Of a stretch of 64,000 bases of DNA, positions 1 to 64,000 are shown piece by piece (the first letter of the stretch is position 1; the number at the start of each line of letters is the position of its first letter). A program made the translations under genes and the position numbers. The DNA is from Ruminococcus sp. GTDB lineage: Bacteria; Bacillota; Clostridia; Oscillospirales; Ruminococcaceae. The DNA lies in the NCBI GenBank assembly GCA_021205185.1, contig JAJPYB010000007.1:1-64000 (forward strand), given 5' to 3'. The notes under the pieces are model-generated. The model was not told the origin of the DNA and ran no database searches. It saw only the letters and a program-made list of their open reading frames with translations.

Positions 1-54
1 CCAACCCCACCCCCACCCACCCCCCCCCCCCCCACCCCCCCCGCACCCCCACGG
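1..54. repeat. C/A low-complexity tract at window edge
   Basis: The first ~54 bases are almost only C with scattered A. No other part of the window is like this. It is most likely a contig end or assembly artefact rather than biology. The remaining bases before the first gene are AT-rich; a good ribosome site (AGGAGGAG) ends about 6 nt before the ATG at 147. Confidence 0.6.
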
Positions 55-146
55 TTAAAATATAAAAGATGAAATAAAATGAATTTTGACGAAAATCAAT
101 TTAGTTGGTGGCTTTCTACCAATTTTAAAATATAGGAGGAGTTGTT

Positions 147-815
147 ATGTCTGTGCCTAACAAGGATAATGATATTATTGTAAAGGATGTGCATTGTCCG
201 TATTGTGATACGGATGGTGCTGTTTTAATAAATAGGACTGAGTCCAAGAAGGTATCGTTGCAGTTGCCAGCTTTTGGATTAAAATATATTCTGTGTATGA
301 TATATCTACCAATAATATATATTTTCATGCAAGGCTTTAAGCTCATTGAAGCAAAAAAGGAAATAAATAATATTACGTATGCCTTCTGCCCTCAATGTGG
401 TAATGTGTATTCAATGGCAGCGCCTGAAACTATAAAGAAGGAAATACAGGAACCTAAGCTACATAAAGTTTTTGACGGAAGATTAGTTATGGGATTATGC
501 AAAGGAATATCCGAGTTTACGGGCGTACCACTTATTTGGGTTCGTATTATGACTGTTATTTATGGACTCACCGGTATTGGATTATTTCTATATTTAATAG
601 TAGGAATTTGCCTTCCTTTTAAGGATGAAGACAACAGGGAATTCTTGCGAGTTTACGACAGAAAACTTATTATGGGTGTATGTACTGGATTTGCTAAGTA
701 CATAGATCGTCCATTGTGGGTTGTTAGGTTGTTTACGATTATTCTAATACTTCCACTGATTTTGTATTTTGTCCTTGCATTTATTATACCGAAAGAGAAG
801 AGTTATGGCAAATAA
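147..815 (+). CDS. Tandem PspC-domain membrane protein with split zinc ribbon
   Basis: A 222-residue membrane protein. Residues ~17-100 carry two CxxC pairs (HCPYC near residue 17, FCPQC near residue 92) that could form one zinc ribbon, but a hydrophobic, membrane-like stretch lies between them. Two PspC-like modules follow. Each starts with a similar phrase (KVFDGRLVMGLCKGISEF; RVYDRKLIMGVCTGFAKY) and ends in a hydrophobic helix. PspC domains are membrane stress-sensing or anti-sigma-like modules in other bacteria; a role here is inferred only from the fold. The start follows an AGGAGGAG ribosome site. The stop overlaps the next gene by 11 nt, so the two are probably translationally coupled. 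Confidence 0.8.
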   Translation: MSVPNKDNDIIVKDVHCPYCDTDGAVLINRTESKKVSLQLPAFGLKYILCMIYLPIIYIFMQGFKLIEAKKEINNITYAFCPQCGNVYSMAAPETIKKEIQEPKLHKVFDGRLVMGLCKGISEFTGVPLIWVRIMTVIYGLTGIGLFLYLIVGICLPFKDEDNREFLRVYDRKLIMGVCTGFAKYIDRPLWVVRLFTIILILPLILYFVLAFIIPKEKSYGK

Positions 816-1992
816 TAATATTCCTCCAAGTTGGGCAAACAGGGATTTATCGGCTAAGCCGAATTGGAATAATCAGAAAGCACAGAAGAATAAAGAAATT
901 GCTCAAACCTCATCCCTGAAAGAAAGTCCATGTGACGATGCTAACCGAGAAAAAGTAGCTTTAGAAGATCCTAAGAGCGAGCTTCCTGAAGAGAAAACAG
1001 CTGGCACATCAGATGAGACAATTTCAACCAGCCTAGAAGCTGATGAGAGCGTTTCCACACAAGAATCAGCAAGAAGGTCAAAAAAGCTGATTATAATAAT
1101 CGTGATAGTTTTAGTTATATTGATTGCATCAGTGTGTGTGCTCACGGCTTTGTATTTCACCAGCAATACAACAAAAGAACAGGGCGACTCTATTTCAACT
1201 AATTCAACGGACATTAGCACAGAAACGACAAGTAAAAATACTACAACTACTATTTCAACCACATCTACGACCACAACAACTGCTACTACCGAAACAACAA
1301 CGACACTTACAACGACAACCATTATGGAAACCACAGCTGCTGAAAGCTTTGCTGAGGATAGTATAGGTTATTGGCACGATACCGATTATGGATATACTAG
1401 AGAGCTTACAATTTCACAAGTTGATGATGATACTATAACTTTCACATTGTGGTATCTCGACACAGATAGCATAGAAAATGTAATCGCTGTCAGAAACGGA
1501 GATACTGCAACATTTTCTGCAGAAGATGTTGAGGGAAGTATTTCATTCGAAGAGGGAATTATAACCGTAGAAATCACACAATCTAAGCGTGCTTATATGC
1601 CATCAGAGGTTATGACGTTTAATGCAAGGCACGATCACTCGTGGGAATATGATGGATATGATATAAACGATAATGGAAACGACTACTCTGGCATTGTATA
1701 TGTAAATGATGCAGACGTAACCATCTATGACTCGCCTAACGATAAGGCTAATGCCATAGGAACTCTTGAAGCTGGAAATTATTATACTATAGTCGATGGC
1801 TATTACGACACCGAATTGTTTTGCACATATCTTAAGCTTGAATCTGATAATGGATGGATTTATTGGGATTATACAAATGTTGAGTACTACTATGTTTACT
1901 GCACCAGCTGCGGTTATTATTTTAGTCCAAGCGATTCAACGGCTACGGAAGCACATTGTCCTGTTTGTGGCAATGATTGGATTCTTGAATAA
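805..1992 (+). CDS. Anchored protein with Thr-rich linker and C-terminal zinc ribbon
   Basis: I do not recognise a named family. The 395-residue product has a hydrophilic N-terminal region (~95 residues), one membrane helix (LIIIIVIVLVILIASVCVL), a Thr/Ser-rich linker of ~60 residues, a region resembling a stress-response or substrate-binding beta domain, and an SH3-like segment (DADVTIYDSPNDKANAIGTL). The C-terminal zinc ribbon has CTSCG and CPVCG knuckles. The ATG at 805 is preferred to the upstream TTG at 769 because it has a purine-rich ribosome site (GAAAGAGAAGAG) and gives the natural start MANNNIPPSW. It overlaps the PspC gene by 11 nt; both products combine a membrane segment with a zinc ribbon, which suggests a joint envelope or stress role (inference). 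Confidence 0.7.
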   Translation: MANNNIPPSWANRDLSAKPNWNNQKAQKNKEIAQTSSLKESPCDDANREKVALEDPKSELPEEKTAGTSDETISTSLEADESVSTQESARRSKKLIIIIVIVLVILIASVCVLTALYFTSNTTKEQGDSISTNSTDISTETTSKNTTTTISTTSTTTTTATTETTTTLTTTTIMETTAAESFAEDSIGYWHDTDYGYTRELTISQVDDDTITFTLWYLDTDSIENVIAVRNGDTATFSAEDVEGSISFEEGIITVEITQSKRAYMPSEVMTFNARHDHSWEYDGYDINDNGNDYSGIVYVNDADVTIYDSPNDKANAIGTLEAGNYYTIVDGYYDTELFCTYLKLESDNGWIYWDYTNVEYYYVYCTSCGYYFSPSDSTATEAHCPVCGNDWILE

Positions 1993-2111
1993 CGTGTGCC
2001 GCAGAGCAGAGAAAAAATAAATAAAAGCTAATAAAAAGTTTATTTCTTTTTATCTTGTGCTATCTCTTCTTTATTTCCATGACACCACACTTTTTTGCTC
2101 CCACACCCAGC

Positions 2112-2141
2112 ATTCCCAGCGACCCGTTCGCTGGGAATTTT
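2112..2141 (+). terminator. Hairpin terminator after the PspC pair
   Basis: Perfect 10-bp stem ATTCCCAGCG / CGCTGGGAAT with a 7-nt loop, followed by TTTTC. It lies 120 nt after the preceding stop. The T tract is short, so efficiency is uncertain. Confidence 0.5.
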
Positions 2142-2147
2142 CAATCC

Positions 2148-2180
2148 TCAATAACCGACACCAGCGGTGGAGGTTATTGA
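2148..2180. other. Nested perfect hairpin with symmetric GA/GA internal loop
   Basis: Outer 9-bp stem TCAATAACC / GGTTATTGA, then GA on each side, then an inner 4-bp stem CACC / GGTG closing an AGC triloop. The GA/GA internal loop could form tandem sheared pairs. It follows directly on the preceding hairpin and lies 107 nt upstream of the next promoter, so it is not in that leader. Function unknown. Confidence 0.4.
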
Positions 2181-2286
2181 AACCTTTTCATAAAGGGCGG
2201 GGTGGGTACTTATTTATATTTTTACTAGTTGGGTTTCAATCTCATTTATATTTACGGCTTTTTGTCTGCCAACTCCAATAAAATCC

Positions 2287-2315
2287 TTGACATCCCCGAA
2301 TTTTTATGTTATATT
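2287..2315 (+). promoter_or_regulatory. Sigma-A promoter of the ABC exporter leader
   Basis: TTGACA, 17-bp spacer, TATATT. Transcription should begin near 2322, about 60 nt before the leader peptide start. In the 554 nt between the gene ending at 1992 and the ABC gene starting at 2548, I see the two hairpins listed, this promoter, the leader peptide ORF and its terminator, and nothing else. Confidence 0.7.
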
Positions 2316-2381
2316 TCACTTGTTAGAAATCAGTCATTTGTTTAAGCGGGCGTTTTGCGCCGCGCGGAAAGGAGTATTGTC

Positions 2382-2426
2382 ATGACCACTTTATATCTTT
2401 TGTACTCTCAGGAGGAAACAAAATAA
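2382..2426 (+). CDS. 14-residue leader peptide upstream of ABC exporter
   Basis: Short ORF encoding MTTLYLLYSQEETK. It has a strong ribosome site (GGAAAGGAG, 7 nt before ATG), lies downstream of a consensus promoter, and is followed 39 nt later by an intrinsic terminator that precedes the exporter genes. This order (promoter, leader peptide, terminator, heterodimeric ABC exporter) is that of the Bacillus subtilis bmrB-bmrCD attenuation system, in which ribosome stalling on the leader permits readthrough. That this peptide works the same way is an inference; I could not identify a convincing antiterminator fold, although ATGACC at the start codon can pair with GGTCGT in the terminator 5' arm. 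Confidence 0.55.
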   Translation: MTTLYLLYSQEETK

Positions 2427-2465
2427 TATTGACAAGCTTCTTTTGATATGACATAGATGTGTTTT

Positions 2466-2495
2466 AAGGTCGTTTCAAAGGAAACGGCCTTTTTT
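2466..2495 (+). terminator. Intrinsic terminator / attenuator before ABC exporter
   Basis: 11-bp stem AAGGTCGTTTC / GAAACGGCCTT with one G-T pair, AAAG loop and a run of six T. It ends 52 nt before the start codon of the first ABC subunit and after the leader peptide. It must therefore be bypassed to express the exporter from the upstream promoter. Confidence 0.8.
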
Positions 2496-2547
2496 CGTGC
2501 AAAAAATACATAGAGGGTCTATCAAATTGGGAGCAGAAAGGGGAATT

Positions 2548-4411
2548 ATGAGTAAAGAAGGTAAAGAAAGTAAGAAAAACAGATGGGTTATCTCAAACGT
2601 GTTGTATGCCTTTAAGTGCGCCTGGAATTGCAAAAAGCTGTTTCTTGTAGGAATGATGCTTTGGGCTGTCGCAACGGCGCTGGTAGGCTATGTCTGGCAG
2701 TTTGCAGTAAAGTATGTAATCGAAGCAATTGAAAAAGGCTGGGACGCAAAGACTGTAATTTACATTGTTGTCGCCGCAGGCGTAATATACGCCGCGCTTT
2801 ATGTTGTTGAGGTTTGTAGCGAGCAAATACAAGAATATACCGGATCGTATATTGTTTACCACTACAGAAGAAAGTACAACAGAAAATTTATGGCAATGGA
2901 TTTTGAAAAGCTTGAGAACCCAGAAATGCTTGATGAAGCCGAAAAGGCTGGGAAAGGTTGTGATTTTGGCGGAGGAATATTGATAGGACTTTGCAATACC
3001 GAGTATTTTCTCAAGGATTTGGTTTCAGCGATTATAGCCGCTGTCGTCGCCGCAACGCTTAACCCGTGGCTATTGCTGGTATTTACGGCAATAGGTTTGA
3101 TAAAGGCTGTTATTCAGGTAAGAACAAAGGAGGTTGACAAGCGTGAATGCTGGGATAAAATGTCGCCATATTACAGAAAGCTTCGGTATTTAGGACAGGT
3201 TCAAAGCGACTTTTCATTTGCAAAGGATGTGCGGCTTTTTAATATGCGGGAGTTTTTAAAGAAAAAGCATATAGCTACAAATGCCGCCGCACACAAGCTG
3301 TTTTTAGGACACAAAAACCGCTGGCTTAAATGGAATGTCAAAAATCTTGCGTTGTCGCTTCTGGAAATGGCTTTGCAGTACGGTTATCTTATATACGCTT
3401 TTTGCTTTGGCGATTTAACCATAGCGTATTTTACGCTTTATATTACCGTTATGAACACATATACCAATAGCATTCGGTATCTGTTTGACTATTACGCAGA
3501 GCTTAAGAACAATTCCATGCAAATTGACGATTACCGCAATTTTGTAGAAGAAGAGGAGCTTTCGCTGGTAAAGCGTTCAGATTTGATTCCAATACCAAAG
3601 AGCGATAAGTATGTAGTTGAATTTAAAAACGTATCCTTTAAGTACAAGGGCGCTAAGGTTTATGCGCTGAAGAATGTAAATCTCACTCTTGAAACCGGAA
3701 AGAGCCTTGCTATCGTCGGACTTAACGGCGCAGGCAAAACAACGCTTATAAAGCTCTTGTGCAGGCTTTATGATGTCAGCGAGGGTGAAATACTTTTAAA
3801 CGGAATAAACATTTTGCGATTTGACAGAAAGGAGTATTACAAGCTTTTCTCGGCGGTGTTTCAGAATGTCGAGCTTTTTGCGCTTAGTCTGGGCGAAAAT
3901 GTAGCTATGTCTGAAAGAAGTAAGGTCGACGACAAAAAAAGCCGAAAATGCGCTTCTGGACGCAGGGCTTAAAGACAAGTACGAATCGCTTGAAAAGGGA
4001 CTTGATACTCAGATTCTGAAAAACATTTACGAAGATGGAATTGACTTTTCCGGCGGTCAGAAGCAAAAGCTTGCGCTTTCAAGGGCGCTTTACAAGAACG
4101 CTCCGATGATGATTTTGGACGAGCCGACGGCGGCGCTCGACCCGATTGCTGAATACGAGCTTTATATGTCGTTTAATAAAATTGTCGGAGGGAAGCTCTC
4201 CGTTTACATTTCGCACCGTTTGTCAAGCACACGCTTTTGCGATTCTATCGCTATGTTCAAGGACGGACGCTTGATAGAGAGCGGAACCCATTCGGAGCTT
4301 TTGAAAAATGGCGGAGAGTATTCACAGCTGTTTGAGGTTCAGGCTCAGTATTATAAAGAGCGTGAGCAAAGAGCCGCCGACGGAATGGAGGAGGTGACAG
4401 CTTATGTCTGA
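2548..4411 (+). pseudogene. ABC exporter subunit 1 (TMD-NBD), frameshifted
   Basis: First half-transporter of a heterodimeric ABC exporter. The ATG at 2548 follows AAAGGGG; an in-frame GTG at 2497 lies in the terminator and is rejected. Reading frame 1 gives the membrane domain and Walker A (VGLNGAGKTTLI) and Q-loop (VFQNVEL), then breaks at a run of seven A (3934-3940). It reaches an early stop at 3972. The other frame continues without stops through DFSGGQKQK, Walker B (MMILDEPTAALDP) and the H-loop (YISHRLSS) to a stop at 4411. Removing one A restores a full ~620-residue protein. Everything else is intact, so a homopolymer sequencing error or very recent indel is likely. The stop overlaps the next gene by 8 nt. 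Confidence 0.75.
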
Positions 4412-6224
4412 GAAAGATACAAAGCAAGAAAACGTCACAAGCTTTAAAGTAGCGTTTCTGACAATAAAATACTTCTACAAAATAATCTGGAAGAAATTTA
4501 AAAGCTACATTATATACAATCTCCTTTATGGAGTGCTGTCGGCAGTGCCTACTCTTTTGCTGATGCTTTTGCCAAAGCTTTTGATTGACGAATTTCAGGG
4601 CAACAGAAGCTTTCAGAAAATGGCAATTATAACAGCGACAGTAGTTGTCGCATATATTCTGGCAAACCTTATAACCAATTTTTGCAAGATGCAATACGAA
4701 AAGGTTGTCGATAAGTTTAACAGATATTTTGAAGAGCTTCACAAGCAAAAATGTGCGAGCATGGATTTTGAAAAGACCGAAGACCCTGAGGTTTTGAATT
4801 TATCCGAAAAGGCGCAGCAGGGACTTGACTGGTACGGCGGAATAGACGGTCTGATCAATCGTGTAACTACTATTCTGACAGGAGCTATTGAAGTTATTAC
4901 AACTGCCGCAATACTTTTAACCAGCTCGGTCTGGGTGCTGCTTATAGTTATGGCATATGTGGTAATCGGCTTTTTCTTTACAAGAAAGCGTGCGTCTATT
5001 GAGGCGAATTTAAGCGGGAAGAGTATAATATTCATGAGAAAGGCAGACTATAATTTCTGGCAGACTTATGATTTTAAGTACGGAAAGGATATAAGACTGT
5101 ACGACGCATCAGGAATGCTTGATGAAAACTGTCGGGAGCTTAATGACCAGATGTACAGCGTTGAGAGCAGATACAGGCACAAGGTTATGGCTGTTTTGTC
5201 AGCTTTGCAAATTTTCGATGCTTTAAAATCTGTCGGAATATACCTTATATTAGGTCTTATGGCTTTAGCTAAGAAAATAACGCTCGGTAACTTTACACTT
5301 TATTCTTCCTCTGCACTTACCGCTTCAAATGCGCTTAATTCAATGGTAGAAGCTATAAGCTGGCTTACTGTAACGTCAAATTATCTTTATAATTATGTTA
5401 GGTTTATGGCGATTGATACAAACTCAGCTTTCGGGCACGAAAGCGTTGATATGTCAGGCGACCACGAGATTGAATTCAAGGACGTCTGGTTTAAGTATCC
5501 AAGAAGCGAGGATTACGTTTTAAAGGGCGTAAACCTGAAGCTCAAAAAGGGCGAAACGCTATCTGTCGTCGGTCTTAACGGCGCAGGTAAGACAACTCTT
5601 ATAAAGCTTTTGTGCAGGTTCTATGCAGTTGATAAGGGAGAAATTTTAATCGACGGCAAGAATATAAATCGGTACGATTTCGACGAGTATTCAAAGCTTT
5701 TCTCGGTAGTTTTTCAGGACTACAAGCTTTTAGCATTTACCTTCAAAGAAAATATATCGATTAGTGAAACGCCAGACGAAGAAAAAGTAATTGAGCTTTC
5801 AAAAAAGGTCGGACTTGGCAAAAAGATTGAGGATATGCCGCAGGGAATCGACACTATGATGTTCAAGCAGTTTGACCTGTCGGGAGTTGAGCCCTCCGGC
5901 GGCGAGCAGCAAAAGATGAGCATTGCAAGAGCGCTTTATAAGGATGCGCCAATCGTCATTTTAGATGAGCCGACGGCTGCGCTCGACCCGATTGCTGAGT
6001 ATGAAATCTACAAGCAGTTTAATGATATTGTAAGCGGAAAAACTGCTATTTACATCTCTCACCGCTTATCAAGCTGCAAGTTCTGCGACAACATAGCTGT
6101 ATTTAAAGACGGCGTTGTTAAGGAATATGGCAATCACACAGAGCTTTTAAAAATTCCGGACGGCGAGTACCAAAAGATGTTCGCCGCTCAGGCAAAATAC
6201 TATGTTAATACTGATGCGGTGTAA
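4404..6224 (+). CDS. ABC exporter subunit 2 (TMD-NBD)
   Basis: 606-residue half-transporter, probably the partner of the preceding subunit. An N-terminal membrane domain (~1-330) is followed by an ATPase domain with Walker A (VGLNGAGKTTLIKLL), Q-loop (VFQDYKLLAF), a variant signature (EPSGGEQQKMS), Walker B with catalytic Glu (VILDEPTAALDP) and an H-loop (YISHRLSSCKF). The ATG lies inside the upstream stop (ATGTCTGA), so the two are translationally coupled. The two subunits are clear paralogues. Leader-peptide control suggests a drug or peptide substrate that perturbs translation, but the substrate cannot be told from sequence. Confidence 0.88.
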   Translation: MSEKDTKQENVTSFKVAFLTIKYFYKIIWKKFKSYIIYNLLYGVLSAVPTLLLMLLPKLLIDEFQGNRSFQKMAIITATVVVAYILANLITNFCKMQYEKVVDKFNRYFEELHKQKCASMDFEKTEDPEVLNLSEKAQQGLDWYGGIDGLINRVTTILTGAIEVITTAAILLTSSVWVLLIVMAYVVIGFFFTRKRASIEANLSGKSIIFMRKADYNFWQTYDFKYGKDIRLYDASGMLDENCRELNDQMYSVESRYRHKVMAVLSALQIFDALKSVGIYLILGLMALAKKITLGNFTLYSSSALTASNALNSMVEAISWLTVTSNYLYNYVRFMAIDTNSAFGHESVDMSGDHEIEFKDVWFKYPRSEDYVLKGVNLKLKKGETLSVVGLNGAGKTTLIKLLCRFYAVDKGEILIDGKNINRYDFDEYSKLFSVVFQDYKLLAFTFKENISISETPDEEKVIELSKKVGLGKKIEDMPQGIDTMMFKQFDLSGVEPSGGEQQKMSIARALYKDAPIVILDEPTAALDPIAEYEIYKQFNDIVSGKTAIYISHRLSSCKFCDNIAVFKDGVVKEYGNHTELLKIPDGEYQKMFAAQAKYYVNTDAV

Positions 6225-6235
6225 TCTGTTCTTTG

Positions 6236-6263
6236 ATATCCCCTGCCTTTTGGCGGGGGATAT
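6236..6263 (+). terminator. Terminator after ABC exporter operon
   Basis: 12-bp stem ATATCCCCTGCC / GGCGGGGGATAT with one G-T pair and a TTTT loop, 11 nt after the exporter stop. The trailing T run is short (TTTA). Confidence 0.65.
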
Positions 6264-6398
6264 TTAGCTGTTCAGCGTTAAAAATAATCCCCACTGAACT
6301 CGTTTCCTGATCTTCTCATTCACAAAATAAATCCGCACTCATATTATGTATCAAGGATAGCGAGAGCGCTGTCCAAAAAATTACAGGAGGATACATAT

Positions 6399-7250
6399 AT
6401 GAGTGAAACAAATTCAGGCGGCTTTAAAAACAGCGTTTGCATTGAAGTTATGAGAGTTTTCGATTCCTGCAGCGATAAGGATTGCTTAGAGGATTTAGAG
6501 GTGCTGTTTACATCGCCAGAGGATATTGAAACGATTGAATCGGCAAGCTTTATAAAGTGCAAATGCGTGTCGGTTGTGAACACGGTTTTTGGCATTGAGC
6601 CGGTACCGTTTAACAGAGGCTTCTATTCGGTTGACATTACCTATACGTTTTCGGTTGAAATCGAAGCGTTTGAAGGAAGCGCCTGCGAATCGAAGACGGT
6701 AACCGGAACGACGTCGTTCTCTAAAAAGGTAATACTGTTTGGAAGCGACGGCAACACAAGAAGATTTTCGTCAGATGAAATCCAGAATGGTGCAAACTTC
6801 GGCTGCGGATATTCGTCGCTTCCTAAGGCTTCCGTTACGGTGGTGGATCCGATTTTACTTGACTGCAGGCTTGTCACAAGATTTAAAAACCCGAGCTGCT
6901 GCTCAGATTGCGACTGCTCCTGCTGCCAGACTGGTGACGGAATAATTCCAACCTCTCAAGGCTGCTCAAAGGCGGTTTATGTGACGATAGGACTTTTTTC
7001 CATTATTCAGCTTTCGAGGTTCGTAACAATTATGGTGCCGGCAGCCGATTATTGCATACCTAGCAAGGAATGCTCAACCAACACAGATTCGCCTTGCGAG
7101 CTGTTTGAAAAGATTAAGTTTCCGACAAACGAATTTTTTCCACGCTCCCTTGAGGAGTCGGAGCTTGACCTCGGCTGTCCAAAAAGAACGGAGAAGGGAG
7201 TAAATCCTGCCGCAAACGAACCGACGCAGAATACCACAGACCAAGAGTAA
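6399..7250 (+). CDS. Conserved Cys-rich hypothetical protein
   Basis: 283 residues with about 20 Cys, including an N-terminal CIEVMRVFDSCSDKDC region and a central CCSDCDCSCC cluster. There is no signal peptide and no clear membrane helix. From memory, similar N-termini (DSCSDKDCLEDL) recur in uncharacterised proteins of spore-forming Clostridia, so a role in spore coat or in metal or disulfide chemistry is possible but unproven. Ribosome site CAGGAGGAT precedes the ATG at 6399. It stands alone: a terminator precedes it and a poorly defined gap follows. Between 7255 and 7287 an AT-rich inverted repeat (GCTTTTAAAAAT / ATTTTTAAAGC) may act as its terminator. Confidence 0.6.
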   Translation: MSETNSGGFKNSVCIEVMRVFDSCSDKDCLEDLEVLFTSPEDIETIESASFIKCKCVSVVNTVFGIEPVPFNRGFYSVDITYTFSVEIEAFEGSACESKTVTGTTSFSKKVILFGSDGNTRRFSSDEIQNGANFGCGYSSLPKASVTVVDPILLDCRLVTRFKNPSCCSDCDCSCCQTGDGIIPTSQGCSKAVYVTIGLFSIIQLSRFVTIMVPAADYCIPSKECSTNTDSPCELFEKIKFPTNEFFPRSLEESELDLGCPKRTEKGVNPAANEPTQNTTDQE

Positions 7251-7359
7251 TCACGGCTTTTAAAAATTATCCCCTGATTTTTAAAGCTTGGTTGACTAAA
7301 ACGGCTGTAAGTGTCAAGAATAGTTTTGTAGCAAAGATTAAAAACAGGAGCGTGTTAAA

Positions 7360-7704
7360 ATGTCCATTCACAGGGGAGAAATTTATTATGCAGATTTAAG
7401 TCCGGTAGTAGGCTCGGAGCAGGGCGGAGTAAGACCTGTGCTTATCGTTCAGAACGACGTTGGAAACAAGCATAGTCCGACGGTAATCGCCGCCGCTATA
7501 ACCAGCCAGAACTCAAAGGCAAGACTGCCGACGCACATAGCTGTCGGCGGTAAAACCTGCGGACTTCAGAAGGACTCGGTCGTACTTTTGGAGCAGATAA
7601 GAACGCTTGACAAAAAGCGGCTGCGAGAAAGAATGGGCGAGCTTGACCAGCCCTCTATGGACAGAGTTGACAGCGCATTGTCGATAAGCTTTGGATTGAG
7701 GTAG
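7360..7704 (+). CDS. MazF/NdoA-type endoribonuclease, no adjacent antitoxin
   Basis: 114 residues, the usual length of the PemK/MazF family. It starts [21 protein letters not shown] with the conserved RGE..YxxL and GSEQGGxRPVLI motifs, then ITS and [13 protein letters not shown], as in the B. subtilis EndoA (NdoA) RNase that cuts UACAU. The usual upstream antitoxin (ndoAI) is not present: the ~110 nt before it hold no ORF. The ribosome site is CAGGAGCG. Family assignment is firm; the cleavage site and the antitoxin partner are unknown. Confidence 0.88.
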
Positions 7705-7764
7705 TTTTTGGCAATGAGTTTTCAAACGACAATGTGAGTTATTAAAAATACGTACTTAAAGCTG

Positions 7765-7793
7765 TTGACAATTTTTGTGAAATAAACTATAAT
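7765..7793 (+). promoter_or_regulatory. Consensus promoter of the Cys T-box / cysE-cysS operon
   Basis: Exact TTGACA, 17-bp spacer, exact TATAAT. Transcription should start near 7800, about 40 nt before the T-box Stem I. The rest of the 399-nt gap (7705-8103) is the T-box itself. Confidence 0.85.
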
Positions 7794-7838
7794 AAACCTA
7801 TCGGCGTAACAGCAGGAGTAATTTTAGTACATTTTTTC

Positions 7839-8086
7839 AGAGAGCGCAGGTTTTTGGTGCGACTGCGTAGAATGTTTATTATGAAGTGCGGCTGCCAGCT
7901 GAAACGGGGAAGGGCGATAAAATGCTTGAGTATCCGTTTCCGTAATTCCGCGTTAAGGATTAAGCTATCGCCTTGAAAAAATATATAGAGGCGATCGGTT
8001 GAGTTTTTTCGGAGTGGAACCGTAGCTTAAAAATTTGCTGCCTCCAGAAGCGTGAGTAATTGCGCTTTTGGAGCTTTTTGTTTTTT
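7839..8086 (+). promoter_or_regulatory. T-box leader, Cys-specific
   Basis: Transcription-terminating T-box. AGAGAGCGCAGG marks the base of Stem I. The likely specifier is TGC (7887-7889) in the GAAGTGCGGC context, a Cys codon. The conserved T-box bulge GGAGTGGAACCG is at 8011-8022. Its variable base (TGGA) would pair with a UCCA acceptor end, matching the U discriminator of bacterial tRNA-Cys. CTCC at 8042-8045 can pair either with GGAG at 8011-8014 (antiterminator) or inside the terminator stem. Uncharged tRNA-Cys should thus switch on cysE and cysS. Confidence 0.88.
8042..8086 (+). terminator. T-box conditional terminator
   Basis: 11-bp stem CTCCAGAAGCG / CGCTTTTGGAG with one G-T pair and a 10-nt loop, followed by CTTTTTGTTTTTT. 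The 5' arm overlaps the antiterminator sequence of the T-box. Confidence 0.9.
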
Positions 8087-8103
8087 GGAAAGGGAAATGA
8101 ACT

Positions 8104-8772
8104 ATGAATTTTTTAAACAAGATAATAAGACTTGTTCAGGAAGAGGTGCAAAGCGTTAAGGAGAAGGATCCTGCCGCTAAAACCACTCTTGAAATTTTAG
8201 TCAATTATTCGGGACTTCATGCGGTGCTGTTTCACCGAGTAGCGCATTGGTTTTACGAAAGGAAGCTTTTCTTTGTAGCAAGAATGATTTCGCAGTTTTC
8301 AAGATTTGTAACAGGAATTGAAATTCACCCCGGAGCTAAGATTGGCAAGGGTCTTCTTATCGACCACGGAAGCGGAGTAGTAATTGGCGAAACAGCGGAG
8401 GTTGGCGATAACTGCCTTATCTATCAGGGAGTTACTTTAGGCGGAACTGGTAAGGAGCATGGAAAGCGTCACCCGACGCTTGGCAACAACGTAATGGTAG
8501 GCGCAGGAGCCAGAATTTTAGGACCGTTCAAGGTTGGAGACAACGCAAAAATTGCCGCTAACGCAGTAGTTTTGGAGGAGGTTCCGCCAAACGCAACGGC
8601 AGTTGGCGTTCCGGCAAAGATTGTAAGAATTGAAGGAAAAAGAGTTCAGGATCTGGATCAGGTTCATATTCCGGACCCGATTTCGCAGGAGCTCAGAAGT
8701 CAGCGCACAAAGATTGAAAAGCTAGAAGCGGAGCTTAAAAGATTAAAGGCGTCGCAAGGGGAAGACAAATAA
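8104..8772 (+). CDS. cysE: Serine O-acetyltransferase
   Basis: 222 residues. It transfers an acetyl group from acetyl-CoA to L-serine, giving O-acetylserine, the first step of cysteine synthesis. The N-terminal helical region (~1-65) is followed by left-handed beta-helix hexapeptide repeats (IHPGAKIGKGLLIDHGSG, VVIGETAEVGDNC, LGNNVMVGAGARILG). The active-site His of the DHGSG loop is present. The C-terminal ~35 residues form a charged helix. The ATG at 8104 follows GGAAAGGGAAAT. The stop shares one base with the cysS start (TAATG). Control by a Cys T-box fits its role. Confidence 0.95.
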   Translation: MNFLNKIIRLVQEEVQSVKEKDPAAKTTLEILVNYSGLHAVLFHRVAHWFYERKLFFVARMISQFSRFVTGIEIHPGAKIGKGLLIDHGSGVVIGETAEVGDNCLIYQGVTLGGTGKEHGKRHPTLGNNVMVGAGARILGPFKVGDNAKIAANAVVLEEVPPNATAVGVPAKIVRIEGKRVQDLDQVHIPDPISQELRSQRTKIEKLEAELKRLKASQGEDK

Positions 8773-10160
8773 TGAGGGTATACAATACATTAATGAGAAA
8801 AAAAGAGGAGCTAAAGCCGATAAACGGCAATAAAATAGGAATTTACGTTTGCGGCCCGACCGTTTATAACTATATCCATATCGGAAATGCAAGACCTATT
8901 TGCGTTTTCGATGTGTTCAGAAGGTTTTTAATGTATCAGGGCTATGAAGTGAAATACGTTCAGAATTATACAGACGTAAACGATAAGATCATAAAGCAGG
9001 CGAGCGTTGAGGGCTCGACGCCTGAAAGGATAACTGAAAAGTATATCGCTGAATTTGAGCGTGACGCTAAAGGACTTAATGTTTTAGAGCCTGATGTAAG
9101 GCCTCGGGTTTCAAAGTATATCGGCAAGATTATAGCTCTTATAAAAACGCTTGTCGACAACGGCTATGCCTATCAGGCGGGCGGTGACGTTTATTACAGA
9201 ACGAGAAGGTTTGAAGGCTACGGAAAGCTTTCAAAGCAGTCGCTTGACGAGCTGGTAGCTGGAGCGAGAGTTGAAATAAACGACCTGAAGGAAGACCCGC
9301 TCGACTTTGCTCTCTGGAAGGGAGCGAAGGAGGACGAGCAGCATTGGGATTCGCCATGGGGAATCGGCAGACCGGGTTGGCATATCGAATGCTCCGCAAT
9401 GGCGAAGGACACTTTGGGCGATACAATAGACGTTCACGGCGGCGGCTGCGACCTTATTTTCCCGCACCACGAAAATGAAATTGCACAGTCCGAAGCGGCT
9501 ACCGGCGTTCAGTTTGCAAATTACTGGATGCACAACGGGCATATAAACATTGACAACAAGAAAATGTCAAAGTCGGCAGGAAACTTCTTCTTGACTCGTG
9601 ACGCCGCAGAAAAATACGGTTACGAAACGATAAGATACCTTATGATTCAGGCGCATTACAGAATGCCTATGAACTATACAGCCGAGCTTCTGGAGTCTTG
9701 CAAGTCGTCGCTTGACAGGCTTTACAATTTAAAGTCAGCTCTTGAAATGGCGGCAAAAAATTCGCCAGACGGAGAAATAAGAGAGCCGCTGACAAAGCTT
9801 TTAGAGGAGAAAAAGCAAAAGTTTATCGACGCGCTTTCCGACGACCTTAATACAGCGGACGCTTTGTCTGCAATCTTTGAGCTTACAAGAGAGCTAAATA
9901 CTTATCTTTTGGAGGGCTTGTCAAAGCAGGAGGCTGAAAAGGCACTCGAGATATTTTTAGAGCTGACAGACGTTTTAGGACTTTTGTATAACGATAAAAG
10001 CGAGCAGATTCCAAACGAGGTTTTAAGCCTTGTTCAAAAGAGAAGCGAAGCTAGAAAGCAAAAGGACTTTGCGCTTGCCGATAAAATTCGGGATGAGATA
10101 GCAGGTCTTGGATATGTTGTTGAAGAAACCCGTCAGGGAACAAAGATTTATAAAAAGTAA
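8772..10160 (+). CDS. cysS: Cysteinyl-tRNA synthetase
   Basis: 462 residues, normal length for class I CysRS. It charges tRNA-Cys. Visible motifs are the HIGH-type IHIGNARP after CGPTVYNY, zinc ligands including the early Cys and the GWHIECSAM and HHENE segments, and KMSKSAGNF. It is coupled to cysE by the TAATG overlap, so cysteine supply and tRNA charging respond together to uncharged tRNA-Cys through the T-box. Confidence 0.97.
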   Translation: MRVYNTLMRKKEELKPINGNKIGIYVCGPTVYNYIHIGNARPICVFDVFRRFLMYQGYEVKYVQNYTDVNDKIIKQASVEGSTPERITEKYIAEFERDAKGLNVLEPDVRPRVSKYIGKIIALIKTLVDNGYAYQAGGDVYYRTRRFEGYGKLSKQSLDELVAGARVEINDLKEDPLDFALWKGAKEDEQHWDSPWGIGRPGWHIECSAMAKDTLGDTIDVHGGGCDLIFPHHENEIAQSEAATGVQFANYWMHNGHINIDNKKMSKSAGNFFLTRDAAEKYGYETIRYLMIQAHYRMPMNYTAELLESCKSSLDRLYNLKSALEMAAKNSPDGEIREPLTKLLEEKKQKFIDALSDDLNTADALSAIFELTRELNTYLLEGLSKQEAEKALEIFLELTDVLGLLYNDKSEQIPNEVLSLVQKRSEARKQKDFALADKIRDEIAGLGYVVEETRQGTKIYKK

Positions 10161-10171
10161 GGAGCAAAAAA

Positions 10172-11059
10172 ATGGCAAATAAAAGCAGTTCATCAAACCC
10201 GATGCTAAAGCCATCGTTTATTAAGTTTTTCAAGTTCTCGCTTATAGCAGTTGTTGTAATAATAGTGATTTATATAGCAGTATCCTGCCAAAGCGACGAT
10301 CAGGTTGATTACTCGACAAGCAATTTTGTTCAGGTTCAGGAGCCGTCCGACGATGCAGACGTTGTTGTTTTTGAAACGAGCGAGGGAACCTTCAAGGCGG
10401 TCTTGTACGAGGACGAAGCGCCCGAATATGTCGAATATTTTAAAGAGCTTGTAAACGACGGATATTTTGACGGCACTTATGTTTGCACAATTATTAAAAG
10501 TCAGGAGGGCCTGCAGGCAGGCTTTATAGGCGGCAGTAAAACCGCTGACGGCACTACCGTTGACGAGTCAAATACCGATATGACAAACATTGAGGTTTCT
10601 CAGAATCTTCTTCCAATAAAGGGAGCGCTTGGCTCGCTTTGTTCTGAGGACGGGTTGTTTACGTCCGCAAAGGCAGGAAGCTTAGTTACCTTTATGAATG
10701 ACGTTGTAGTTACTGAGGAGCTTGAGGAGTCGATAGCGGAGCTTGACGACGTAAACGGAATGCAAGCGGTAAGCGATATGTTCTTAACCTACGGCGGAGT
10801 TCCAAATCTTATGAACGAATACACGCTCTTCGGTCAGGTTTACGACGGCTGGGAAACATACGACAAAATTTGCGGAGCTGAAATTGTAGACGAGGGCGAA
10901 TCTGACGACGATGATGAAAAGAGCTATCAGCCTGTTTCTGATATTACGTTCGAGAAGGTTTATCTATCTACATATGGAGAGCAAAAGCCTGAGGAGTATA
11001 GCTTCCCTGAAAAGACAGAGCCTGTAACCGTTGCGATAGATGAGGATGATGAGGAGTAG
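10172..11059 (+). CDS. Membrane-anchored cyclophilin-like peptidyl-prolyl isomerase
   Basis: 295 residues. One N-terminal membrane helix (~20-42) is followed by an extracytoplasmic cyclophilin-type domain starting VVVFETSEGTFKAVLYEDEAP and including YFDGTYVCTII and LFGQVYDGWETYDKI. The usual catalytic FHR motif is replaced around TYVCTIIKSQEG, so activity may be weak or lost. The C-terminal tail is very acidic. It follows cysS by 11 nt with a GGAGC ribosome site, so it is in the T-box operon. A role in folding exported proteins is inferred from the family. Confidence 0.78.
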   Translation: MANKSSSSNPMLKPSFIKFFKFSLIAVVVIIVIYIAVSCQSDDQVDYSTSNFVQVQEPSDDADVVVFETSEGTFKAVLYEDEAPEYVEYFKELVNDGYFDGTYVCTIIKSQEGLQAGFIGGSKTADGTTVDESNTDMTNIEVSQNLLPIKGALGSLCSEDGLFTSAKAGSLVTFMNDVVVTEELEESIAELDDVNGMQAVSDMFLTYGGVPNLMNEYTLFGQVYDGWETYDKICGAEIVDEGESDDDDEKSYQPVSDITFEKVYLSTYGEQKPEEYSFPEKTEPVTVAIDEDDEE

Positions 11060-11097
11060 CTTTTAGCGGTATACACCAAAAACGAGCTTTTTGTGAG

Positions 11098-11126
11098 TTG
11101 ACAAATGCTGCTTATTGTGGTATTAT
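11098..11126 (+). promoter_or_regulatory. Promoter P1 upstream of gltB
   Basis: TTGACA, 17-bp spacer, TATTAT. The element AGCTTTTTGT-N3-TTGACAAATG around its -35 is repeated 77 nt downstream at P2. A short hairpin (AAAAAGC-GAA-GCTTTTT, 11153-11169) lies ~25 nt after the predicted start and could stop P1 transcripts early. Confidence 0.65.
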
Positions 11127-11174
11127 ATTTGTGCTGTCAGTAGCAAATATGTAAAAAGCGAAGCTTTTTGTATA

Positions 11175-11203
11175 TTGACAAATGAGATGAAATAGTGTAT
11201 AAT
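11175..11203 (+). promoter_or_regulatory. Promoter P2 upstream of gltB
   Basis: TTGACA, 17-bp spacer, exact TATAAT. Probably the main gltBD promoter, with a start near 11210. The 351-nt gap before gltB holds P1, P2, the attenuator-like hairpins and a ~120-nt stretch (11288-11410) in which I see only the ribosome site. Confidence 0.75.
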
Positions 11204-11240
11204 ACTAAAAGATTGACAGCTGTACGCTTGAAAATATTTT

Positions 11241-11287
11241 TTGACAATGGAGTCGAAGCATCTTATCAAGAGGTGTTTCGGCTTTTT
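11241..11287 (+). promoter_or_regulatory. Possible ANTAR-type hexaloop plus overlapping terminator (gltB attenuator)
   Basis: A stem-loop TTGAC-AATGGA-GTCGA (11241-11256) has a hexaloop with A at position 1 and G at position 4, the signature of RNA bound by ANTAR-domain antiterminators. Its 3' arm lies inside the 5' arm of a ~13-bp terminator-like hairpin (11251-11263 with 11271-11283) followed by five T, so the two folds exclude each other. ANTAR control of nitrogen genes is known in Clostridia. The expected upstream partner hairpin (P1 hexaloop) was not convincingly found, so the assignment is tentative. Confidence 0.4.
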
Positions 11288-11410
11288 ATTGTCTTTTTAC
11301 CTTAAGCGTCATACATTCAGCAAAATACCCGACAAGGCAGCAGCCTTAAAGGGATTAAGACACAACTTAAAATACTAAGGTTTTAAGCCTTGGCGGAAAG
11401 GGTGATTGTG

Positions 11411-14400
11411 ATGGGAAATAATGAGAAGAATGCAAGGCGAGGCCTTTATTCTCCAAAATTTGAGCATGATAACTGCGGAATCGGTGCGGTTGTCAACATC
11501 AAGGGAGTTAAAAGCCACGATACTGTTGCCAACGCTTTGACGATTGTTGAAACGCTTGAACACAGAGCCGGAAAGGACGCTGAGGGCAAGACCGGCGACG
11601 GAGTAGGAATACTGCTCCAGATTTCTCACAAATTTTTTAAGAAGGCGGCAAAGAGAGATTTAGGTCTGAATCTTTCAAACGAAAGGCATTATGCGGTAGG
11701 AATGTTTTTCTTCCCGCAAAATGAGCTTGCGAGAAATCAAGCGAAAAAGATGTTTGAAATTATCGCTTCAAAGGAAGGACTGGAGGTTTTAGGCTGGAGA
11801 AACGTACCGTCAAGACCTGAGGTATTAGGACAAAGAGCGGTAGAGTGTATGCCGTTTATTATGCAATGCTTTATTAAAAAGCCGAGAGATGTGAAAAAGG
11901 GGCTTGACTTTGACAGAAAGCTGTACGTTGCAAGGCGAGTTTTTGAGCAGTCAAACGAGGATACTTATGTAGTTTCCCTTTCAAGCAGAACGATAGTTTA
12001 TAAGGGAATGTTCTTGGCAGGGGATTTAAGAAACTTCTTTTTGGATTTACAGGACGAGGATTACGAATCTGCCATCGCTATGGTTCACTCAAGATTTTCA
12101 ACCAACACAAATCCTAGCTGGCAAAGAGCTCACCCGAACAGAATGATAGTTCACAACGGTGAGATAAATACAATCAGAGGAAACGCCGACAAGATGCTTG
12201 CCCGTGAGGAAACTATGAAGTCAGAGCATCTGAAGGGAGATATTGACAAGGTTATTCCTGTCGTAAATACTGAGGGTTCAGACTCGGCTATGCTTGACAA
12301 TACGCTTGAGTTTCTGGTTATGAGCGGAATGGAGCTTCCGCTGGCGGTAATGATTACAATTCCGGAGCCGTGGGACAACAACGCTACAATGTCGCAAAAG
12401 AAAAAGGACTTCTATCAGTATTACGCTACTATGATGGAGCCGTGGGACGGTCCTGCGTCTATACTGTTCTCCGACGGGGATATTATGGGAGCGGTTCTTG
12501 ACAGAAACGGACTTCGTCCTTCAAGATATTACATAACAGACGACGGCTGTCTTATCCTTTCTTCAGAGGTAGGGGCTTTGCCGATTGTGCCTGAAAAAAT
12601 TGTATCTAAAGAAAGACTTCGCCCGGGAAAAATGCTGCTAGTAGATACTGTTGAGGGCAGATTGATTGACGACGATGAGTTAAAGGAAAGATACGCTTCA
12701 AAACAGCCTTACGGTGAGTGGCTTGACAGCAATCTGGTTGAGCTAAAGGATTTGAAAATTCCTAACGCTAAGGTTGAGGAGCATAGCTATGAGGACAGAC
12801 AGCGCTTGCAAAAGGCGTTCGGATATTCTTATGAGGAGATTATGACCTCGATTTTGCCAATGGCGAAAAACGGAAGCGAGTCTATCGCCGCTATGGGAAC
12901 AGACAGTCCGCTTGCGGTTTTGTCTAAGGAACCTCAGCCGCTGTTTAATTATTTCAAGCAGCTATTCGCGCAGGTTACAAATCCGCCTATTGACGCTATC
13001 AGAGAGGAAATCGTAACCTCGACTACTATTTATATAGGCGAGGACGGAAATATCCTTGAGGAAAAGCCTGAAAACTGTAAGGTTATGAAAATCCACAACC
13101 CGATACTCACTTCTACCGATATTCTAAAGATTAAGAGTATGCACATTCCGGGCTTTAAGGTAGCGGTTATTCCTATTTTATATTATAAGAACACAAGGCT
13201 TTCAAAGGCTATAAACAGACTGTTTATTGAAGCTGACAAGGCGTACAACGAGGGCGCTAACATTCTTATCCTGTCAGACAGGGGAGTTGACGAAAACCAC
13301 CTTGCTATTCCATCCCTCTTAGCAGTTTCAGCGCTTCACCAGCATCTGGTTGTAACAAAGAGAAGGACCTCGCTTGCTATGATTTTGGAAAGCGGCGAGC
13401 CGAGAGAGGTGCATCACTTCGCAACCCTTTTGGGATATGGCGCAAGTGCAATCAATCCGTATCTTGCTCAGGAAACTATTCACGAGCTTATTAACGACGA
13501 TCTGCTTGACAAGGATTACTATGCTGCGGTTGACGACTACAACGCTGCTGTTTTGCACGGAATTGTAAAAATAGCCTCCAAGATGGGAATTTCAACAATT
13601 CAGTCCTATCAGGGCTCGCAGATTTTTGAAGCTATAGGAATAAGTGAGGACGTAATTGAAAAGTATTTCACAGGTACAGTAAGCCGAATCGGCGGTATTA
13701 CAATCAAGGATATTGAGGACAATGTAGATAAGCTTCACACAAGCGCTTTTGACCCGCTTGGACTGGGAACCAATCCTGAAATTGAATCGAGAGGAAGTCA
13801 CAAGGTCAGAAGCGGAAAGGAAGAGCATCTTTACAATCCGCAGACGATTTATCTTCTACAGCAGGCTGCGAGAACAGGAAATTACGAAACGTATAAAAAG
13901 TATTCCGACCTTATTTCAAAGGAGCTTGACCCTGCAAACATCAGAGGACTTATGGACTTTAACTACGCTGAAACTCCGATTGATATAAGCGAGGTTGAAA
14001 GCGCAGAGTCGATAGTAAAACGCTTTAAGACAGGAGCTATGTCTTACGGTTCAATTTCACAGGAGGCGCACGAAACGCTTGCAATCGCTATGAACAGACT
14101 TCACGGAAAGTCAAATTCGGGCGAGGGCGGCGAAAGCGTTGAAAGACTTCTTACAAAGGGCGAGGAGATTAACAAATGCTCAGCTATCAAGCAGGTAGCT
14201 TCGGGAAGGTTCGGAGTTACATCAAGATACCTGATTTCAGCAGACGAAATACAAATTAAAATGGCCCAGGGCGCAAAGCCGGGCGAGGGCGGACATCTGC
14301 CGGGCAAGAAGGTTTATCCGTGGATTGCAAAGACAAGGCATTCAACTCCTGGCGTATCTCTTATATCTCCGCCGCCACACCACGATATTTATTCTATCGA

Positions 14401-15955
14401 GGACTTAGCTCAGCTTATTTACGACCTCAAGAACGCAAATAAGGACGCCAGAATTTCAGTTAAGCTTGTATCCGAATGCGGAGTAGGAACGGTAGCTGCC
14501 GGAGTTGCAAAGGCAGGAGCTGGCTGTATCCTGATTTCAGGCTACGACGGAGGAACTGGAGCGGCGCCCAGAAACTCAATTTACAATGCGGGACTTCCGT
14601 GGGAATTAGGACTTGCTGAGGCTCACCAGACGTTAATTCAAAACGGACTCAGAAATAAGGTCGTTATAGAAACTGACGGAAAGCTTATGAATGGACGTGA
14701 CGTAGCAGTAGCTGCAATTTTGGGAGCCGAGGAGTTTGGCTTCGCTACAGCGCCGCTAGTAACGCTCGGCTGTGCAATGATGAGAGTGTGCAACCTTGAC
14801 ACCTGTCCGTTTGGAGTTGCAACGCAAAACCCGGAGCTTCGCAAGAGATTTATTGGTAAGCCTGAATATGTAGTAAACTTTATGATGTTTGTAGCTGAGG
14901 AGCTTAGGGAGTATATGGCAAAGCTCGGCGTCAGAACTGTTGACGAGCTTGTCGGAAGAGTAGATCTTCTAAAGCCGAAGAGCGGACTTACAGGCAAGGC
15001 TGCAGAGGTTGACCTGTCGAACATTCTGAGCAAGGATTTCGCTTGTGAGAAGGTAGAGTATTCAAACAAGTCGCTTTACGACTTCAAGCTAAATGAAACG
15101 CTTGACGAAAAGGTTTTGATAAAGCAGTTTGGTTCAGCGCTTAAAACAGGTGCCAAGAAAAAGGTCAGCGTAAATGTCAAGAATACAGACAGAACCTTTG
15201 GAACAAGTATGGGTTCAGAGATTACAAAGAAATATCTTGACACGCTTCCAGACGACAACTACCGTGTAGTTTGTACAGGCTCTGGCGGACAGAGCTTCGG
15301 TGCGTTTATTCCAAACGGTTTGACGCTTGAGCTTGTCGGAGATTCAAACGACTATTTCGGTAAGGGGCTTTCGGGCGGTAAGCTTATAGTTTATCCGCCA
15401 AAGGAATCCACCTTTAAGGCGGAGGAGAATATCATAATCGGTAACGTCGCTCTATACGGTGCAACAAGCGGTAAGGCGTTTATCAATGGAGTTGCAGGCG
15501 AAAGATTCTGCGTCAGAAATTCAGGTGCCGTTGCGGTTGTCGAAGGCGTTGGCGACCACGGCTGTGAGTATATGACAGGCGGAAGGGTAGTCGTTATCGG
15601 AAAAACCGGCAAAAACTTTGCGGCTGGAATGTCGGGCGGCGTAGCATATGTTCTTGACGAGGACAGAGATTTGTATACAAAGCTCAACAAGGAAATGGTA
15701 CTGTTCTCGGAGGTTACCGAAAAGTACGATATTATCGAGCTTAAGGAGCTTATAGAAGAGCACGTTGCGGCGACAGGCTCTAAAAAGGGCAAGGCGATAC
15801 TTGACGACTTCGAGGAATATCTGCCGAAGTTTAAGAAGATAATTCCACATGACTATAAGAGAATGATGACAGCGATTGTTTCTATGGAAGAAAAGGGGCT
15901 TTCTAGCGATCAGGCTCAGATCGAAGCGTTTTATCAGATTGTAAATAATAAGTAA
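11411..15955 (+). CDS. gltB: Glutamate synthase, large (alpha) subunit
   Basis: 1514 residues, full length. It makes glutamate from glutamine and 2-oxoglutarate with GltD. Cys22 in HDNCGIG is the expected N-terminal nucleophile after removal of a 21-residue propeptide. Order: type II glutamine amidotransferase domain (~22-420), central domain, FMN-binding synthase domain (GGTGAAPRNS; 3Fe-4S ligands in CNLDTCPFGVATQ), and the GXGXG beta-helix (GLSGGKLIVYPP, GGRVVVIGKTGKNF). The ATG at 11411 is preferred to the TTG at 11390 because GGAAAGGG lies 8-10 nt upstream of it. gltD follows by 13 nt. Confidence 0.96.
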   Translation: MGNNEKNARRGLYSPKFEHDNCGIGAVVNIKGVKSHDTVANALTIVETLEHRAGKDAEGKTGDGVGILLQISHKFFKKAAKRDLGLNLSNERHYAVGMFFFPQNELARNQAKKMFEIIASKEGLEVLGWRNVPSRPEVLGQRAVECMPFIMQCFIKKPRDVKKGLDFDRKLYVARRVFEQSNEDTYVVSLSSRTIVYKGMFLAGDLRNFFLDLQDEDYESAIAMVHSRFSTNTNPSWQRAHPNRMIVHNGEINTIRGNADKMLAREETMKSEHLKGDIDKVIPVVNTEGSDSAMLDNTLEFLVMSGMELPLAVMITIPEPWDNNATMSQKKKDFYQYYATMMEPWDGPASILFSDGDIMGAVLDRNGLRPSRYYITDDGCLILSSEVGALPIVPEKIVSKERLRPGKMLLVDTVEGRLIDDDELKERYASKQPYGEWLDSNLVELKDLKIPNAKVEEHSYEDRQRLQKAFGYSYEEIMTSILPMAKNGSESIAAMGTDSPLAVLSKEPQPLFNYFKQLFAQVTNPPIDAIREEIVTSTTIYIGEDGNILEEKPENCKVMKIHNPILTSTDILKIKSMHIPGFKVAVIPILYYKNTRLSKAINRLFIEADKAYNEGANILILSDRGVDENHLAIPSLLAVSALHQHLVVTKRRTSLAMILESGEPREVHHFATLLGYGASAINPYLAQETIHELINDDLLDKDYYAAVDDYNAAVLHGIVKIASKMGISTIQSYQGSQIFEAIGISEDVIEKYFTGTVSRIGGITIKDIEDNVDKLHTSAFDPLGLGTNPEIESRGSHKVRSGKEEHLYNPQTIYLLQQAARTGNYETYKKYSDLISKELDPANIRGLMDFNYAETPIDISEVESAESIVKRFKTGAMSYGSISQEAHETLAIAMNRLHGKSNSGEGGESVERLLTKGEEINKCSAIKQVASGRFGVTSRYLISADEIQIKMAQGAKPGEGGHLPGKKVYPWIAKTRHSTPGVSLISPPPHHDIYSIEDLAQLIYDLKNANKDARISVKLVSECGVGTVAAGVAKAGAGCILISGYDGGTGAAPRNSIYNAGLPWELGLAEAHQTLIQNGLRNKVVIETDGKLMNGRDVAVAAILGAEEFGFATAPLVTLGCAMMRVCNLDTCPFGVATQNPELRKRFIGKPEYVVNFMMFVAEELREYMAKLGVRTVDELVGRVDLLKPKSGLTGKAAEVDLSNILSKDFACEKVEYSNKSLYDFKLNETLDEKVLIKQFGSALKTGAKKKVSVNVKNTDRTFGTSMGSEITKKYLDTLPDDNYRVVCTGSGGQSFGAFIPNGLTLELVGDSNDYFGKGLSGGKLIVYPPKESTFKAEENIIIGNVALYGATSGKAFINGVAGERFCVRNSGAVAVVEGVGDHGCEYMTGGRVVVIGKTGKNFAAGMSGGVAYVLDEDRDLYTKLNKEMVLFSEVTEKYDIIELKELIEEHVAATGSKKGKAILDDFEEYLPKFKKIIPHDYKRMMTAIVSMEEKGLSSDQAQIEAFYQIVNNK

Positions 15956-15968
15956 GGAGGGGACGCAA

Positions 15969-17453
15969 ATGGGAAAGCCAACAGGATTTATGGATTATAA
16001 ACGTGAGGACGCTGAGGCATACTCAGTCAAGGAACGTATTAAGAATTTTGATGAATTTCACACACCGCTTTCAAAGCAGGAGCAGGAGCGTCAGGGCGCA
16101 AGATGTATGGAATGCGGAGTTCCCTTCTGTCAGTCGGGAATGGTTATCGGCGGCGCAGTTTCAGGCTGTCCGCTTAACAATCTTATCCCTGAGTGGAACG
16201 ACTTAATTTACAAGGGCGCATGGGAGCAAGCGTTTAACAGACTTAAAATTACAAATAATTTCCCTGAATTTACGTCACGGGTTTGTCCGGCGCTTTGTGA
16301 AAAGGCCTGCACCTGCTCGGTTGACAGCGACGCTGTAACGGTTCGTGCAAACGAGTACGCAATAATCGAAAACGCTTATGATATGGGATATGCGTCAGCT
16401 AAAATCCCTCAGGTCAGAACCGGAAAGAAAATTGCCGTTGTCGGCTCAGGCCCTTCGGGACTAGCAGCAGCCGACCAGCTTAATCAGCGTGGCCACAGCG
16501 TAACTGTTTTTGAGCGTTCGGACAGAGTGGGCGGACTTCTGATGTACGGCATTCCGAATATGAAGCTTGAAAAGCATATAATCGACCGCAAGATTGATAT
16601 TATGAAGGAAGAGGGAGTAGAGTTTGTAACAGGCGCTGACGTTGGAAATAACGTAAAGGCAGCCGACCTCTTAAAGGAGTACGACAGAATTATTCTCGCT
16701 TGCGGCGCTTCAAATCCGAGAGATATAAAGGCTGAGGGCAGAGATGCTGAGGGTATTTACTTTGCTGTAGATTTTCTTACCTCAACCACTAAGTCGCTTC
16801 TGGATAACGACCTCAAGGAAGGAACCTTCATCAGCGCAAAGGGCAAGAATGTTATGATTATCGGCGGCGGAGATACAGGAAACGACTGTGTCGGAACAAG
16901 TATTCGCCACGGCGCAAAGAGCGTTTTGCAGCTTGAAATGATGCCGAAGCTTCCAGACAGCAGAGCTGAAAACAACCCGTGGCCTGAATGGCCGAGAGTT
17001 TGCAAGACCGATTACGGTCAGGAGGAAGCAATAGCTCTTTTTGGAAGCGACCCCAGAACCTATCAGACGACCGTCAAGGAGTTTATCAAGGACAAAAAGG
17101 GTAAGCTAAAGGGTGCAAAGCTCATAAAGCTTGAAGCGCAAAAGGACAAGAAAACAGGAAGAATGGTTATGAAGGAAATCGAGGGCTCGGAGTATACGGT
17201 TGACGTAGACCTCGTGCTGATAGCGGCAGGCTTTCTTGGCTCGCAAAGCTATATTACCAAAGCGTTTGGAGTTGCAACCGACCAAAGATCAAATGTGGCG
17301 TCGACCGACGGAACTCATAAGACAAGCGTCGATAGAGTTTTCACCTGCGGCGATATGCATATAGGACAGTCGCTGGTTGTTCGTGCAATCAGAGAGGGAA
17401 GAGATGCAGCAAAAGAGGTTGACGAAAGCCTGATGGGCTACACAAATCTATAA
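15969..17453 (+). CDS. gltD: Glutamate synthase, small (beta) subunit
   Basis: 494 residues. It passes electrons from NAD(P)H through FAD and Fe-S clusters to GltB. The N-terminal cysteine motifs for two 4Fe-4S clusters are visible (CMECGVPFCQSG, CPLNN, CPALCEKACTC). An FAD-binding motif (VVGSGPSGLAAADQL) and a nucleotide-binding motif (IIGGGDTGNDCVG) follow. It sits 13 nt after gltB with an AAGGAGGGG ribosome site. A strong terminator ends the operon. Confidence 0.96.
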   Translation: MGKPTGFMDYKREDAEAYSVKERIKNFDEFHTPLSKQEQERQGARCMECGVPFCQSGMVIGGAVSGCPLNNLIPEWNDLIYKGAWEQAFNRLKITNNFPEFTSRVCPALCEKACTCSVDSDAVTVRANEYAIIENAYDMGYASAKIPQVRTGKKIAVVGSGPSGLAAADQLNQRGHSVTVFERSDRVGGLLMYGIPNMKLEKHIIDRKIDIMKEEGVEFVTGADVGNNVKAADLLKEYDRIILACGASNPRDIKAEGRDAEGIYFAVDFLTSTTKSLLDNDLKEGTFISAKGKNVMIIGGGDTGNDCVGTSIRHGAKSVLQLEMMPKLPDSRAENNPWPEWPRVCKTDYGQEEAIALFGSDPRTYQTTVKEFIKDKKGKLKGAKLIKLEAQKDKKTGRMVMKEIEGSEYTVDVDLVLIAAGFLGSQSYITKAFGVATDQRSNVASTDGTHKTSVDRVFTCGDMHIGQSLVVRAIREGRDAAKEVDESLMGYTNL

Positions 17454-17472
17454 CAATACAAATCTGAAATTT

Positions 17473-17499
17473 GCTCTGCCTTTTGGCAGGGCATTTTTT
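17473..17499 (+). terminator. Terminator of gltBD
   Basis: 8-bp stem GCTCTGCC / GGCAGGGC with one G-T pair and a TTTT loop, followed by ATTTTTT. Confidence 0.9.
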
Positions 17500-17522
17500 G
17501 CCTTTTTAAGCCTTTTGCGGTG

Positions 17523-17551
17523 TTGCAATTTTTGCTTTGTTCTGATATAAT
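17523..17551 (+). promoter_or_regulatory. Promoter of aldo/keto reductase gene
   Basis: TTGCAA, 17-bp spacer, exact TATAAT, ending 60 nt before the ATG. Confidence 0.7.
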
Positions 17552-17611
17552 TTACTTGTGATAGCGTACTATCATAATGGGGAAATCTTTAGAGAAGGGA
17601 GTGGCTTATCA

Positions 17612-18736
17612 ATGAGTGATAGCACCATTAACGAAAACATCAAAAAGCTCGGTTTCGGTTTAATGCGTTTGCCGAGAAACGGCGAAGAGATTGACATCGA
17701 GCAGGTAAAGCAAATGGTTGACAAATTTATGTCTGAGGGCTTTACATATTTCGATACCGCGCGAGTATATCAGGGAAGCGAGGAGGCGGCAAGACAGGCA
17801 CTTGTTGACAGATACCCTCGTGAAAGCTTTCAGCTGGCGACAAAAAACGCCGCATGGGCGAATTGCAAAACAAGAGAGGAAGCAATAGGGCAGTTTGAAA
17901 CCTCGCTTGAAAAGACAAACGCCGGGTACTTTGATTTTTATCTTCTTCACAATCTTGGAAACGACCGCACAAAGAAGTTTGAGGACTTCGATATGTGGAG
18001 CTTTGTAAAGGAGAAAAAGGAAGAGGGAAAAATCAGGCATATTGGATTTTCCTTCCATTCAACAGCAGACGAGCTGGAGGAAATTTTAAAGGCTCACCCC
18101 GAGGTTGAATTTGTACAGCTTCAGATTAACTACGCTGACTGGGAGGATAAGTCGGTTCAGTCAAGAGCTAATTACGAAATGGCACGCAGGTACGGCAAAA
18201 AGATTGTTATTATGGAGCCTGTAAAGGGCGGTATGCTTGCAAATCCGCCTGAGCCTGTAAAAGAGGTATTTCGGGAGTCTGACAAGAACGCTTCGTTTGC
18301 TTCGTGGGCAATTCGTTTTGCCGCAAGCTTAGACGGCGTTATTACTGTTCTTTCTGGAATGAGTAATATGGAGCAGCTAGAGGACAACATTTCTTATATG
18401 AAGGACTTTACCTCAATTACCGATGAGGAAAGAAAGACGCTTGACAAGGCAAGAAAAACGCTTGCCGAGATTCCGCTTATTCCTTGCACAGGCTGTAACT
18501 ACTGCGCAAAGGTTTGTCCGAAGAATATCGGCGTTTCAGCTTCGTTCTCGTTTATGAATACATATAAGCTTTACGGCGATAAGCAATGGCTTAAAAATCA
18601 GCTCGACTGGAACGTCAAAGGCCCAGGCAAGGGATTGCCGTCCGACTGCATAAGGTGCGGAAGGTGCGAGGAAGTTTGTCCACAGCACATTGAAATACGA
18701 AAAGAACTCGAAGCGGTAGCAAAAGCCGCAGAGTAA
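17612..18736 (+). CDS. Aldo/keto reductase with C-terminal 4Fe-4S ferredoxin domain
   Basis: 374 residues. The N-terminal TIM-barrel aldo/keto reductase domain has the GFGLMRLP start, the YFDTARVYQGSEE segment (catalytic Asp and Tyr) and the LLHNLG strand. The C-terminal region carries two ferredoxin motifs, CTGCNYCAKVCP and CIRCGRCEEVCP. This fusion is common in anaerobes; substrate unknown. An in-frame TTG/GTG extension to 17558 is rejected because the ATG at 17612 has the site GAAGGGAG 10 nt upstream and lies after the promoter by a normal distance. It probably runs on into the ECF gene (43-nt gap, no terminator). Confidence 0.9.
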   Translation: MSDSTINENIKKLGFGLMRLPRNGEEIDIEQVKQMVDKFMSEGFTYFDTARVYQGSEEAARQALVDRYPRESFQLATKNAAWANCKTREEAIGQFETSLEKTNAGYFDFYLLHNLGNDRTKKFEDFDMWSFVKEKKEEGKIRHIGFSFHSTADELEEILKAHPEVEFVQLQINYADWEDKSVQSRANYEMARRYGKKIVIMEPVKGGMLANPPEPVKEVFRESDKNASFASWAIRFAASLDGVITVLSGMSNMEQLEDNISYMKDFTSITDEERKTLDKARKTLAEIPLIPCTGCNYCAKVCPKNIGVSASFSFMNTYKLYGDKQWLKNQLDWNVKGPGKGLPSDCIRCGRCEEVCPQHIEIRKELEAVAKAAE

Positions 18737-18779
18737 GCCTTTTGGGTTAGTAAAATTTATTACACAAGGAGAAAAAACA

Positions 18780-19346
18780 ATGTCGAACAATACACTTACA
18801 GCTAACAAACCACGTCTTTCTATAAAGGCGCAGGTTCTTTATACAATCGGTGCGATAATTGCCGCAGTAGCGCTTCCGCAGATTTTTCATTTGATCGGAG
18901 CAGCTTCAGGAGCGGGAACAGCACCGGGCGAAACCTTTTTGCCAATGCATCTGCCTATCATTCTTGTCGGACTTTTAGCAGGTCCTTATGTTGGAGCGAT
19001 TGCAGGTCTTTTAGGCCCTGTTGCAAGCTTTGCTTTTTCGGGAATGCCTACCGCTGTAATGCTTCCGTTTATGATGATTGAGCTTTGCGTTTACGGACTT
19101 TCAGCAGGTCTTTTAAGAAATGTTAAAATGCCGGGTGTTGTCAAGGTTTTGATTTCTCAGGTTGCAGGCAGAGCTGTCAGAGCGCTTGCTATCGTAGTTG
19201 CGATTTATCTGTTTAACAACACAAACGTACACGTTCAGACGATCTGGAACAGTATTATTACAGGACTTCCGGGACTTGTAATTCAATGGGCGCTTATTCC
19301 GCTGATTGCATTCAGAGTTGACAACAGAAAAAATAATGAACAGTAA
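18780..19346 (+). CDS. ECF-type transporter substrate-binding (S) component
   Basis: 188 residues, nearly all hydrophobic, with five or six membrane helices. The conserved PxHxP-like loop (FLPMHLPIILVGLLAGPYVG) and the following glycine-rich GPVASFAFSGMPTAV are typical of ECF S components, which bind vitamins or other small molecules and share a general ATPase module encoded elsewhere. No energising genes are nearby and the substrate cannot be assigned. Ribosome site AAGGAG. The last 11 nt overlap the next gene. Confidence 0.8.
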   Translation: MSNNTLTANKPRLSIKAQVLYTIGAIIAAVALPQIFHLIGAASGAGTAPGETFLPMHLPIILVGLLAGPYVGAIAGLLGPVASFAFSGMPTAVMLPFMMIELCVYGLSAGLLRNVKMPGVVKVLISQVAGRAVRALAIVVAIYLFNNTNVHVQTIWNSIITGLPGLVIQWALIPLIAFRVDNRKNNEQ

Positions 19347-19761
19347 TACTCAAAGATGTATAGAGCTTTTAAAAAGGGAAGGCTTTACCTGCGTGCTCAG
19401 TGACGGATCAAGCTATATAAAAAGCTACGAGCGTGGCGTGTCTCCGCTTGTAAAGCTGATTTGTGAAAATGAAAATGTAGCTGGCTTTAGTGCGGCCGAT
19501 AAAATTGTAGGTAAAGCTGCGGCGCTTTTGTATGCGAAGCTTAAAGTTTGCGAGGTTTATGCCGATGTTTTAAGCGAAGGCGCGATAAGCGTTTTTGAAA
19601 AATATAAAATCTCGTACTATTGCAATAAGCTGACGACGAGTATCTCGAATCGTCAGAATACAGGCCTTTGCCCGATGGAGCAGGCAGTTTTGGAAATTGA
19701 CGACCCTGACGCTGCCTTTGAAGCTATAAATTCTAAGCTAAGCGAGCTTTCAGATATGTAA
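19336..19761 (+). CDS. DUF1893 family protein
   Basis: 141 residues matching the DUF1893 family, whose Thermotoga maritima member has a cytidine-deaminase-like fold from memory. Visible features are SDGSSYIKSYERGVSPLV, KIVGKAAALLYAK and CPMEQAVLEIDDP. The start overlaps the ECF gene by 11 nt (ATG at 19336), with weak ribosome site, so expression likely depends on translational coupling. The upstream GTG/ATT extension to 19306 lies within the S-component coding region and is not needed. Coupling suggests a substrate link between the two, possibly a nucleobase or vitamin precursor (inference). Confidence 0.75.
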   Translation: MNSNTQRCIELLKREGFTCVLSDGSSYIKSYERGVSPLVKLICENENVAGFSAADKIVGKAAALLYAKLKVCEVYADVLSEGAISVFEKYKISYYCNKLTTSISNRQNTGLCPMEQAVLEIDDPDAAFEAINSKLSELSDM

Positions 19762-19764
19762 ATT

Positions 19765-19802
19765 CAAGTCCTTCGCCAGATAAGGTGAAGGACTTGTTTT
19801 TT
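19765..19802 (+). terminator. Terminator after DUF1893 gene
   Basis: 13-bp stem CAAGTCCTTCGCC / GGTGAAGGACTTG with one G-T pair and an AGATAA loop, followed by six T. It lies between convergent genes and may serve both sides. Confidence 0.9.
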
Positions 19803-19804
19803 AG

Positions 19805-20137
19805 CTAGTCTAATACGTCGTCAACAGCAGATTCAACATCGTCAACGCCGTCCTCGACGCCGTCTGCAATGTCATCTCCTACCTCAGCGGCATCTGATGA
19901 AAGCTCCTCCATTCCGTCCTCAACAGCGTCGGTATCTTCTGTGCTGTCGCTGTCATCGTCGTCACCGCTTGAATAGTCCATAGAGTCGTCATTGTCGCTG
20001 TCGTCGGTCTCGGTTGTTGTAGTGGTGGTCGAGCTTGACGAGCTGTCATTACTGCTGCTGTCTGTTTTGCTGGTACAGCCTGCAAAAACAAACGCAATTG
20101 TAAGTGCCGAAAGTATCACGGCAAGTAGATTTTTCAT
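19805..20137 (-). CDS. Small acidic lipoprotein
   Basis: 110 residues. The lipoprotein signal peptide is MKNLLAVILSALTIAFVFAGC, with lipobox VFAGC giving a mature N-terminal Cys at about residue 21. The mature part is Ser/Thr/Asp/Glu-rich without Lys or aromatic structure beyond the first few residues, ending in a predicted amphipathic acidic helix (ADGVEDGVDDVESAVDDVLD). No domain recognised. Ribosome site AAAGGTGAT. It is divergent from the alpha-galactosidase across a 238-nt gap. Its function is unknown; a surface or cell-wall role is a guess. Confidence 0.65.
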   Translation of the reverse strand: MKNLLAVILSALTIAFVFAGCTSKTDSSSNDSSSSSTTTTTTETDDSDNDDSMDYSSGDDDDSDSTEDTDAVEDGMEELSSDAAEVGDDIADGVEDGVDDVESAVDDVLD

Positions 20138-20287
20138 AAGTTATCACCTTTCCTGAAAAGATTTAATGAGTTTTATCTCAAGGTTATCTTTCTCACAAAC
20201 GGAAGGATTATACATAAAAATCTGAAAAGTGGCGGTTTCACGGGTTAAAAAAGTATCGGCAGATTTAAAAAATGGGTCTTTAAAGTA

Positions 20288-20316
20288 TTGAAAAAAGGTC
20301 GGTATTGTGTTAATAT
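20288..20316 (+). promoter_or_regulatory. Promoter of alpha-galactosidase gene
   Basis: TTGAAA, 17-bp spacer, TAATAT, about 60 nt before the ATG. Confidence 0.55.
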
Positions 20317-20375
20317 GAGGTTTAAGAAAACGGCTTTTAAAAGCCCGAAGAATAATAGAAAAAAGAGGAAGCAAT

Positions 20376-22469
20376 ATGAAAAGAATTAACATCAGCGAAA
20401 ACGGAATAAATATGGTCTTTGAGGTGACGGACGAGCAGCAGCTCTTGCTACTTCATTTTTCCTGCCTTGAGCTTGACGAAGCAACACTTGGAAAGCCTCA
20501 GCACAAGCAGGCATTTCAGTTTCTGGAGCTTAACGCTTCAGGACTTGACAGACCTTACGAGCGGCACGGCAATAAATATATTGTCACAGCTCCCGGATAT
20601 AGAATGACCTTCAAGGGAATTGAGGATACAAGAAACGAGCAGGGCAGAGTAGTAAAAGTAAGCCTTGAGGATAAGGAAACAGGGCTTGAAACTGTAACCG
20701 CTATTCAGTTTTACGACGGAGTTTCAGTTGCAAGATTTATAACTATGGTTACAAATAACGGAAGCGAGGTTTACGGACTTGACTACGTTTCGTCGTTTAA
20801 TCTTTCGGGAATCGAAAAGGAGGGTAAAACCTCTCAGGAGGATAAGCTTGAAATTTACATTCCTCACAATTCGTGGTACAGGGAAATGCAATGGAGAAAA
20901 TATTCTCTTCACGATTTAGGAATGGACGAGTGTATGGAAACGCTTGAGCAGCATTCTTCAAAGCCGATAAGAGTTTCAAATGTCGGCAACTGGTCGACTA
21001 AGGAATTCCTTCCAATGGCGCTTATAAGAAACAGCGAAACGGACTCAAACCTGTTTTTCCAGATTGAAAATAACGGTTCGTGGCACTGGGAAATTTCCGA
21101 CTCTGAAGGACATCTGTACCTTGCAGTATCAGGTCCTAATGAGATTTATTCTCATTGGTATAAGGAACTGAAAACAGGAGAGAGCTTTACGACAGTACCT
21201 GTTGCTGTCGGAACGACAAAGGGCTCGTTTGAAACTGCCTTTGGCGAGCTTACAAAGTACAGAAGAAAAATTAGAAGACCGAACGCAGATAACGAAAAGT
21301 TGCCTGTAATTTTCAACGACTATATGAACTGCCTTTGGTCAAATCCTACTGAGGAGGCTGAATATCCGCTGATTGACGCCGCAAGCGAGGTAGGCTGCGA
21401 GTATTTCTGCATAGATGCAGGCTGGTACTCAGACGGATATTGGTGGGATAGCGTCGGCGAGTGGAAGGAATCCAAAAAGCGCTTTCCTCACGGACTTAAA
21501 TCGCTTACCGACTACATTCGTTCAAAGGGAATGATTCCCGGAATCTGGATTGAGCTTGAGGTTATGGGAATCAACTGTCCGTTGGCGAAAGAAGTACCGG
21601 ACGATTGGTTCTTCTGCCGTCATGGCAAGAGAGCTTACGACAGAAGCAGATACCAGCTTGATTTCAGAAGTCCGGAGGTTATAAAATTTGCAGACGAAAC
21701 TATACAGAGACTCGTCGACGACTATGGAGTGGGGTATTTAAAAATCGACTATAATATAGAGCCGGGAATCGGAACGGACGTAAATGCCGATTCGTTCGGC
21801 GATGGACTTTTAGGTCACGAGAGAGCGTATATTGCATGGCTTAAAAAGACGTTTGAAAAGTATCCCGAGCTTATAATTGAAAACTGCTCGTCGGGCGGAA
21901 TGAGAATTGATTATGCGCTTTTGTCGCAATGCTCAATTCAGTCTGTTTCAGATCAGGCGGATTACAAATACAACTGCGTTCTTGCGGCAAATTCACCGAG
22001 TGCACTGACCCCTGAGCAGGCGGCAATCTGGAGCTATCCGATGACCGAAGCAGACGACGAAAATGTGGTTTTCAATATGATAAACTCTATTCTTTTGCGT
22101 ATTCACCAGTCGGGACATTTGGCAAAAATAAATCCGTCAGGACGTGCGCTTGTAAAGGAAGGCATCAGCGTTTACAAAACAATAAGAGAAGATATAAAGA
22201 ACTCTGTTCCGTTCTGGAGCTTGGGCTTTGGAACATTTCAGGACGAATTTTTATCTCTCGGACTTGACTGCGGCGATAAGGCTTACATTGCAGTATGGAA
22301 AAAGGACGGAGAAGACGACAGCGTAATTTTACCGCTTGGCTTTTCGGCAAAAAATGTCAAGTGCATTTATCCGTCGTTTAACGAGTGGAATTATTCACTT
22401 CGGTCAAATTCACTAGAAGTCGAGCTTAAAAAGCCGTATTCTGCCCGCCTGTTTGAAATTGAAAAATAA
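20376..22469 (+). CDS. Alpha-galactosidase, GH36 family
   Basis: 697 residues, the usual GH36 length, without signal peptide, so cytoplasmic. It cleaves alpha-1,6-linked galactose from raffinose-type sugars or galactomannan fragments taken up by the cell. An N-terminal beta domain (~1-300) is followed by a TIM barrel. Asp458 in YLKIDYN is the expected nucleophile and Asp526 in SVSDQADY the acid/base. FCIDAGWYSDGYWWDSVGEW and ENCSSGG are family signatures. Ribosome site AGAGGAAG. Its last 57 nt overlap the convergent gene below. No sugar transporter is adjacent. Confidence 0.93.
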   Translation: MKRINISENGINMVFEVTDEQQLLLLHFSCLELDEATLGKPQHKQAFQFLELNASGLDRPYERHGNKYIVTAPGYRMTFKGIEDTRNEQGRVVKVSLEDKETGLETVTAIQFYDGVSVARFITMVTNNGSEVYGLDYVSSFNLSGIEKEGKTSQEDKLEIYIPHNSWYREMQWRKYSLHDLGMDECMETLEQHSSKPIRVSNVGNWSTKEFLPMALIRNSETDSNLFFQIENNGSWHWEISDSEGHLYLAVSGPNEIYSHWYKELKTGESFTTVPVAVGTTKGSFETAFGELTKYRRKIRRPNADNEKLPVIFNDYMNCLWSNPTEEAEYPLIDAASEVGCEYFCIDAGWYSDGYWWDSVGEWKESKKRFPHGLKSLTDYIRSKGMIPGIWIELEVMGINCPLAKEVPDDWFFCRHGKRAYDRSRYQLDFRSPEVIKFADETIQRLVDDYGVGYLKIDYNIEPGIGTDVNADSFGDGLLGHERAYIAWLKKTFEKYPELIIENCSSGGMRIDYALLSQCSIQSVSDQADYKYNCVLAANSPSALTPEQAAIWSYPMTEADDENVVFNMINSILLRIHQSGHLAKINPSGRALVKEGISVYKTIREDIKNSVPFWSLGFGTFQDEFLSLGLDCGDKAYIAVWKKDGEDDSVILPLGFSAKNVKCIYPSFNEWNYSLRSNSLEVELKKPYSARLFEIEK

Positions 22470-23912
22470 CATCATAAAAAACAGAAATACAGGAACAGCT
22501 ATCCATACATTTCCAATTTTAGTGTAGAGGGTTTTGTTTTGAAGCGTTGACACCTCGGCTGTAATCACTCCCTGTTCGCCCTCACCGAGTGAAGCAATTA
22601 TCTGCCCAAACGGAGAAATAACTGCGGAAATTCCGCTGTTTGCGCACCGTACCGTGTAGCGGAAGTTTTCAACGCTTCTGAGTATCGAGTGGCGAAAGTG
22701 AAGCTTTTGTAAGTGGGTGCCGAAAAACCATGAATCGTTTGTGGGGATTGCTATTATTTCGCCGCCGTCCCTGACCTCTTTTCGTATTATGGATGGGTAT
22801 ATGCTTTCAATGCAAATACCAACGGCGACAGTAGTGCTTTCAGCTTCGAGCGGCTCTATGCTTTCTGCGGAGGAAAGGTTAGCAGAGCCTCCGATAAGCT
22901 TGTTGCCAAAAGGTGAAAATTCACCAAACGGAACAAGCACGCTTTTAAGATAAAGGCTTGTCCCTGACGGCGAAAAGGCGCAGTAGGCGTTGTAGCGCAT
23001 TGAGTCTTGCGAATAAAAAATTCCGCTAAAAATTTCAGCGTCAATTTTTTCAGACAAGGCACAAATTGTATCCGAAACATTATCGTCACGAAGTGAGTAG
23101 GGGATTGCCGTTTCGGGAAGAAAAATAATATCTGCGCTGCCTGCCGATTCTATCAGCTCGCTTAAAACGTCAAGTGTTTCGGACTTATCGCCTGAAAGCT
23201 TTGATAAGCCCTTAAGATCGGTTTGAACAGCGGCTACGCTTATATTATCGCCTTGGTAGCTTTGATTGTTTATTTTTAAGACGCCGTAAATGGATGACGA
23301 CAGAAACATCAGAACTATAAGGGATGCGCATATTACCGATTTCAGGCTTATTAAACGAGTTGAAATAATACACGCAAAAAGCGAGTTTATGGCAACGATT
23401 ATAAACGTCAGAAAGTAGGAGCCGAAAAGATCGGCTACCTGAATTAAAGCGGGCGCAGCGGTAACGCTTAATGAAATTGAAATAAGCGGACAGCCAAACA
23501 ATGGTATAATGCTTACCAGATATTCGCCCAGGCTGAACATTGAGGCGTACAAAAAAGCGTCGGTAATTCGGTGCTTTGAAAAGCGATAAATTACGACTGT
23601 CGGTAAAAGGTGAACAGCGGCAGTTATAACGCTTGTGAGAATTGTCGCTAAGAAGGAAATCAAAGCACCCCAAATAATCGGCAGGTCTATAAGCTTGTAG
23701 AGAAAAAGTAAAAAGCTAAAGCCTAAGAAGTAATAACTTACAAAAAACGTCGCTGAAATTTTAAGATAGCTTTTAAAGCTTCCCGCTTGATTCAGAGAAT
23801 GCAAAAACAAAACGAGCGAAATAAGGCTTAAAATTGGCAGGCTTATAACGGACGACAGCAAAAACGCCGAGACAGCGCTTATAAGAGTATAAAGATAGTA
23901 TTTTCTTTTCAT
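22413..23912 (-). CDS. lnt: Apolipoprotein N-acyltransferase-like protein
   Basis: 499 residues. About seven N-terminal and one C-terminal membrane helices flank an extracytoplasmic carbon-nitrogen hydrolase domain. The catalytic triad of the Lnt family can be matched: Glu in IIFLPETAIPY, Lys in LYLKSVLVPFGEF, Cys in VAVGICIESIYP. Lnt adds the third acyl chain to lipoprotein N-termini. Firmicutes often use other enzymes (Lit, Lns), so its presence in this apparently monoderm organism is notable. The ATG at 23912 is chosen over a TTG at 23963, though neither has a clear ribosome site. The 3' end overlaps the convergent GH36 gene by 57 nt. Confidence 0.82.
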   Translation of the reverse strand: MKRKYYLYTLISAVSAFLLSSVISLPILSLISLVLFLHSLNQAGSFKSYLKISATFFVSYYFLGFSFLLFLYKLIDLPIIWGALISFLATILTSVITAAVHLLPTVVIYRFSKHRITDAFLYASMFSLGEYLVSIIPLFGCPLISISLSVTAAPALIQVADLFGSYFLTFIIVAINSLFACIISTRLISLKSVICASLIVLMFLSSSIYGVLKINNQSYQGDNISVAAVQTDLKGLSKLSGDKSETLDVLSELIESAGSADIIFLPETAIPYSLRDDNVSDTICALSEKIDAEIFSGIFYSQDSMRYNAYCAFSPSGTSLYLKSVLVPFGEFSPFGNKLIGGSANLSSAESIEPLEAESTTVAVGICIESIYPSIIRKEVRDGGEIIAIPTNDSWFFGTHLQKLHFRHSILRSVENFRYTVRCANSGISAVISPFGQIIASLGEGEQGVITAEVSTLQNKTLYTKIGNVWIAVPVFLFFMMLFFNFKQAGRIRLFKLDF

Positions 23913-23965
23913 AAAAGTATATTTGCCAGAACGCAAAAATAAATACAAAAAGGTGGGTGACAAGT

Positions 23966-25294
23966 GTGATTGAAGTTCCAGAATATGTCAGCGCTGCAAT
24001 AGAGCGCTTGAACGCAAACGGCTTTGAAGCGTTTGCTGTCGGCGGCTGCGTCAGGGATCTGGTTTTGAAAAATACTCCTCACGACTGGGATATTACCACA
24101 TCTGCTGAGCCTGACGAGATAAAGGAGGTTTTTGAAGACTTCAAAACCTTCGACGTCGGTAAACGCTACGGAACAGTTTCTGTTATAATTGACAGCGTAA
24201 CGCTTGAGATAACAACCTATCGCTCGGAGGGAAATTACCAGAGTCACCGCAAGCCTCAGAATGTAAGCTTTGTAAAAAGCTTAGAGCAGGACCTTAAACG
24301 ACGTGATTTTACAATGAACGCTCTTTGCATTTGCGACGGTGAAATAATTGATATGTTCGGCGGAATAAATGACATAAATAATAAAACAATAAGAGCAATA
24401 GGAAATCCCGACGAGAGGTTTGCCGAGGACGCTTTGAGAATTTTGCGAGCGCTGCGGTTTTCATCAGCTTTAGGATTTGGCATAGAAAAGGAAACAAAGC
24501 GGAGCATCTATAAAAACAGATGGCTTTTAAGATATATTTCCAGAGAGCGTATAAGGGACGAGCTTTTAAAGCTTCTCTGCGGGAAAAACGTAAAGAGCGT
24601 TTTGCTTGAATACAAGGAAATAATTGCGGTGGCACTGCCTGAAATACGTCGAATGTTTTACGTTCCTCAAAATACGCCTCACCACAAATATGACGTTTAT
24701 ACGCATACTGTTCAAAGCGTTGAAAATATAAAGCCTGACCCGACGCTGCGATTGACAATGCTGCTTCACGATATTGGCAAGCCGCAGGTTTTGAGAACCG
24801 ACGAGAGGGGAGTAACTCATTTTAAGACTCACCCTGAGCGAAGCGTTGCTGTAGCAAGAGAAGTTTTGAAAACGCTGAAGCTTCCAAAGGAGCAGTCGGA
24901 GTATATCCTGTCGCTTATAAAAGAACACGACAACAGAGTTGAAAAAAGCAAGGACAGAATGGTGGAGCTTTTGCTAAGGCACGGATATGATAAGAGGTTT
25001 TTTGAGGATTATTTAAGCGTTCGCTTTGCCGACACTTTAGCGCAGTCGGAATATCTGCGGGATAAAAAGATAGAAGGCTTAAACGCTCTGGGCGAAAGGG
25101 CAAGGAGCTTTTTAAGCTCAAACAAAGCGGTCAAAATAACTGAGCTTAAAATTAACGGCAGCGATTTGCTTTCACTCGGCTTTAGCGGTAAGCAGATAGG
25201 AGATGCGCAAAACCGTCTGGCAAAGGCGGTAGCATTTGGTGAAATAACAAACACCAGAGAGGAACTGATAAGCTTTGCAAAATCAAACAAGTAA
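23966..25294 (+). CDS. cca: CCA tRNA nucleotidyltransferase (HD-domain class II)
   Basis: 442 residues. It adds or repairs the 3' CCA of tRNAs. Visible motifs: GGCVRDLVL and the catalytic DWDI in the polymerase-beta-like head, RRDFTMNAL, the FAEDALRILRALRF segment of the RNA-binding neck, and a C-terminal HD domain (LLHDIGKPQV, HPERSVAVA) with probable phosphohydrolase activity. The start is taken as GTG 23966 (AAAGGTGGG 8 nt upstream); GTG 23957 overlaps the ribosome site. It is divergent from lnt with only 53 nt between starts, and overlaps the VanZ-like gene by 20 nt. Confidence 0.93.
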   Translation: MIEVPEYVSAAIERLNANGFEAFAVGGCVRDLVLKNTPHDWDITTSAEPDEIKEVFEDFKTFDVGKRYGTVSVIIDSVTLEITTYRSEGNYQSHRKPQNVSFVKSLEQDLKRRDFTMNALCICDGEIIDMFGGINDINNKTIRAIGNPDERFAEDALRILRALRFSSALGFGIEKETKRSIYKNRWLLRYISRERIRDELLKLLCGKNVKSVLLEYKEIIAVALPEIRRMFYVPQNTPHHKYDVYTHTVQSVENIKPDPTLRLTMLLHDIGKPQVLRTDERGVTHFKTHPERSVAVAREVLKTLKLPKEQSEYILSLIKEHDNRVEKSKDRMVELLLRHGYDKRFFEDYLSVRFADTLAQSEYLRDKKIEGLNALGERARSFLSSNKAVKITELKINGSDLLSLGFSGKQIGDAQNRLAKAVAFGEITNTREELISFAKSNK

Positions 25295-25799
25295 AAGCCG
25301 AACGGCTTTTAATATAACTGTGTGGATATTAACGCTTTTGTGGCTGTGTGTTATTTTTCGTTTTTCAGCGATGCCGGCGGAGGAATCAGACGAGCAATCC
25401 TCCTTCGTTATAAGCGTTTTAAACTCTCTGTTTAACCTCGACCTTTCATCAGGGGAAATCATTCAAAAATTCGCTATTGCGCAAAGCATAGATTTCCTTG
25501 TAAGAAAGACGGCGCACTTCACCGAGTATGCAATTCTTGGTGTACTGAGCTTTTTATCTCTTTCGGAGCTTGGACGTCGTCAGGCAAGACGGCGAATGTT
25601 TCAGTTTTCAGCTTCCTTGATTTTTTGCCTTTTGTATGCGGCAAGCGATGAAACGCACCAGCTTTTTGTTTCGGGAAGAAGCGCTGCTGTAAGAGATGTT
25701 TTAATTGACTTTTTGGGAAGCGTAGCAGGCGTTGCTATTATTTTGCTTATTACGCTTTTAAAGGATAAACGCAAAAGGCGTGTTGCAAAAGCTTGCTGA
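25275..25799 (+). CDS. VanZ-like membrane protein
   Basis: 174 residues with four predicted membrane helices. It carries the VanZ family signatures RKTAHFTEYAILGVL and SDETHQLFVSGRSAAVRDVLID. VanZ gives low-level teicoplanin resistance in enterococci, but most family members in Clostridia have unknown function. The TTG start at 25275 lies within cca, 11 nt after GAGAGGAAC; a later start is possible, since no other Met occurs before residue ~36. It is coupled to cca. Confidence 0.8.
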   Translation: MQNQTSKSRTAFNITVWILTLLWLCVIFRFSAMPAEESDEQSSFVISVLNSLFNLDLSSGEIIQKFAIAQSIDFLVRKTAHFTEYAILGVLSFLSLSELGRRQARRRMFQFSASLIFCLLYAASDETHQLFVSGRSAAVRDVLIDFLGSVAGVAIILLITLLKDKRKRRVAKAC

Positions 25800-25872
25800 G
25801 TGACCAACAAAATGCTATAAAAATCGGCGCATATTTGTGTAGTTTTTGGACAAAACGTAGAATAATGCGAAT

Positions 25873-25890
25873 CTGTTAAAAAATTAACAA
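25873..25890 (+). promoter_or_regulatory. Rex operator
   Basis: CTGTTAA-AAAA-TTAACAA matches the clostridial Rex box TTGTTAA-N4-TTAACAA at all but the first base. It lies 7 bp upstream of the -35 of the rex promoter, so it supports autoregulation and NADH-responsive control of rex-adhE. No other copy of this motif was seen before the hydrogenase genes. Confidence 0.8.
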
Positions 25891-25897
25891 TCTCCTG

Positions 25898-25926
25898 TTG
25901 ACAAGGACGATTTATTGCAGTATAAT
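25898..25926 (+). promoter_or_regulatory. Consensus promoter of rex
   Basis: Exact TTGACA, 17-bp spacer, exact TATAAT. Confidence 0.85.
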
Positions 25927-25931
25927 GTAAT

Positions 25932-25963
25932 CGGTAAAAAAATACTGATTGAATTTTTTACCG
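25932..25963 (+). other. Perfect hairpin at the 5' end of the rex transcript
   Basis: 10-bp stem CGGTAAAAAA / TTTTTTACCG with a 12-nt loop, located almost exactly at the predicted transcription start. It may stabilise the 5' end of the mRNA; it is not a terminator because the T run lies inside the stem. Confidence 0.5.
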
Positions 25964-25983
25964 AGAAAATCTATGAGAGGCGG

Positions 25984-26613
25984 TTGATAATTATCGGTAA
26001 AGAGGTATCGAAGAGAACTCTTAAACGATTGCCAAATTACCTGACCTATTTAAAGAGCGAAAAATGCGGCGGAGCGATAAACATTTCAGCGCCTACCGTT
26101 GCAAGAGATTTGGGACTCAACGAGGTTCAGGTGAGAAAGGACTTAGCGATAGTAAGCCGAAGCGGCGGAAAGCCGAAAACAGGCTATCTTCTCAGCTCAT
26201 TGATTGAGGATATTGAGAGCTTTTTGGGCTATGATAATCAAAAAGACGCAATCATCGCCGGAGTTGGACATTTGGGAAGCGCATTGCTTTCATACAAGGG
26301 ATTTTCCGACTACGGAATGAATGTTGTCGCAGGATTTGACACCGACGAGAAGCTGATCGGTAAAACCGTTCATGGCAAGAAGATATACGATATATCCGAG
26401 CTTACCAAAATCGTAAAGGAGTTAAATATCCGTCTTGGTATAATAACTGTGCCGAGTGAGTTCGCTCAGCAGGTTTGTAACGAGATGGTTAAGGGCGGAA
26501 TCCTCGCTGTCTGGAATTTCGCACAGGTACAGCTTGTCGTTCCCGACGGAGTTATTGTACAAAATGAAAATATGGCAGCATCACTCGCAGTTCTGTCAGC
26601 AATGATAGACTAA
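25984..26613 (+). CDS. rex: Redox-sensing transcriptional repressor Rex
   Basis: About 209 residues. Rex senses the NADH/NAD+ ratio and represses fermentation genes when NADH is low. The N-terminal winged helix (VSKRTLKRLPNYLTYLKS; SAPTVARDLGLNEVQVRKDL) is followed by a Rossmann domain (IIAGVGHLGSALLSY; AGFDTDEKLIG). The start is uncertain. The frame is open to 25915, but that is upstream of the transcription start. The TTG at 25984 is used here, though GAGAGG lies only 3 nt before it; ATA or ATT just downstream is better spaced. A 4-codon ORF (ATG at 25973, MRGG) overlaps this region. adhE follows by 41 nt. Confidence 0.93.
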   Translation: MIIIGKEVSKRTLKRLPNYLTYLKSEKCGGAINISAPTVARDLGLNEVQVRKDLAIVSRSGGKPKTGYLLSSLIEDIESFLGYDNQKDAIIAGVGHLGSALLSYKGFSDYGMNVVAGFDTDEKLIGKTVHGKKIYDISELTKIVKELNIRLGIITVPSEFAQQVCNEMVKGGILAVWNFAQVQLVVPDGVIVQNENMAASLAVLSAMID

Positions 26614-26654
26614 ACCCAGTTTACAATATTTTTATGAATAGGAGAGATTCACTT

Positions 26655-29276
26655 ATGAGTAACAAGAAAGAAACTGCTCAAAAGACATTTGACGTTGTTG
26701 ACAATGTTGAGGCGCTTGAAGCAAGACTTGCGGAGCTTAGAGCGGCGCAAAAGGAGTTCGCAACATTTTCTCAGGAAAAGGTTGACGAGATTTTCAAAGC
26801 GGCGGCTATAGCTGCCAACAAGCAGAGAATACCGCTTGCAAAGCAGGCTGTTGCTGAAACTGGAATGGGAGTAGTTGAGGACAAGGTAATCAAGAACAAC
26901 TACGCAGCAGAACACATTTACAACGCCTATAAAAATACAAAAACCTGTGGAATTATCGAAAGAGACGAGGCTTACGGAACTATAAAAATCGCCGAGCCTA
27001 TCGGAGTTATTGCGGCGGTTATTCCTACAACTAACCCTACTTCTACCGCTATTTTTAAGTCTCTTATCGCGCTTAAAACAAGAAACGCAATTATCATTTC
27101 TCCACACCCGAGAGCTAAGGCTTGTACGATAGCTGCCGCTAAGGTGGTTCTGGACGCAGCAGTTGCAGCAGGCGCACCAAAGGGAATCATTGCATGGATT
27201 GACGTTCCTTCTCTTGAGCTTACAAATATGGTTATGAAGGAAGCTGACATTATCCTTGCTACCGGCGGACCTGGAATGGTAAAGGCAGCTTATTCAAGCG
27301 GAAAGCCAGCGCTCGGCGTTGGCGCAGGAAACACACCTGCAATCATTGACGATACTGCTGATATTAAGCTTGCGGTAAATTCAATTATTCATTCCAAGAC
27401 ATTTGACAACGGTATGATTTGTGCTTCTGAGCAGTCGGTTATCGTTTTAAACGACGTATATTCAGCTGTTAAGGCTGAGTTTAAGGCAAGAGGCTGCTAT
27501 TTCCTTACAAAGGCTGAAACTGAAAAGGTCAGAAAGACAATTATCATAAACGGTTCTGTAAACGCAAAGATCGTTGGACAGCCTGCCGCTAAGATCGCAG
27601 AGTTTGCCGGTGTCACAGTAGACCCTGATACAAAGATTCTTATCGGCGAGGTTACAAGCGTTGATATTTCTGAAGAGTTCGCTCACGAAAAGCTTTCACC
27701 AGTTCTTGCAATGTATAAGGCTAAGGACTTTGAGGACGCTATGGAAAAGGCTGACAGACTTGTACAGGACGGCGGCTACGGACACACATCCTCACTCTAT
27801 GTAAACGCTGTAACTGAAAAGGAAAAGATTGACGCATTTGCTCTCAAGATGAAAACCTGCCGTATACTTGTAAATACGCCTTCATCTCACGGCGGCATCG
27901 GCGACCTTTATAACTTCAATCTTGCTCCTTCTTTGACACTCGGCTGCGGCTCGTGGGGCGGAAACTCAGTTTCTGAGAATGTTGGAGTCAAGCACCTGTT
28001 AAATATCAAGACTGTTGCCGAGAGGAGAGAGAATATGCTTTGGTTCAGAACACCTGAAAAGGTTTACTTTAAGAAGGGCTGTTTGCCTGTTGCCCTTGAC
28101 GAGCTTAAGAATGTAATGGGCAAGAAGAGAGCGTTTATCGTTACCGACTCGTTCCTTTACAAGAACGGCTATACAAAGCCTATTGAGGATAAGCTCGATT
28201 CAATGGGAATCGTTCATACAACATTCTCAAATGTTCAGCCTGATCCGACTTTGGCAAATGCTCAGGAGGGCGCAAAGGCAATGACAGCATTCGAGCCTGA
28301 CTGTATTATCGCAATGGGCGGCGGCTCGGCAATGGACGCCGGTAAGATTATGTGGGTTCTTTACGAGCATCCGGACGCTGACTTTATGGATATGGCTATG
28401 AGATTTATAGACATTCGTAAGAGAGTTTATACATTCCCGAAAATGGGTGAAAAGGCTTACTTCATTGCAGTTCCAACCTCATCAGGTACAGGCTCTGAGG
28501 TAACTCCGTTCGCAGTTATCACAGACGAAAAGACAGGAACCAAGTATCCTTTGGCTGACTATGAGCTAATGCCAAATATGGCTATCATTGATACTGACAA
28601 TATGATGAGTGCACCGAAGGGATTAACCTCCGCTTCTGGTATCGACGCTTTAACTCACGCATTAGAGGCTTATGCTTCTGTTATGGCGACAGATTATACA
28701 GATGGTCTTGCTCTTAAGGCTATAAAGAACATCTTCACTTATCTGCCGACAGCTTATGAGAACGGCTCTGATGTAATCGCAAGAGAAAAAATGGCGGACG
28801 CTTCAACAATGGCCGGTATGGCGTTTGCAAACGCATTTTTAGGCGTTTGTCACTCAATGGCTCACAAGCTCGGCTCTTATCATCACCTTCCACACGGTGT
28901 TGCAAACGCGCTTCTCATCACAGAGGTTATGAGATTTAACGTAGCGACTGCACCGAGAAAAATGGGAACATTCTCACAGTATCAGTATCCTCATGCGCTT
29001 GAAAGATACGCCGAGTGCGCTCACTTTATCGGAATTTGCGGAAAGAACGATGAGGAAACTCTTGATAAGTTTATCGACGCTATTGAAGAGCTGAAGGCAA
29101 AGGTCGGAATCAAGAAGACAATCAAGGATTACGGAGTTGACGAAAAGTATTTCTTGGATACGCTTGATAATATGGTTGAGGACGCATTCGACGACCAGTG
29201 CACAGGTGCAAACCCGAGATATCCTCTTATGAAGGAAATCAAGGAAATGTATTTGAAGGCTTACTACGGCAAGTAA
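26655..29276 (+). CDS. adhE: Bifunctional acetaldehyde-CoA/alcohol dehydrogenase
   Basis: 873 residues. It reduces acetyl-CoA to acetaldehyde and then ethanol with NADH. The N-terminal aldehyde dehydrogenase domain (~1-430) has the catalytic Cys in MICASEQSV. The C-terminal iron-dependent alcohol dehydrogenase domain has GGGSAMDAGK and metal-binding segments SGIDALTHALEAYAS and HSMAHKLGSYHHLPHG. The ATG at 26655 has GGAGAG 8 nt upstream; the in-frame start at 26634 has none. It lies in the Rex transcription unit, so ethanol formation is likely induced at high NADH. Confidence 0.97.
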   Translation: MSNKKETAQKTFDVVDNVEALEARLAELRAAQKEFATFSQEKVDEIFKAAAIAANKQRIPLAKQAVAETGMGVVEDKVIKNNYAAEHIYNAYKNTKTCGIIERDEAYGTIKIAEPIGVIAAVIPTTNPTSTAIFKSLIALKTRNAIIISPHPRAKACTIAAAKVVLDAAVAAGAPKGIIAWIDVPSLELTNMVMKEADIILATGGPGMVKAAYSSGKPALGVGAGNTPAIIDDTADIKLAVNSIIHSKTFDNGMICASEQSVIVLNDVYSAVKAEFKARGCYFLTKAETEKVRKTIIINGSVNAKIVGQPAAKIAEFAGVTVDPDTKILIGEVTSVDISEEFAHEKLSPVLAMYKAKDFEDAMEKADRLVQDGGYGHTSSLYVNAVTEKEKIDAFALKMKTCRILVNTPSSHGGIGDLYNFNLAPSLTLGCGSWGGNSVSENVGVKHLLNIKTVAERRENMLWFRTPEKVYFKKGCLPVALDELKNVMGKKRAFIVTDSFLYKNGYTKPIEDKLDSMGIVHTTFSNVQPDPTLANAQEGAKAMTAFEPDCIIAMGGGSAMDAGKIMWVLYEHPDADFMDMAMRFIDIRKRVYTFPKMGEKAYFIAVPTSSGTGSEVTPFAVITDEKTGTKYPLADYELMPNMAIIDTDNMMSAPKGLTSASGIDALTHALEAYASVMATDYTDGLALKAIKNIFTYLPTAYENGSDVIAREKMADASTMAGMAFANAFLGVCHSMAHKLGSYHHLPHGVANALLITEVMRFNVATAPRKMGTFSQYQYPHALERYAECAHFIGICGKNDEETLDKFIDAIEELKAKVGIKKTIKDYGVDEKYFLDTLDNMVEDAFDDQCTGANPRYPLMKEIKEMYLKAYYGK

Positions 29277-29283
29277 AACACTC

Positions 29284-29312
29284 TTGCCAAGGTGCATAAG
29301 ATTTTGTATAAT
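29284..29312 (+). promoter_or_regulatory. Promoter before the kinase-like gene
   Basis: TTGCCA, 17-bp spacer, exact TATAAT. It overlaps a weak hairpin (GGCAAG / CTTGCC) after adhE. It may drive the kinase-ferredoxin-hydS-phosphatase-hydA unit independently of Rex; readthrough from adhE is also likely. Confidence 0.6.
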
Positions 29313-29377
29313 GTATGTATAATATCTGTTCGCTTTTGCGAAGGATATATATCGTCTTAATAAAGGAGGATATTGTT

Positions 29378-30127
29378 ATGAATTTTGAGAAGGTACTTGC
29401 TGTAAGAAATACTAAAACTATTTACAGAGACGGAAATACTACCGTTAAGGTATTTAACGAGGAGTACAAAAAGTACGATATTTTAAATGAGGCGCTTAAC
29501 ACCGCCAGAATTGAAGAAACAGGACTTAACATTCCAAAGGTATTGGAGGTTAAGAAAATAGAGGGCAAATGGGCTATCGTTTTGGAGTATGTCGAGGGTA
29601 AAACCCTTCAGCAGCTAATGGACGAGAACCCGGAGAAAATGGATGAGTATCTTGAAATGTTTGTTGATTTGCAGCTTGAGGTTCAATCGAAAACCTGCTT
29701 CAATTTAAACAAGCTTAAGGATAAAATGCAGGCAAAAATTTCGCAGACAGACCTCGACGCTACAACCAGATACGAGCTTCATACTCGTCTTGACGGTATG
29801 CCGAAGCACAATAAGGTTTGTCACGGAGATTTTAACCCATCTAACATTATTGTTTCTCCTGACGGCGAGTTTCATATTCTCGACTGGTCGCACGCAACTC
29901 AGGGTAACGCTTCTGCCGACGCTGCCAGAACATATCTGTTGTTTGTCCTTGCAGGAAACAGAGAGCTTGCTGAGAAGTATCTGAATATGTTCTGCGAAAA
30001 GAGCGACACAGCGAAGCAGTATGTACAGCAGTGGATGCCGATAGTAGCGGCTTCACAGTCTGTAAAGGGAAATCCTGAGGAGAGAGAGCTGCTGTTAAGT
30101 TGGGTAAATGTTGTAGATTACGAGTAA
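29378..30127 (+). CDS. Aminoglycoside phosphotransferase-fold kinase-like protein
   Basis: 249 residues. Protein kinase-like fold of the APH/choline kinase group: an N-lobe with a possible ATP-binding Lys in TVKVF, a hinge near VLEYVEGKTL, the Brenner motif CHGDFNPSNII with catalytic Asp and Asn, and metal-binding Asp in HILDWSHAT. The substrate is unknown. The ATG at 29378 has AAAGGAGG 8 nt upstream; the longer reading to 29315 is rejected. It lies between adhE and the hydrogenase genes, and a SpoIIE-type phosphatase lies three genes on, so a regulatory kinase is possible (inference). Confidence 0.85.
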   Translation: MNFEKVLAVRNTKTIYRDGNTTVKVFNEEYKKYDILNEALNTARIEETGLNIPKVLEVKKIEGKWAIVLEYVEGKTLQQLMDENPEKMDEYLEMFVDLQLEVQSKTCFNLNKLKDKMQAKISQTDLDATTRYELHTRLDGMPKHNKVCHGDFNPSNIIVSPDGEFHILDWSHATQGNASADAARTYLLFVLAGNRELAEKYLNMFCEKSDTAKQYVQQWMPIVAASQSVKGNPEERELLLSWVNVVDYE

Positions 30128-30146
30128 TCTCAGAAAGGACAGTTCA

Positions 30147-30386
30147 ATGAAAGTTACAATATGTATCGGAAGCTCCTGTCACTTAAAGGGCTCAAGACAG
30201 GTTGTCGAGGCTCTTCAGAATCACGTTAAGGAAGCCAATCTTCAGGATAAGGTTGAGCTTGGCGGCGCCTTTTGTATAGGGAACTGCCAGAACGGCGTGT
30301 CGGTGACTGTCGACGGAGTAGTTCATTCAGTAAATCCCGATAACGTAGACTCTTTCTTTGAAAACGAAATTAAGTCGAAGGTTTAA
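30147..30386 (+). CDS. Thioredoxin-fold [2Fe-2S] ferredoxin
   Basis: 79 residues. It has four Cys in the order CIGSSC (N-terminal) and CIGNC (central), the pattern of thioredoxin-like [2Fe-2S] ferredoxins and the C-terminal half of NuoE/HydC-type subunits. It probably carries electrons to or from the hydrogenase-like proteins next to it. Ribosome site GAAAGGAC, 19 nt after the kinase-like gene and 31 nt before hydS. Confidence 0.87.
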   Translation: MKVTICIGSSCHLKGSRQVVEALQNHVKEANLQDKVELGGAFCIGNCQNGVSVTVDGVVHSVNPDNVDSFFENEIKSKV

Positions 30387-30417
30387 ACCTGACATCAATT
30401 TACGGGGGAAGAGATAA

Positions 30418-32100
30418 ATGTATGGTACAAGGGTTCTTGTTTCAAAGAAAAACGATTGTAAGAATTGTTACAAATGTATTCGTTACTGCCCTATAAAAGC
30501 CATAAAGTTTTCCGACAATCAAGCGTCGATCGTTGAGGACGAGTGTATACTCTGCGGAAAGTGTTATACCGTTTGTCCTCAATCGGCGAAGGAAATCAGA
30601 AACGACGTTGATAAGGTTAAGGAGATGCTTGCGAAAGAGGAAGATGTTTTTGCAAGCATTGCTCCTTCATTTGTGGCAAATTACGAAAACATGAACATAA
30701 CGGCAGCTGAAAACGCCCTCAAAAAGCTGGGCTTTAAAGGCGCTGAGGAAACGGCTGTCGGCGCAACAATAGTAAAAAAAGAATACGACAAAATGGTAAA
30801 CGAAGGCAAGAAGAAAATTATCATTTCCTCCTGCTGCCATTCGGTAAATACGCTTATACAAAAGTATTATCCCGAAGCGCTCCCTTATCTTGCCGATATT
30901 AAATCGCCGATGCAGGCGCATTGCGAAAAGATAAAGAGAGAGCATGAAGGCGCAAAGACTGTGTTTATCGGTCCTTGCATTTCCAAAAAGGACGAAGCGG
31001 ATAAGTATCCTGATATTGTGGACGCTGTGCTTACCTTTAAGGAGCTTGACGAATGGCTTGCCGAAGAAGAAATCGAGCTTTGCGAATGCGAGGATAAGGT
31101 AGCGGGTGGAAGGGCCAGACTTTTCCCAACAACTACCGGAATTTTAAAGTCTATGGACTGCGACAGCAAGGATTATACATATATCGCAATAGACGGAATT
31201 GAAAACTGCATTGCGGCGCTCGAGGATATTAAAAACGGCGAGATGAAAAACTGCTTTATCGAAATGTCCGCTTGTGCGGGAAGCTGTATAAACGGCCCTG
31301 TTATGAGTAGAAACTCCGAGAAGCTTGTAAAGAACACGCTTGCCGTCAACAGGTATGCGCCAAAGGACGACTTCGACGTTGCTTCACCTTCAACCGCTTC
31401 GCTTAAAAAGAACATTTCGTTTGTCGGCGTTCGCAAGAATATGCCGGGAAGCAAGGCGATTGAAGAAATTTTACATAGAATGGGTAAAACTCGTCCGGAG
31501 CAGGAGTTAAACTGCGGAAGCTGCGGATATGATACCTGTCGTGAAAAAGCGGTTGCGGTGCTTCAGGGAAAAGCAAACTTAGAAATGTGTATGCCGTACC
31601 TAAAGGATAAGGCCGAGTCCTTCTCCGATACGATAATCGGAAACACTCCCAATGGAATTCTGGTATTGAATGAGGACTTTGAGGTTCAGCAGATAAATGC
31701 TGCCGCAAAATCAATAATGAATATAAAAAGCTCGGACGACGTTTTAGGAAATCCTGTTGTCAGAATTTTAGACCCTTCAAAGTTTATGCAGGTTCTTTCA
31801 AGCGGCAGGGATATCAGAAACGAAAAGGTATATCTTGCTGATTACAACAAGTATGTAGAGGAAACTATCATCTACGATAAGAGCTATCATATTATTATCG
31901 GCATTATGAGAGATGTTACCGAAAGCGAGCTTGAGCACGAGAAGCGAATCGAGGACGCACATAATACTGTTGAAATTACCGACAAGGTTATCGACAAGCA
32001 GATGCGTGTAGTTCAGGAAATAGCTTCACTTTTGGGAGAAACAACGGCAGAAACAAAGATTGCGCTTACCAAGTTAAAGGAGAACTTAACTAATGAATAA
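30418..32100 (+). CDS. hydS: Sensory-type [FeFe] hydrogenase with PAS domain (HydS)
   Basis: 560 residues. Order: two 4Fe-4S ferredoxin motifs (CKNCYKCIRYCP, CILCGKCYTVCP), an H-cluster domain (~75-310), a further 4Fe-4S module (CGSCGYDTC plus a Cys ~20 residues on, ~365-395), a PAS domain (~395-495) and a C-terminal helix. The H-cluster motifs are variant: SSCCHSV for TSCCPxW, GPCISKKDEA, and MSACAGSCING for MxCxxGCxxG. This layout is that of group C sensory hydrogenases, proposed H2 sensors in Ruminococcus albus and others. The final 8 nt overlap the phosphatase gene, which suggests that the two act together. Confidence 0.88.
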   Translation: MYGTRVLVSKKNDCKNCYKCIRYCPIKAIKFSDNQASIVEDECILCGKCYTVCPQSAKEIRNDVDKVKEMLAKEEDVFASIAPSFVANYENMNITAAENALKKLGFKGAEETAVGATIVKKEYDKMVNEGKKKIIISSCCHSVNTLIQKYYPEALPYLADIKSPMQAHCEKIKREHEGAKTVFIGPCISKKDEADKYPDIVDAVLTFKELDEWLAEEEIELCECEDKVAGGRARLFPTTTGILKSMDCDSKDYTYIAIDGIENCIAALEDIKNGEMKNCFIEMSACAGSCINGPVMSRNSEKLVKNTLAVNRYAPKDDFDVASPSTASLKKNISFVGVRKNMPGSKAIEEILHRMGKTRPEQELNCGSCGYDTCREKAVAVLQGKANLEMCMPYLKDKAESFSDTIIGNTPNGILVLNEDFEVQQINAAAKSIMNIKSSDDVLGNPVVRILDPSKFMQVLSSGRDIRNEKVYLADYNKYVEETIIYDKSYHIIIGIMRDVTESELEHEKRIEDAHNTVEITDKVIDKQMRVVQEIASLLGETTAETKIALTKLKENLTNE

Positions 32101-33265
32101 TCTTTGTACTGAGATAGGCTACCACAGCATAAATAAATACGGCGAACAGCTTTGCGGCGACCATATTGAAGTAATCGAGCAGGGTGAAAACTCCTTCGTA
32201 ATGGTTTTAGCTGACGGACTCGGAAGCGGAGTTAAGGCTTGTATTTTGTCAACTCTTACCTCGAAGATTATTTCAACTATGATGGCAGCGAATATGAGCG
32301 TTGAGGACTGCGTTTCAACAATAGCTGCAACGCTGCCTGTTTGCGACGTGAGAAAAATAGCCTATTCTACCTTTACAATTATTCGGGTAGTCAACAACGA
32401 GGAGGCTGAAATAATTCAATATGACAATCCTCACGTTATTCTTCTGAGAAACGGAAAAAACTACGACTACCCACAAACTGTTACTGAAATTGGCGGAAAG
32501 CAAATTTACAGAGCAAAGCTAAAGCTTGAGCTTGACGACGTTTTTATTGCAATGAGCGACGGCGCAATATACGCAGGCGTTGGTATGGAGCTGAATTACG
32601 GCTGGCAGAGGGAAAATATAATCGACTTTGCCGAAGCGTTTTATACGAAGGAATACACAGCTAAAACAATAGCTACGCTTATTCTTGACGAGTGCCATCG
32701 GCTTTACGGCTACCACGCAGGCGACGATACAACGGTAGGTGCGATAAAAATCAGGAAAAGAGAGTCTATCAATCTTATGATAGGACCGCCTTCAAAGCCT
32801 GAGGAGCTTAAAAAAATGCACACCCTTTTCTTTTCAAAGGAGGGCAAGCATATAGTCTGCGGCGGAACCACTTCAAAGCTCGCGGCGGAGTATTTAGGCA
32901 AGGAGGTTGTACCTCTGCTTGATTATTTCGACCCTGAAATACCGCCGATTGCAAAAATCGAGGGAGTAGACCTTACAACAGAGGGCGTTATCACAATAAG
33001 CAAGGTGCTTGAAAACGCAAAAAGCTACCTCGACTCTAACGAGGAGTATATGCAATGGTCGAGCAAGAAGGACGGCGCTTCGAGAATCTCCCGAATGCTG
33101 TTTGAGGAGGCTACCGACATAAACTTCTTTGTCGGAATGGCTGTAAACCCGGCTCACCAGAATCCCAATCTGCCGATAAATTTCAACATTAAGATGAACC
33201 TTGTCGGCGAGCTTTCAAAGTGCTTGAAGCAAATGGGAAAAAGAATAAAGGTAAGCTACTTTTAA
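32093..33265 (+). CDS. SpoIIE/PP2C-type phosphatase
   Basis: 390 residues. The N-terminal ~220 residues form a SpoIIE-type PP2C domain with the metal-binding motifs VLADGLGSGVKA, AMSDGAIYAGV and GDDTTVGAIKI. The C-terminal ~170 residues have no recognised domain; in them, VCGGTTSKLAAEYLGK resembles a ligand or nucleotide loop. The start is inside the hydS stop (ATGAATAA), so its synthesis is coupled to HydS. It is probably the output partner of the sensor: H2 or redox state read by HydS would change dephosphorylation of an unknown protein. The substrate is not identified. Confidence 0.87.
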   Translation: MNNLCTEIGYHSINKYGEQLCGDHIEVIEQGENSFVMVLADGLGSGVKACILSTLTSKIISTMMAANMSVEDCVSTIAATLPVCDVRKIAYSTFTIIRVVNNEEAEIIQYDNPHVILLRNGKNYDYPQTVTEIGGKQIYRAKLKLELDDVFIAMSDGAIYAGVGMELNYGWQRENIIDFAEAFYTKEYTAKTIATLILDECHRLYGYHAGDDTTVGAIKIRKRESINLMIGPPSKPEELKKMHTLFFSKEGKHIVCGGTTSKLAAEYLGKEVVPLLDYFDPEIPPIAKIEGVDLTTEGVITISKVLENAKSYLDSNEEYMQWSSKKDGASRISRMLFEEATDINFFVGMAVNPAHQNPNLPINFNIKMNLVGELSKCLKQMGKRIKVSYF

Positions 33266-33297
33266 TCGGGCAAAAGCTGAAAATAAGAGGATGATTT

Positions 33298-34731
33298 ATG
33301 AAAACACGGAAATTTGATACACAGGTTCAATACTTAAAGTACAAGGTGCTGCGTGAGGTTGCTCGTCACGCATGGGACGACAATTTAGTATTTGAGCATT
33401 TTAACGATATTGCGAAAACTGTCGTTAAGGGCAAGGAGCCTACAATGCGCTGCTGTATTTACAAGGAGCGAGCTATCGTTTCGGAGCGAATTAAGCTTGC
33501 TTGCGGCGGAGACAAGTCAAATCCCAACGTAATAGAGGTTATTGACATTGCCTGCGACGAATGTCCTTTAGGCGGCTACAAGGTTACGGAATCCTGTAGA
33601 GGCTGTATCGCTCACAGGTGTGAGGACGCTTGTAAGGTAGGCGCTATATCGTTTGACAAAAATCAAAAGGCTGTTATTGACAAGGACAAGTGCGTAAATT
33701 GTGGAAAGTGCGCTGCCGCTTGCCCGTATTCGGCAATTCAGGACTTTAAACGCCCCTGCGAGAGGTCCTGCAAGGTTGGCGCTATCAGCATGGATAAGGA
33801 AACCTATGCCGCAAGCATCGACAACGACAAGTGCATTTCCTGCGGAGCGTGCGTTTATATGTGTCCGTTCGGAGCTTGTATGGATAAGTCGAGCATTACT
33901 GACGTCATTAAAATTTTAAAGGAAAGCGACGGCAACAAAAACTACAAGGTTTACGCTGTTACTGCTCCTGCTATCAACGCTCAGTTTACTTATGCAAAAA
34001 CCGGTCAGGTTGTAGCGGCAATTAAGCGGCTTGGCTTCCACAGCGTTGTTGAAGCGGCTCTTGGAGCTGATATGGTAGCGCTCGAGGAGTCGGCGGAGCT
34101 TGCAGAAAAAGGATTTTTAACAACAAGCTGCTGCCCGGCGTTCGTAGAGTATATTCACAAATTCTATCCGGCTCTTGTGCCGAACATTTCGCACAACCTG
34201 TCTCCAATGGCGAAAATTTCACAGTACATAAAAACAATAGATCCGACCTCGAAGATTGTCTTTATCGGTCCTTGTACCGCTAAGAAAATGGAAATCAAGC
34301 GTGATGAGGTAAAGGACTTAGTCGATTATGTTTTGACATTCGAGGAGCTTCAGGCTTTAATTGATTCAAGAGATATTCCAATCGCCGAGCTTGAGGAGGA
34401 AGCGCTTGACAACGCTTCGTACTTCGGTAGAATTTTTGCAAGAAGCGGAGGAGTTACCGACGCTGTCAAGCAGGCTATCAAGGAGCAGGGCTTGAATATC
34501 GAGCTTAACCCTGTCGTTTGCAACGGAATTGAGGAGTGCAAAAAGCCGTTGCTGCTCGCTTCAAAGGGGATAAGAAAGAACAACTTTATTGAGGGTATGG
34601 CTTGCGTTGGCGGCTGTATCGGCGGAGCAGGAAACCTGACCCACGAGGAGAAGGACGCCAAGCAGGTTGATAAGTACGCTGAGCAGGCTCTTGAAAAGAC
34701 TATCTCTGACGCTGTTTCAATGCTCAGGTAG
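33298..34731 (+). CDS. hydA2: [FeFe] hydrogenase, group B-type monomer (HydA2/HsfB-like)
   Basis: 477 residues. An N-terminal region (~1-95) has a CDECP site, then Cys-rich ferredoxin segments (CRGCIAHRCEDAC, CVNCGKCAAACP, CERSC, CISCGACVYMCP). The catalytic domain has all three H-cluster motifs in canonical form: TTSCCPAF, GPCTAKKME and GMACVGGCIGG. It should reduce protons or oxidise H2 with ferredoxin. It follows the phosphatase by 32 nt with GAGGATGA as ribosome site. Maturation genes hydEFG are not in the window. No clear terminator follows. Confidence 0.92.
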   Translation: MKTRKFDTQVQYLKYKVLREVARHAWDDNLVFEHFNDIAKTVVKGKEPTMRCCIYKERAIVSERIKLACGGDKSNPNVIEVIDIACDECPLGGYKVTESCRGCIAHRCEDACKVGAISFDKNQKAVIDKDKCVNCGKCAAACPYSAIQDFKRPCERSCKVGAISMDKETYAASIDNDKCISCGACVYMCPFGACMDKSSITDVIKILKESDGNKNYKVYAVTAPAINAQFTYAKTGQVVAAIKRLGFHSVVEAALGADMVALEESAELAEKGFLTTSCCPAFVEYIHKFYPALVPNISHNLSPMAKISQYIKTIDPTSKIVFIGPCTAKKMEIKRDEVKDLVDYVLTFEELQALIDSRDIPIAELEEEALDNASYFGRIFARSGGVTDAVKQAIKEQGLNIELNPVVCNGIEECKKPLLLASKGIRKNNFIEGMACVGGCIGGAGNLTHEEKDAKQVDKYAEQALEKTISDAVSMLR

Positions 34732-34817
34732 CACAAACGGTAAATGTTTTAACTCATTCATTTTTAATAGTGAATTTCGATGAAATCTTTGTTACTTTTG
34801 CCCAATTTATAAGGTGC

Positions 34818-34857
34818 AAAGTTGTAATAATGCACAAATTTTGCAACTTTTTGTGCA
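34818..34857. repeat. Overlapping inverted repeats before the prepilin promoter
   Basis: TGCACAAA (34831-34838) / TTTGTGCA (34850-34857) and AAAGTTG (34818-34824) / CAACTTT (34844-34850) overlap each other. They lie 18 bp upstream of the -35. This could be a regulator site; no known consensus was recognised. The remainder of the 34732-34973 gap shows only the promoter and ribosome site. Confidence 0.45.
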
Positions 34858-34874
34858 AAATTGGTAGTTGACTG

Positions 34875-34903
34875 TTGATTTTTTTGTGACATTTTGCTAT
34901 AAT
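34875..34903 (+). promoter_or_regulatory. Promoter of prepilin gene
   Basis: TTGATT, 17-bp spacer, exact TATAAT, ending 70 nt before the TTG start. Confidence 0.65.
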
Positions 34904-34973
34904 ATACGTATGAGTTGAGTGCTACTAAAGGTGTAGCGAAAAATCATATATTTTTAATTAAGGAGGTTTTTCT

Positions 34974-35384
34974 TTGAAAAAGCTTAAAGAAATGAAGAAG
35001 AATAAGAAGGGCTTTACCCTCGTTGAGGTTATTGTTGTACTCGTAATTTTAGCTATTATGGCGGCTGTTTTAATTCCGTCGCTCGTTGGATATATTGACA
35101 TGGCTAACGAGAATACTATTATTTCAGAAACTCGTAATATCACAACAGCAGTTCAGACATTAGCTTCAGAGGCTTATGCTAAGGATTCGGATGCTACTAT
35201 CACAATTGGTGATGATGATACTTATACCATTACTTATGATGAGATCATGGAGCTTTGCGAAATTGACGGTATTGATAGCACTACACTATCTGTTACATTT
35301 GAAACAGATTCTGCTAAGATTGAATCCCTTGAGTGGACAAACGACGGTAAGACTTGTACATATCCTGGATATGAAGTAAACTAA
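34974..35384 (+). CDS. Type IV pilin-like prepilin
   Basis: 136 residues. A short basic leader (KKLKEMKKNKKG) is followed by the prepilin peptidase site G/FTLVEV and a hydrophobic helix (VIVVLVILAIMAAVLIPSLVGYI), then a small acidic C-terminal domain with a single Cys-containing end. Cleavage between G15 and F16 is predicted. The TTG start is supported by TTAAGGAGG 10 nt upstream. No pilus assembly ATPase, membrane protein or peptidase gene lies nearby, so it must use machinery encoded elsewhere. It could be a pseudopilin or an adhesion pilin. Confidence 0.87.
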   Translation: MKKLKEMKKNKKGFTLVEVIVVLVILAIMAAVLIPSLVGYIDMANENTIISETRNITTAVQTLASEAYAKDSDATITIGDDDTYTITYDEIMELCEIDGIDSTTLSVTFETDSAKIESLEWTNDGKTCTYPGYEVN

Positions 35385-35440
35385 TTGAACTAAAAGAGCT
35401 GCACATATTGCAGAAGATAATTTTTTTGATTTTCGGGCAG

Positions 35441-35466
35441 ACCCCTCGCTTTATGCGAGGGGTTTT
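35441..35466 (+). terminator. Terminator after prepilin gene
   Basis: 9-bp stem ACCCCTCGC / GCGAGGGGT with TTTAT loop, then TTTT. Confidence 0.85.
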
Positions 35467-35504
35467 GCTGTGGTCGGGATTTTTTGAAAAGTGTGCATAA
35501 TTCG

Positions 35505-35533
35505 TTGACAATTGTGACACAATATAGTATACT
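35505..35533 (+). promoter_or_regulatory. Promoter of the toxin-antitoxin pair
   Basis: TTGACA, 17-bp spacer, TATACT; the transcript leader is only ~12 nt before GGAGGTGAT and the ATG. Flanking TGTGACACAA is close to a palindrome and could be the antitoxin operator (inference). Confidence 0.75.
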
Positions 35534-35551
35534 AATATTGGAGGTGATATT

Positions 35552-35827
35552 ATGAATTTCTACACAGTAAGAGATTTAAGGACAACGCCAAAGAGCATCT
35601 GGGAAAATTTAGCCTCTGACGGCGAAGCAGTTATCACAAATAATGGGCGACCAATGGCGCTTTTGGTGGATATTTCAGAAGGCGATTTTGAAGAAACTAT
35701 TAAAGCTATACGTCAGGCGAAAGCAATGATAGCTTTTAATTCTATGCGAACTAAGGCTGCCGGGCAGGGATTTATGAGCGACGAGGACATTCAGGCTGAG
35801 ATTGAAGCGGCTCGTAAAGGGGAATAG
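35552..35827 (+). CDS. Phd/YefM-type antitoxin
   Basis: 91 residues. The N-terminal Phd/YefM DNA-binding fold begins FYTVRDLRTTPKSIWENL with the TNNGRPMALLV strand. The C-terminal ~35 residues are charged and probably wrap the toxin. It starts after GGAGGTGAT and a short leader. The toxin gene begins 3 nt after its stop, the usual antitoxin-first order. It likely represses its own promoter. Confidence 0.85.
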   Translation: MNFYTVRDLRTTPKSIWENLASDGEAVITNNGRPMALLVDISEGDFEETIKAIRQAKAMIAFNSMRTKAAGQGFMSDEDIQAEIEAARKGE

Positions 35828-35830
35828 TAT

Positions 35831-36214
35831 ATGCTTGTGGTTATTGACACGAATGTTTTGGTTTCTGCGCTATGGTCGAGAAACGGCGCACCAGCAAAAA
35901 TAATAAATATGGTGCTGAACGGAAGACTTATTCCTTGCTATGACTGGCGGATTTTATGCGAATATCGAGAGGTTTTGCTGCGCCCTAAATTTGGCTTTAC
36001 ACAAAACGAAGTGAACGCACTTCTCGATTGGTTTGAAAGCTTCGGCAGATCGGTGGTAGCTGAACCTTGCAAGGAGTGCTTTATAGATGAGAGTGATAAG
36101 AAGTTTTACGAGGTAGCGAAGTTTTGTAACGCAACGCTTATAACCGGCAACATCAAGCATTTTCCAAGCGAGCCGAATATAGTTACAGTCAGCGAATTTT
36201 TAGCTGAATATTAA
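35831..36214 (+). CDS. PIN-domain toxin (COG1569-type)
   Basis: 127 residues. The PIN-domain RNase has acidic residues in VVIDTNVLVSAL, the central CEYREVLLRPKF helix and the late LITGNIKHFP segment with its conserved Asn/Asp site. It matches putative toxin components of PIN-family toxin-antitoxin systems. Target RNA unknown. Ribosome site AAAGGGGA, 3-nt gap after the antitoxin. Confidence 0.87.
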   Translation: MLVVIDTNVLVSALWSRNGAPAKIINMVLNGRLIPCYDWRILCEYREVLLRPKFGFTQNEVNALLDWFESFGRSVVAEPCKECFIDESDKKFYEVAKFCNATLITGNIKHFPSEPNIVTVSEFLAEY

Positions 36215-36247
36215 AAAACGGGGAAGCTCAAAGTAAAGCTTCCCCGT
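36213..36247 (-). terminator. Terminator for aroA (minus strand)
   Basis: 11-bp perfect stem ACGGGGAAGCT / AGCTTCCCCGT with an 8-nt loop. On the minus strand it is followed by TTTTTT. On the plus strand no T run follows, so it mainly ends transcription coming from aroA, about 125 nt past its stop. Confidence 0.8.
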
Positions 36248-36261
36248 AGTGGTTTCAATAG

Positions 36262-36370
36262 GGGGCTTTGCCCCGTCATTCAAAAAGTAAGTGGAACCCG
36301 CCGCCAAGCGTTAAACGCAGGTTAATGCTCGTGAAAGCCTTTTGCGTGAGGCAGGGGACATCTTACTTTT
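36262..36370 (-). other. Structured 3' element downstream of aroA
   Basis: A 9-bp closing stem AAAAGTAAG (36283-36291) / CTTACTTTT (36362-36370) encloses ~70 nt holding GCG-TTAAA-CGC and a CTCGTG / GCGTGAG stem. A GGGGC-TTT-GCCCC hairpin (36262-36274) follows on the minus strand, then the terminator. It lies between the aroA stop and its terminator. It may be a small mobile palindromic repeat or a structured 3' RNA; function unknown. Confidence 0.45.
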
Positions 36371-36372
36371 AG

Positions 36373-37707
36373 TTAAAGTGTAATTTTCCTGATAACGTCC
36401 TCTAAAACGTCGAAATACTGAGCGAAGGTTTTTTTGCAGCAGTCGGGATTTAATATGCGAACGCCCGAAGCTTTTAGCCCTGTCAGCGCAAATGACATTG
36501 CCACTCGGTGGTCGTCAAAGGTCTGAATTTCACAACCTCTGGGCGGCGATGGATAAATTGTCACACCGTCGGAGCTTTCTATAACCTTTACGCCGAGATC
36601 CGAAAGGTTTTGAACTATCGCATTTATTCTGTCGCACTCCTGCAAGCGAATGTGAGAAATCCCGGTTATTGTAATTGGAACGTCAGCAAACGGCGCAATC
36701 GCCGCAAGCGTCAGCGCCTGATCGGAGAATGACGACATATCAACTGTAAAGCCGCCCTTTAGCTTGCCGCCTGGCGTACCGATAATTTCTAAATATCCCT
36801 TGTCGTTAGTTTCAAGCTTGCAGCCCATTTTTTGAAGAACCGCCAGAAACTGTGTGTCGCCCTGAAGCATATCAGAAGTAACTCCCTTGACGGAAAGGCG
36901 AATGCCTGAAATTGCCGCTAAAGCGTAAAAATAAGCCGCCGCCGACATATCAGGTTCGATTTCATATTCACGAGCGTTAAAGCTTTCTCTGCCGGAAAAT
37001 TTGTAGGAAATGCAAGTTCCTTTTGCTTGTACCTTCGGAGAACTTCCAAACGCTTTCATCATTTCAAGCGTCAGCTCAACGTAGCTGAGTCCGTGCGAAC
37101 CTGTCGCTTCGATTTCAATTTCTTTTTCCAAGGTTGAAGCCGCAATCAGCAGCGCGCTTAAAAACTGCGAGCTTTTGTCGATATTGACAGCAATTTTTTC
37201 GGGTACCGCCTCTTTGCCCGCACCCTTTATTATAAGCGGGAAATGTCCTTCCTCTTCGGTGCAGGTTACTTTTGCTCCTGCGCTTCTGAGCGAATCAATA
37301 AGCGGCGCCATCGGACGCTTTTTCATTTGCTCGGAGGAATTAACCGTATACTCGCCGTCTGAAAATGCGAGCATTGCGACCAAAAACCTGGCGGCAGTTC
37401 CTGCGCTTCCAACGTAAATTTCTGCTTTTTTGTTAGGAATTTCTCCGCCGCAGCCGCTAATAGTAATATCGTAGTCGAGTCCGTTTTTCTGTGAGATAAC
37501 CTTAAATCCAAGCATTTTAAGGCACTCGATAAAATACGTAGAGTCGTCGCTTGAAAGACATCCTTTAAGGGTGCTTTCTCCATTCGCCATAGCTGCTATG
37601 AGCAGCGCTCTGTTGGTAATTGACTTAGAGCCGGGAACGCAAATCTCAACGCAAGCGTCGCTTTTTATATTTTCTAAAGGCTTAACCTCGTAAAAATCCT
37701 TGCACAT
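36373..37707 (-). CDS. aroA: 5-enolpyruvylshikimate-3-phosphate synthase
   Basis: 444 residues. It joins PEP to shikimate-3-phosphate in aromatic amino acid synthesis. Visible motifs: CVPGSKSITNRALLIAAMA, GSAGTAARFLVAML, KKRPMAPLIDSLRSAGA, DKSSQFLSALLIAA, EPDMSAAAYFYALAAI and FDDHRVAMSFAL. It is monocistronic, with GGAGAA as ribosome site. No other shikimate gene is in the window. Confidence 0.96.
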   Translation of the reverse strand: MCKDFYEVKPLENIKSDACVEICVPGSKSITNRALLIAAMANGESTLKGCLSSDDSTYFIECLKMLGFKVISQKNGLDYDITISGCGGEIPNKKAEIYVGSAGTAARFLVAMLAFSDGEYTVNSSEQMKKRPMAPLIDSLRSAGAKVTCTEEEGHFPLIIKGAGKEAVPEKIAVNIDKSSQFLSALLIAASTLEKEIEIEATGSHGLSYVELTLEMMKAFGSSPKVQAKGTCISYKFSGRESFNAREYEIEPDMSAAAYFYALAAISGIRLSVKGVTSDMLQGDTQFLAVLQKMGCKLETNDKGYLEIIGTPGGKLKGGFTVDMSSFSDQALTLAAIAPFADVPITITGISHIRLQECDRINAIVQNLSDLGVKVIESSDGVTIYPSPPRGCEIQTFDDHRVAMSFALTGLKASGVRILNPDCCKKTFAQYFDVLEDVIRKITL

Positions 37708-37795
37708 AAAAATTCTCCAAAACTGTTTTTAGATATTGTAGCATATTTTCCTGCTAAAAGCAAATGGATGAGATTCGGGTTGGAAATGTGCAGAA

Positions 37796-37836
37796 AAAGT
37801 GCAGAAACTTTCAAAAATAAAAAGTTTCTGCACTTT
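37796..37836. repeat. 16-bp perfect inverted repeat between aroA and the two-component system
   Basis: AAAGTGCAGAAACTTT (37796-37811) / AAAGTTTCTGCACTTT (37821-37836) with a 9-nt loop; an extra half-copy GTGCAGAAA starts at 37789. It sits 12 bp upstream of the promoter at 37848. Read on the minus strand it is followed by TTTTTC, so it could also be an attenuator in the aroA leader. Otherwise the 37708-37970 gap holds the promoter and direct repeat listed next. Confidence 0.6.
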
Positions 37837-37847
37837 ATAGCATAAAC

Positions 37848-37876
37848 TTGATTTTTTAAGAAGTTTGTGCTATATT
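37848..37876 (+). promoter_or_regulatory. Promoter of two-component operon
   Basis: TTGATT, 17-bp spacer, TATATT. The start near 37883 is ~90 nt before the response regulator ATG. Confidence 0.6.
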
Positions 37877-37905
37877 CAATTTAAGCTATCAAATTAACGG
37901 ATCTT

Positions 37906-37923
37906 TTTCAATCTAGCTTCAAT
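37906..37923 (+). promoter_or_regulatory. Direct repeat TTTCAAT-N4-CTTCAAT, copy 1
   Basis: Two 7-bp half-sites with an 11-bp period, the typical layout of an OmpR/PhoB-family site. The same repeat lies before the esterase gene (39940-39957). Here it is downstream of the best sigma-A promoter, so it may feed a second promoter or act as a block. AGCTATCAAAT also occurs near both copies. Confidence 0.5.
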
Positions 37924-37970
37924 CTTTTCCTCTTAAAATAATGTGGGGAAAAGCTTTGCGAGGTGATATT

Positions 37971-38654
37971 ATGCGGATTTTATTGGTTGAGGACGAAAAA
38001 CGAATGTCGCAGGCGCTTGTTGAAATTTTGCGTCAGGAAAAATACGAGGTTGACGCTTGCTATGACGGAGCTTTGGGACTTGAAGCTGCGCTTAGCGGAA
38101 TTTACGACCTGATGATTTTAGACGTAATGCTTCCGAAAATGAACGGCTTTGAGATAGCCGGAAGTGTGAGAAAAAATTCCATTCGCACACCGATTCTGAT
38201 GCTTACCGCAAAGAGTGAATTGGACGACAAGGTAGCGGGACTTGACAGCGGAGCGGACGATTATCTGACAAAGCCGTTTCAGACAAAGGAGCTGCTCGCA
38301 AGACTTCGTGCGCTTAGCCGCAGAAATATTAACTCATCTGGCGGTGTGTTAGCCTTTGGAGATATTTTGCTTGATGTAAATAGCACAACGCTGACCTGCA
38401 GGACAAACAGGCAGTCTGTAAGGCTCAGCGAAAAGGAGCTTCATATTATGGAGTATCTGATTGCAAATCAGGGACAGATTCTGACTCGTGAGCAGATTGC
38501 TGTAAAAATCTGGGGATACGACAGCGAAGCCGAATATAATAACGTAGAGGTTTATATGACATTTACAAGGAAAAAGCTTGCGTTTATTGAAGCGAAAACG
38601 AAAATAAAGGCTGTCAGGGGAATAGGTTATGAATTGAGGTGCTTTGATGTTTAA
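37971..38654 (+). CDS. OmpR-family response regulator
   Basis: 227 residues. The receiver domain has the acidic pocket (VEDEKRMS), phospho-acceptor Asp in MILDVMLPKMNG and Lys in LTKPFQTKELLAR. The C-terminal winged helix DNA-binding domain includes LSEKELHIMEYL and EYNNVEVYMTFTRKKL. The ATG at 37971 has GAGGTGAT 5-6 nt upstream; the in-frame ATG at 37941 lacks one. It overlaps the kinase gene by 8 nt. Probable target: the direct repeats before its own operon and before the esterase. Confidence 0.94.
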   Translation: MRILLVEDEKRMSQALVEILRQEKYEVDACYDGALGLEAALSGIYDLMILDVMLPKMNGFEIAGSVRKNSIRTPILMLTAKSELDDKVAGLDSGADDYLTKPFQTKELLARLRALSRRNINSSGGVLAFGDILLDVNSTTLTCRTNRQSVRLSEKELHIMEYLIANQGQILTREQIAVKIWGYDSEAEYNNVEVYMTFTRKKLAFIEAKTKIKAVRGIGYELRCFDV

Positions 38655-39921
38655 ACGGACGAGAGTGCGAATCGTTGCGGTTATTATGGTTGTTTTAATA
38701 GTGCTGTTTCTGGGAACGCTTGGAATCATCTACGGTTCAAGCTACCACGAGGTAGCAAAAAGCAACGAAGAAAAAATGGAGCGTTACGCAACGCTTTATT
38801 CACTTGACAATCAGCCGGGCAAGCAGTCGCCCTCGGAGGAAATTTCAAACTCGTCTGATGAGAATAAGGATTCAAAGGTACCCGAGCACACGCCTCTTGA
38901 GGAAACGCAGTCCTTTCAGCTGACCACATTTTACTCGGTTGCCGTCGATGATGACAATACAGCGTTAGCGGTTGATGTAGGGCAGTCGGGAGTTTATGAA
39001 GAGTCCGAGCTAGAAGAGGTAGCAAAAAGCATACTCTCAAGTGGAAGGACAAGCGGCACAGATGAAAATTTAATATATACGGTTTTCGATAAGGATACAT
39101 ATACGCTGGTTGTCTTTATGGACAATACAATCTTCAGCGAAAGCATTTCGACGCTTTTTCGCTATACACTTATTTTTGGCGGGATAGCTATCATTCTGAT
39201 TTTCTTTATTGCGGTTTACCTCGCAAGGTGTATAGTAAAGCCGCTTGAAACAAGCTATAGCAAGCAAAAGCAGTTTATTTCTGACGCAGGCCATGAGCTG
39301 AAAACGCCTGTATCGGTGATAAATACTAATTTGGAGCTTTTGGAGCGGGAAATTGGTCAAAACAAATGGCTCGATAACGTTCGTTACGAAAACGAGCATA
39401 TGGGTATACTCGTTGAACAGCTTCTGGAGCTTGCTAAGACAGAGAACGTAGCGGTAGCTTTTGAAACGCTTGACTTCAGCCGTTTGGTATGCGGTGAAGC
39501 GTTGGCGCTTGAAAGCGTAGCGTTTGAAAAGAAAATTACCGTAAACACAAATGTTGACGACTCTTTAAATGTGAGCGGAAACGTAACACAGCTTAGACAG
39601 CTTGTTACAATTTTAATTGATAACGCTATTGAGCATAGTAATGTTGGAAGTGAAATTTCAATCAGCTTAAAGGAACAGCATGGAAACGTCAGGCTGTCGG
39701 TTGTAAATGACGGCGAGGAGATTCCCGAAAAGCAAATAAGCGAGCTGTTCGACAGGTTTTACAGAGCAGACGATGCTCGAAGTACAAATAATAACGAAAA
39801 GCACTATGGACTGGGACTTGCCATTGCAAAGGCGATAGTTACAGGCCACAAGGGGAAAATCAGCGTTTCGTGTTATAGCGGAAAGGTTCAGTTTTGCGTT
39901 CTTTTGCCAATGAAAAAGTAA
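38647..39921 (+). CDS. Sensor histidine kinase
   Basis: 424 residues. TM1 (~8-28), an extracellular sensor region of ~140 residues rich in acidic and Ser residues, TM2 (~170-192), then the dimerisation domain with phospho-His in SDAGHELKTPVSVIN and an ATPase domain with N box (LIDNAIEHS), a degenerate G1 region and HYGLGLAIAKAI. The ATG at 38647 is next to a TTG and preceded by TGAGGTG. The ligand is unknown. Confidence 0.93.
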   Translation: MFKRTRVRIVAVIMVVLIVLFLGTLGIIYGSSYHEVAKSNEEKMERYATLYSLDNQPGKQSPSEEISNSSDENKDSKVPEHTPLEETQSFQLTTFYSVAVDDDNTALAVDVGQSGVYEESELEEVAKSILSSGRTSGTDENLIYTVFDKDTYTLVVFMDNTIFSESISTLFRYTLIFGGIAIILIFFIAVYLARCIVKPLETSYSKQKQFISDAGHELKTPVSVINTNLELLEREIGQNKWLDNVRYENEHMGILVEQLLELAKTENVAVAFETLDFSRLVCGEALALESVAFEKKITVNTNVDDSLNVSGNVTQLRQLVTILIDNAIEHSNVGSEISISLKEQHGNVRLSVVNDGEEIPEKQISELFDRFYRADDARSTNNNEKHYGLGLAIAKAIVTGHKGKISVSCYSGKVQFCVLLPMKK

Positions 39922-39939
39922 AGTCCGAATATTTAAAAA

Positions 39940-39995
39940 TTTCAATAAAACTTCAATTATTCTCCTGTACACTTGAGCTATCAAATATACAGGAG
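39940..39995 (+). promoter_or_regulatory. Direct repeat copy 2, promoter and inverted repeat before esterase
   Basis: TTTCAAT-AAAA-CTTCAAT (39940-39957) overlaps the expected -35 of a -10-like TATCAA at 39979-39984, the layout of class II activation by an OmpR-type regulator. CTCCTGTA (39962-39969) / TACAGGAG (39988-39995) forms an 8-bp inverted repeat around the -10; its right arm is part of the ribosome site AGGAGG. If transcription starts upstream of the left arm, the hairpin would hide the ribosome site. Confidence 0.5.
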
Positions 39996-40004
39996 GTTTT
40001 ATTT

Positions 40005-42254
40005 ATGACTTTCAAAAAACCATTAGCAGTTCTTTTGTCATTAGCTTTAATGCTTTGCTGTGTGGCTTGTTCAAGCGATTCAAGCGATTCAGGCAGCGCA
40101 AGCGACAGCACAGACAGCACAGACAGCACAAGCAGCGACGAAAGCAGCGAAGAAGAGGCAGAAGAAGTAAGTGAAGAGCAGTTATATATTGAAGAAACGC
40201 TAAATATCGCCAACAATAGCGAGCTTACCTGGACGTACAGTTCGGACAGCGACGCATGGGTTATGTCTATTGTGTCGGCGGTAGCGTATCCTGAGCTTGC
40301 CGACTATCAGGGCGTATCGGTAGCCGTTCCGGGAGCGTATATAACAGGAATTGATACCGACGGTGACGGTACGGCGGACATTACAGCTGACAGCTATTCG
40401 GAGGCTGTAAACGGAACGCTTGTAATTGATGCTGATGCGTCAGTTACTTCTGAAAACGGGCAGATTTATACAGCTCAGACGGCGCCTGTTATAATCAATA
40501 CGGGAGCGGCAGGCTACAGCGCTCAGGAAAATCAGCTTGCTTCAACTTCAAATTGTGCAAACGGTTATATTAACGTCGCTTGCGGAAACAGAGGTAAGCA
40601 GTCGACTGCTGAGGATGAGGACGGAAACACCTACTACACAGGCGACGCGCCTGATTGTCTGGTAGACCAAAAGGACGCTATCCGTTTTGTAAAATACAAC
40701 ATTCTGCTTGGAAACCTTCCGGGAAGCACAGAGTATTTTGTTTCAACAGGCGGTTCGGGCGGCGGCGCTCACGCAGCTATGGTTGCGGCAACTTCAAACA
40801 ACTCGGTATATTACGACTACGAAATTTCTCAAGGCGCGGTAGGCGTTTATGAGAGAAGCGACGGCAGCTATTCCACGAAGGTTACTATTGACAACACAAG
40901 CTACGAAATTTCCGACGGAGTCTGGGGCTGTGTTGCATATTCGGCAATAACATCTCTTGCTGAAGCTGATATGGCAATGGCATTTGAGTATTATTTGGAT
41001 ACTGACTACAGCTTCAACACAGATTTTCAAAAGCTGTTGGCGCAGTACCTCTCAGAGGAATATATGACATACATCAACGACCAGAACTTAACTGTCGAGG
41101 AGTCAGCTGTTGGATTTGATTTGAACGACGACGGCGATACCGACGATACAGTTGAGCTGACTATTGAGTATGATGAAGACAAATATGCCGATACTAACGG
41201 CTATGGCGGAACCTATTTAACTCTTTATCTTTGCGAGTTTATTTCTAACCTGCAATGGTATGTTGACAACTTAGACTATGACGACGGCTGGACGTGGTTT
41301 GATTCTGACGGAAATGCGCTGAGCGATGAAGAGGTAGCTGCAATGACCACAGCTGAAAAGGCTCAGGCGTTTGTTGAGGGCAGATATGCTCAGGGCTCAT
41401 CAAGCGCTGTCGGCGAAGGTGGCATGGGCGGAGGACTTCCAGACGGAAATCTTCCTGACGGCGACTTACCAGACGGCGAAATAGACGATACCGACAGCGA
41501 CTCAGTAGATACAGTAACGTCGGGAATGGGCGACGAGGTTGGAACGCCTGACGCTGGAACGACACAAGGAACAGGCAGCGGAATTGACTCGTCAAATTAC
41601 AGCACCTTTGAGGAAATGCTCGAAGCATATCAAGCTGATATTGAAGAGGTTGAAGCAGGAGATGAGCACGGCAACAATCAGGTTGAGCTGTACGATCCGT
41701 TAAATTATATTGGAGCAGACACAACCGAAAATCCAACCTGGACGAGAATTATGATGGGAGCTTCGGAGGGCGATATGTCGATGTTCTCTTCATTAAATCT
41801 TCAGATTGCCTGGTTGAATGCCGGCACGGATGCTGACATTGAATGGCAATGGGACGGCGGTCATGTTCCGTCTGAAATCTTTGGCGAATCGCTTTCACTG
41901 ACTATTGATACAAAGTACGGCGAATATGTTGACGGAGCTGTAAGCGTTACTAAGGCGGAAGCAGAAGCTCAGACTACCAACGGCAGCGCGACTGAAGCAA
42001 CAGGCACAGACTTTTCAGACTGGGTAAGCGTAACTGACGACGGCGAGGTTTCATTCTCACTGGCAGACGCTGCTTCTTACAGAACAAGCGGCGCAAGCAA
42101 GGCAGTACCTGGCTTTGACGTAATAGATTACGGTCAGGAAACTTACGAATTTGGAAGCAAAACGCAAGACGCACGACACTTTGACAAGTATGTTTTAGAT
42201 GCTTTGATCGAGCACGCAGAAGAGCTCTCCGAGCTATTTAACGCTGGAAGCTAA
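40005..42254 (+). CDS. Secreted lipoprotein, tannase/feruloyl esterase-like alpha/beta hydrolase
   Basis: 749 residues. A lipoprotein signal peptide (lipobox LCCVAC) is followed by a Ser/Asp/Glu-rich linker. The body resembles tannase-like or other alpha/beta hydrolases. Ser251 in TGGSGGGAHAAM is the likely nucleophile and His620 in WDGGHVP the likely catalytic His. Inserted between them is a low-complexity region near residue 480 with three LPDG(N/D/E) repeats. The ATG at 40005 follows AGGAGG; a long in-frame extension upstream lies in the kinase gene and is rejected. Substrate unknown, perhaps ester bonds in plant material. Shared operator with the adjacent two-component system. Confidence 0.72.
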   Translation: MTFKKPLAVLLSLALMLCCVACSSDSSDSGSASDSTDSTDSTSSDESSEEEAEEVSEEQLYIEETLNIANNSELTWTYSSDSDAWVMSIVSAVAYPELADYQGVSVAVPGAYITGIDTDGDGTADITADSYSEAVNGTLVIDADASVTSENGQIYTAQTAPVIINTGAAGYSAQENQLASTSNCANGYINVACGNRGKQSTAEDEDGNTYYTGDAPDCLVDQKDAIRFVKYNILLGNLPGSTEYFVSTGGSGGGAHAAMVAATSNNSVYYDYEISQGAVGVYERSDGSYSTKVTIDNTSYEISDGVWGCVAYSAITSLAEADMAMAFEYYLDTDYSFNTDFQKLLAQYLSEEYMTYINDQNLTVEESAVGFDLNDDGDTDDTVELTIEYDEDKYADTNGYGGTYLTLYLCEFISNLQWYVDNLDYDDGWTWFDSDGNALSDEEVAAMTTAEKAQAFVEGRYAQGSSSAVGEGGMGGGLPDGNLPDGDLPDGEIDDTDSDSVDTVTSGMGDEVGTPDAGTTQGTGSGIDSSNYSTFEEMLEAYQADIEEVEAGDEHGNNQVELYDPLNYIGADTTENPTWTRIMMGASEGDMSMFSSLNLQIAWLNAGTDADIEWQWDGGHVPSEIFGESLSLTIDTKYGEYVDGAVSVTKAEAEAQTTNGSATEATGTDFSDWVSVTDDGEVSFSLADAASYRTSGASKAVPGFDVIDYGQETYEFGSKTQDARHFDKYVLDALIEHAEELSELFNAGS

Positions 42255-42272
42255 GTGTGAAGAATAAAAAAC

Positions 42273-42303
42273 TCGCCCCACCTGTTTTGAGCAGGTGGGG
42301 CGA
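42273..42303. terminator. Bidirectional terminator between esterase gene and ppdK
   Basis: Perfect 12-bp stem TCGCCCCACCTG / CAGGTGGGGCGA with a 7-nt loop. The minus strand has GTTTTTT after it, the plus strand TGTGTTTTT. It should end both convergent units. Confidence 0.9.
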
Positions 42304-42320
42304 TGTGTTTTTGATTTAAA

Positions 42321-44948
42321 TTACTTGTTTGCAATAGCTGCCTGAGCTGCTGCAAGTCTAGCAATCGGAACACGGAAAGGTGAGCATGATACATAATCAA
42401 GACCAATCTTGTGGCAGAACTCTACAGATGTAGGATCTCCGCCGTGCTCTCCGCAGATACCAATGTGAAGGTTCGGATTTACAGGCTTACCAAGCTTGAT
42501 AGCCATATCCATCAGCTTGCCAACGCCTGTCTGGTCAAGCTTAGCAAATGGATCGTTCTCGTAAATCTTAGCGTCATAGTATGCTTCGAGGAACTTACCG
42601 GCATCATCTCTTGAGAAGCCGAATGTCATCTGTGTGAGGTCGTTTGTACCGAAGCAGAAGAAATCAGCTTCCTTAGCAATCTCGTCAGTAGTAAGCGCTG
42701 CACGAGGAATTTCGATCATTGTACCAACCTCGTACTTGAGGTCAATTCCTGATTCAGCAATAATAGCGTCAGCAGTTTCAACAACGAACTTCTTAACGTA
42801 CTTAAGCTCCTTAACATCTCCAACGAGAGGAATCATAATCTCAGGTTCAACATTCCAATCTGGATGAGCCTTCTTTACGTTGATAGCAGCCTTGATAACA
42901 GCACTTGTCTGCATCTTAGCAATTTCAGGATATGTTACTGCAAGACGGCATCCACGGTGACCCATCATCGGGTTGAACTCGTGAAGCGAAGCGATAAGAG
43001 CATTGATCTCTTCAACTGTCTTGCCCTGTGCGTCAGCAAGAGCCTTAATGTCAGCCTCTTCTGTAGGAACAAATTCGTGAAGCGGTGGGTCAAGGAATCT
43101 GATTGTAACAGGATTTCCTTCAAGAGCCTCGTAAAGAGCCTCAAAGTCGCTCTGCTGCATTGGTTCAATCTTAGCGAGAGCAGATTCTCTCTCTTCAACT
43201 GTATCTGAACAAATCATCTCTCTGAATGCTGCAATTCTCTCTGGATCAAAGAACATATGCTCTGTACGGCAAAGTCCGATTCCCTCTGCGCCAAGCTCTC
43301 TTGCCTTCTTAGCGTCAGTAGGAGTATCAGCGTTTGTTCTTACCTTTAATACTCTGTACTTGTCAGCCCAAGCCATAATTCTTCCGAACTCGCCAGCGAT
43401 TGTAGCATCAACTGTCGGAATAATTCCGTCGTAAATGTTTCCTGTTGAACCGTCGATTGAAATGTAATCGCCTTCGGTAAATGTCTTTCCGGCAAGTGTG
43501 AACTTCTTGTTAGCTTCGTCCATATTGATTTCTGAGCAACCTGATACGCAGCAGGTTCCCATTCCACGAGCAACAACAGCAGCGTGAGATGTCATACCAC
43601 CACGAACTGTAAGGATTCCCTGTGAAGCCTTCATACCTGTGATATCCTCAGGTGAAGTTTCAAGACGAACCAGAACAACCTTTTCGCCTCTTGCGTTCCA
43701 CTCCTCAGCGTCCTCAGCTGAGAATACAATCTTACCGCAAGCAGCTCCAGGAGAAGCTCCAAGTCCCTTTCCAACAGGTGTAGCAGCCTTAAGCTCCTTA
43801 GCGTCAAACTGTGGGTGAAGAAGTGTGTCAAGGTTTCTAGGATCGATCATTGAAACAGCTTCCTCTTCAGTTCTCATACCCTCGTCAACGAGGTCGCAAG
43901 CAATCTTAAGAGCAGCCTGTGCTGTTCTCTTACCATTTCTTGTCTGAAGCATATAGAGCTTTCCGTGTTCAACAGTAAACTCCATATCCTGCATATCTCT
44001 ATAGTGGTTTTCAAGTGTTGAGCAAACGTTCTTGAATTCTTCAAATGCTTCAGGGAACTTCTCAGCCATCTGAGCGATTGGCATTGGTGTACGAACACCG
44101 GCAACAACGTCTTCGCCCTGAGCGTTTGTCAGAAATTCTCCCATAAGCTTCTTTTCACCGGTAGCCGGGTCACGGGTAAATGCAACGCCGGTACCGCAGT
44201 CGTCACCCATATTGCCGAATGCCATAGACTGCACGTTTACAGCGGTACCCCATGAATAAGGAATATCGTTGTCACGACGGTATACGTTAGCACGAGGGTT
44301 ATCCCATGAACGGAATACTGCCTTAACAGCTCCCATGAGCTGCTCCTTCGGGTCTGTCGGGAAGTCTACGCCAATCTTAGCCTTGTATTCAGCCTTGAAC
44401 TGACCAGCAAGCTCCTTGAGGTCGTCAGCTGTAAGCTCAACGTCCTGAGTAACGCCCTTCTTAGCCTTCATTTCGTCAATGAGCTCTTCAAAATATTTCT
44501 TTCCGACTTCCATAACAACGTCGGAATACATTTGGATAAATCTTCTGTAGCAGTCCCATGCCCAGCGAGGATTTCCAGATTTCTTAGCCATAACCTCAAC
44601 AACAGTTTCGTTAAGACCAAGGTTTAAAATTGTGTCCATCATTCCAGGCATTGAAGCTCTTGCTCCTGAACGTACTGAAACGAGTAGAGGATTTTCACTA
44701 TCTCCGAATTTCTTTCCTGTGATTTCCTCCATTTTAACGATGTATTCATTGATTTGTGCCTGAATCTCATCGTTGATCTGTCTGCCATCCTCATAATATT
44801 GAGTACAAGCTTCAGTTGTGATAGTAAAGCCCTGAGGAACAGGAAGACCGAGCTTTGTCATCTCAGCGAGGTTTGCGCCCTTACCACCGAGAAGCTCTCT
44901 CATGTTAGCGTCACCCTCTGAGAACAAATAAACCCACTTTTTGCTCAT
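42321..44948 (-). CDS. ppdK: Pyruvate, phosphate dikinase
   Basis: 875 residues. It interconverts pyruvate + ATP + Pi and PEP + AMP + PPi, central to PPi-dependent glycolysis in many anaerobes. N-terminal ATP-grasp domain (GGKGANLAEMTKLGLPVP), phospho-His domain (VRGGMTSHAAVVARGMG) and C-terminal PEP/pyruvate barrel with CGEHGGDPTS. Ribosome site TTTGGAGG. Promoter on the minus strand has TATAAT at 45020-45025 with a weak -35. Codon use looks adapted for high expression. Confidence 0.97.
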   Translation of the reverse strand: MSKKWVYLFSEGDANMRELLGGKGANLAEMTKLGLPVPQGFTITTEACTQYYEDGRQINDEIQAQINEYIVKMEEITGKKFGDSENPLLVSVRSGARASMPGMMDTILNLGLNETVVEVMAKKSGNPRWAWDCYRRFIQMYSDVVMEVGKKYFEELIDEMKAKKGVTQDVELTADDLKELAGQFKAEYKAKIGVDFPTDPKEQLMGAVKAVFRSWDNPRANVYRRDNDIPYSWGTAVNVQSMAFGNMGDDCGTGVAFTRDPATGEKKLMGEFLTNAQGEDVVAGVRTPMPIAQMAEKFPEAFEEFKNVCSTLENHYRDMQDMEFTVEHGKLYMLQTRNGKRTAQAALKIACDLVDEGMRTEEEAVSMIDPRNLDTLLHPQFDAKELKAATPVGKGLGASPGAACGKIVFSAEDAEEWNARGEKVVLVRLETSPEDITGMKASQGILTVRGGMTSHAAVVARGMGTCCVSGCSEINMDEANKKFTLAGKTFTEGDYISIDGSTGNIYDGIIPTVDATIAGEFGRIMAWADKYRVLKVRTNADTPTDAKKARELGAEGIGLCRTEHMFFDPERIAAFREMICSDTVEERESALAKIEPMQQSDFEALYEALEGNPVTIRFLDPPLHEFVPTEEADIKALADAQGKTVEEINALIASLHEFNPMMGHRGCRLAVTYPEIAKMQTSAVIKAAINVKKAHPDWNVEPEIMIPLVGDVKELKYVKKFVVETADAIIAESGIDLKYEVGTMIEIPRAALTTDEIAKEADFFCFGTNDLTQMTFGFSRDDAGKFLEAYYDAKIYENDPFAKLDQTGVGKLMDMAIKLGKPVNPNLHIGICGEHGGDPTSVEFCHKIGLDYVSCSPFRVPIARLAAAQAAIANK

Positions 44949-45140
44949 TTGGTATCTACCTCCAAAAAATTTTTTGTTTCGCCGTATAGCCTTAAAGCGT
45001 CGGCTACGGACTTACAATGATTATATCATAAAAAAACATAAAAAGCTAGTCCTTTTGTGCAAGTTTTGAGAAATTTTTCTAAAAATCCGACCTATCTTTT
45101 CTTTCACTTTTTACAAAAGGCAAAAAAATTATGGCGGGTG

Positions 45141-45169
45141 TTGTAATGAAGCGATTTTTATTGTATAAT
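45141..45169 (+). promoter_or_regulatory. Promoter of glmU
   Basis: TTGTAA, 17-bp spacer, exact TATAAT. The 301-nt gap 44949-45249 holds this promoter, the weak divergent ppdK promoter and AT-rich sequence without further features. Confidence 0.65.
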
Positions 45170-45249
45170 AGAGGTGTAATTTTAAACGATTTAACGGCGT
45201 AGATATAAACGCTTCAGAGAACATTTTTAGAAAAGGACGGGCGAACACT

Positions 45250-46680
45250 ATGAAAAATTCTGTTATTATACTTGCCGGTGGGCAGGGTAAGAGAATGAAA
45301 ATTGACAAGCCGAAGGTTTTGTGCGAGGTTCTGGGTCAGCCGATGCTCGAATGGGTTATCAAGGCTTGCGAAGCTGCGGACGAGCGCAACATTTGCGTTG
45401 TAAGAGGCTTTGCAGGACATTTTATTACAAAATACCTGAACGGAAGATACCCGACAGTTTTGCAAAGGGACAGACTGGGAACTGGGCACGCCGTTATGCA
45501 GGCGGTCGACTTCTTAAAAGAAAATATAGACGGCAGTACGCTTATTCTTTGCGGCGATGCGCCATTTATCGACAAGGAAACTATCAAGGGCGCTTTGAAG
45601 CTTCATCAGGAGGAGGATTGCTCGGTAACGGTTGTAACGTCTGTTGTTGACAATCCGTTCGGCTACGGCAGAATCATAAGAACCGAAAACGGAATCGCTG
45701 GCATTACCGAGGAAAAGGACTGCACAGACGAGCAGAGAAAAATCAAGGAAATAAATTCAGGCTGCTATTGGTTTAAGACCAAGGATCTTCTGGACGTTTT
45801 GTTTGAAATAACTCCAAATAATGCTCAAGGCGAATACTACCTTACAGATTGCATAGAGCTTATTATCAACAACGGTAAAAAGGCTGACGCTTATATTTCA
45901 AAGAACCAAAACGTATCTCTCGGTGCAAACGACAGGCGAAGCCTTTTGAAGCTCAATACCATTGCACGAGAGGTAAATATAAACAAGCATCTCGACAACG
46001 GAATTGAATTTACCTGTACAGACGGAATAATAATCGGAAACGACGTTGAAATAGGAGCGGGAACTGTTATTCATTCTGGCTGTGTGCTGACAGGAAGCAC
46101 TAAAATAGGAAATGGCTGCGTTATCGGGCCGAACACCTGCCTTTGCGACACGAGCGTCGGCTTTGACTGCATCCTCAATAATGTTCAGGCGCACGAGTCT
46201 GAAATCGGAAGCGGAGTCAGAATCGGACCGTGGGTACAATTAAGACCGGGAACGAAAATTTCCAATAATGTTAAAATCGGCGACTTTGTTGAGATTAAAA
46301 ATTCTACAATCGGCGACTCAGCGTCTGTGGCGCACCTGACCTATATCGGCGACAGCGACGTTGGCGAAAACGTAAACTTCGGCTGTGGAGTGGCAACTGC
46401 TAACTATAACGGTGACAAGAAGTTCAGAACCAAGGTCGGCGACAATGCGTTTATCGGCTGTAATACTAACCTTATCGCGCCTGTTAAGGTGGGAAGCTGC
46501 GCTTATACAGCGGCAGGCTCAACCATAACGAAGGACATTCCTGACGGTGCGCTTGTAATCGAGCGAAGCGACGCTACAGTAAAGGAAGGCTACGCTGACA
46601 GAATGCTCAGGCACAGAGTTGAGAAATTCAACGCTAAGAAGGAGCAGACTTCGGAGAATAACGACAGCGTCGAGGAATAA
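45250..46680 (+). CDS. glmU: Bifunctional UDP-GlcNAc pyrophosphorylase / GlcN-1-P acetyltransferase
   Basis: 476 residues. It makes UDP-GlcNAc for peptidoglycan. The N-terminal uridylyltransferase domain has LAGGQGKRMKIDKPKVL, QRDRLGTGHAV and GDAPFI. The C-terminal left-handed beta-helix acetyltransferase has SETVI-type hexapeptides, GPWVQLRPGTKI and the VAHLTYIGDSDVGENVNFG loop with catalytic His. Ribosome site AAAAGGACGG. pth follows by 4 nt, a common order in Firmicutes. Confidence 0.96.
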   Translation: MKNSVIILAGGQGKRMKIDKPKVLCEVLGQPMLEWVIKACEAADERNICVVRGFAGHFITKYLNGRYPTVLQRDRLGTGHAVMQAVDFLKENIDGSTLILCGDAPFIDKETIKGALKLHQEEDCSVTVVTSVVDNPFGYGRIIRTENGIAGITEEKDCTDEQRKIKEINSGCYWFKTKDLLDVLFEITPNNAQGEYYLTDCIELIINNGKKADAYISKNQNVSLGANDRRSLLKLNTIAREVNINKHLDNGIEFTCTDGIIIGNDVEIGAGTVIHSGCVLTGSTKIGNGCVIGPNTCLCDTSVGFDCILNNVQAHESEIGSGVRIGPWVQLRPGTKISNNVKIGDFVEIKNSTIGDSASVAHLTYIGDSDVGENVNFGCGVATANYNGDKKFRTKVGDNAFIGCNTNLIAPVKVGSCAYTAAGSTITKDIPDGALVIERSDATVKEGYADRMLRHRVEKFNAKKEQTSENNDSVEE

Positions 46681-46684
46681 TCTG

Positions 46685-47305
46685 ATGAGCATCTGGGATA
46701 TATTTAAAAAGGTGGAGAGCGAAAGAGGCTCTCAAAAGCCGGAATATATAATCGCAGGACTTGGCAATCCAGGTCTTACTTATGAGGGCACACGTCACAA
46801 TGCAGGCTTTATGACGATTGATAAGCTTTTGGAAGACACGCCTTCGAGCGACTTTAAAATGAAGTTTAAGTCAAAATGCACGACTGCTGTTGTCGGCGGT
46901 AAAAGCTGTCTTATATTAAAGCCTGAAACGTTTATGAACAATTCAGGTGAAGCGATTGAAGCAGCGATGAGCTTTTATAAAATTCCGATTGAAAGGGTAG
47001 TGGTTGCGTTCGACGACATTTCTCTTGACGTCGGAAAATTAAGAATCAGAAGAAAAGGCTCTCACGGAGGACACAACGGAATTAAAAGCATTATAGCGCT
47101 TACAGGCTCAGAGGACTTTCCACGTGTTAAAATCGGCGTTGGCAAAAAGCCAAGAGCTGATTACGACCTTGCAAAATGGGTGCTGTCTAAATTTTCAAAG
47201 TCAGAGCAGGAGGCTTTGGACTCGGCTCTTACCGCAGCCGCAGAAAGTATAAGGCTTATAGTTTCGGGAAAAATTGACGAAGCAATGAACAAATTCAATT
47301 CCTGA
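46685..47305 (+). CDS. pth: Peptidyl-tRNA hydrolase
   Basis: 206 residues. It releases tRNA from abortive peptidyl-tRNA. Visible motifs: IAGLGNPGLTYEGTRHNAGF with the catalytic His, KPETFMNNSGEA and FDDISLDVGKLRIRRKGSHGGHNGI. A ~17-residue N-terminal extension (SIWDIFKKVESERGSQ) precedes the core. The ATG at 46685 has GAGGAAT upstream; the longer frame inside glmU is rejected. Confidence 0.96.
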   Translation: MSIWDIFKKVESERGSQKPEYIIAGLGNPGLTYEGTRHNAGFMTIDKLLEDTPSSDFKMKFKSKCTTAVVGGKSCLILKPETFMNNSGEAIEAAMSFYKIPIERVVVAFDDISLDVGKLRIRRKGSHGGHNGIKSIIALTGSEDFPRVKIGVGKKPRADYDLAKWVLSKFSKSEQEALDSALTAAAESIRLIVSGKIDEAMNKFNS

Positions 47306-47322
47306 AAAGCGAAGGGAAAAAC

Positions 47323-50300
47323 GTGAATATATTTTTAAAAATGGCGGCTCAGGTTCCCTTTATGAAGGAGCTTTTTGACTCTGTTCAAAATAAGGGGTAT
47401 CCTGTTGCTGTAACAGGGGTTTCAAATATTCATAAATCACATCTGGCTTATGCGTTGGCGTCGCATGAGCCTGTTTGTGTTGTAACGGATACCGAAACGG
47501 AAGCTATGCGAATGGTAAGGGATATAAATGCCCTTGCAGGCGAAAGTGCTGCCGTGCTATTTCCAGCCAAGGATTATCTGTTTACACACACCGACGGCGC
47601 AAGCTTTGAATATGAGCAAATGCGCCTTGCCGCATTGTCGGCAATATCACAGGGGAGCGCTTCTGTTTTAGTAGCGCCTGTTGACGCCGCTATGCAGGGA
47701 ACGGTTCCCAAAAGCGTTTTAGCGGCACATACATTTACGCTCAGAAAAGGCGATACAATAGACATAGCCGAGCTTTCAAGCCGCCTGATAGGAGCGGGGT
47801 ATTCTAAGTTTTCTCAGGTTGAGGGAACGGCTCAATTTTCAAGGCGAGGAGATATTTTTGATATATACGGCGTATCAATGGATGAGCCTGTAAGACTTGA
47901 GCTGTGGGGAGATGAAATTGACAAGATTTATACCTTCGACCCTCAAAGTCAAAGAAGAACAGGCGAGGTTCAAAGCTGCGTTGTAGCGCCGGCGAGAGAA
48001 ATTTTATTTGAAGGCGACTGCCTTAAAGATAAGCTTTGCGAGCTTTCAAAAAAAACGAGAGGGAAGCTGGCGGAGAAAATCAAGCAAAGTGTAGAAAGCG
48101 ATATAGAGCTTTTGTCCGCCGGAATTTCGCTTACAGACCTCGACAGATATTATAACCTTGCCTACAAGACAAGAACTACAGTATTTGATTACTTTGAAGA
48201 CTCTCAGATTGTAGTTTGCGAGCGGGAGTCGGTTTTGTCAAGAGCAAAGACATTTGTTTCCTCGCTTACAGAGGATCTGAAGGTTCTTTACGAGCAGGAG
48301 ATAATGACAAAATCCCTAGACGGATTTTATCTGACGACAGCGGAAATAACAAAGCTGCTTGCCGACTCAAAAACCATCTATCTTGATACGTTTATGCGTG
48401 GCGGAAGGGTAGAGCTAAAGGCGCTTATAAACGCAAGCTGCTATCAGACGTCAGCATGGAGCGGAGATTTTAAGTCGCTGGTATCTGAGCTTAAAGCCTT
48501 CTGTGGCAGAGATTATACAACCGTCCTGTACGGCGGAAGCGAAAAAACGCTCGACATTTTAATTTCAGACCTTCGAGAAAGCGACATTCCTTGCGAACGT
48601 CTGAAGGACGACAGCGAGCTTGTCAAGGGCTTTGTTTATGTAACGGCTGGCGCTGTTTCTAACGGATTTGATTACGCAGACGCAAGGCTTGCGCTTTTGA
48701 CAAGGCTTCAAACCGAAGGCTCAAAAAGAAGAAAAAGCCGCTATAAGGCAGGAGAAAAAATCAATAGCTTAAGCGACATAAACGTCGGCGACCTGGTGGT
48801 TCACTCGCTTTACGGAATCGGTAGATTTCAAGGAATTAAAAAGCTTGAAAACGGCGGAGTTTTAAAGGACTACATTACCATTTCATATGCCGGCAGCGAC
48901 GTTTTGTACGTTCCTGTAACACAGCTCGATCTGGTGACGGGATATGTAGGCTCGGGAGACGACGATAAGGTTCGGCTTAATAAATTGAATTCCGGCGAGT
49001 GGAAGAAAACAAAATCGAGAGTTAAGGCGGCGGCGGAGGATATGGCTAAGGAGCTTACCGCTCTTTACGCAAAGCGACAGCTCTCAAAGGGCTATGCCTT
49101 TTCGCCCGACAGCGAATGGCAAAGAGATTTTGAAGAACGATTTGACTACACCGAAACCGACGACCAGCTCAGAAGTATTGCTGAAATAAAGGCTGATATG
49201 GAAAAGCCGTACCCGATGGATAGACTTTTGTGCGGCGATGTTGGCTTTGGAAAAACTGAGGTTGCCTTTCGTGCTTGTATGAAGTGTATGCTCGATTCAA
49301 AGCAATGCGCAATCCTCGTGCCTACAACCGTTTTAGCTTGGCAGCATTACCAGACGGCAGTAAAGCGTTTTGAACATTTTCCGGTACGAATAGAGCTGCT
49401 TTCACGCTTTAGAACTCCTACCGAGCAAAAGAAGGTAATAAGAGATTTAAAATCTGGTCTTGTCGATATGGTTATCGGAACGCACAGGCTTGTTCAGAAG
49501 GATATAGAGTTTAAGGATTTAGGACTTGCTGTAATCGACGAGGAGCAGCGTTTTGGCGTCAAGCATAAAGAAAAGTTCAAGGAAATGTTTCCGTCGGTTG
49601 ATATTCTGACTCTTTCAGCAACTCCAATTCCACGAACGCTTAATATGGCGATGAGCGGAATAAGAGATATGTCGACAATCGACGACCCTCCGCAGGACAG
49701 ACTTCCCGTTCAGACTTATGTAATCGAACACAACGAAGCGGTTGTTGTAAACGCAATAGAACGAGAGCTAAGACGTGGCGGTCAGGTTTATTACATCCAC
49801 AACCGTGTCGAAACTATAAACCATACTGCGGCGAAGCTTTCATCATTAGTCGACGCAAGAATCGAAGTAGCTCACGGACAAATGAGCGAAAGCGAGCTTT
49901 CAAACGTCTGGCGAAGGCTTGTAGATAAAGAGATCGACGTGCTCGTTTGCACAACAATAATCGAAACAGGAGTAGATGTTTCCAACGTAAATACGCTTAT
50001 TATCGAAAACGCCGACCGTTTCGGCCTAGCGCAGCTTTACCAGCTAAGAGGAAGGGTAGGACGCTCGTCAAGAAGAGCCTTTGCATACTTTACCTTTACA
50101 AGAGGTAAGGAGCTTTCTGAAATAGCTTCCAAGCGGCTTCAGGCGATAAGAGAGTTTACACAGTTCGGCTCAGGCTTTAAAATCGCTATGCGGGATTTGG
50201 AGCTCAGAGGAGCGGGAAGTATACTTTCTTCAAGACAGTCAGGACACATGGAAGCGGTAGGATACGAAATGTATCTCAGAATTTTAAATGAAGCGATAGC

Positions 50301-50772
50301 CGAGCAAAAGGGCGAAGCGCTTCCTACCTCGTCTGAGGACTGTATGGTTGACATTACAATCAACGCATATATTCCTGATTCTTATATCGAAAGCCTTACA
50401 CAGCGAATTGATGCATACAGAAAAATTGCGGCAATATATAACGAAGAGGATGCAAACGACGTAATCGACGAGCTTTGCGACAGATACGGAAAAATTCCTC
50501 GCTCGGTTGACGGACTTATCGAGGTTTCACTTTTGAGAAACAGAGCATCACAGCTTAAAATTTCTGAAATCGCACAGAGGGGAAAGAATATAAACTTCTA
50601 TATAAAGGATATTCTTTCAGAGCAGATAACTTTTCTGGCAAAGGCTTATAAGCGGCGAATTAAATTTGTCGACGAGGCAAAGCCATACTTTGTGGTAACG
50701 CTTGACGGCGGTCAGAAGCCTATTGAGCTTGTAAGGCAGACGCTTGAAATTATGGAAAAAGCGGCGGAATAA
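47323..50772 (+). CDS. mfd: Transcription-repair coupling factor Mfd
   Basis: 1149 residues, full length. It pushes stalled RNA polymerase off DNA and recruits UvrA. N-terminal UvrB-like region (~1-330), RNA polymerase-interacting domain (INSLSDINVGDLVVHSLYG), RecG-like helicase motor with Walker A (CGDVGFGKTEVAF), DEEQRFG box and SATPIPRTLNMA, and a C-terminal TRCF domain. The start is GTG 47323, with AAGGGA upstream. It is in the glmU-pth-mfd unit. Confidence 0.96.
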   Translation: MNIFLKMAAQVPFMKELFDSVQNKGYPVAVTGVSNIHKSHLAYALASHEPVCVVTDTETEAMRMVRDINALAGESAAVLFPAKDYLFTHTDGASFEYEQMRLAALSAISQGSASVLVAPVDAAMQGTVPKSVLAAHTFTLRKGDTIDIAELSSRLIGAGYSKFSQVEGTAQFSRRGDIFDIYGVSMDEPVRLELWGDEIDKIYTFDPQSQRRTGEVQSCVVAPAREILFEGDCLKDKLCELSKKTRGKLAEKIKQSVESDIELLSAGISLTDLDRYYNLAYKTRTTVFDYFEDSQIVVCERESVLSRAKTFVSSLTEDLKVLYEQEIMTKSLDGFYLTTAEITKLLADSKTIYLDTFMRGGRVELKALINASCYQTSAWSGDFKSLVSELKAFCGRDYTTVLYGGSEKTLDILISDLRESDIPCERLKDDSELVKGFVYVTAGAVSNGFDYADARLALLTRLQTEGSKRRKSRYKAGEKINSLSDINVGDLVVHSLYGIGRFQGIKKLENGGVLKDYITISYAGSDVLYVPVTQLDLVTGYVGSGDDDKVRLNKLNSGEWKKTKSRVKAAAEDMAKELTALYAKRQLSKGYAFSPDSEWQRDFEERFDYTETDDQLRSIAEIKADMEKPYPMDRLLCGDVGFGKTEVAFRACMKCMLDSKQCAILVPTTVLAWQHYQTAVKRFEHFPVRIELLSRFRTPTEQKKVIRDLKSGLVDMVIGTHRLVQKDIEFKDLGLAVIDEEQRFGVKHKEKFKEMFPSVDILTLSATPIPRTLNMAMSGIRDMSTIDDPPQDRLPVQTYVIEHNEAVVVNAIERELRRGGQVYYIHNRVETINHTAAKLSSLVDARIEVAHGQMSESELSNVWRRLVDKEIDVLVCTTIIETGVDVSNVNTLIIENADRFGLAQLYQLRGRVGRSSRRAFAYFTFTRGKELSEIASKRLQAIREFTQFGSGFKIAMRDLELRGAGSILSSRQSGHMEAVGYEMYLRILNEAIAEQKGEALPTSSEDCMVDITINAYIPDSYIESLTQRIDAYRKIAAIYNEEDANDVIDELCDRYGKIPRSVDGLIEVSLLRNRASQLKISEIAQRGKNINFYIKDILSEQITFLAKAYKRRIKFVDEAKPYFVVTLDGGQKPIELVRQTLEIMEKAAE

Positions 50773-50779
50773 AATTAAA

Positions 50780-50807
50780 ACGCTCTCTTAATTCTTTAAG
50801 AGGGCGT
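50780..50807 (+). terminator. Terminator after mfd
   Basis: 12-bp stem ACGCTCTCTTAA / TTAAGAGGGCGT with one G-T pair and a TTCT loop; the following T run is weak (AATTT). Confidence 0.65.
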
Positions 50808-50849
50808 AATTTGTGAACAAACTGTAAATTCGCTGGGGGGGGTAACCTA

Positions 50850-50878
50850 TTGACAGAAAGAATCAAATATGCTATGCT
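50850..50878 (+). promoter_or_regulatory. Promoter of the ABC transporter operon at 51 kb
   Basis: TTGACA, 17-bp spacer, TATGCT. A run of eight G lies just upstream (50835-50842). Confidence 0.7.
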
Positions 50879-50947
50879 TCTATTTGGAAATTTAAATGTT
50901 TTTCTGAGATAAAGAAAGGCGAGAAACAAAGAAAGTGAGGACAACGA

Positions 50948-51607
50948 ATGAAGTTAAAAAGACTGAATCGAGGACTTTTGCTCGGTGCGGTTTTGCTTGT
51001 GGGTACTGTTAGCTTTATAGTAGTTCAGTCGGTCAGGTTTTCAAAATACAAGCCTGACGTAGAAACTAAGGTCGACGAGTACATAGCAGATATGTGTCAG
51101 GCAAATATCGACAGCACGAGTGAAGGCTCGGTAGAGCCGCTTGAAGAGCTTGTAAACGAGTATTGGCAAAGCGGCGGAAGCGAGAACGCTTTTGATTATT
51201 GGTGCTATACAATGGGCACTACGTTTGAAATGTTAAACGACGATTACGGCGACGTTTACGGTAAAATTGAAAGCATGAATTATTATCTGAGTAATGTGAG
51301 TATTTCTCAATACGGACAGGACTGCGCAAAGGTAACATTTGATTGCTCGATAAACTGCGTATACAGCGGAAATCCGATGATATATGATCTGGGTTATCAT
51401 TCCTGCATTGACTTTTCATATAAGGAGGAATTACCGTCAGAGGATGAAAAGTTTGAAGCGACTATTGAGTATTGGGACTGCGGCTTGATTTTACAGCTTG
51501 ACGGCGACGAATGGAAGATAATAAATAGCTGTTCCGGAAGCTGGAGCTCCTCCGAGTCTGAAGTGATTGAAGAGACCTCAAGCGAGGAGGTGACGGCAGA
51601 TGAGTAA
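50948..51607 (+). CDS. Membrane-anchored hypothetical protein
   Basis: 219 residues. One N-terminal membrane helix (GLLLGAVLLVGTVSFIVVQSV) is followed by an extracellular domain with seven Cys and many acidic and aromatic residues, then a Ser/Glu-rich tail. No family recognised. The ATG follows GTGAGGACAACG. It overlaps the ATPase gene by 8 nt, so it is part of the transporter unit and may be an accessory or substrate-sensing subunit (inference). Confidence 0.65.
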   Translation: MKLKRLNRGLLLGAVLLVGTVSFIVVQSVRFSKYKPDVETKVDEYIADMCQANIDSTSEGSVEPLEELVNEYWQSGGSENAFDYWCYTMGTTFEMLNDDYGDVYGKIESMNYYLSNVSISQYGQDCAKVTFDCSINCVYSGNPMIYDLGYHSCIDFSYKEELPSEDEKFEATIEYWDCGLILQLDGDEWKIINSCSGSWSSSESEVIEETSSEEVTADE

Positions 51608-52541
51608 TAATGTGCTCTTTAAAGTAGACCACATAAACAAGACCATTGGCAGCCGTCAGATTCTTCACGACGTTTCGTTTGAAGCGTATGCAGGCGAGGT
51701 TTTCGGCTTTTTAGGACCTAACGGAGCAGGAAAGACCACTACTATAAAAATTGCGGTAGGACTGATTTCCTCAGACAGCGGAAGCGTTGAAATTGACGGA
51801 GTAAACGTAAAGAAGGATTTTGAAAAGGCAATGTCGTCGGTTGGCGCTATTGTTGAAAATCCTGAGATGTATAAATATCTGACAGGCAGAAAGAACCTTG
51901 AGCAGTATGCAAGAATAAGAGAGGGCGTTACAAAGGAACGTATAGACGAGGTCGTACGACTTGTAAAGCTTGAAAACAGAATTAACGACAAGATAAGCAA
52001 GTATTCTCTCGGTATGCGTCAGCGTTTAGGCGTAGCGCAGGCGATTTTACACCACCCGAAGGTTCTTATTCTCGACGAGCCAACAAACGGACTTGACCCG
52101 GCGGGAATAAAAGAGCTTCGTGATATTTTAAAGGGACTTGCGCACAATGAAGGAATATGCGTAATAATTTCCTCTCACCTGATGAGTGAAATGGAGCTTA
52201 TGTGCGACAGAGTCGGAATTATCGCAAACGGAAAGATGATAGGCGTTCACACTCTTGAGGAATTTACAAATGCTTCAAAGGACAACAGCGTTACAATTCG
52301 CTTAAGAGTTGATAATCCTGCTCTTGCGGCAAAGATTGTTTCTGTTTCTAAAATTGATGGAAGTTCAATCGAGGTAAAGCTAAGCCGTGAAAATTCCGAT
52401 AAGGCTACCGCTCAGATTGTTAAACAACTGGTTGACGGAATGGTAGAGGTTTATTCTATTACCGAGCCTGAGCATAAATCGCTTGAGGACGCATTCATAC
52501 AGCTTACCGCAGCGCAGCAGGGAGGTGGTCAGATTGGGTAA
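51600..52541 (+). CDS. ABC transporter ATP-binding protein
   Basis: 313 residues. ATPase domain with Walker A (GPNGAGKTTTIK), signature YSLGMRQRLG, Walker B (VLILDEPTNGLDP) and H-loop (ISSHLMSEME), then a ~90-residue C-terminal domain. It belongs to the DrrA/CcmA-like group that works with ABC-2 permeases, often in export of antimicrobial peptides or lipids. Its stop overlaps the permease start by 8 nt. Confidence 0.92.
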   Translation: MSNNVLFKVDHINKTIGSRQILHDVSFEAYAGEVFGFLGPNGAGKTTTIKIAVGLISSDSGSVEIDGVNVKKDFEKAMSSVGAIVENPEMYKYLTGRKNLEQYARIREGVTKERIDEVVRLVKLENRINDKISKYSLGMRQRLGVAQAILHHPKVLILDEPTNGLDPAGIKELRDILKGLAHNEGICVIISSHLMSEMELMCDRVGIIANGKMIGVHTLEEFTNASKDNSVTIRLRVDNPALAAKIVSVSKIDGSSIEVKLSRENSDKATAQIVKQLVDGMVEVYSITEPEHKSLEDAFIQLTAAQQGGGQIG

Positions 52542-53859
52542 ATTCTTTTCACTCGTTAAAAACGAATATATAAAGACTCTCAAAAAGGTATCGACGAAGA
52601 TTCTCATTCTTCTTGTGATTCTTGCAGCTATTGGCGGCTGTGGTATTATATGGGCGGAAGAGGCCGTTTTCTCAAGCTATGACGACTATTATGCTGATGA
52701 AGACGATACGCTTGATTACAGCGATACTTTAGACTGGCTTGAGGAAACTCAGCCTGACGACTGGGAAAGACAGTATGAGCTTTACGAATATTTTGATAGC
52801 TTGGACCTTTACTACGGCAAGGACTACGACCTGATCACAATGACGGATATTATTGACGAAGCGGAGCTTACAGCCGAGCAGGCTAAAGAGATTTTAGACC
52901 CGTGGATTTCAGACGGCAACTGGAAAGCGACACTTGAAGCGATGATTCCGTATACTGAAAGCGAAGCGTTAAAATGGGAGCTTGAGTACAGAGTTGACAA
53001 TGATATTCCATATGCTGACGACTGGAAAAACTCTGTTATAGAGGACATCAGAGAAGCTAAGGCTTCACTTGACCCGGAGCTTTCTGAAGATACGCAGCAG
53101 GAATACGAGGATACGATAACGCTCGGACTGTACAGACTTGAAAACAATATATCGGTAAATGCCGCTGACGGCGAGGACGAGGAAGCTATTTACGACGGCG
53201 AGGTTACAATTTGGACAGCGCTTTTCCAGATGTCCTCACTTGCGGCGACAGTAATAGGACTGCTTATTATGGTTGTAGCAGGTAGCTGCATAGCTAACGA
53301 GTATTCTCAGGGAACTATAAAATTCCTGCTTATAAATCCTATAAAGCGTTGGAAAATTCTTATGTCGAAATACGTTACTGTAATTACATTTGGTTGTGTA
53401 ATGCTGGCATTGATGTTCCTGATAGTTTTGCCGACGGCAGGACTTATGCTCGGCTTCGACGGAATCGGCGCACCTTATCTGACTGTTGAAGCAGGAGAGG
53501 TAGTAGAGTCGTCAGCTGTGCTTCGGGTTGTGGCAAGCTGGCTGCTGGGAAGCGTAGAATTTGTAATTTACGCTACTCTTGCAATGGCGCTTTCGTCGCT
53601 TACAAAGAGTGCAGCTTTAGCGGTAGGACTAAGCGTATTCTTTATGCTTGCAGGAAATACAATCGTTCTTGTTCTGAATCAGTTCGGAATGGATTGGGCA
53701 CGCTACCTGCTGTTTGCAAATACCGACCTTTCAGCGGTAATTTCCGGCACATCAGGCTTTGCAATGCATACTGTAAGCTTTGCGATTTGCGTGCTTGTAG
53801 CGCACTTTGCGGTATTCTTCCTCACTATGTGGGATGCCTTTAATAAAAAAGAGGTTTAA
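52534..53859 (+). CDS. ABC-2 type permease
   Basis: 441 residues. TM1 (ILILLVILAAIGGCGIIWA) is followed by a ~200-residue acidic extracellular loop and then five more membrane helices, an ABC-2 layout. The TTG start at 52534 is chosen because GGGAGGTGG lies 8 nt before it; an upstream start would run inside the ATPase gene. Substrate unknown; the long extracellular loop recalls bacitracin/lantibiotic-type transporters, but this is only a resemblance. Confidence 0.82.
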   Translation: MGKFFSLVKNEYIKTLKKVSTKILILLVILAAIGGCGIIWAEEAVFSSYDDYYADEDDTLDYSDTLDWLEETQPDDWERQYELYEYFDSLDLYYGKDYDLITMTDIIDEAELTAEQAKEILDPWISDGNWKATLEAMIPYTESEALKWELEYRVDNDIPYADDWKNSVIEDIREAKASLDPELSEDTQQEYEDTITLGLYRLENNISVNAADGEDEEAIYDGEVTIWTALFQMSSLAATVIGLLIMVVAGSCIANEYSQGTIKFLLINPIKRWKILMSKYVTVITFGCVMLALMFLIVLPTAGLMLGFDGIGAPYLTVEAGEVVESSAVLRVVASWLLGSVEFVIYATLAMALSSLTKSAALAVGLSVFFMLAGNTIVLVLNQFGMDWARYLLFANTDLSAVISGTSGFAMHTVSFAICVLVAHFAVFFLTMWDAFNKKEV

Positions 53860-53910
53860 AAGCTGCAACGCAATAATTATATTCAAGTTGTTCATTACTT
53901 GAATTAAAAA

Positions 53911-53942
53911 ATCCCCTTGCCTTATTTAAAAGGTAAGGGGAT
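53911..53942. terminator. Terminator after ABC-2 operon
   Basis: 13-bp stem ATCCCCTTGCCTT / AAGGTAAGGGGAT with one G-T pair and a 6-nt loop. It is flanked by AAAAAA on the left and GCTTTTG on the right, so it may work both ways. Confidence 0.75.
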
Positions 53943-53950
53943 AGCTTTTG

Positions 53951-54000
53951 CACAAAAAATCAGACACATCATCGGCAAAAGCCAAAAATAATGTGTCTGA
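53951..54000 (-). terminator. Terminator of the GGGtGRT operon (minus strand)
   Basis: 10-bp perfect stem TCAGACACAT / ATGTGTCTGA enclosing a small GGC-AAAA-GCC hairpin. On the minus strand it is followed by TTTTTTG, 32 nt after the gene stop. Confidence 0.8.
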
Positions 54001-54031
54001 CCGTAAAATCAATTAAATTTCAGTAAATCGC

Positions 54032-55030
54032 TTATTTCATAGCCTCTTCAACAGCAACTGCACAAGCAACTGTTGCACCAACCATCGGGTTGTTACCCAT
54101 TCCGATAAGTCCCATCATTTCTACATGAGCTGGAACGGATGAAGAACCTGCGAACTGTGCGTCTGAGTGCATTCTTCCCATTGTATCTGTCATACCATAA
54201 GAAGCCGGACCTGCCGCCATATTGTCTGGGTGAAGAGTTCTTCCTGTACCGCCGCCTGAAGCTACTGAGAAGTACTTCTTGCCAAGCTCGATGCACTCCT
54301 TCTTGTATGTTCCTGCAACCGGGTGCTGGAAACGAGTTGGGTTGGTTGAGTTTCCTGTGATAGAAACGTCAACGCCTTCCTTGTGCATAATAGCAACGCC
54401 TTCAGTAACGTCGTTAGCGCCGTAGCAGTTTACCTTTGAACGAAGTCCTGTGGAATATGCCTTGCGGAATACTTCCTTAACCTCGCCCGTGTAGTAATCC
54501 ATTTCAGTTTCTACATATGTAAAGCCGTTGATTCTTGCGATAATCTGAGCTGCGTCCTTGCCAAGTCCGTTAAGAATAACTCTCAAGGGTTCTTTTCTTA
54601 CCTTGTTAGCCTTTTCAGCAATTCCGATTGCTCCCTCAGCAGCAGCGAATGATTCGTGACCTGCTAAGAATGCAAAGCACTTTGTGTCCTCTTCAAGAAG
54701 CATCTTTCCGAGATTTCCGTGTCCTAGACCAACCTTTCTCTGGTCAGCAACAGAGCCAGGAATACAAAATGCCTGAAGCCCTTCGCCGATTGCAGCAGCA
54801 GCGTCAGCAGCTCTTGTGCAGCCCTTCTTGATAGCGATTGCGCAGCCTACCGTGTACGCCCACTTAGCGTTCTCAAAGCAAATCGGCTGAATGCTTTCAA
54901 CCTGCTTGTAAATGTCAAGACCCTTTTCCTTGGTAATTTCAGCACACTCTTCGATTGACTTGATGCCGTACTGCTCTAAAACAGCAAGGATTTGTTTTTC
55001 TCTTCTTTCATATGATTCAAATAAAGCCAT
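54032..55030 (-). CDS. GGGtGRT protein (conserved, function unknown)
   Basis: 332 residues. It carries the family motif GGGTGRT (in SVASGGGTGRTLHPDN), which gives the family its name in annotation pipelines. Other conserved-looking features are HGNLGKMLLEEDTKCF, GHESFAAAEGAIGIAEKA, SITGNSTNPTRFQHPVAG and AHVEMMGLIGMGNNPMVGATVA. Several Cys are present but no clear Fe-S motif. No signal peptide. The function is not known. It follows the Fe-S scaffold-like gene by 14 nt in one operon; this pairing recurs in anaerobes from memory and implies a shared metal-cluster job (inference). Confidence 0.85.
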   Translation of the reverse strand: MALFESYERREKQILAVLEQYGIKSIEECAEITKEKGLDIYKQVESIQPICFENAKWAYTVGCAIAIKKGCTRAADAAAAIGEGLQAFCIPGSVADQRKVGLGHGNLGKMLLEEDTKCFAFLAGHESFAAAEGAIGIAEKANKVRKEPLRVILNGLGKDAAQIIARINGFTYVETEMDYYTGEVKEVFRKAYSTGLRSKVNCYGANDVTEGVAIMHKEGVDVSITGNSTNPTRFQHPVAGTYKKECIELGKKYFSVASGGGTGRTLHPDNMAAGPASYGMTDTMGRMHSDAQFAGSSSVPAHVEMMGLIGMGNNPMVGATVACAVAVEEAMK

Positions 55031-55044
55031 TTTAAAAATCCTCC

Positions 55045-55737
55045 CTATTCTTTTCTTGGGTCAATAATCTTAACAGCGTCGTCAACTCTGCCGTATTGAC
55101 CCTGAGCCTTTTCAAAAGCAGTATTTGCGTCGTCGCCTGCCTTGATAAAGTCCATCATCTTACCAAAGTTTACATACTTGTAGCCAATAATCTCGTCGTC
55201 CTCGTCCAGTGCGATTCCGGTAACGTAACCGTCTGTCATTTCTAAGTAGCGAGGGCCCTTCTTTAAAGTTCCGTACATTGTACCAACCTGCGAACGAAGT
55301 CCCTTTCCAAGATCCTCAAGTCCAGCGCCGATTGCAAGTCCGTCCTCAGAAAAAGCGCTCTGAGTTCTACCATAAACGATCTGCAGGAAAAGCTCTCTCA
55401 TTGCAGTGTTGATAGCGTCGCAAACGAGGTCGGTGTTAAGCGCCTCAAGAATTGTTCTTCCGGGTAAAATCTCACTTGCCATAGCAGCCGAATGAGTCAT
55501 ACCTGAACAGCCGATAGTTTCAACAAGAGCCTCTTGAATAACGCCCTCTTTAACGTTGAGCGTTAGCTTACAGGTGCCCTGCTGAGGAGCACACCAGCCA
55601 ATACCGTGAGTAAAGCCTGAAATATCCTTGATTTCCTTAGCTTTAATCCATTTTGCTTCCTCCGGAATAGGTGCTGCGCCATGAGCAACGCCCTGAGTTA
55701 CCGGACACATTGTTTCAACTTCATGTGAATAAATCAT
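55045..55737 (-). CDS. Iron-sulfur cluster assembly scaffold-like protein (NifU/IscU-type)
   Basis: 230 residues. A NifU_N/IscU-like core has conserved Cys in GWCAPQQGTC and ETIGCSGMTHSAAM and an extra Cys in TDLVCDA. Compared with a typical ~130-residue IscU it has an N-terminal extension with Cys11 (ETMCPVTQG) and a long C-terminal region. It is the first gene of the unit with the GGGtGRT protein. Ribosome site GAGAGGAGT. No cysteine desulfurase is nearby, so it is probably not the housekeeping scaffold. Confidence 0.82.
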   Translation of the reverse strand: MIYSHEVETMCPVTQGVAHGAAPIPEEAKWIKAKEIKDISGFTHGIGWCAPQQGTCKLTLNVKEGVIQEALVETIGCSGMTHSAAMASEILPGRTILEALNTDLVCDAINTAMRELFLQIVYGRTQSAFSEDGLAIGAGLEDLGKGLRSQVGTMYGTLKKGPRYLEMTDGYVTGIALDEDDEIIGYKYVNFGKMMDFIKAGDDANTAFEKAQGQYGRVDDAVKIIDPRKE

Positions 55738-55782
55738 AAGTTAGATAACTCCTCTCAAAAGATAGTATTTTCATACGCCAAT

Positions 55783-55811
55783 ATTATACAACATTTTCTT
55801 TTGTTTGACAA
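55783..55811 (-). promoter_or_regulatory. Promoter of the scaffold-GGGtGRT operon
   Basis: On the minus strand: TTGTCA (55806-55811), 17-bp spacer, exact TATAAT (55783-55788). The start lies ~40 nt before the ATG. Confidence 0.75.
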
Positions 55812-55876
55812 GACCGATTTTGTAAAAAATAACGAAATTGCAGTAAATATTTAACTATACCGCCGACAGCAATCAG

Positions 55877-55919
55877 TAAGTAAGCGTCCATACCCCCGCC
55901 GCTGGCAGGGGTGTACTTA
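55877..55919. other. GC-rich hairpin between divergent genes
   Basis: Outer TAAGTA / TACTTA and inner ACCCCCGCC-GCT-GGCAGGGGT (one mismatch) form a 43-nt hairpin. It is much more GC-rich than its surroundings, as expected for a small palindromic repeat. The rest of the 451-nt gap 55738-56188 holds two divergent promoters and otherwise AT-rich sequence. Confidence 0.4.
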
Positions 55920-56083
55920 TGCAATTCAAAAACAATGAACAGACAATTTCAACCTCAGCACAATATCCGGCTCAATTTATCAGAACCTTATTTGAAACTT
56001 ATATGTAGCTTAAATGAATGTAAACAAATTGTAAAAATGAGGGTTATTGTAATTTATTACAGGTTTTTTTGCAAAATTTTCTG

Positions 56084-56112
56084 TTGAAATTGACTCGCAG
56101 TTGTTGTATAAT
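56084..56112 (+). promoter_or_regulatory. Promoter of the LCP gene
   Basis: TTGAAA, 17-bp spacer, exact TATAAT, 76 nt before the ATG. Confidence 0.65.
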
Positions 56113-56188
56113 AATGAGGTGATATTTTGCCCTAGTGGCAAGAAACAAATGTTTTAACAGTACCTATTAAATTGCGGAGGCACGGTTA

Positions 56189-57847
56189 ATGGAAGATAAA
56201 AATAAGCCAAACGATTTAAATGAGAAGAAGGAAATGTCTGTCGACGATATCATAAACGACGTTATGATGAAAAAAAGCGCAGTTGAGAAGAAGGCTTCAG
56301 ACGAGCAGCAGGCAGCGCCCGACAAGCAGGCTGACGACGATCTGGGCGTTATGATAAACGCAGACGATTACCTTCTGGATTTTGATTCAGACGATACCTT
56401 TAACGATACTATTGACGATAATATTGACAACAGCCTTGACAGCTCTTTTGCCGACGATGCAAAAGACGGAGAGGGAGAGCAAAAAAGTGTAGCCGACCTT
56501 ATAGCTGAGGTTATTCAGAAGAAAACTATGCAGGAGGAAGGCGAGAATACAGGCTTAGACCAAAAGCTTGACGGACGAGTTGCAGTAAGCACAAAACAGC
56601 CGATCGAAGGAATCGACGACGAATATACGTCTGAGAGCGAGGAGTTTGAAGACGAACCAAAGAAAAAGCTTACTAAGAAGCGCTTTACATCAGTTGTCGT
56701 TTGCTACATAGTAGGAGTTGTATTTATTTTACTTTCGGCGGGAGTTTCTGTATTCGGTTATTATACGGGACTTTTGCAAAGAAGCGTAAATACAACAGGC
56801 GGAACAGGAATACTTTCAATAGGAACAGCTGACGACGACGATTTAACTCGTGAGGAGGAGCTAAGAGAGCAGCTTAAAGCGGCTCAGGAAAATTTCGTTT
56901 CAGACGACAACGTCACTAACATTTTAATAATAGGCGAGGATATCCGAGATACAGAAAACGAAACGACAGGCAATACCGACGTTATGATGCTATGCTCGAT
57001 AAACAGCGAAACTCAGGAGGTTACTCTCACCTCGTTTATGAGAGATATGTACGTGGAAATTGCCGATACAGGAGGCACTTACGCAAAGCTTAACGCCGCT
57101 TATTCAATGGGCGGAGCGGAGCTTACTATGAAGACGCTTCAGAATAACTTCGGCGTTGACGTTGACAAGTATGTGCTGTTTAACTTCTATACATTTATAG
57201 ATATAGTTGATGCTTGCGGCGGAGTTGATATAAGAATTTCCGACGAAGAAGCAGAGGGTATGCAGGACCCGATGGCGGAGCAGAACAACTATCTTGGAAA
57301 CGAAACCGGTACCGACTATCTGACAGAGGGCGGAACCTACCATATGAACGGAAATCAGGCGCTGGCATATGCAAGACTGAGATATGTCGGAAACGCCGAT
57401 TTTGAGAGAACCGAAAGACAAAGAAGAGTTGTTACAAAAATCGCTGAGCAGGCACAGGATATGAGCCTGGTAGAGCTTTCAGACCTTCTGGACACGGTCT
57501 TGCGAGAGCTTGAAACTAATCTCACTGACGGAGAAATTGCATATTTGCTTTACCATTCTTCAACGCTCTTGTCTTATGATATAAATCAGCTCAGAATACC
57601 TGCTGACGGAATGTATTCAAACGAAACTATTCGTGGCTCGGCAGTATTGGTGGTTGATCTCGAAGCGAGCATCAAGCTTTTTCAGGAAACGGTTTACGGC
57701 TATACAAGCTATGACGATGAAGACGACGAGGACGATAGCTCGTATGATTATTATAGTTCAGATGACGACGATAGCTCGTACGACTATTATTCAAGCGATG
57801 ACGATTCATCATACAGCTACGGCAATGAAATGAATACCTTTTACTAA
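56189..57847 (+). CDS. LytR-CpsA-Psr (LCP) family cell-wall ligase
   Basis: 552 residues. A long acidic cytoplasmic N-terminus (~165 residues), one membrane helix (VVVCYIVGVVFILLSAGVSV) and an extracellular LCP domain follow. Conserved parts are NTDVMMLCSINS, TSFMRDMYVEI with the key Arg/Asp, KLNAAYSMGG and ALAYARLRYVGNADFERTERQRR. LCP enzymes move wall polymers from lipid carrier to peptidoglycan. The C-terminal ~55 residues are Ser/Asp/Tyr repeats (SSYDYYSSDDDD twice). The acidic N-terminal extension is unusually long and may be a regulatory site. Ribosome site GCGGAGGCA. Confidence 0.9.
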   Translation: MEDKNKPNDLNEKKEMSVDDIINDVMMKKSAVEKKASDEQQAAPDKQADDDLGVMINADDYLLDFDSDDTFNDTIDDNIDNSLDSSFADDAKDGEGEQKSVADLIAEVIQKKTMQEEGENTGLDQKLDGRVAVSTKQPIEGIDDEYTSESEEFEDEPKKKLTKKRFTSVVVCYIVGVVFILLSAGVSVFGYYTGLLQRSVNTTGGTGILSIGTADDDDLTREEELREQLKAAQENFVSDDNVTNILIIGEDIRDTENETTGNTDVMMLCSINSETQEVTLTSFMRDMYVEIADTGGTYAKLNAAYSMGGAELTMKTLQNNFGVDVDKYVLFNFYTFIDIVDACGGVDIRISDEEAEGMQDPMAEQNNYLGNETGTDYLTEGGTYHMNGNQALAYARLRYVGNADFERTERQRRVVTKIAEQAQDMSLVELSDLLDTVLRELETNLTDGEIAYLLYHSSTLLSYDINQLRIPADGMYSNETIRGSAVLVVDLEASIKLFQETVYGYTSYDDEDDEDDSSYDYYSSDDDDSSYDYYSSDDDSSYSYGNEMNTFY

Positions 57848-57851
57848 CGAA

Positions 57852-57889
57852 AAAAATCCTATTGCAAAGCATAGAGCAATAGGATTTTT
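57852..57889. terminator. Bidirectional terminator between LCP and CBS genes
   Basis: 14-bp perfect stem AAAAATCCTATTGC / GCAATAGGATTTTT with a 10-nt loop, flanked by A and T runs, between convergent genes. Confidence 0.85.
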
Positions 57890-57913
57890 GTTACAACTAA
57901 AATTTTCAAAAAA

Positions 57914-58381
57914 TCAGCTTATCGGCATTTCTGCAGCTTGTTCGGGCTTTTCTTTTGAAGCGGCTTCTGCGTGCCTTGCCTTTTCGAGATTGTAAAAATA
58001 CTCAATTACAGATTTTCTTGTTATAATACCGATAAAGCAATCTCTGTCGTCTATGACGGACACAAAGTTCTGGTTCATAACAAGCAGCAGTAAATCCTGC
58101 ATAGTAGCATTGATTCTTACGGGTTTATATCTTTTCGTATTGATAATATCCTTTATTTTTACGTCCTCTAAAAGCCTTAAATCGACAGTTGTGTAATTGT
58201 CAAGTATGTGGCGAAGAAAATCGCCTTCGGAAACAACGCCTATATATTTTCCGCCTTTGTTGATTACAGGCGTTGCGGTAAATTTATGCGCCTTCATCTG
58301 TTCAAGTCCCTGCCTTACGGAGCTTGAATCGTAAATATATGAAACGCTGGCTTTAGGTTTTAAAAGCGATAGGATGTTCAT
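57914..58381 (-). CDS. CBS-domain pair protein
   Basis: 155 residues. Two CBS domains (~10-65 and ~75-130): KFTATPVINKGGKYIGVVSEGDFLRH and NFVSVIDDRDCFIGIITRKSVIEYF. CBS pairs bind adenine nucleotides and act as energy sensors. The last ~20 residues are a charged tail. Stand-alone; partner unknown. Ribosome site AAAGGAAT. Confidence 0.85.
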   Translation of the reverse strand: MNILSLLKPKASVSYIYDSSSVRQGLEQMKAHKFTATPVINKGGKYIGVVSEGDFLRHILDNYTTVDLRLLEDVKIKDIINTKRYKPVRINATMQDLLLLVMNQNFVSVIDDRDCFIGIITRKSVIEYFYNLEKARHAEAASKEKPEQAAEMPIS

Positions 58382-58561
58382 CAGTTAATTCCTTTCTGGT
58401 GTTTAAGTGTATGCGTTTTTGTCGCCTGAAAGCGAAGAGAAAGCAGCAAGCCTTCTCACCCACAAATATAATACTATACTATTATGAATAATATGTGAAG
58501 ATTTTGGGTTAAATTTTGCCAGACTTTAAATTTTACAATTTGTCTTTTGTATGGAGGAGAA

Positions 58562-58981
58562 ATGGAAGAGTACACAAAAATAAAAAACCGCCGGATAAAG
58601 CGAGTTTTGCTTATAACTGCAATTATCCTCCTTGCAGGAGGTCTATACGCTTTGCTTGTAACGCTTGCTGGAATTTCAATTCCTTGCGTTTATCACAGCC
58701 TTTTTGGTATCTGGTGCCCGGGCTGCGGTTCAAGCAGAATGTTTATTTCTTTGCTTCAGCTTGATTTTAGGGGAGCTTTTTTAATGAATCCGTTTTTGTT
58801 TATTGTACACCCGATTTTTGTAGTGGCAACGCTGTTCAGAGCTTATCAATATATAACTCAAAAGGAGAAAAAGCAAACGAGGTGGTATATAGTGTTCGCT
58901 TTGATATGCTTATTTGCGTTTGCAATATTTGGAGCTTTAAGAAATTTTGACTCTTTTTCTTTCCTTGCGCCCAGCTATTGA
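58562..58981 (+). CDS. DUF2752 membrane protein
   Basis: 139 residues with three or four membrane helices. The family signature is present: GIWCPGCGSSRMFISLLQL followed by DFRGAFLMNPF. Function unknown. The ATG at 58562 has GGAGGAG 3-5 nt upstream, better than the ATG at 58547. It stands alone before the CNNM/CorC gene. Confidence 0.85.
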   Translation: MEEYTKIKNRRIKRVLLITAIILLAGGLYALLVTLAGISIPCVYHSLFGIWCPGCGSSRMFISLLQLDFRGAFLMNPFLFIVHPIFVVATLFRAYQYITQKEKKQTRWYIVFALICLFAFAIFGALRNFDSFSFLAPSY

Positions 58982-59077
58982 ATTTCTTTTGATACTGTGA
59001 TATACTATATATTTAAATAGGATAAATGGGAATATTCAAAGCTGAAAAAAGCTTTAAAGGATGGTAATAAAGAATAT

Positions 59078-60337
59078 ATGAAAATAGCTATAATCGTCTT
59101 TTTTGTTGTGATGTCTGCGATTTTTTCGGGAACTGAAACTGCCTTTTCCTCTGCAAATCTCATCAGGTTAAAAAGCCTGGCGGCGGGAGGTAAAAAGTCA
59201 GCAAAAACGGCTGTCGGAATAATCGAGCGTTACGACAAGGCACTGACGGCGGTTTTAATTGGAAACAATATTGTAAACATTGGAGCGTCCTCAATCGCTA
59301 CCGTTTTGTTTACTGCTACATTTGGCTCTAACGGAGCGGCAATTTCAACGATTGTTATGACTGTTGTAGTTTTAATCTTCGGCGAAATAATTCCTAAAAA
59401 TTTCGCTAAGGAAAACGCCGAGGCGGTATGCCTTGCTATGGCTTATCCGCTAAAGGCTTTAATGACAGTTTTTACGCCGCTGATTGCTTTCTTTATTTTC
59501 TTAAAGAATATAATGACAAGGCTTTCAAGCCGCAAGAAAAAAGCTCCAACCGTTACCGAGGAGGAGCTTATGTATATGATTGATGAAATTGAGGACGAGG
59601 GAGTTTTAGAGGAGCAGGAATCGAATCTTGTGCGAAGCGCGCTTGAATTTGACGAAACTCAGGTGGAGGAGATTTTAATTCCTCGTGTAAACGTTATAGC
59701 GATTGACAAAAACGAGGATATAGAAAAAATCAAGGACTGCTTTTTTGAAAATTCCTACTCTCGCTTTCCTGTGTATGACGAAAGCATAGATAATATAATA
59801 GGAATACTTCACCAAAACGACTTTTGCAAGGCTTACCTGAACGGCGGAAGGGATATAACTCCTCATTTGAAAAAGCCGCTGTTTGTGTCTGAGCATCAAA
59901 AGATTTCAGATACCCTTAAAGCTATGCAAAAGGAAAAGGTTCACATGGCGGTCGTTTTAGACGAATACGGCGGCACAAGCGGAATTGTTACGCTCGAGGA
60001 TATAATCGAAGAGCTGGTTGGTGAAATTTACGACGAGAGCGACGACGAGGACAATTCCTTTATAAAGGTAGCCGAAAACAAATACGACGTCTTAGCCGAC
60101 CTTTCAATCAGCGATTTTGCAGAGCGTATAGGAATCGACGAGGACGAGTTTGAAACCGACTGCAATTCCTTAGGCGGACTGTTTATGGATCAGCTTCACA
60201 GAGTAGCCTGCCAAAACGACAAGGTTGAATATAAAATGCTGCGCCTTACAGCAACTCAGATTGAGGATCAATGGATAGAGAGAATTGAGGTCGAAATTAA
60301 GGATAAGGACAATGAAGAACTCGGACAACAGGAATAA
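59078..60337 (+). CDS. CNNM/CorC-type membrane protein (DUF21, CBS, transporter-associated)
   Basis: 419 residues. N-terminal DUF21 membrane domain (~1-180; IFSGTETAFSSANLIRL start), a CBS pair (~195-315; IDKNEDIEKI, VVLDEYGGTSGIVTLEDIIEEL VGEI region) and a C-terminal CorC_HlyC domain. The family includes Mg2+ and other divalent cation exporters. Acidic C-terminal tail. Weak ribosome site. It overlaps the next ORF. Confidence 0.92.
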   Translation: MKIAIIVFFVVMSAIFSGTETAFSSANLIRLKSLAAGGKKSAKTAVGIIERYDKALTAVLIGNNIVNIGASSIATVLFTATFGSNGAAISTIVMTVVVLIFGEIIPKNFAKENAEAVCLAMAYPLKALMTVFTPLIAFFIFLKNIMTRLSSRKKKAPTVTEEELMYMIDEIEDEGVLEEQESNLVRSALEFDETQVEEILIPRVNVIAIDKNEDIEKIKDCFFENSYSRFPVYDESIDNIIGILHQNDFCKAYLNGGRDITPHLKKPLFVSEHQKISDTLKAMQKEKVHMAVVLDEYGGTSGIVTLEDIIEELVGEIYDESDDEDNSFIKVAENKYDVLADLSISDFAERIGIDEDEFETDCNSLGGLFMDQLHRVACQNDKVEYKMLRLTATQIEDQWIERIEVEIKDKDNEELGQQE

Positions 60338-60839
60338 AATGGGCTCGGCGGAGCTTTGCTATCGGCTGTTTATAATATTTATAAGCGCTTTGTTTTTGCT
60401 TTTGCTGCTTGCAAGCCTGATAGTCGTAAAGGCGGTTGTCGGAAATGAAGAAAATGTAAAAACTGCTTGCGGCGTGCTTTCAAGCATTTTCTTTGCGCTC
60501 GTTATAATGACTCTGGCAACGCTGATTGTCTGCTGGGTGGCAATGAAAAAAACAGGAGCGGCAAACCTGATGGTAAGCACGCTTCTGATGACAGTTTCAA
60601 GCGTATTTTTGCTGCTTAACTGTAAGTGGGTTTATACAGTTTACGCTTACAGCGCAGGAAACGACGAGTTTGTGCTAAGTCAGATTGGCGATACAGTAGA
60701 AAGCTACTACGATTTTCTTGACGATGTACATTTGCGTTGGCTTTTGCTGGGATTTGCATTAGCTTTTATAGTGATATTAGGAGCGGTAAGCTTCTTTCAT
60801 TTAAAAAGATATAGACAGGAGATTAAAGAGGAAATATGA
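60312..60839 (+). CDS. Small integral membrane protein
   Basis: 175 residues (or 166 if the ATG at 60339, with AGGA 5 nt upstream, is used). Four predicted membrane helices in two pairs: ~20-42, 58-80, 85-105 and 145-168. Ends in a basic-acidic tail. No domain recognised. It overlaps the CNNM gene (or follows it by 1 nt) and the amidohydrolase by 4 nt, so all three are one unit. Confidence 0.7.
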   Translation: MKNSDNRNKMGSAELCYRLFIIFISALFLLLLLASLIVVKAVVGNEENVKTACGVLSSIFFALVIMTLATLIVCWVAMKKTGAANLMVSTLLMTVSSVFLLLNCKWVYTVYAYSAGNDEFVLSQIGDTVESYYDFLDDVHLRWLLLGFALAFIVILGAVSFFHLKRYRQEIKEEI

Positions 60840-61633
60840 AAATAGATTTTCACACTCATGCTTTTACCGAATCTATTGCTCAAAGAGCAATAACAAAGCT
60901 TGAGGGCTTAGCTCAGCAAAAGGCTTTGACAGACGGTACTGTCGCTTCGCTTTTGCAGAGGTTTGACGAATGGGGAGTTGACAAGGGAGTAGTTCTGACA
61001 ATAGCTACAAAGCCTTCTCAACAGACTACAATCAACAATTGGGCGGCAAGCATTAAAAGCGACAGACTGATTCCATTCGGCTCGGTGCATTTTTTAGCTG
61101 ACGACTGGGAAGCGGAGCTTGAGCGAATCAAGGAGCTTGGGCTAAAGGGCGTAAAGCTTCACCCGGATTATCAAGGCTTTGAAATTGACGACGAACGCTT
61201 GACGCCAATATATAAAAAGTGCGCAAGTCTGGGACTTGTGGTGCTTTTTCATGCGGGCTACGACTGCGTATCGCCGGATTACATTCACGCAATACCCGAA
61301 GCGTCTTTACGAGTACACCGCAGAGTTCCTGAAATGACAATGGTTCTGGCGCACTTAGGCGGAAACTATCTGTCAGACGATGTTTTAAAATACTTAGCAG
61401 GCGAGGAGGGCGAGCTTTATTTTGATACAAGCTTTGTAGCCGACGTTTACGATGACTCGGTAGTCGAGGAAATTATTTTAAAGCATGGTACTGACAGAAT
61501 ACTGTTCGCTACCGACTGCCCGTGGTGTTCCGGAAAGGCTGAGATCGATATGATAAACAGGCTCTCTTTAACGGAAGATGACAGAGAAAAGATTTTTCAC
61601 AAGAATGCCGAAAGGCTTTTGCACTTAGATTAA
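60836..61633 (+). CDS. Amidohydrolase family metal-dependent hydrolase
   Basis: 265 residues. TIM-barrel metal hydrolase (PF04909-like): metal-binding KIDFHTHAF, the GVKLHPDYQGF strand, His in VLFHAGYD, LAHLGGNYLSD and the late Asp in FATDCPWCSG. Members include decarboxylases and hydrolases; the reaction is not known here. Overlaps the previous gene (ATGA). pyrE follows by 23 nt. Confidence 0.87.
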   Translation: MKIDFHTHAFTESIAQRAITKLEGLAQQKALTDGTVASLLQRFDEWGVDKGVVLTIATKPSQQTTINNWAASIKSDRLIPFGSVHFLADDWEAELERIKELGLKGVKLHPDYQGFEIDDERLTPIYKKCASLGLVVLFHAGYDCVSPDYIHAIPEASLRVHRRVPEMTMVLAHLGGNYLSDDVLKYLAGEEGELYFDTSFVADVYDDSVVEEIILKHGTDRILFATDCPWCSGKAEIDMINRLSLTEDDREKIFHKNAERLLHLD

Positions 61634-61656
61634 AAAATGAAACGGAGAGAAGTAAA

Positions 61657-62313
61657 ATGACTTACAAGGAAGAATTTATCAGATTTATGGTTGACAGCGG
61701 AGTTTTAACCTTCGGAGAGTTTACCCTTAAAAGCGGAAGAAAGGCGCCGTATTTTATAAATACGGGAAACTATAAGACCGGCGCACAGCTTGCAAGACTT
61801 GGCGGCTTTTACGCTGATTGTATAAAGGAAAACGGCATTGAAGCCGAAACCTTTTTCGGCCCTGCATATAAGGGTATTCCGCTTGCTGTTTCTGCGGCAG
61901 TAGCTATGTACAATAAATACGGCGAGGAAATAAACTATACCTTTGACAGAAAGGAAGCTAAGGATCACGGCGAGGGCGGAATGTTCGTTGGCAAGAAGCT
62001 TGAAAATGGCGAAAAGGTAGTTATAATCGAGGATGTTATGACAAGCGGAAAGGCTTTGAAGGAAACTATGCCGAAGCTAAAGGGTGCCGCTGACGTTGAC
62101 GTTACATCAATGGTAATTACAGTTGACAGAATGGAAAAGGCGCTTGACAGCGACAAAAGCGCAGTTCAAAACGCTTTTGACGAGTATGGAGTCAGAGTTT
62201 ATTCAATAGTCAACATCAACGACATTATTGAAGCTATAAAGTCGGGAATTGTTGAAGGCAAGGAATATCTGGACAAGATGATAGAATACAGAAGCCTTTA
62301 CGGAGTACAGTAA
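61657..62313 (+). CDS. pyrE: Orotate phosphoribosyltransferase
   Basis: 218 residues. It makes OMP from orotate and PRPP in UMP synthesis. The PRPP-binding motif VVIIEDVMTSGKALKET is present, as are FTLKSGRKAPYFINTG and FGPAYKGIPLA. No other pyr gene is adjacent. Ribosome site CGGAGAG. Confidence 0.95.
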   Translation: MTYKEEFIRFMVDSGVLTFGEFTLKSGRKAPYFINTGNYKTGAQLARLGGFYADCIKENGIEAETFFGPAYKGIPLAVSAAVAMYNKYGEEINYTFDRKEAKDHGEGGMFVGKKLENGEKVVIIEDVMTSGKALKETMPKLKGAADVDVTSMVITVDRMEKALDSDKSAVQNAFDEYGVRVYSIVNINDIIEAIKSGIVEGKEYLDKMIEYRSLYGVQ

Positions 62314-62316
62314 GAA

Positions 62317-62838
62317 ATGGATAATGATAATCTTAGCGTTACTACTGAAAATGAGCAACCCAAAAAGGATATTTTCGATAAAATAATGTCGCTGCCGATT
62401 TTAAATATCTTTGAAGGCTTTTATAAGAAAAACAAGTCGGTGCTGCTTTATCTCTTTTTCGGAGTTTTAACAACTGCCGTGAGCTTTTTGGCGGCGCTTG
62501 TCGGCAAGGAAACGCTCGAGGCGATGAGCTTTGGCAAGGATTTTGTTTCAACTGCAAGCACGGTGTTTTCCTGGATATGTTCGGTGACGTTTGCATATAT
62601 TACAAACAGAATATGGGTGTTCAATTCAAAAGCAAAGGGAGCAGGAAAAATCACTAAAGAAGCGGCTTCCTTTTACGGCGGCAGAGTTTTTACGCTTGTT
62701 GTAGAAACTCTTATAATGTGGCTCGGCTATTCGTTGCTTCAAGTAAACTACTGGATTACAAAAATTTTGGCGAATGTTGTCGTGCTGATTTTAAACTATG
62801 TAATAAGCAAGCTTTTTGTCTTTAAGAAAAGCGATTAA
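62317..62838 (+). CDS. GtrA family membrane protein
   Basis: 173 residues. A ~40-residue cytoplasmic N-terminus and four membrane helices. Signature FFGVLTTAVSFLAA early and FAYITNRIWVFNSKA centrally. GtrA proteins help move lipid-linked sugars across the membrane. It starts 3 nt after pyrE. Confidence 0.9.
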   Translation: MDNDNLSVTTENEQPKKDIFDKIMSLPILNIFEGFYKKNKSVLLYLFFGVLTTAVSFLAALVGKETLEAMSFGKDFVSTASTVFSWICSVTFAYITNRIWVFNSKAKGAGKITKEAASFYGGRVFTLVVETLIMWLGYSLLQVNYWITKILANVVVLILNYVISKLFVFKKSD

Positions 62839-62864
62839 GGCGATGCTCAAAAGGGCGTGGGGTC

Positions 62865-63770
62865 ATGAGCGAAAATGGTGAAAATGTAAAAATTGCATAT
62901 AGAGTTTCCGCTTTGAGCATTTTTGTAAATATAGCGCTTTCAGCTATAAAGCTTTTAGCAGGTATTTTTGCGAACAGCTCGGCTTTGGTTTCTGACGCCG
63001 TTCATTCGCTAAGCGACGTTTTTTCAACTATTGTGGTGATTATAGGCGTTAAGCTTTCAAGCAAGGCGGACGATGAGGATCATCAATACGGACACGAAAG
63101 AATCGAATGTATAGCGGCGCTTATTTTAGCCTCAGTTTTGATGGTAACGGGCGTCGGTATTGGTTTTAGCGGAGTAAAGCTGTTTGCCACAAAGGAATTT
63201 GTAAACCTTGAGCGACCTCACTTTATAGCGCTTCTGGCGGCGGCACTTTCGATAGTTGTCAAGGAAGCGATGTACTGGTACACGAGAAGAGCCGCTAAAA
63301 AGCTTCGTAGCGACGCTTTAATGGCTGACGCATGGCACCACAGAAGCGACGCGCTTTCGTCTGTCGGAAGTATTATCGGTGTCGGAGGCGCGATGCTGGG
63401 CTACGAATTTTTAGACCCACTTGCTTCTATTGTCATTTGTCTGTTTATAATCAAGGCGGCGTTTGATATTTATAAGGACGCTGTTTCAAAGCTGACGGAC
63501 AAGTCGGCGAGCATTGAGGTTACGGCGGGAATAAGGGAAATCATTTTGAAAAACGATAAGGTTCTGGGAATAGACGTTTTAAAGACCAGACTTTTCGGCT
63601 CAAGGATATATGTCGATGTTGAAATATCGCTCGACGGAGATATGACGCTTTTTGCGGCGCACCAGACGGCGCAAGAGGTTCACGATGAAATAGAAAGAAA
63701 TTTTCAGGACGTTAAGCATTGTATGATTCATGTAAATCCATACAACGCTGAGAAACAAGAAGAGGTTTAG
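62865..63770 (+). CDS. Cation diffusion facilitator (CDF) metal exporter
   Basis: 301 residues. Six membrane helices with metal-site motifs SDAVHSLSDVFST (TM2) and DAWHHRSDALSS (TM5), followed by a cytoplasmic domain. It exports Zn, Mn, Fe or related divalent metals by antiport. Ribosome site is weak (GGGCGTGGGG). The next gene is a putative metal exporter, so a shared metal role is likely. Confidence 0.92.
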   Translation: MSENGENVKIAYRVSALSIFVNIALSAIKLLAGIFANSSALVSDAVHSLSDVFSTIVVIIGVKLSSKADDEDHQYGHERIECIAALILASVLMVTGVGIGFSGVKLFATKEFVNLERPHFIALLAAALSIVVKEAMYWYTRRAAKKLRSDALMADAWHHRSDALSSVGSIIGVGGAMLGYEFLDPLASIVICLFIIKAAFDIYKDAVSKLTDKSASIEVTAGIREIILKNDKVLGIDVLKTRLFGSRIYVDVEISLDGDMTLFAAHQTAQEVHDEIERNFQDVKHCMIHVNPYNAEKQEEV

Positions 63771-63773
63771 AAT

Positions 63774-64000
63774 TTGAGTGAGATTTTAGAGGTTTTATGG
63801 GACGGGCTGCTTGACGCATTGAAAATGCTGCCGTTTTTGTTCGGAGTTTATCTCTTGATTGAGTATATGGAGTATAAAAACTCCAAAGGCTTTGAGGGCT
63901 TTTTCAAGCGCTTAGGCTTTTTTGGACCTGTCGGCGGTGCGGCTCTAGGCGCTATTCCGCAATGCGGAATTTCAGTAGCGGCGACAAATCTGTATTCCGG
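63774..64000 (+). CDS. Putative heavy-metal/manganese transporter, 5' part only
   Basis: Seventy-five residues are visible; the gene runs off the window. The start is TTG 63774, 3 nt after the CDF stop, with AAGAAGAGG upstream. The reading MSEILEVLWDGLLDALKMLP leads into a hydrophobic helix and then LGFFGPVGGAALGAIPQCGI, which resembles the ArsP-2/putative manganese transporter family. Assignment is tentative because most of the protein is missing. Confidence 0.65.
   Translation, partial: MSEILEVLWDGLLDALKMLPFLFGVYLLIEYMEYKNSKGFEGFFKRLGFFGPVGGAALGAIPQCGISVAATNLYS

Follow-up and report, generated by a model that had tools for sequence, protein, structure and literature searches.

A putative split H2-responsive switch formed by HydS and a PPM phosphatase in a Rex-preceded adhE and hydrogenase cluster of Ruminococcus sp.

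We propose that HydS and a PPM phosphatase, usually accompanied by a small ferredoxin, form the core of a split H2-responsive PAS-helix-phosphatase switch, which would here belong to a Rex-repressed operon that also holds adhE and the gene of a group B hydrogenase; we put the probability of this reading at about 0.55. The stretch analysed (64,000 nucleotides of a Ruminococcus sp. contig, hereafter the window) carries a cluster of seven genes, all on the forward strand: rex, adhE, an APH-fold kinase, a [2Fe-2S] ferredoxin, hydS, a SpoIIE-type phosphatase and a group B hydrogenase (Table 1). This gene set, which the original prediction had placed downstream of a Rex operator with all genes running the same way, stands, with positions as predicted and identities backed by family searches. 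The mechanically called rex frame opens at 25915, yet the ribosome-binding site makes TTG 25984 the more likely start; for adhE it likewise favours ATG 26655. The anatomy of HydS and the phosphatase, their pairing and their covariation are established here.

Table 1. Features of the cluster, in coordinates of the window.
Feature	Position	Strand	Evidence
Rex operator CTGTTAAAAAATTAACAA	25873..25890	+	1 mismatch in 14 specified bases of TTGTTAANNNNTTAACAA
Sigma-70-like promoter for rex, TTGACA-17-TATAAT	25898..25926	+	12/12 consensus bases
rex, redox-sensing repressor	25984..26613	+	NF003994 274.6 bits, cut-off 130
adhE, bifunctional acetaldehyde/alcohol dehydrogenase	26634..29276	+	NF010378 1385.9 bits, cut-off 951
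Promoter-like site in adhE-kinase gap, TTGCCA-17-TATAAT	29284..29312	+	11/12 consensus bases; also in near-identical L041
APH-fold kinase, adhE-linked gene	29378..30127	+	PF01636 48.8 bits, cut-off 23.2
Thioredoxin-like [2Fe-2S] ferredoxin	30147..30386	+	PF01257 35.2 bits, cut-off 24.8
hydS: two 4Fe-4S sites, H-cluster domain, 4-Cys FeS domain, PAS, probable C-terminal helix	30418..32100	+	PF02906, PF04060, PF13426, PF14697 above cut-off
Near-invariant HydS C-terminal stretch, residues 517-555, proposed phosphatase contact	31966..32082	+	Conservation and covariation peak; helix predicted
SpoIIE-type PPM phosphatase with unnamed C-terminal domain	32093..33265	+	PF07228 48 bits, cut-off 25
Phosphatase residues 43-91, aligned with SpoIIE switch helices (SpoIIE 630-678)	32219..32365	+	Alignment to SpoIIE, D41 taken as SpoIIE D628
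Phosphatase C-terminal domain, residues 226-390	32768..33262	+	No Pfam family
Group B monomeric [FeFe] hydrogenase	33298..34731	+	TIGR04105 576.8 bits, cut-off 450

Both the cluster type and the idea of H2 signalling are already published; what is new here is evidence on the output step. Ruminococcus albus 7 is said to carry a rex-aad-kinase-hydS-phosphatase-hydA2 unit, reportedly described by Zheng et al. in 2014. The original prediction had rightly pointed to HydS- and HydA2-like genes with Rex and AdhE in this species, and in R. albus KH2T6 (L053) rex, adhE, kinase, two ferredoxins, hydS, phosphatase and hydrogenase follow the order of the window, which has one ferredoxin. Identity to the window is 57% for HydS, 62% for the phosphatase and 67% for the hydrogenase, but only 44% for Rex. 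A LysR gene lies upstream of rex in L053 and is absent there in the window, while the window, unlike R. albus, has a promoter-like site in its adhE-kinase gap. The hydrogenase of R. albus is termed group A1 in the available text of PMC6776011, whereas that of the window scores as group B; indeed, the label "canonical" in the original prediction was wrong in this detail, as the protein stays below the group A cut-off (TIGR02512, 176.9 bits against 405.95).

By its sequence, HydS is probably a PAS-bearing group C-type [FeFe] hydrogenase. The H-cluster cysteines C140, C187, C286 and C290 are invariant in 24 HydS proteins and align with those of HydA1, the C-terminal 4-Cys FeS domain (PF04060, 41.8 bits, cut-off 23) and PAS (PF13426, 30.1 bits, cut-off 27) are present, and the protein falls under the cut-off of both TIGR04105 and TIGR02512. 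HydS of Thermotoga maritima, a group C protein, shares the H-cluster domain, the C-terminal FeS site and the PAS domain, but has Ala at the proton-transfer position (PMC10055695, as far as its text was available), where each of the 24 HydS in our alignment carries Cys, as placed by comparison with HydA1. According to the same source, this cysteine is retained in 17% of sensory sequences. Its presence in all 24 HydS, together with that of the H-cluster cysteines, would also suit a HydS that is a working enzyme trading electrons with the small ferredoxin, so that PAS and phosphatase read redox state and not H2 itself; the ferredoxin gene indeed precedes hydS in 26 of 27 named loci with the upstream side visible. 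We regard this as unlikely, since the PAS-helix-phosphatase pairing points to signalling (though redox could be the signal) and several regions across the phylum have no ferredoxin beside hydS.

The phosphatase is the steady partner of HydS. The two genes overlap by 8 nt (32093-32100), and the idea of a signalling pair gains support from the conservation of this junction: in all 59 loci with the phosphatase start visible, no more than 30 nt separate it from the end of hydS or the two genes overlap, the overlap being exactly 8 nt in 43; this set counts in the window and a few loci nearly identical to one another. Among 148 family genomes, the full phosphatase (counted at matches above 140 bits) and the HydS helix co-occur in the same 62, one of which (G034) has them on two contigs; a 63rd helix sits at a contig end. 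A search with the phosphatase sequence retrieved 30 loci, that of the window among them, and each has hydS immediately upstream; L077 is missing from one comparison owing to an over-long ORF, and hydS is present there. In 40 phylum regions hand-picked from 121 genomes (20 taken largely for their second or short copies, the other 20 for spread), all 38 phosphatase copies have hydS upstream and three regions hold the C-terminal domain only. Three of the 38 (L180, L200 and L201) pair a divergent phosphatase with a HydS without recognisable helix, and at L191 one helix-bearing hydS is not directly ahead of a phosphatase. No HydS-phosphatase fusion was seen, the longest listed ORFs being 628 aa for HydS and 526 aa for the phosphatase.

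Where the two proteins may touch is suggested by conservation and covariation. PAS closes with a DIT-type motif (D499 invariant), of the kind described for PAS ends in PMC3183031, and the probable helix that follows comprises the most conserved 39 residues of HydS (0.91 against 0.67 for the whole protein). A degenerate histidine-kinase helix was considered for this stretch and rejected; Pfam gave no support, the best match (E 0.025) being to an unrelated family. For covariation, 78 of 85 pairs were retained after dropping incomplete domains and HydS without recognisable helix; the near-identical L041 and the short L009-L038 were left out, and near-identical phosphatases stayed in (five groups at 95% or more among 57 compared; two groups of four plus two rows among the 78 pairs). 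In these 78 pairs helix distances track phosphatase distances (partial value 0.64), whereas, with the phosphatase effect removed, the helix hardly tracks the H domain (0.05) or PAS (0.08) of its own HydS. H domain and PAS are still weakly tied to the phosphatase (0.23 and 0.25; none of 199 permutations as high). Sliding along HydS, coupling in the full set peaks C-terminally at 0.67 and does not exceed 0.27 for segments ending by residue 520; on the phosphatase side it peaks at residues 41-90 (0.34-0.44, all 78 pairs), the stretch aligned with the switch helices. The peaks shift in the subsets: among 44 sequences HydS 381-420 (0.47) surpasses the helix (0.43) and phosphatase residues 331-360 and 71-100 lead, and in a set of 34 the helix has the highest value along HydS (0.60), with residues 1-30 highest along the phosphatase. 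Altogether, this suggests that the last ~40 residues of HydS are the part that touches the phosphatase; an RsbP-like action of a linker helix on the switch helices would fit this statistical signal.

The same covariation could arise if the 3' end of hydS and the adjoining phosphatase gene were exchanged jointly, with no contact between the proteins. The genes usually overlap, so tracts could be shared, and the five informative two-copy genomes may stem from a single old duplication. We nevertheless hold joint exchange to be improbable, because coupling does not climb gradually along PAS but leaps from 0.11 at HydS residues 481-520 to 0.66 at 521-560 (all pairs), and the helix is extremely conserved.

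The phosphatase itself is of the SpoIIE-type PPM class, with Asp23, Asp41, Asp156, Asp211 and Asp212 invariant in 48 sequences, but falls far below the cut-off of the sporulation SpoIIE equivalog (TIGR02865, 36.8 bits against 490.8). It shares with RsbP, RsbU and SpoIIE (switch residues taken from PMC5468089, as given in its available text) the PPM fold and metal residues, and it starts right at the catalytic domain; HydS adds a PAS with DIT-type end and, after it, a probable helix. RsbP itself lacks the DIT motif according to the available part of PMC3183031. In contrast to the single-chain RsbP type, sensor and linker lie on one polypeptide and phosphatase on another, the latter extended by an additional C-terminal domain, and no dedicated STAS substrate was found in the window's genome. 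Matches to this C-terminal domain occur in 121 of 398 phylum genomes. It found no family in Pfam (best E 0.17-0.21 in three of four members, none in the fourth) and one weak PDB match, a phosphoheptose isomerase (E 0.038). It is conceivable, though we lean slightly against it, that the HydS helix is the linker driving the switch helices of a linker-less phosphatase, whose new C-terminal domain would pick a non-STAS substrate or sense a second signal. If true, this would supply group C H2 sensing with its missing output step in much of the phylum.

A dedicated STAS plus RsbW-like pair as phosphatase target was rejected: one STAS and one HATPase_c_2 protein score over cut-off, side by side, and were interpreted as spoIIA; the genome has two further HATPase matches, both weaker. 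No obvious substrate thus emerges, since the sole STAS protein found adjoins its own HATPase partner. A GHKL ATPase inside the genome's hydABC operon, a candidate opposing kinase, was matched in 7 of 148 genomes at 1e-10, a search too insensitive to judge by. A LysR regulator occurs in 48 of 148 genomes, of which 30 also have the phosphatase (p = 0.0007), and lies beside the cluster in some relatives; none was found near the window, and we note LysR as a lead for the output.

With this in mind, the switch might work as follows. HydS would sense H2 at its H-cluster and relay the signal, by way of the 4-Cys FeS domain and then PAS, to the C-terminal helix, which would grip the switch helices of the separate phosphatase, a trans version of the linker helix of RsbP, RsbU and SpoIIE. 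When H2 is low, HydS would keep the phosphatase from acting; when H2 is high, the freed phosphatase would turn to some phosphoprotein, leading to expression of adhE and the ferredoxin-linked hydrogenase, and NADH would be a second input via Rex. Published genetics suggests, by analogy, that the sensor restrains the phosphatase. In Thermoanaerobacterium, the hfsABCD genes are genetically tied to adhE, and by the descriptions in PMC5707799 and PMC11837493, as far as their text was available, hfsB (HydS-type), hfsC (phosphatase) and hfsD (HydA2-like) are counterparts of the window genes; hfsA has none in the window. These papers do not describe adhE within the hfs operon, whereas in the window it shares the cluster. 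Deletion of hfsA or hfsB raised adhE transcript and ethanol, while deletion of hfsC or hfsD did not, and loss of the whole operon gave no substantial ethanol rise (PMC5707799). Counting against the switch model, the available text of that paper also reports that hfsD is needed, that the hfsA deletion gave high ethanol despite reduced hfsC expression, and that adhE transcript accounts for only part of the enzyme change. We infer the helix contact, the sign of the H2 effect and a like working of the window.

The Rex operator that had been predicted is one of four equally good matches genome-wide, none better, against a mean of 1.7 expected from six genome-length Markov simulations of window composition; the other three precede Fe-ADH, PEP carboxykinase and aconitase genes. 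With the operator upstream of rex and NF003994 over its cut-off, the gene encodes a Rex repressor. A reading in which Rex and NADH alone set expression, and HydS and the phosphatase act elsewhere or merely fine-tune, can draw on this good operator and promoter, on all four best sites preceding redox or carbon genes, and on low H2 possibly lowering NADH too. Expression of the R. albus cluster of the same type fell 111-fold when an H2 consumer was grown alongside (PMC6776011, available text), a response in line with a signalling pair, yet this result cannot separate H2 from NADH because low H2 may also lower NADH. Nevertheless, we give Rex alone little credence. rex transcript rose with adhE in high-ethanol Thermoanaerobacterium strains, contrary to simple Rex repression (PMC5707799, available text), no rex is visible in 19 of 30 hydS loci, and of 11 other loci with rex just one, the near-identical L041, has the operator ahead of that gene; as a shared feature of relatives the operator was rejected. 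Allowing up to 2 mismatches, it precedes rex in 1/11, adhE-like genes in 4/13, the ferredoxin in 1/33, hydS in 0/30 and the last hydrogenase in 0/28.

The internal promoter at 29284 had been taken as a mark of a single unit, a claim that proved weak. Over 12 kb there are five sites with at least 11 of 12 promoter bases, where 40 Markov simulations gave a mean of 0.175, but two of the five (34406 and 35095) fall within genes. The adhE-kinase gap is -1 to 18 nt in 9 of 9 named relatives, the near-identical L041 excepted. Gaps above 100 nt do exist in the family set, some with weaker sites, but among seven hydS-linked loci with both gene ends visible only the window (11/12) and L108 (10/12) have a promoter-like site there. 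As a shared feature the promoter was rejected.

The kinase, in turn, is a companion of adhE, and its inclusion in an H2 unit found no support. According to PMC5707799 (available text), Zheng et al. suggested for R. albus that HydS signals through the adjacent kinase; on this view the phosphatase would reverse the effect. Of 30 hydS loci, 10, that of R. albus among them, do have the kinase placed after adhE and before the ferredoxin. However, kinase and phosphatase are distributed independently over 148 genomes (21 both, 25 kinase only, 41 phosphatase only, 61 neither; p = 0.59), and in 30 kinase loci, retrieved from 52 matches, adhE is upstream in 26 and hydS downstream in 8. The protein also stays below the Ser/Thr protein kinase cut-off (PF00069, 25.3 bits against 31.7) while exceeding that of the APH family. 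On co-occurrence and neighbourhood we therefore reject the kinase as the output of HydS, a route that we consider very improbable.

In summary, the route from H2 sensing by group C [FeFe] hydrogenases to gene expression bears on the choice between acetate plus H2 and ethanol in rumen and gut fermenters. Our comparison narrows the targets for binding and mutation studies to ~40 residues of HydS and ~50 of the phosphatase.

All genes that the original prediction had listed for this cluster, from rex to the last hydrogenase, are present on the forward strand of the window, itself part of contig C9 in a 1.75 Mb genome that also encodes hydABC and a hydG maturase. Intergenic gaps measure 19 to 32 nt, with two exceptions: adhE and the kinase gene stand 101 nt apart, and the phosphatase gene has an 8-nt overlap with hydS, the gene of the PAS-bearing sensory hydrogenase HydS. 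The cluster belongs to a type already known, and its closest named locus is L041, from a Ruminococcus sp. MAG, with a HydS 98% identical.

Features of the cluster, of its downstream flank and of two genes elsewhere in the genome (C8, another contig)
Feature	Position	Strand
Rex operator, 12-of-12 promoter-like site, rex, adhE, APH-fold kinase, thioredoxin-like [2Fe-2S] ferredoxin, hydS, SpoIIE-type phosphatase, group B [FeFe] hydrogenase	25873-34731	+
Internal promoter-like site	29284	
Kinase gene	29378-30127	+
hydS	30418-32100	+
Phosphatase gene	32093-33265	+
Promoter-like site of the pilin-like gene	34875	
Pilin-like gene immediately past the cluster, N-terminal methylation motif (PF07963)	34974-35384	
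Two neighbouring small genes, presumably resembling an antitoxin and PIN-domain toxin pair	35552-36214	
Small HATPase_c (GHKL) gene	L203:2013-2513 (G000 C8:174512-175012)	
LysR-type regulator gene	C8:220398	

With HydS as query, 30 named loci were retrieved, in 29 of which the phosphatase gene follows hydS, the contig of L066 stopping within hydS. A ferredoxin gene lies 5' of hydS in 26 of the 27 loci where that side is visible (exception L061), while the kinase gene occurs in 10/30, always behind adhE, and rex in 11/30. Ruminococcus albus KH2T6 (L053) has the order rex, adhE, kinase, two ferredoxins, hydS, phosphatase, hydrogenase; L055 and L057 carry a shorter set (rex, ferredoxin, hydS, phosphatase and hydrogenase); L042-L044, L046 and L047 place the hydrogenase 5' of the ferredoxin; and several copies in the phylum set adjoin a putative hydABC, identified by size and Fe-S matches. 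In this comparison of gene order, proposed originally as a check, the constant unit is hydS plus phosphatase, usually with ferredoxin. A LysR-type regulator, a candidate for the transcriptional output, stands beside or at most two genes from the hydS cluster in nine of the 30 loci (L045, L046, L052, L053, L057, L061, L066, L067, L068). These regulators are mostly 36-50% identical to one another, and the copy in the window's genome, away from the cluster, is 50% identical to that of L067.

Of 148 family genomes, 62 have a full phosphatase, and every one of these also has the HydS C-terminal stretch; that stretch is present in 63 genomes altogether, in the additional one at a contig end. Retrieval by phosphatase query likewise placed hydS just 5' in 30/30 loci (window included), 20 more loci with more distant phosphatases, L077 among them, also carry hydS, and so do all 38 phosphatase copies, at their 5' side, in 40 chosen phylum regions. 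Exact 8-nt overlaps occur in 43 of 59 loci, which are partly non-independent (five near-identical groups), and the rest range from a 30-nt gap to a 20-nt overlap. The overlap in the window and this pairing in the family support the proposal that HydS and the phosphatase form a signalling pair. No HydS-phosphatase fusion occurs among the listed frames, where HydS reaches 628 aa and the phosphatase 526 aa. In three of the phylum regions (L171, L173 and L174) the unnamed C-terminal domain of the phosphatase occurs alone, as a 156-159 aa frame; it immediately follows a putative bifurcating-hydrogenase hydA, assigned by size and Fe-S matches. L191 holds a tandem pair of helix-bearing hydS genes separated by a ferredoxin gene, and only the second of them directly precedes a phosphatase gene.

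The most conserved stretch of HydS is residues 517-555 (0.91, vs 0.66 for PAS and 0.67 for the H domain), presumably a helix and the proposed phosphatase contact. For 57 pairs taken from loci that the profile alignments did not include, helix and phosphatase scores correlate with a Spearman coefficient of 0.91, or 0.83 with H-domain and PAS scores removed; to this relation the H domain adds 0.25 and PAS -0.10. In three of the 57 (L180, L200, L201) the helix is not recognisable (scores 5-12), and their phosphatases are the most divergent. Across 78 pairs, helix distance tracks phosphatase distance (partial 0.64), the ties of H domain and PAS to the phosphatase being weaker (0.23 and 0.25); with the phosphatase removed, the helix correlates with the H domain at 0.05 and with PAS at 0.08, values reached in 41 and 12 of 199 permutations. 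A window sliding along HydS peaks in the final 40 residues (0.66-0.67), those ending by residue 520 giving at most 0.27. Along the phosphatase, all pairs give a main peak at 41-90 and a smaller one at 341-370; residues 43-91 align with the switch-helix stretch of SpoIIE, 630-678 (switch-helix residues from PMC5468089). The peaks are less tidy in subsets: 44 family and named sequences favour HydS 381-420 (0.47) over the helix (0.43), with phosphatase 331-360 and 71-100 on top, and in 34 phylum sequences the helix ranks first in HydS (0.60), but residues 1-30 do so in the phosphatase. Six two-copy genomes were retrieved, with scores tied in one; in all five others a higher phosphatase score goes together with a higher helix score and a lower H-domain score in the same copy, and these five may trace to one duplication. 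The proton-transfer cysteine C139 is kept in 24/24 aligned HydS; it is retained by 17% of sensory sequences in print, most being without it, according to PMC10055695.

The kinase behaves independently of the phosphatase. At a threshold of 1e-30 it occurs in 46 of the 148 genomes (both genes in 21, the kinase alone in 25, the phosphatase alone in 41, neither in 61; p = 0.59). Among 30 retrieved kinase loci, window included, 26 have adhE 5' in the same orientation and 8 have hydS 3'; the adhE-kinase linkage persists with or without hydS (L090-L118 and the window), a second alcohol-dehydrogenase-like stretch intervening in L111 and L113. The window's kinase scores as APH, not as protein kinase, and looks like a companion of adhE, perhaps targeting AdhE or a small metabolite. 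The small GHKL gene within the hydC-hydB-hydA operon of the window's genome possibly encodes the kinase opposing the phosphatase. Since G074, a congener of the window's genome, carries the adhE-kinase pair with no match to HydS helix or phosphatase, a gain or loss of the H2 module inside the genus is probable.

The internal promoter, read originally as a sign of a single unit, does not serve as one. Its site matches 11/12 consensus bases, above chance for the composition, and L041 retains it; nine other named loci, with adhE-kinase gaps of -1 to 18 nt, have no room for it. Some family kinase loci have gaps above 100 nt, with 10/12 sites in L096, L108, L111 and L115; of the hydS-linked loci, seven show both gene ends, and only the window and L108 among them have a promoter-like site in the gap. 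Better than chance yet rarely shared, it may be real in the window and is no mark of the unit. The Rex operator before rex has 1 mismatch in 14 bases; sites of equal quality number four genome-wide against a mean of 1.7 in six simulated genomes, the remaining three preceding PEP carboxykinase, aconitase and Fe-ADH. As such, Rex control of the window operon is credible. Sites with at most two mismatches within 330 nt 5' of rex occur, among 11 other loci, in L041 alone, and a relaxed consensus yields no extra ones there; 5' of adhE-like genes they occur in 4/13 and of ferredoxin in 1/33.

A 111-fold drop of the R. albus eight-gene cluster in co-culture is reported in PMC6776011, whose authors suggest that H2 is sensed directly and that the phosphatase subunit may modify regulators. 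In the Thermoanaerobacterium hfs operon (hfsB HydS-type, hfsC phosphatase, hfsD HydA2-like), PMC5707799 reports that deleting hfsA or hfsB raises adhE transcript and ethanol, that deleting hfsC or hfsD does not, and that whole-operon deletion does not substantially raise ethanol; its authors see a regulatory phenomenon, which in their view Rex and another gene might mediate. We read these results as a sensor that may restrain the phosphatase. This reading does not account for why hfsD is needed, nor for the high ethanol of the hfsA deletion strain, in which hfsC transcript is lower. PPM phosphatases are governed by linker or regulatory helices via switch helices, as described in PMC12143880 and PMC5468089. 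In search listings from the open-access literature, together with the papers cited here, no prior account of the one-to-one pairing, the helix covariation or the kinase independence was found; subscription papers lay outside this scope, so these results may already be in print.

We propose a model whose first and last links depend on data from other organisms. H2 would bind HydS, whose PAS and helix would then change, thereby freeing the phosphatase from restraint; the phosphatase would dephosphorylate a putative target protein, and adhE and the ferredoxin-linked hydrogenase would be produced, with Rex acting as a putative NADH gate on the operon.
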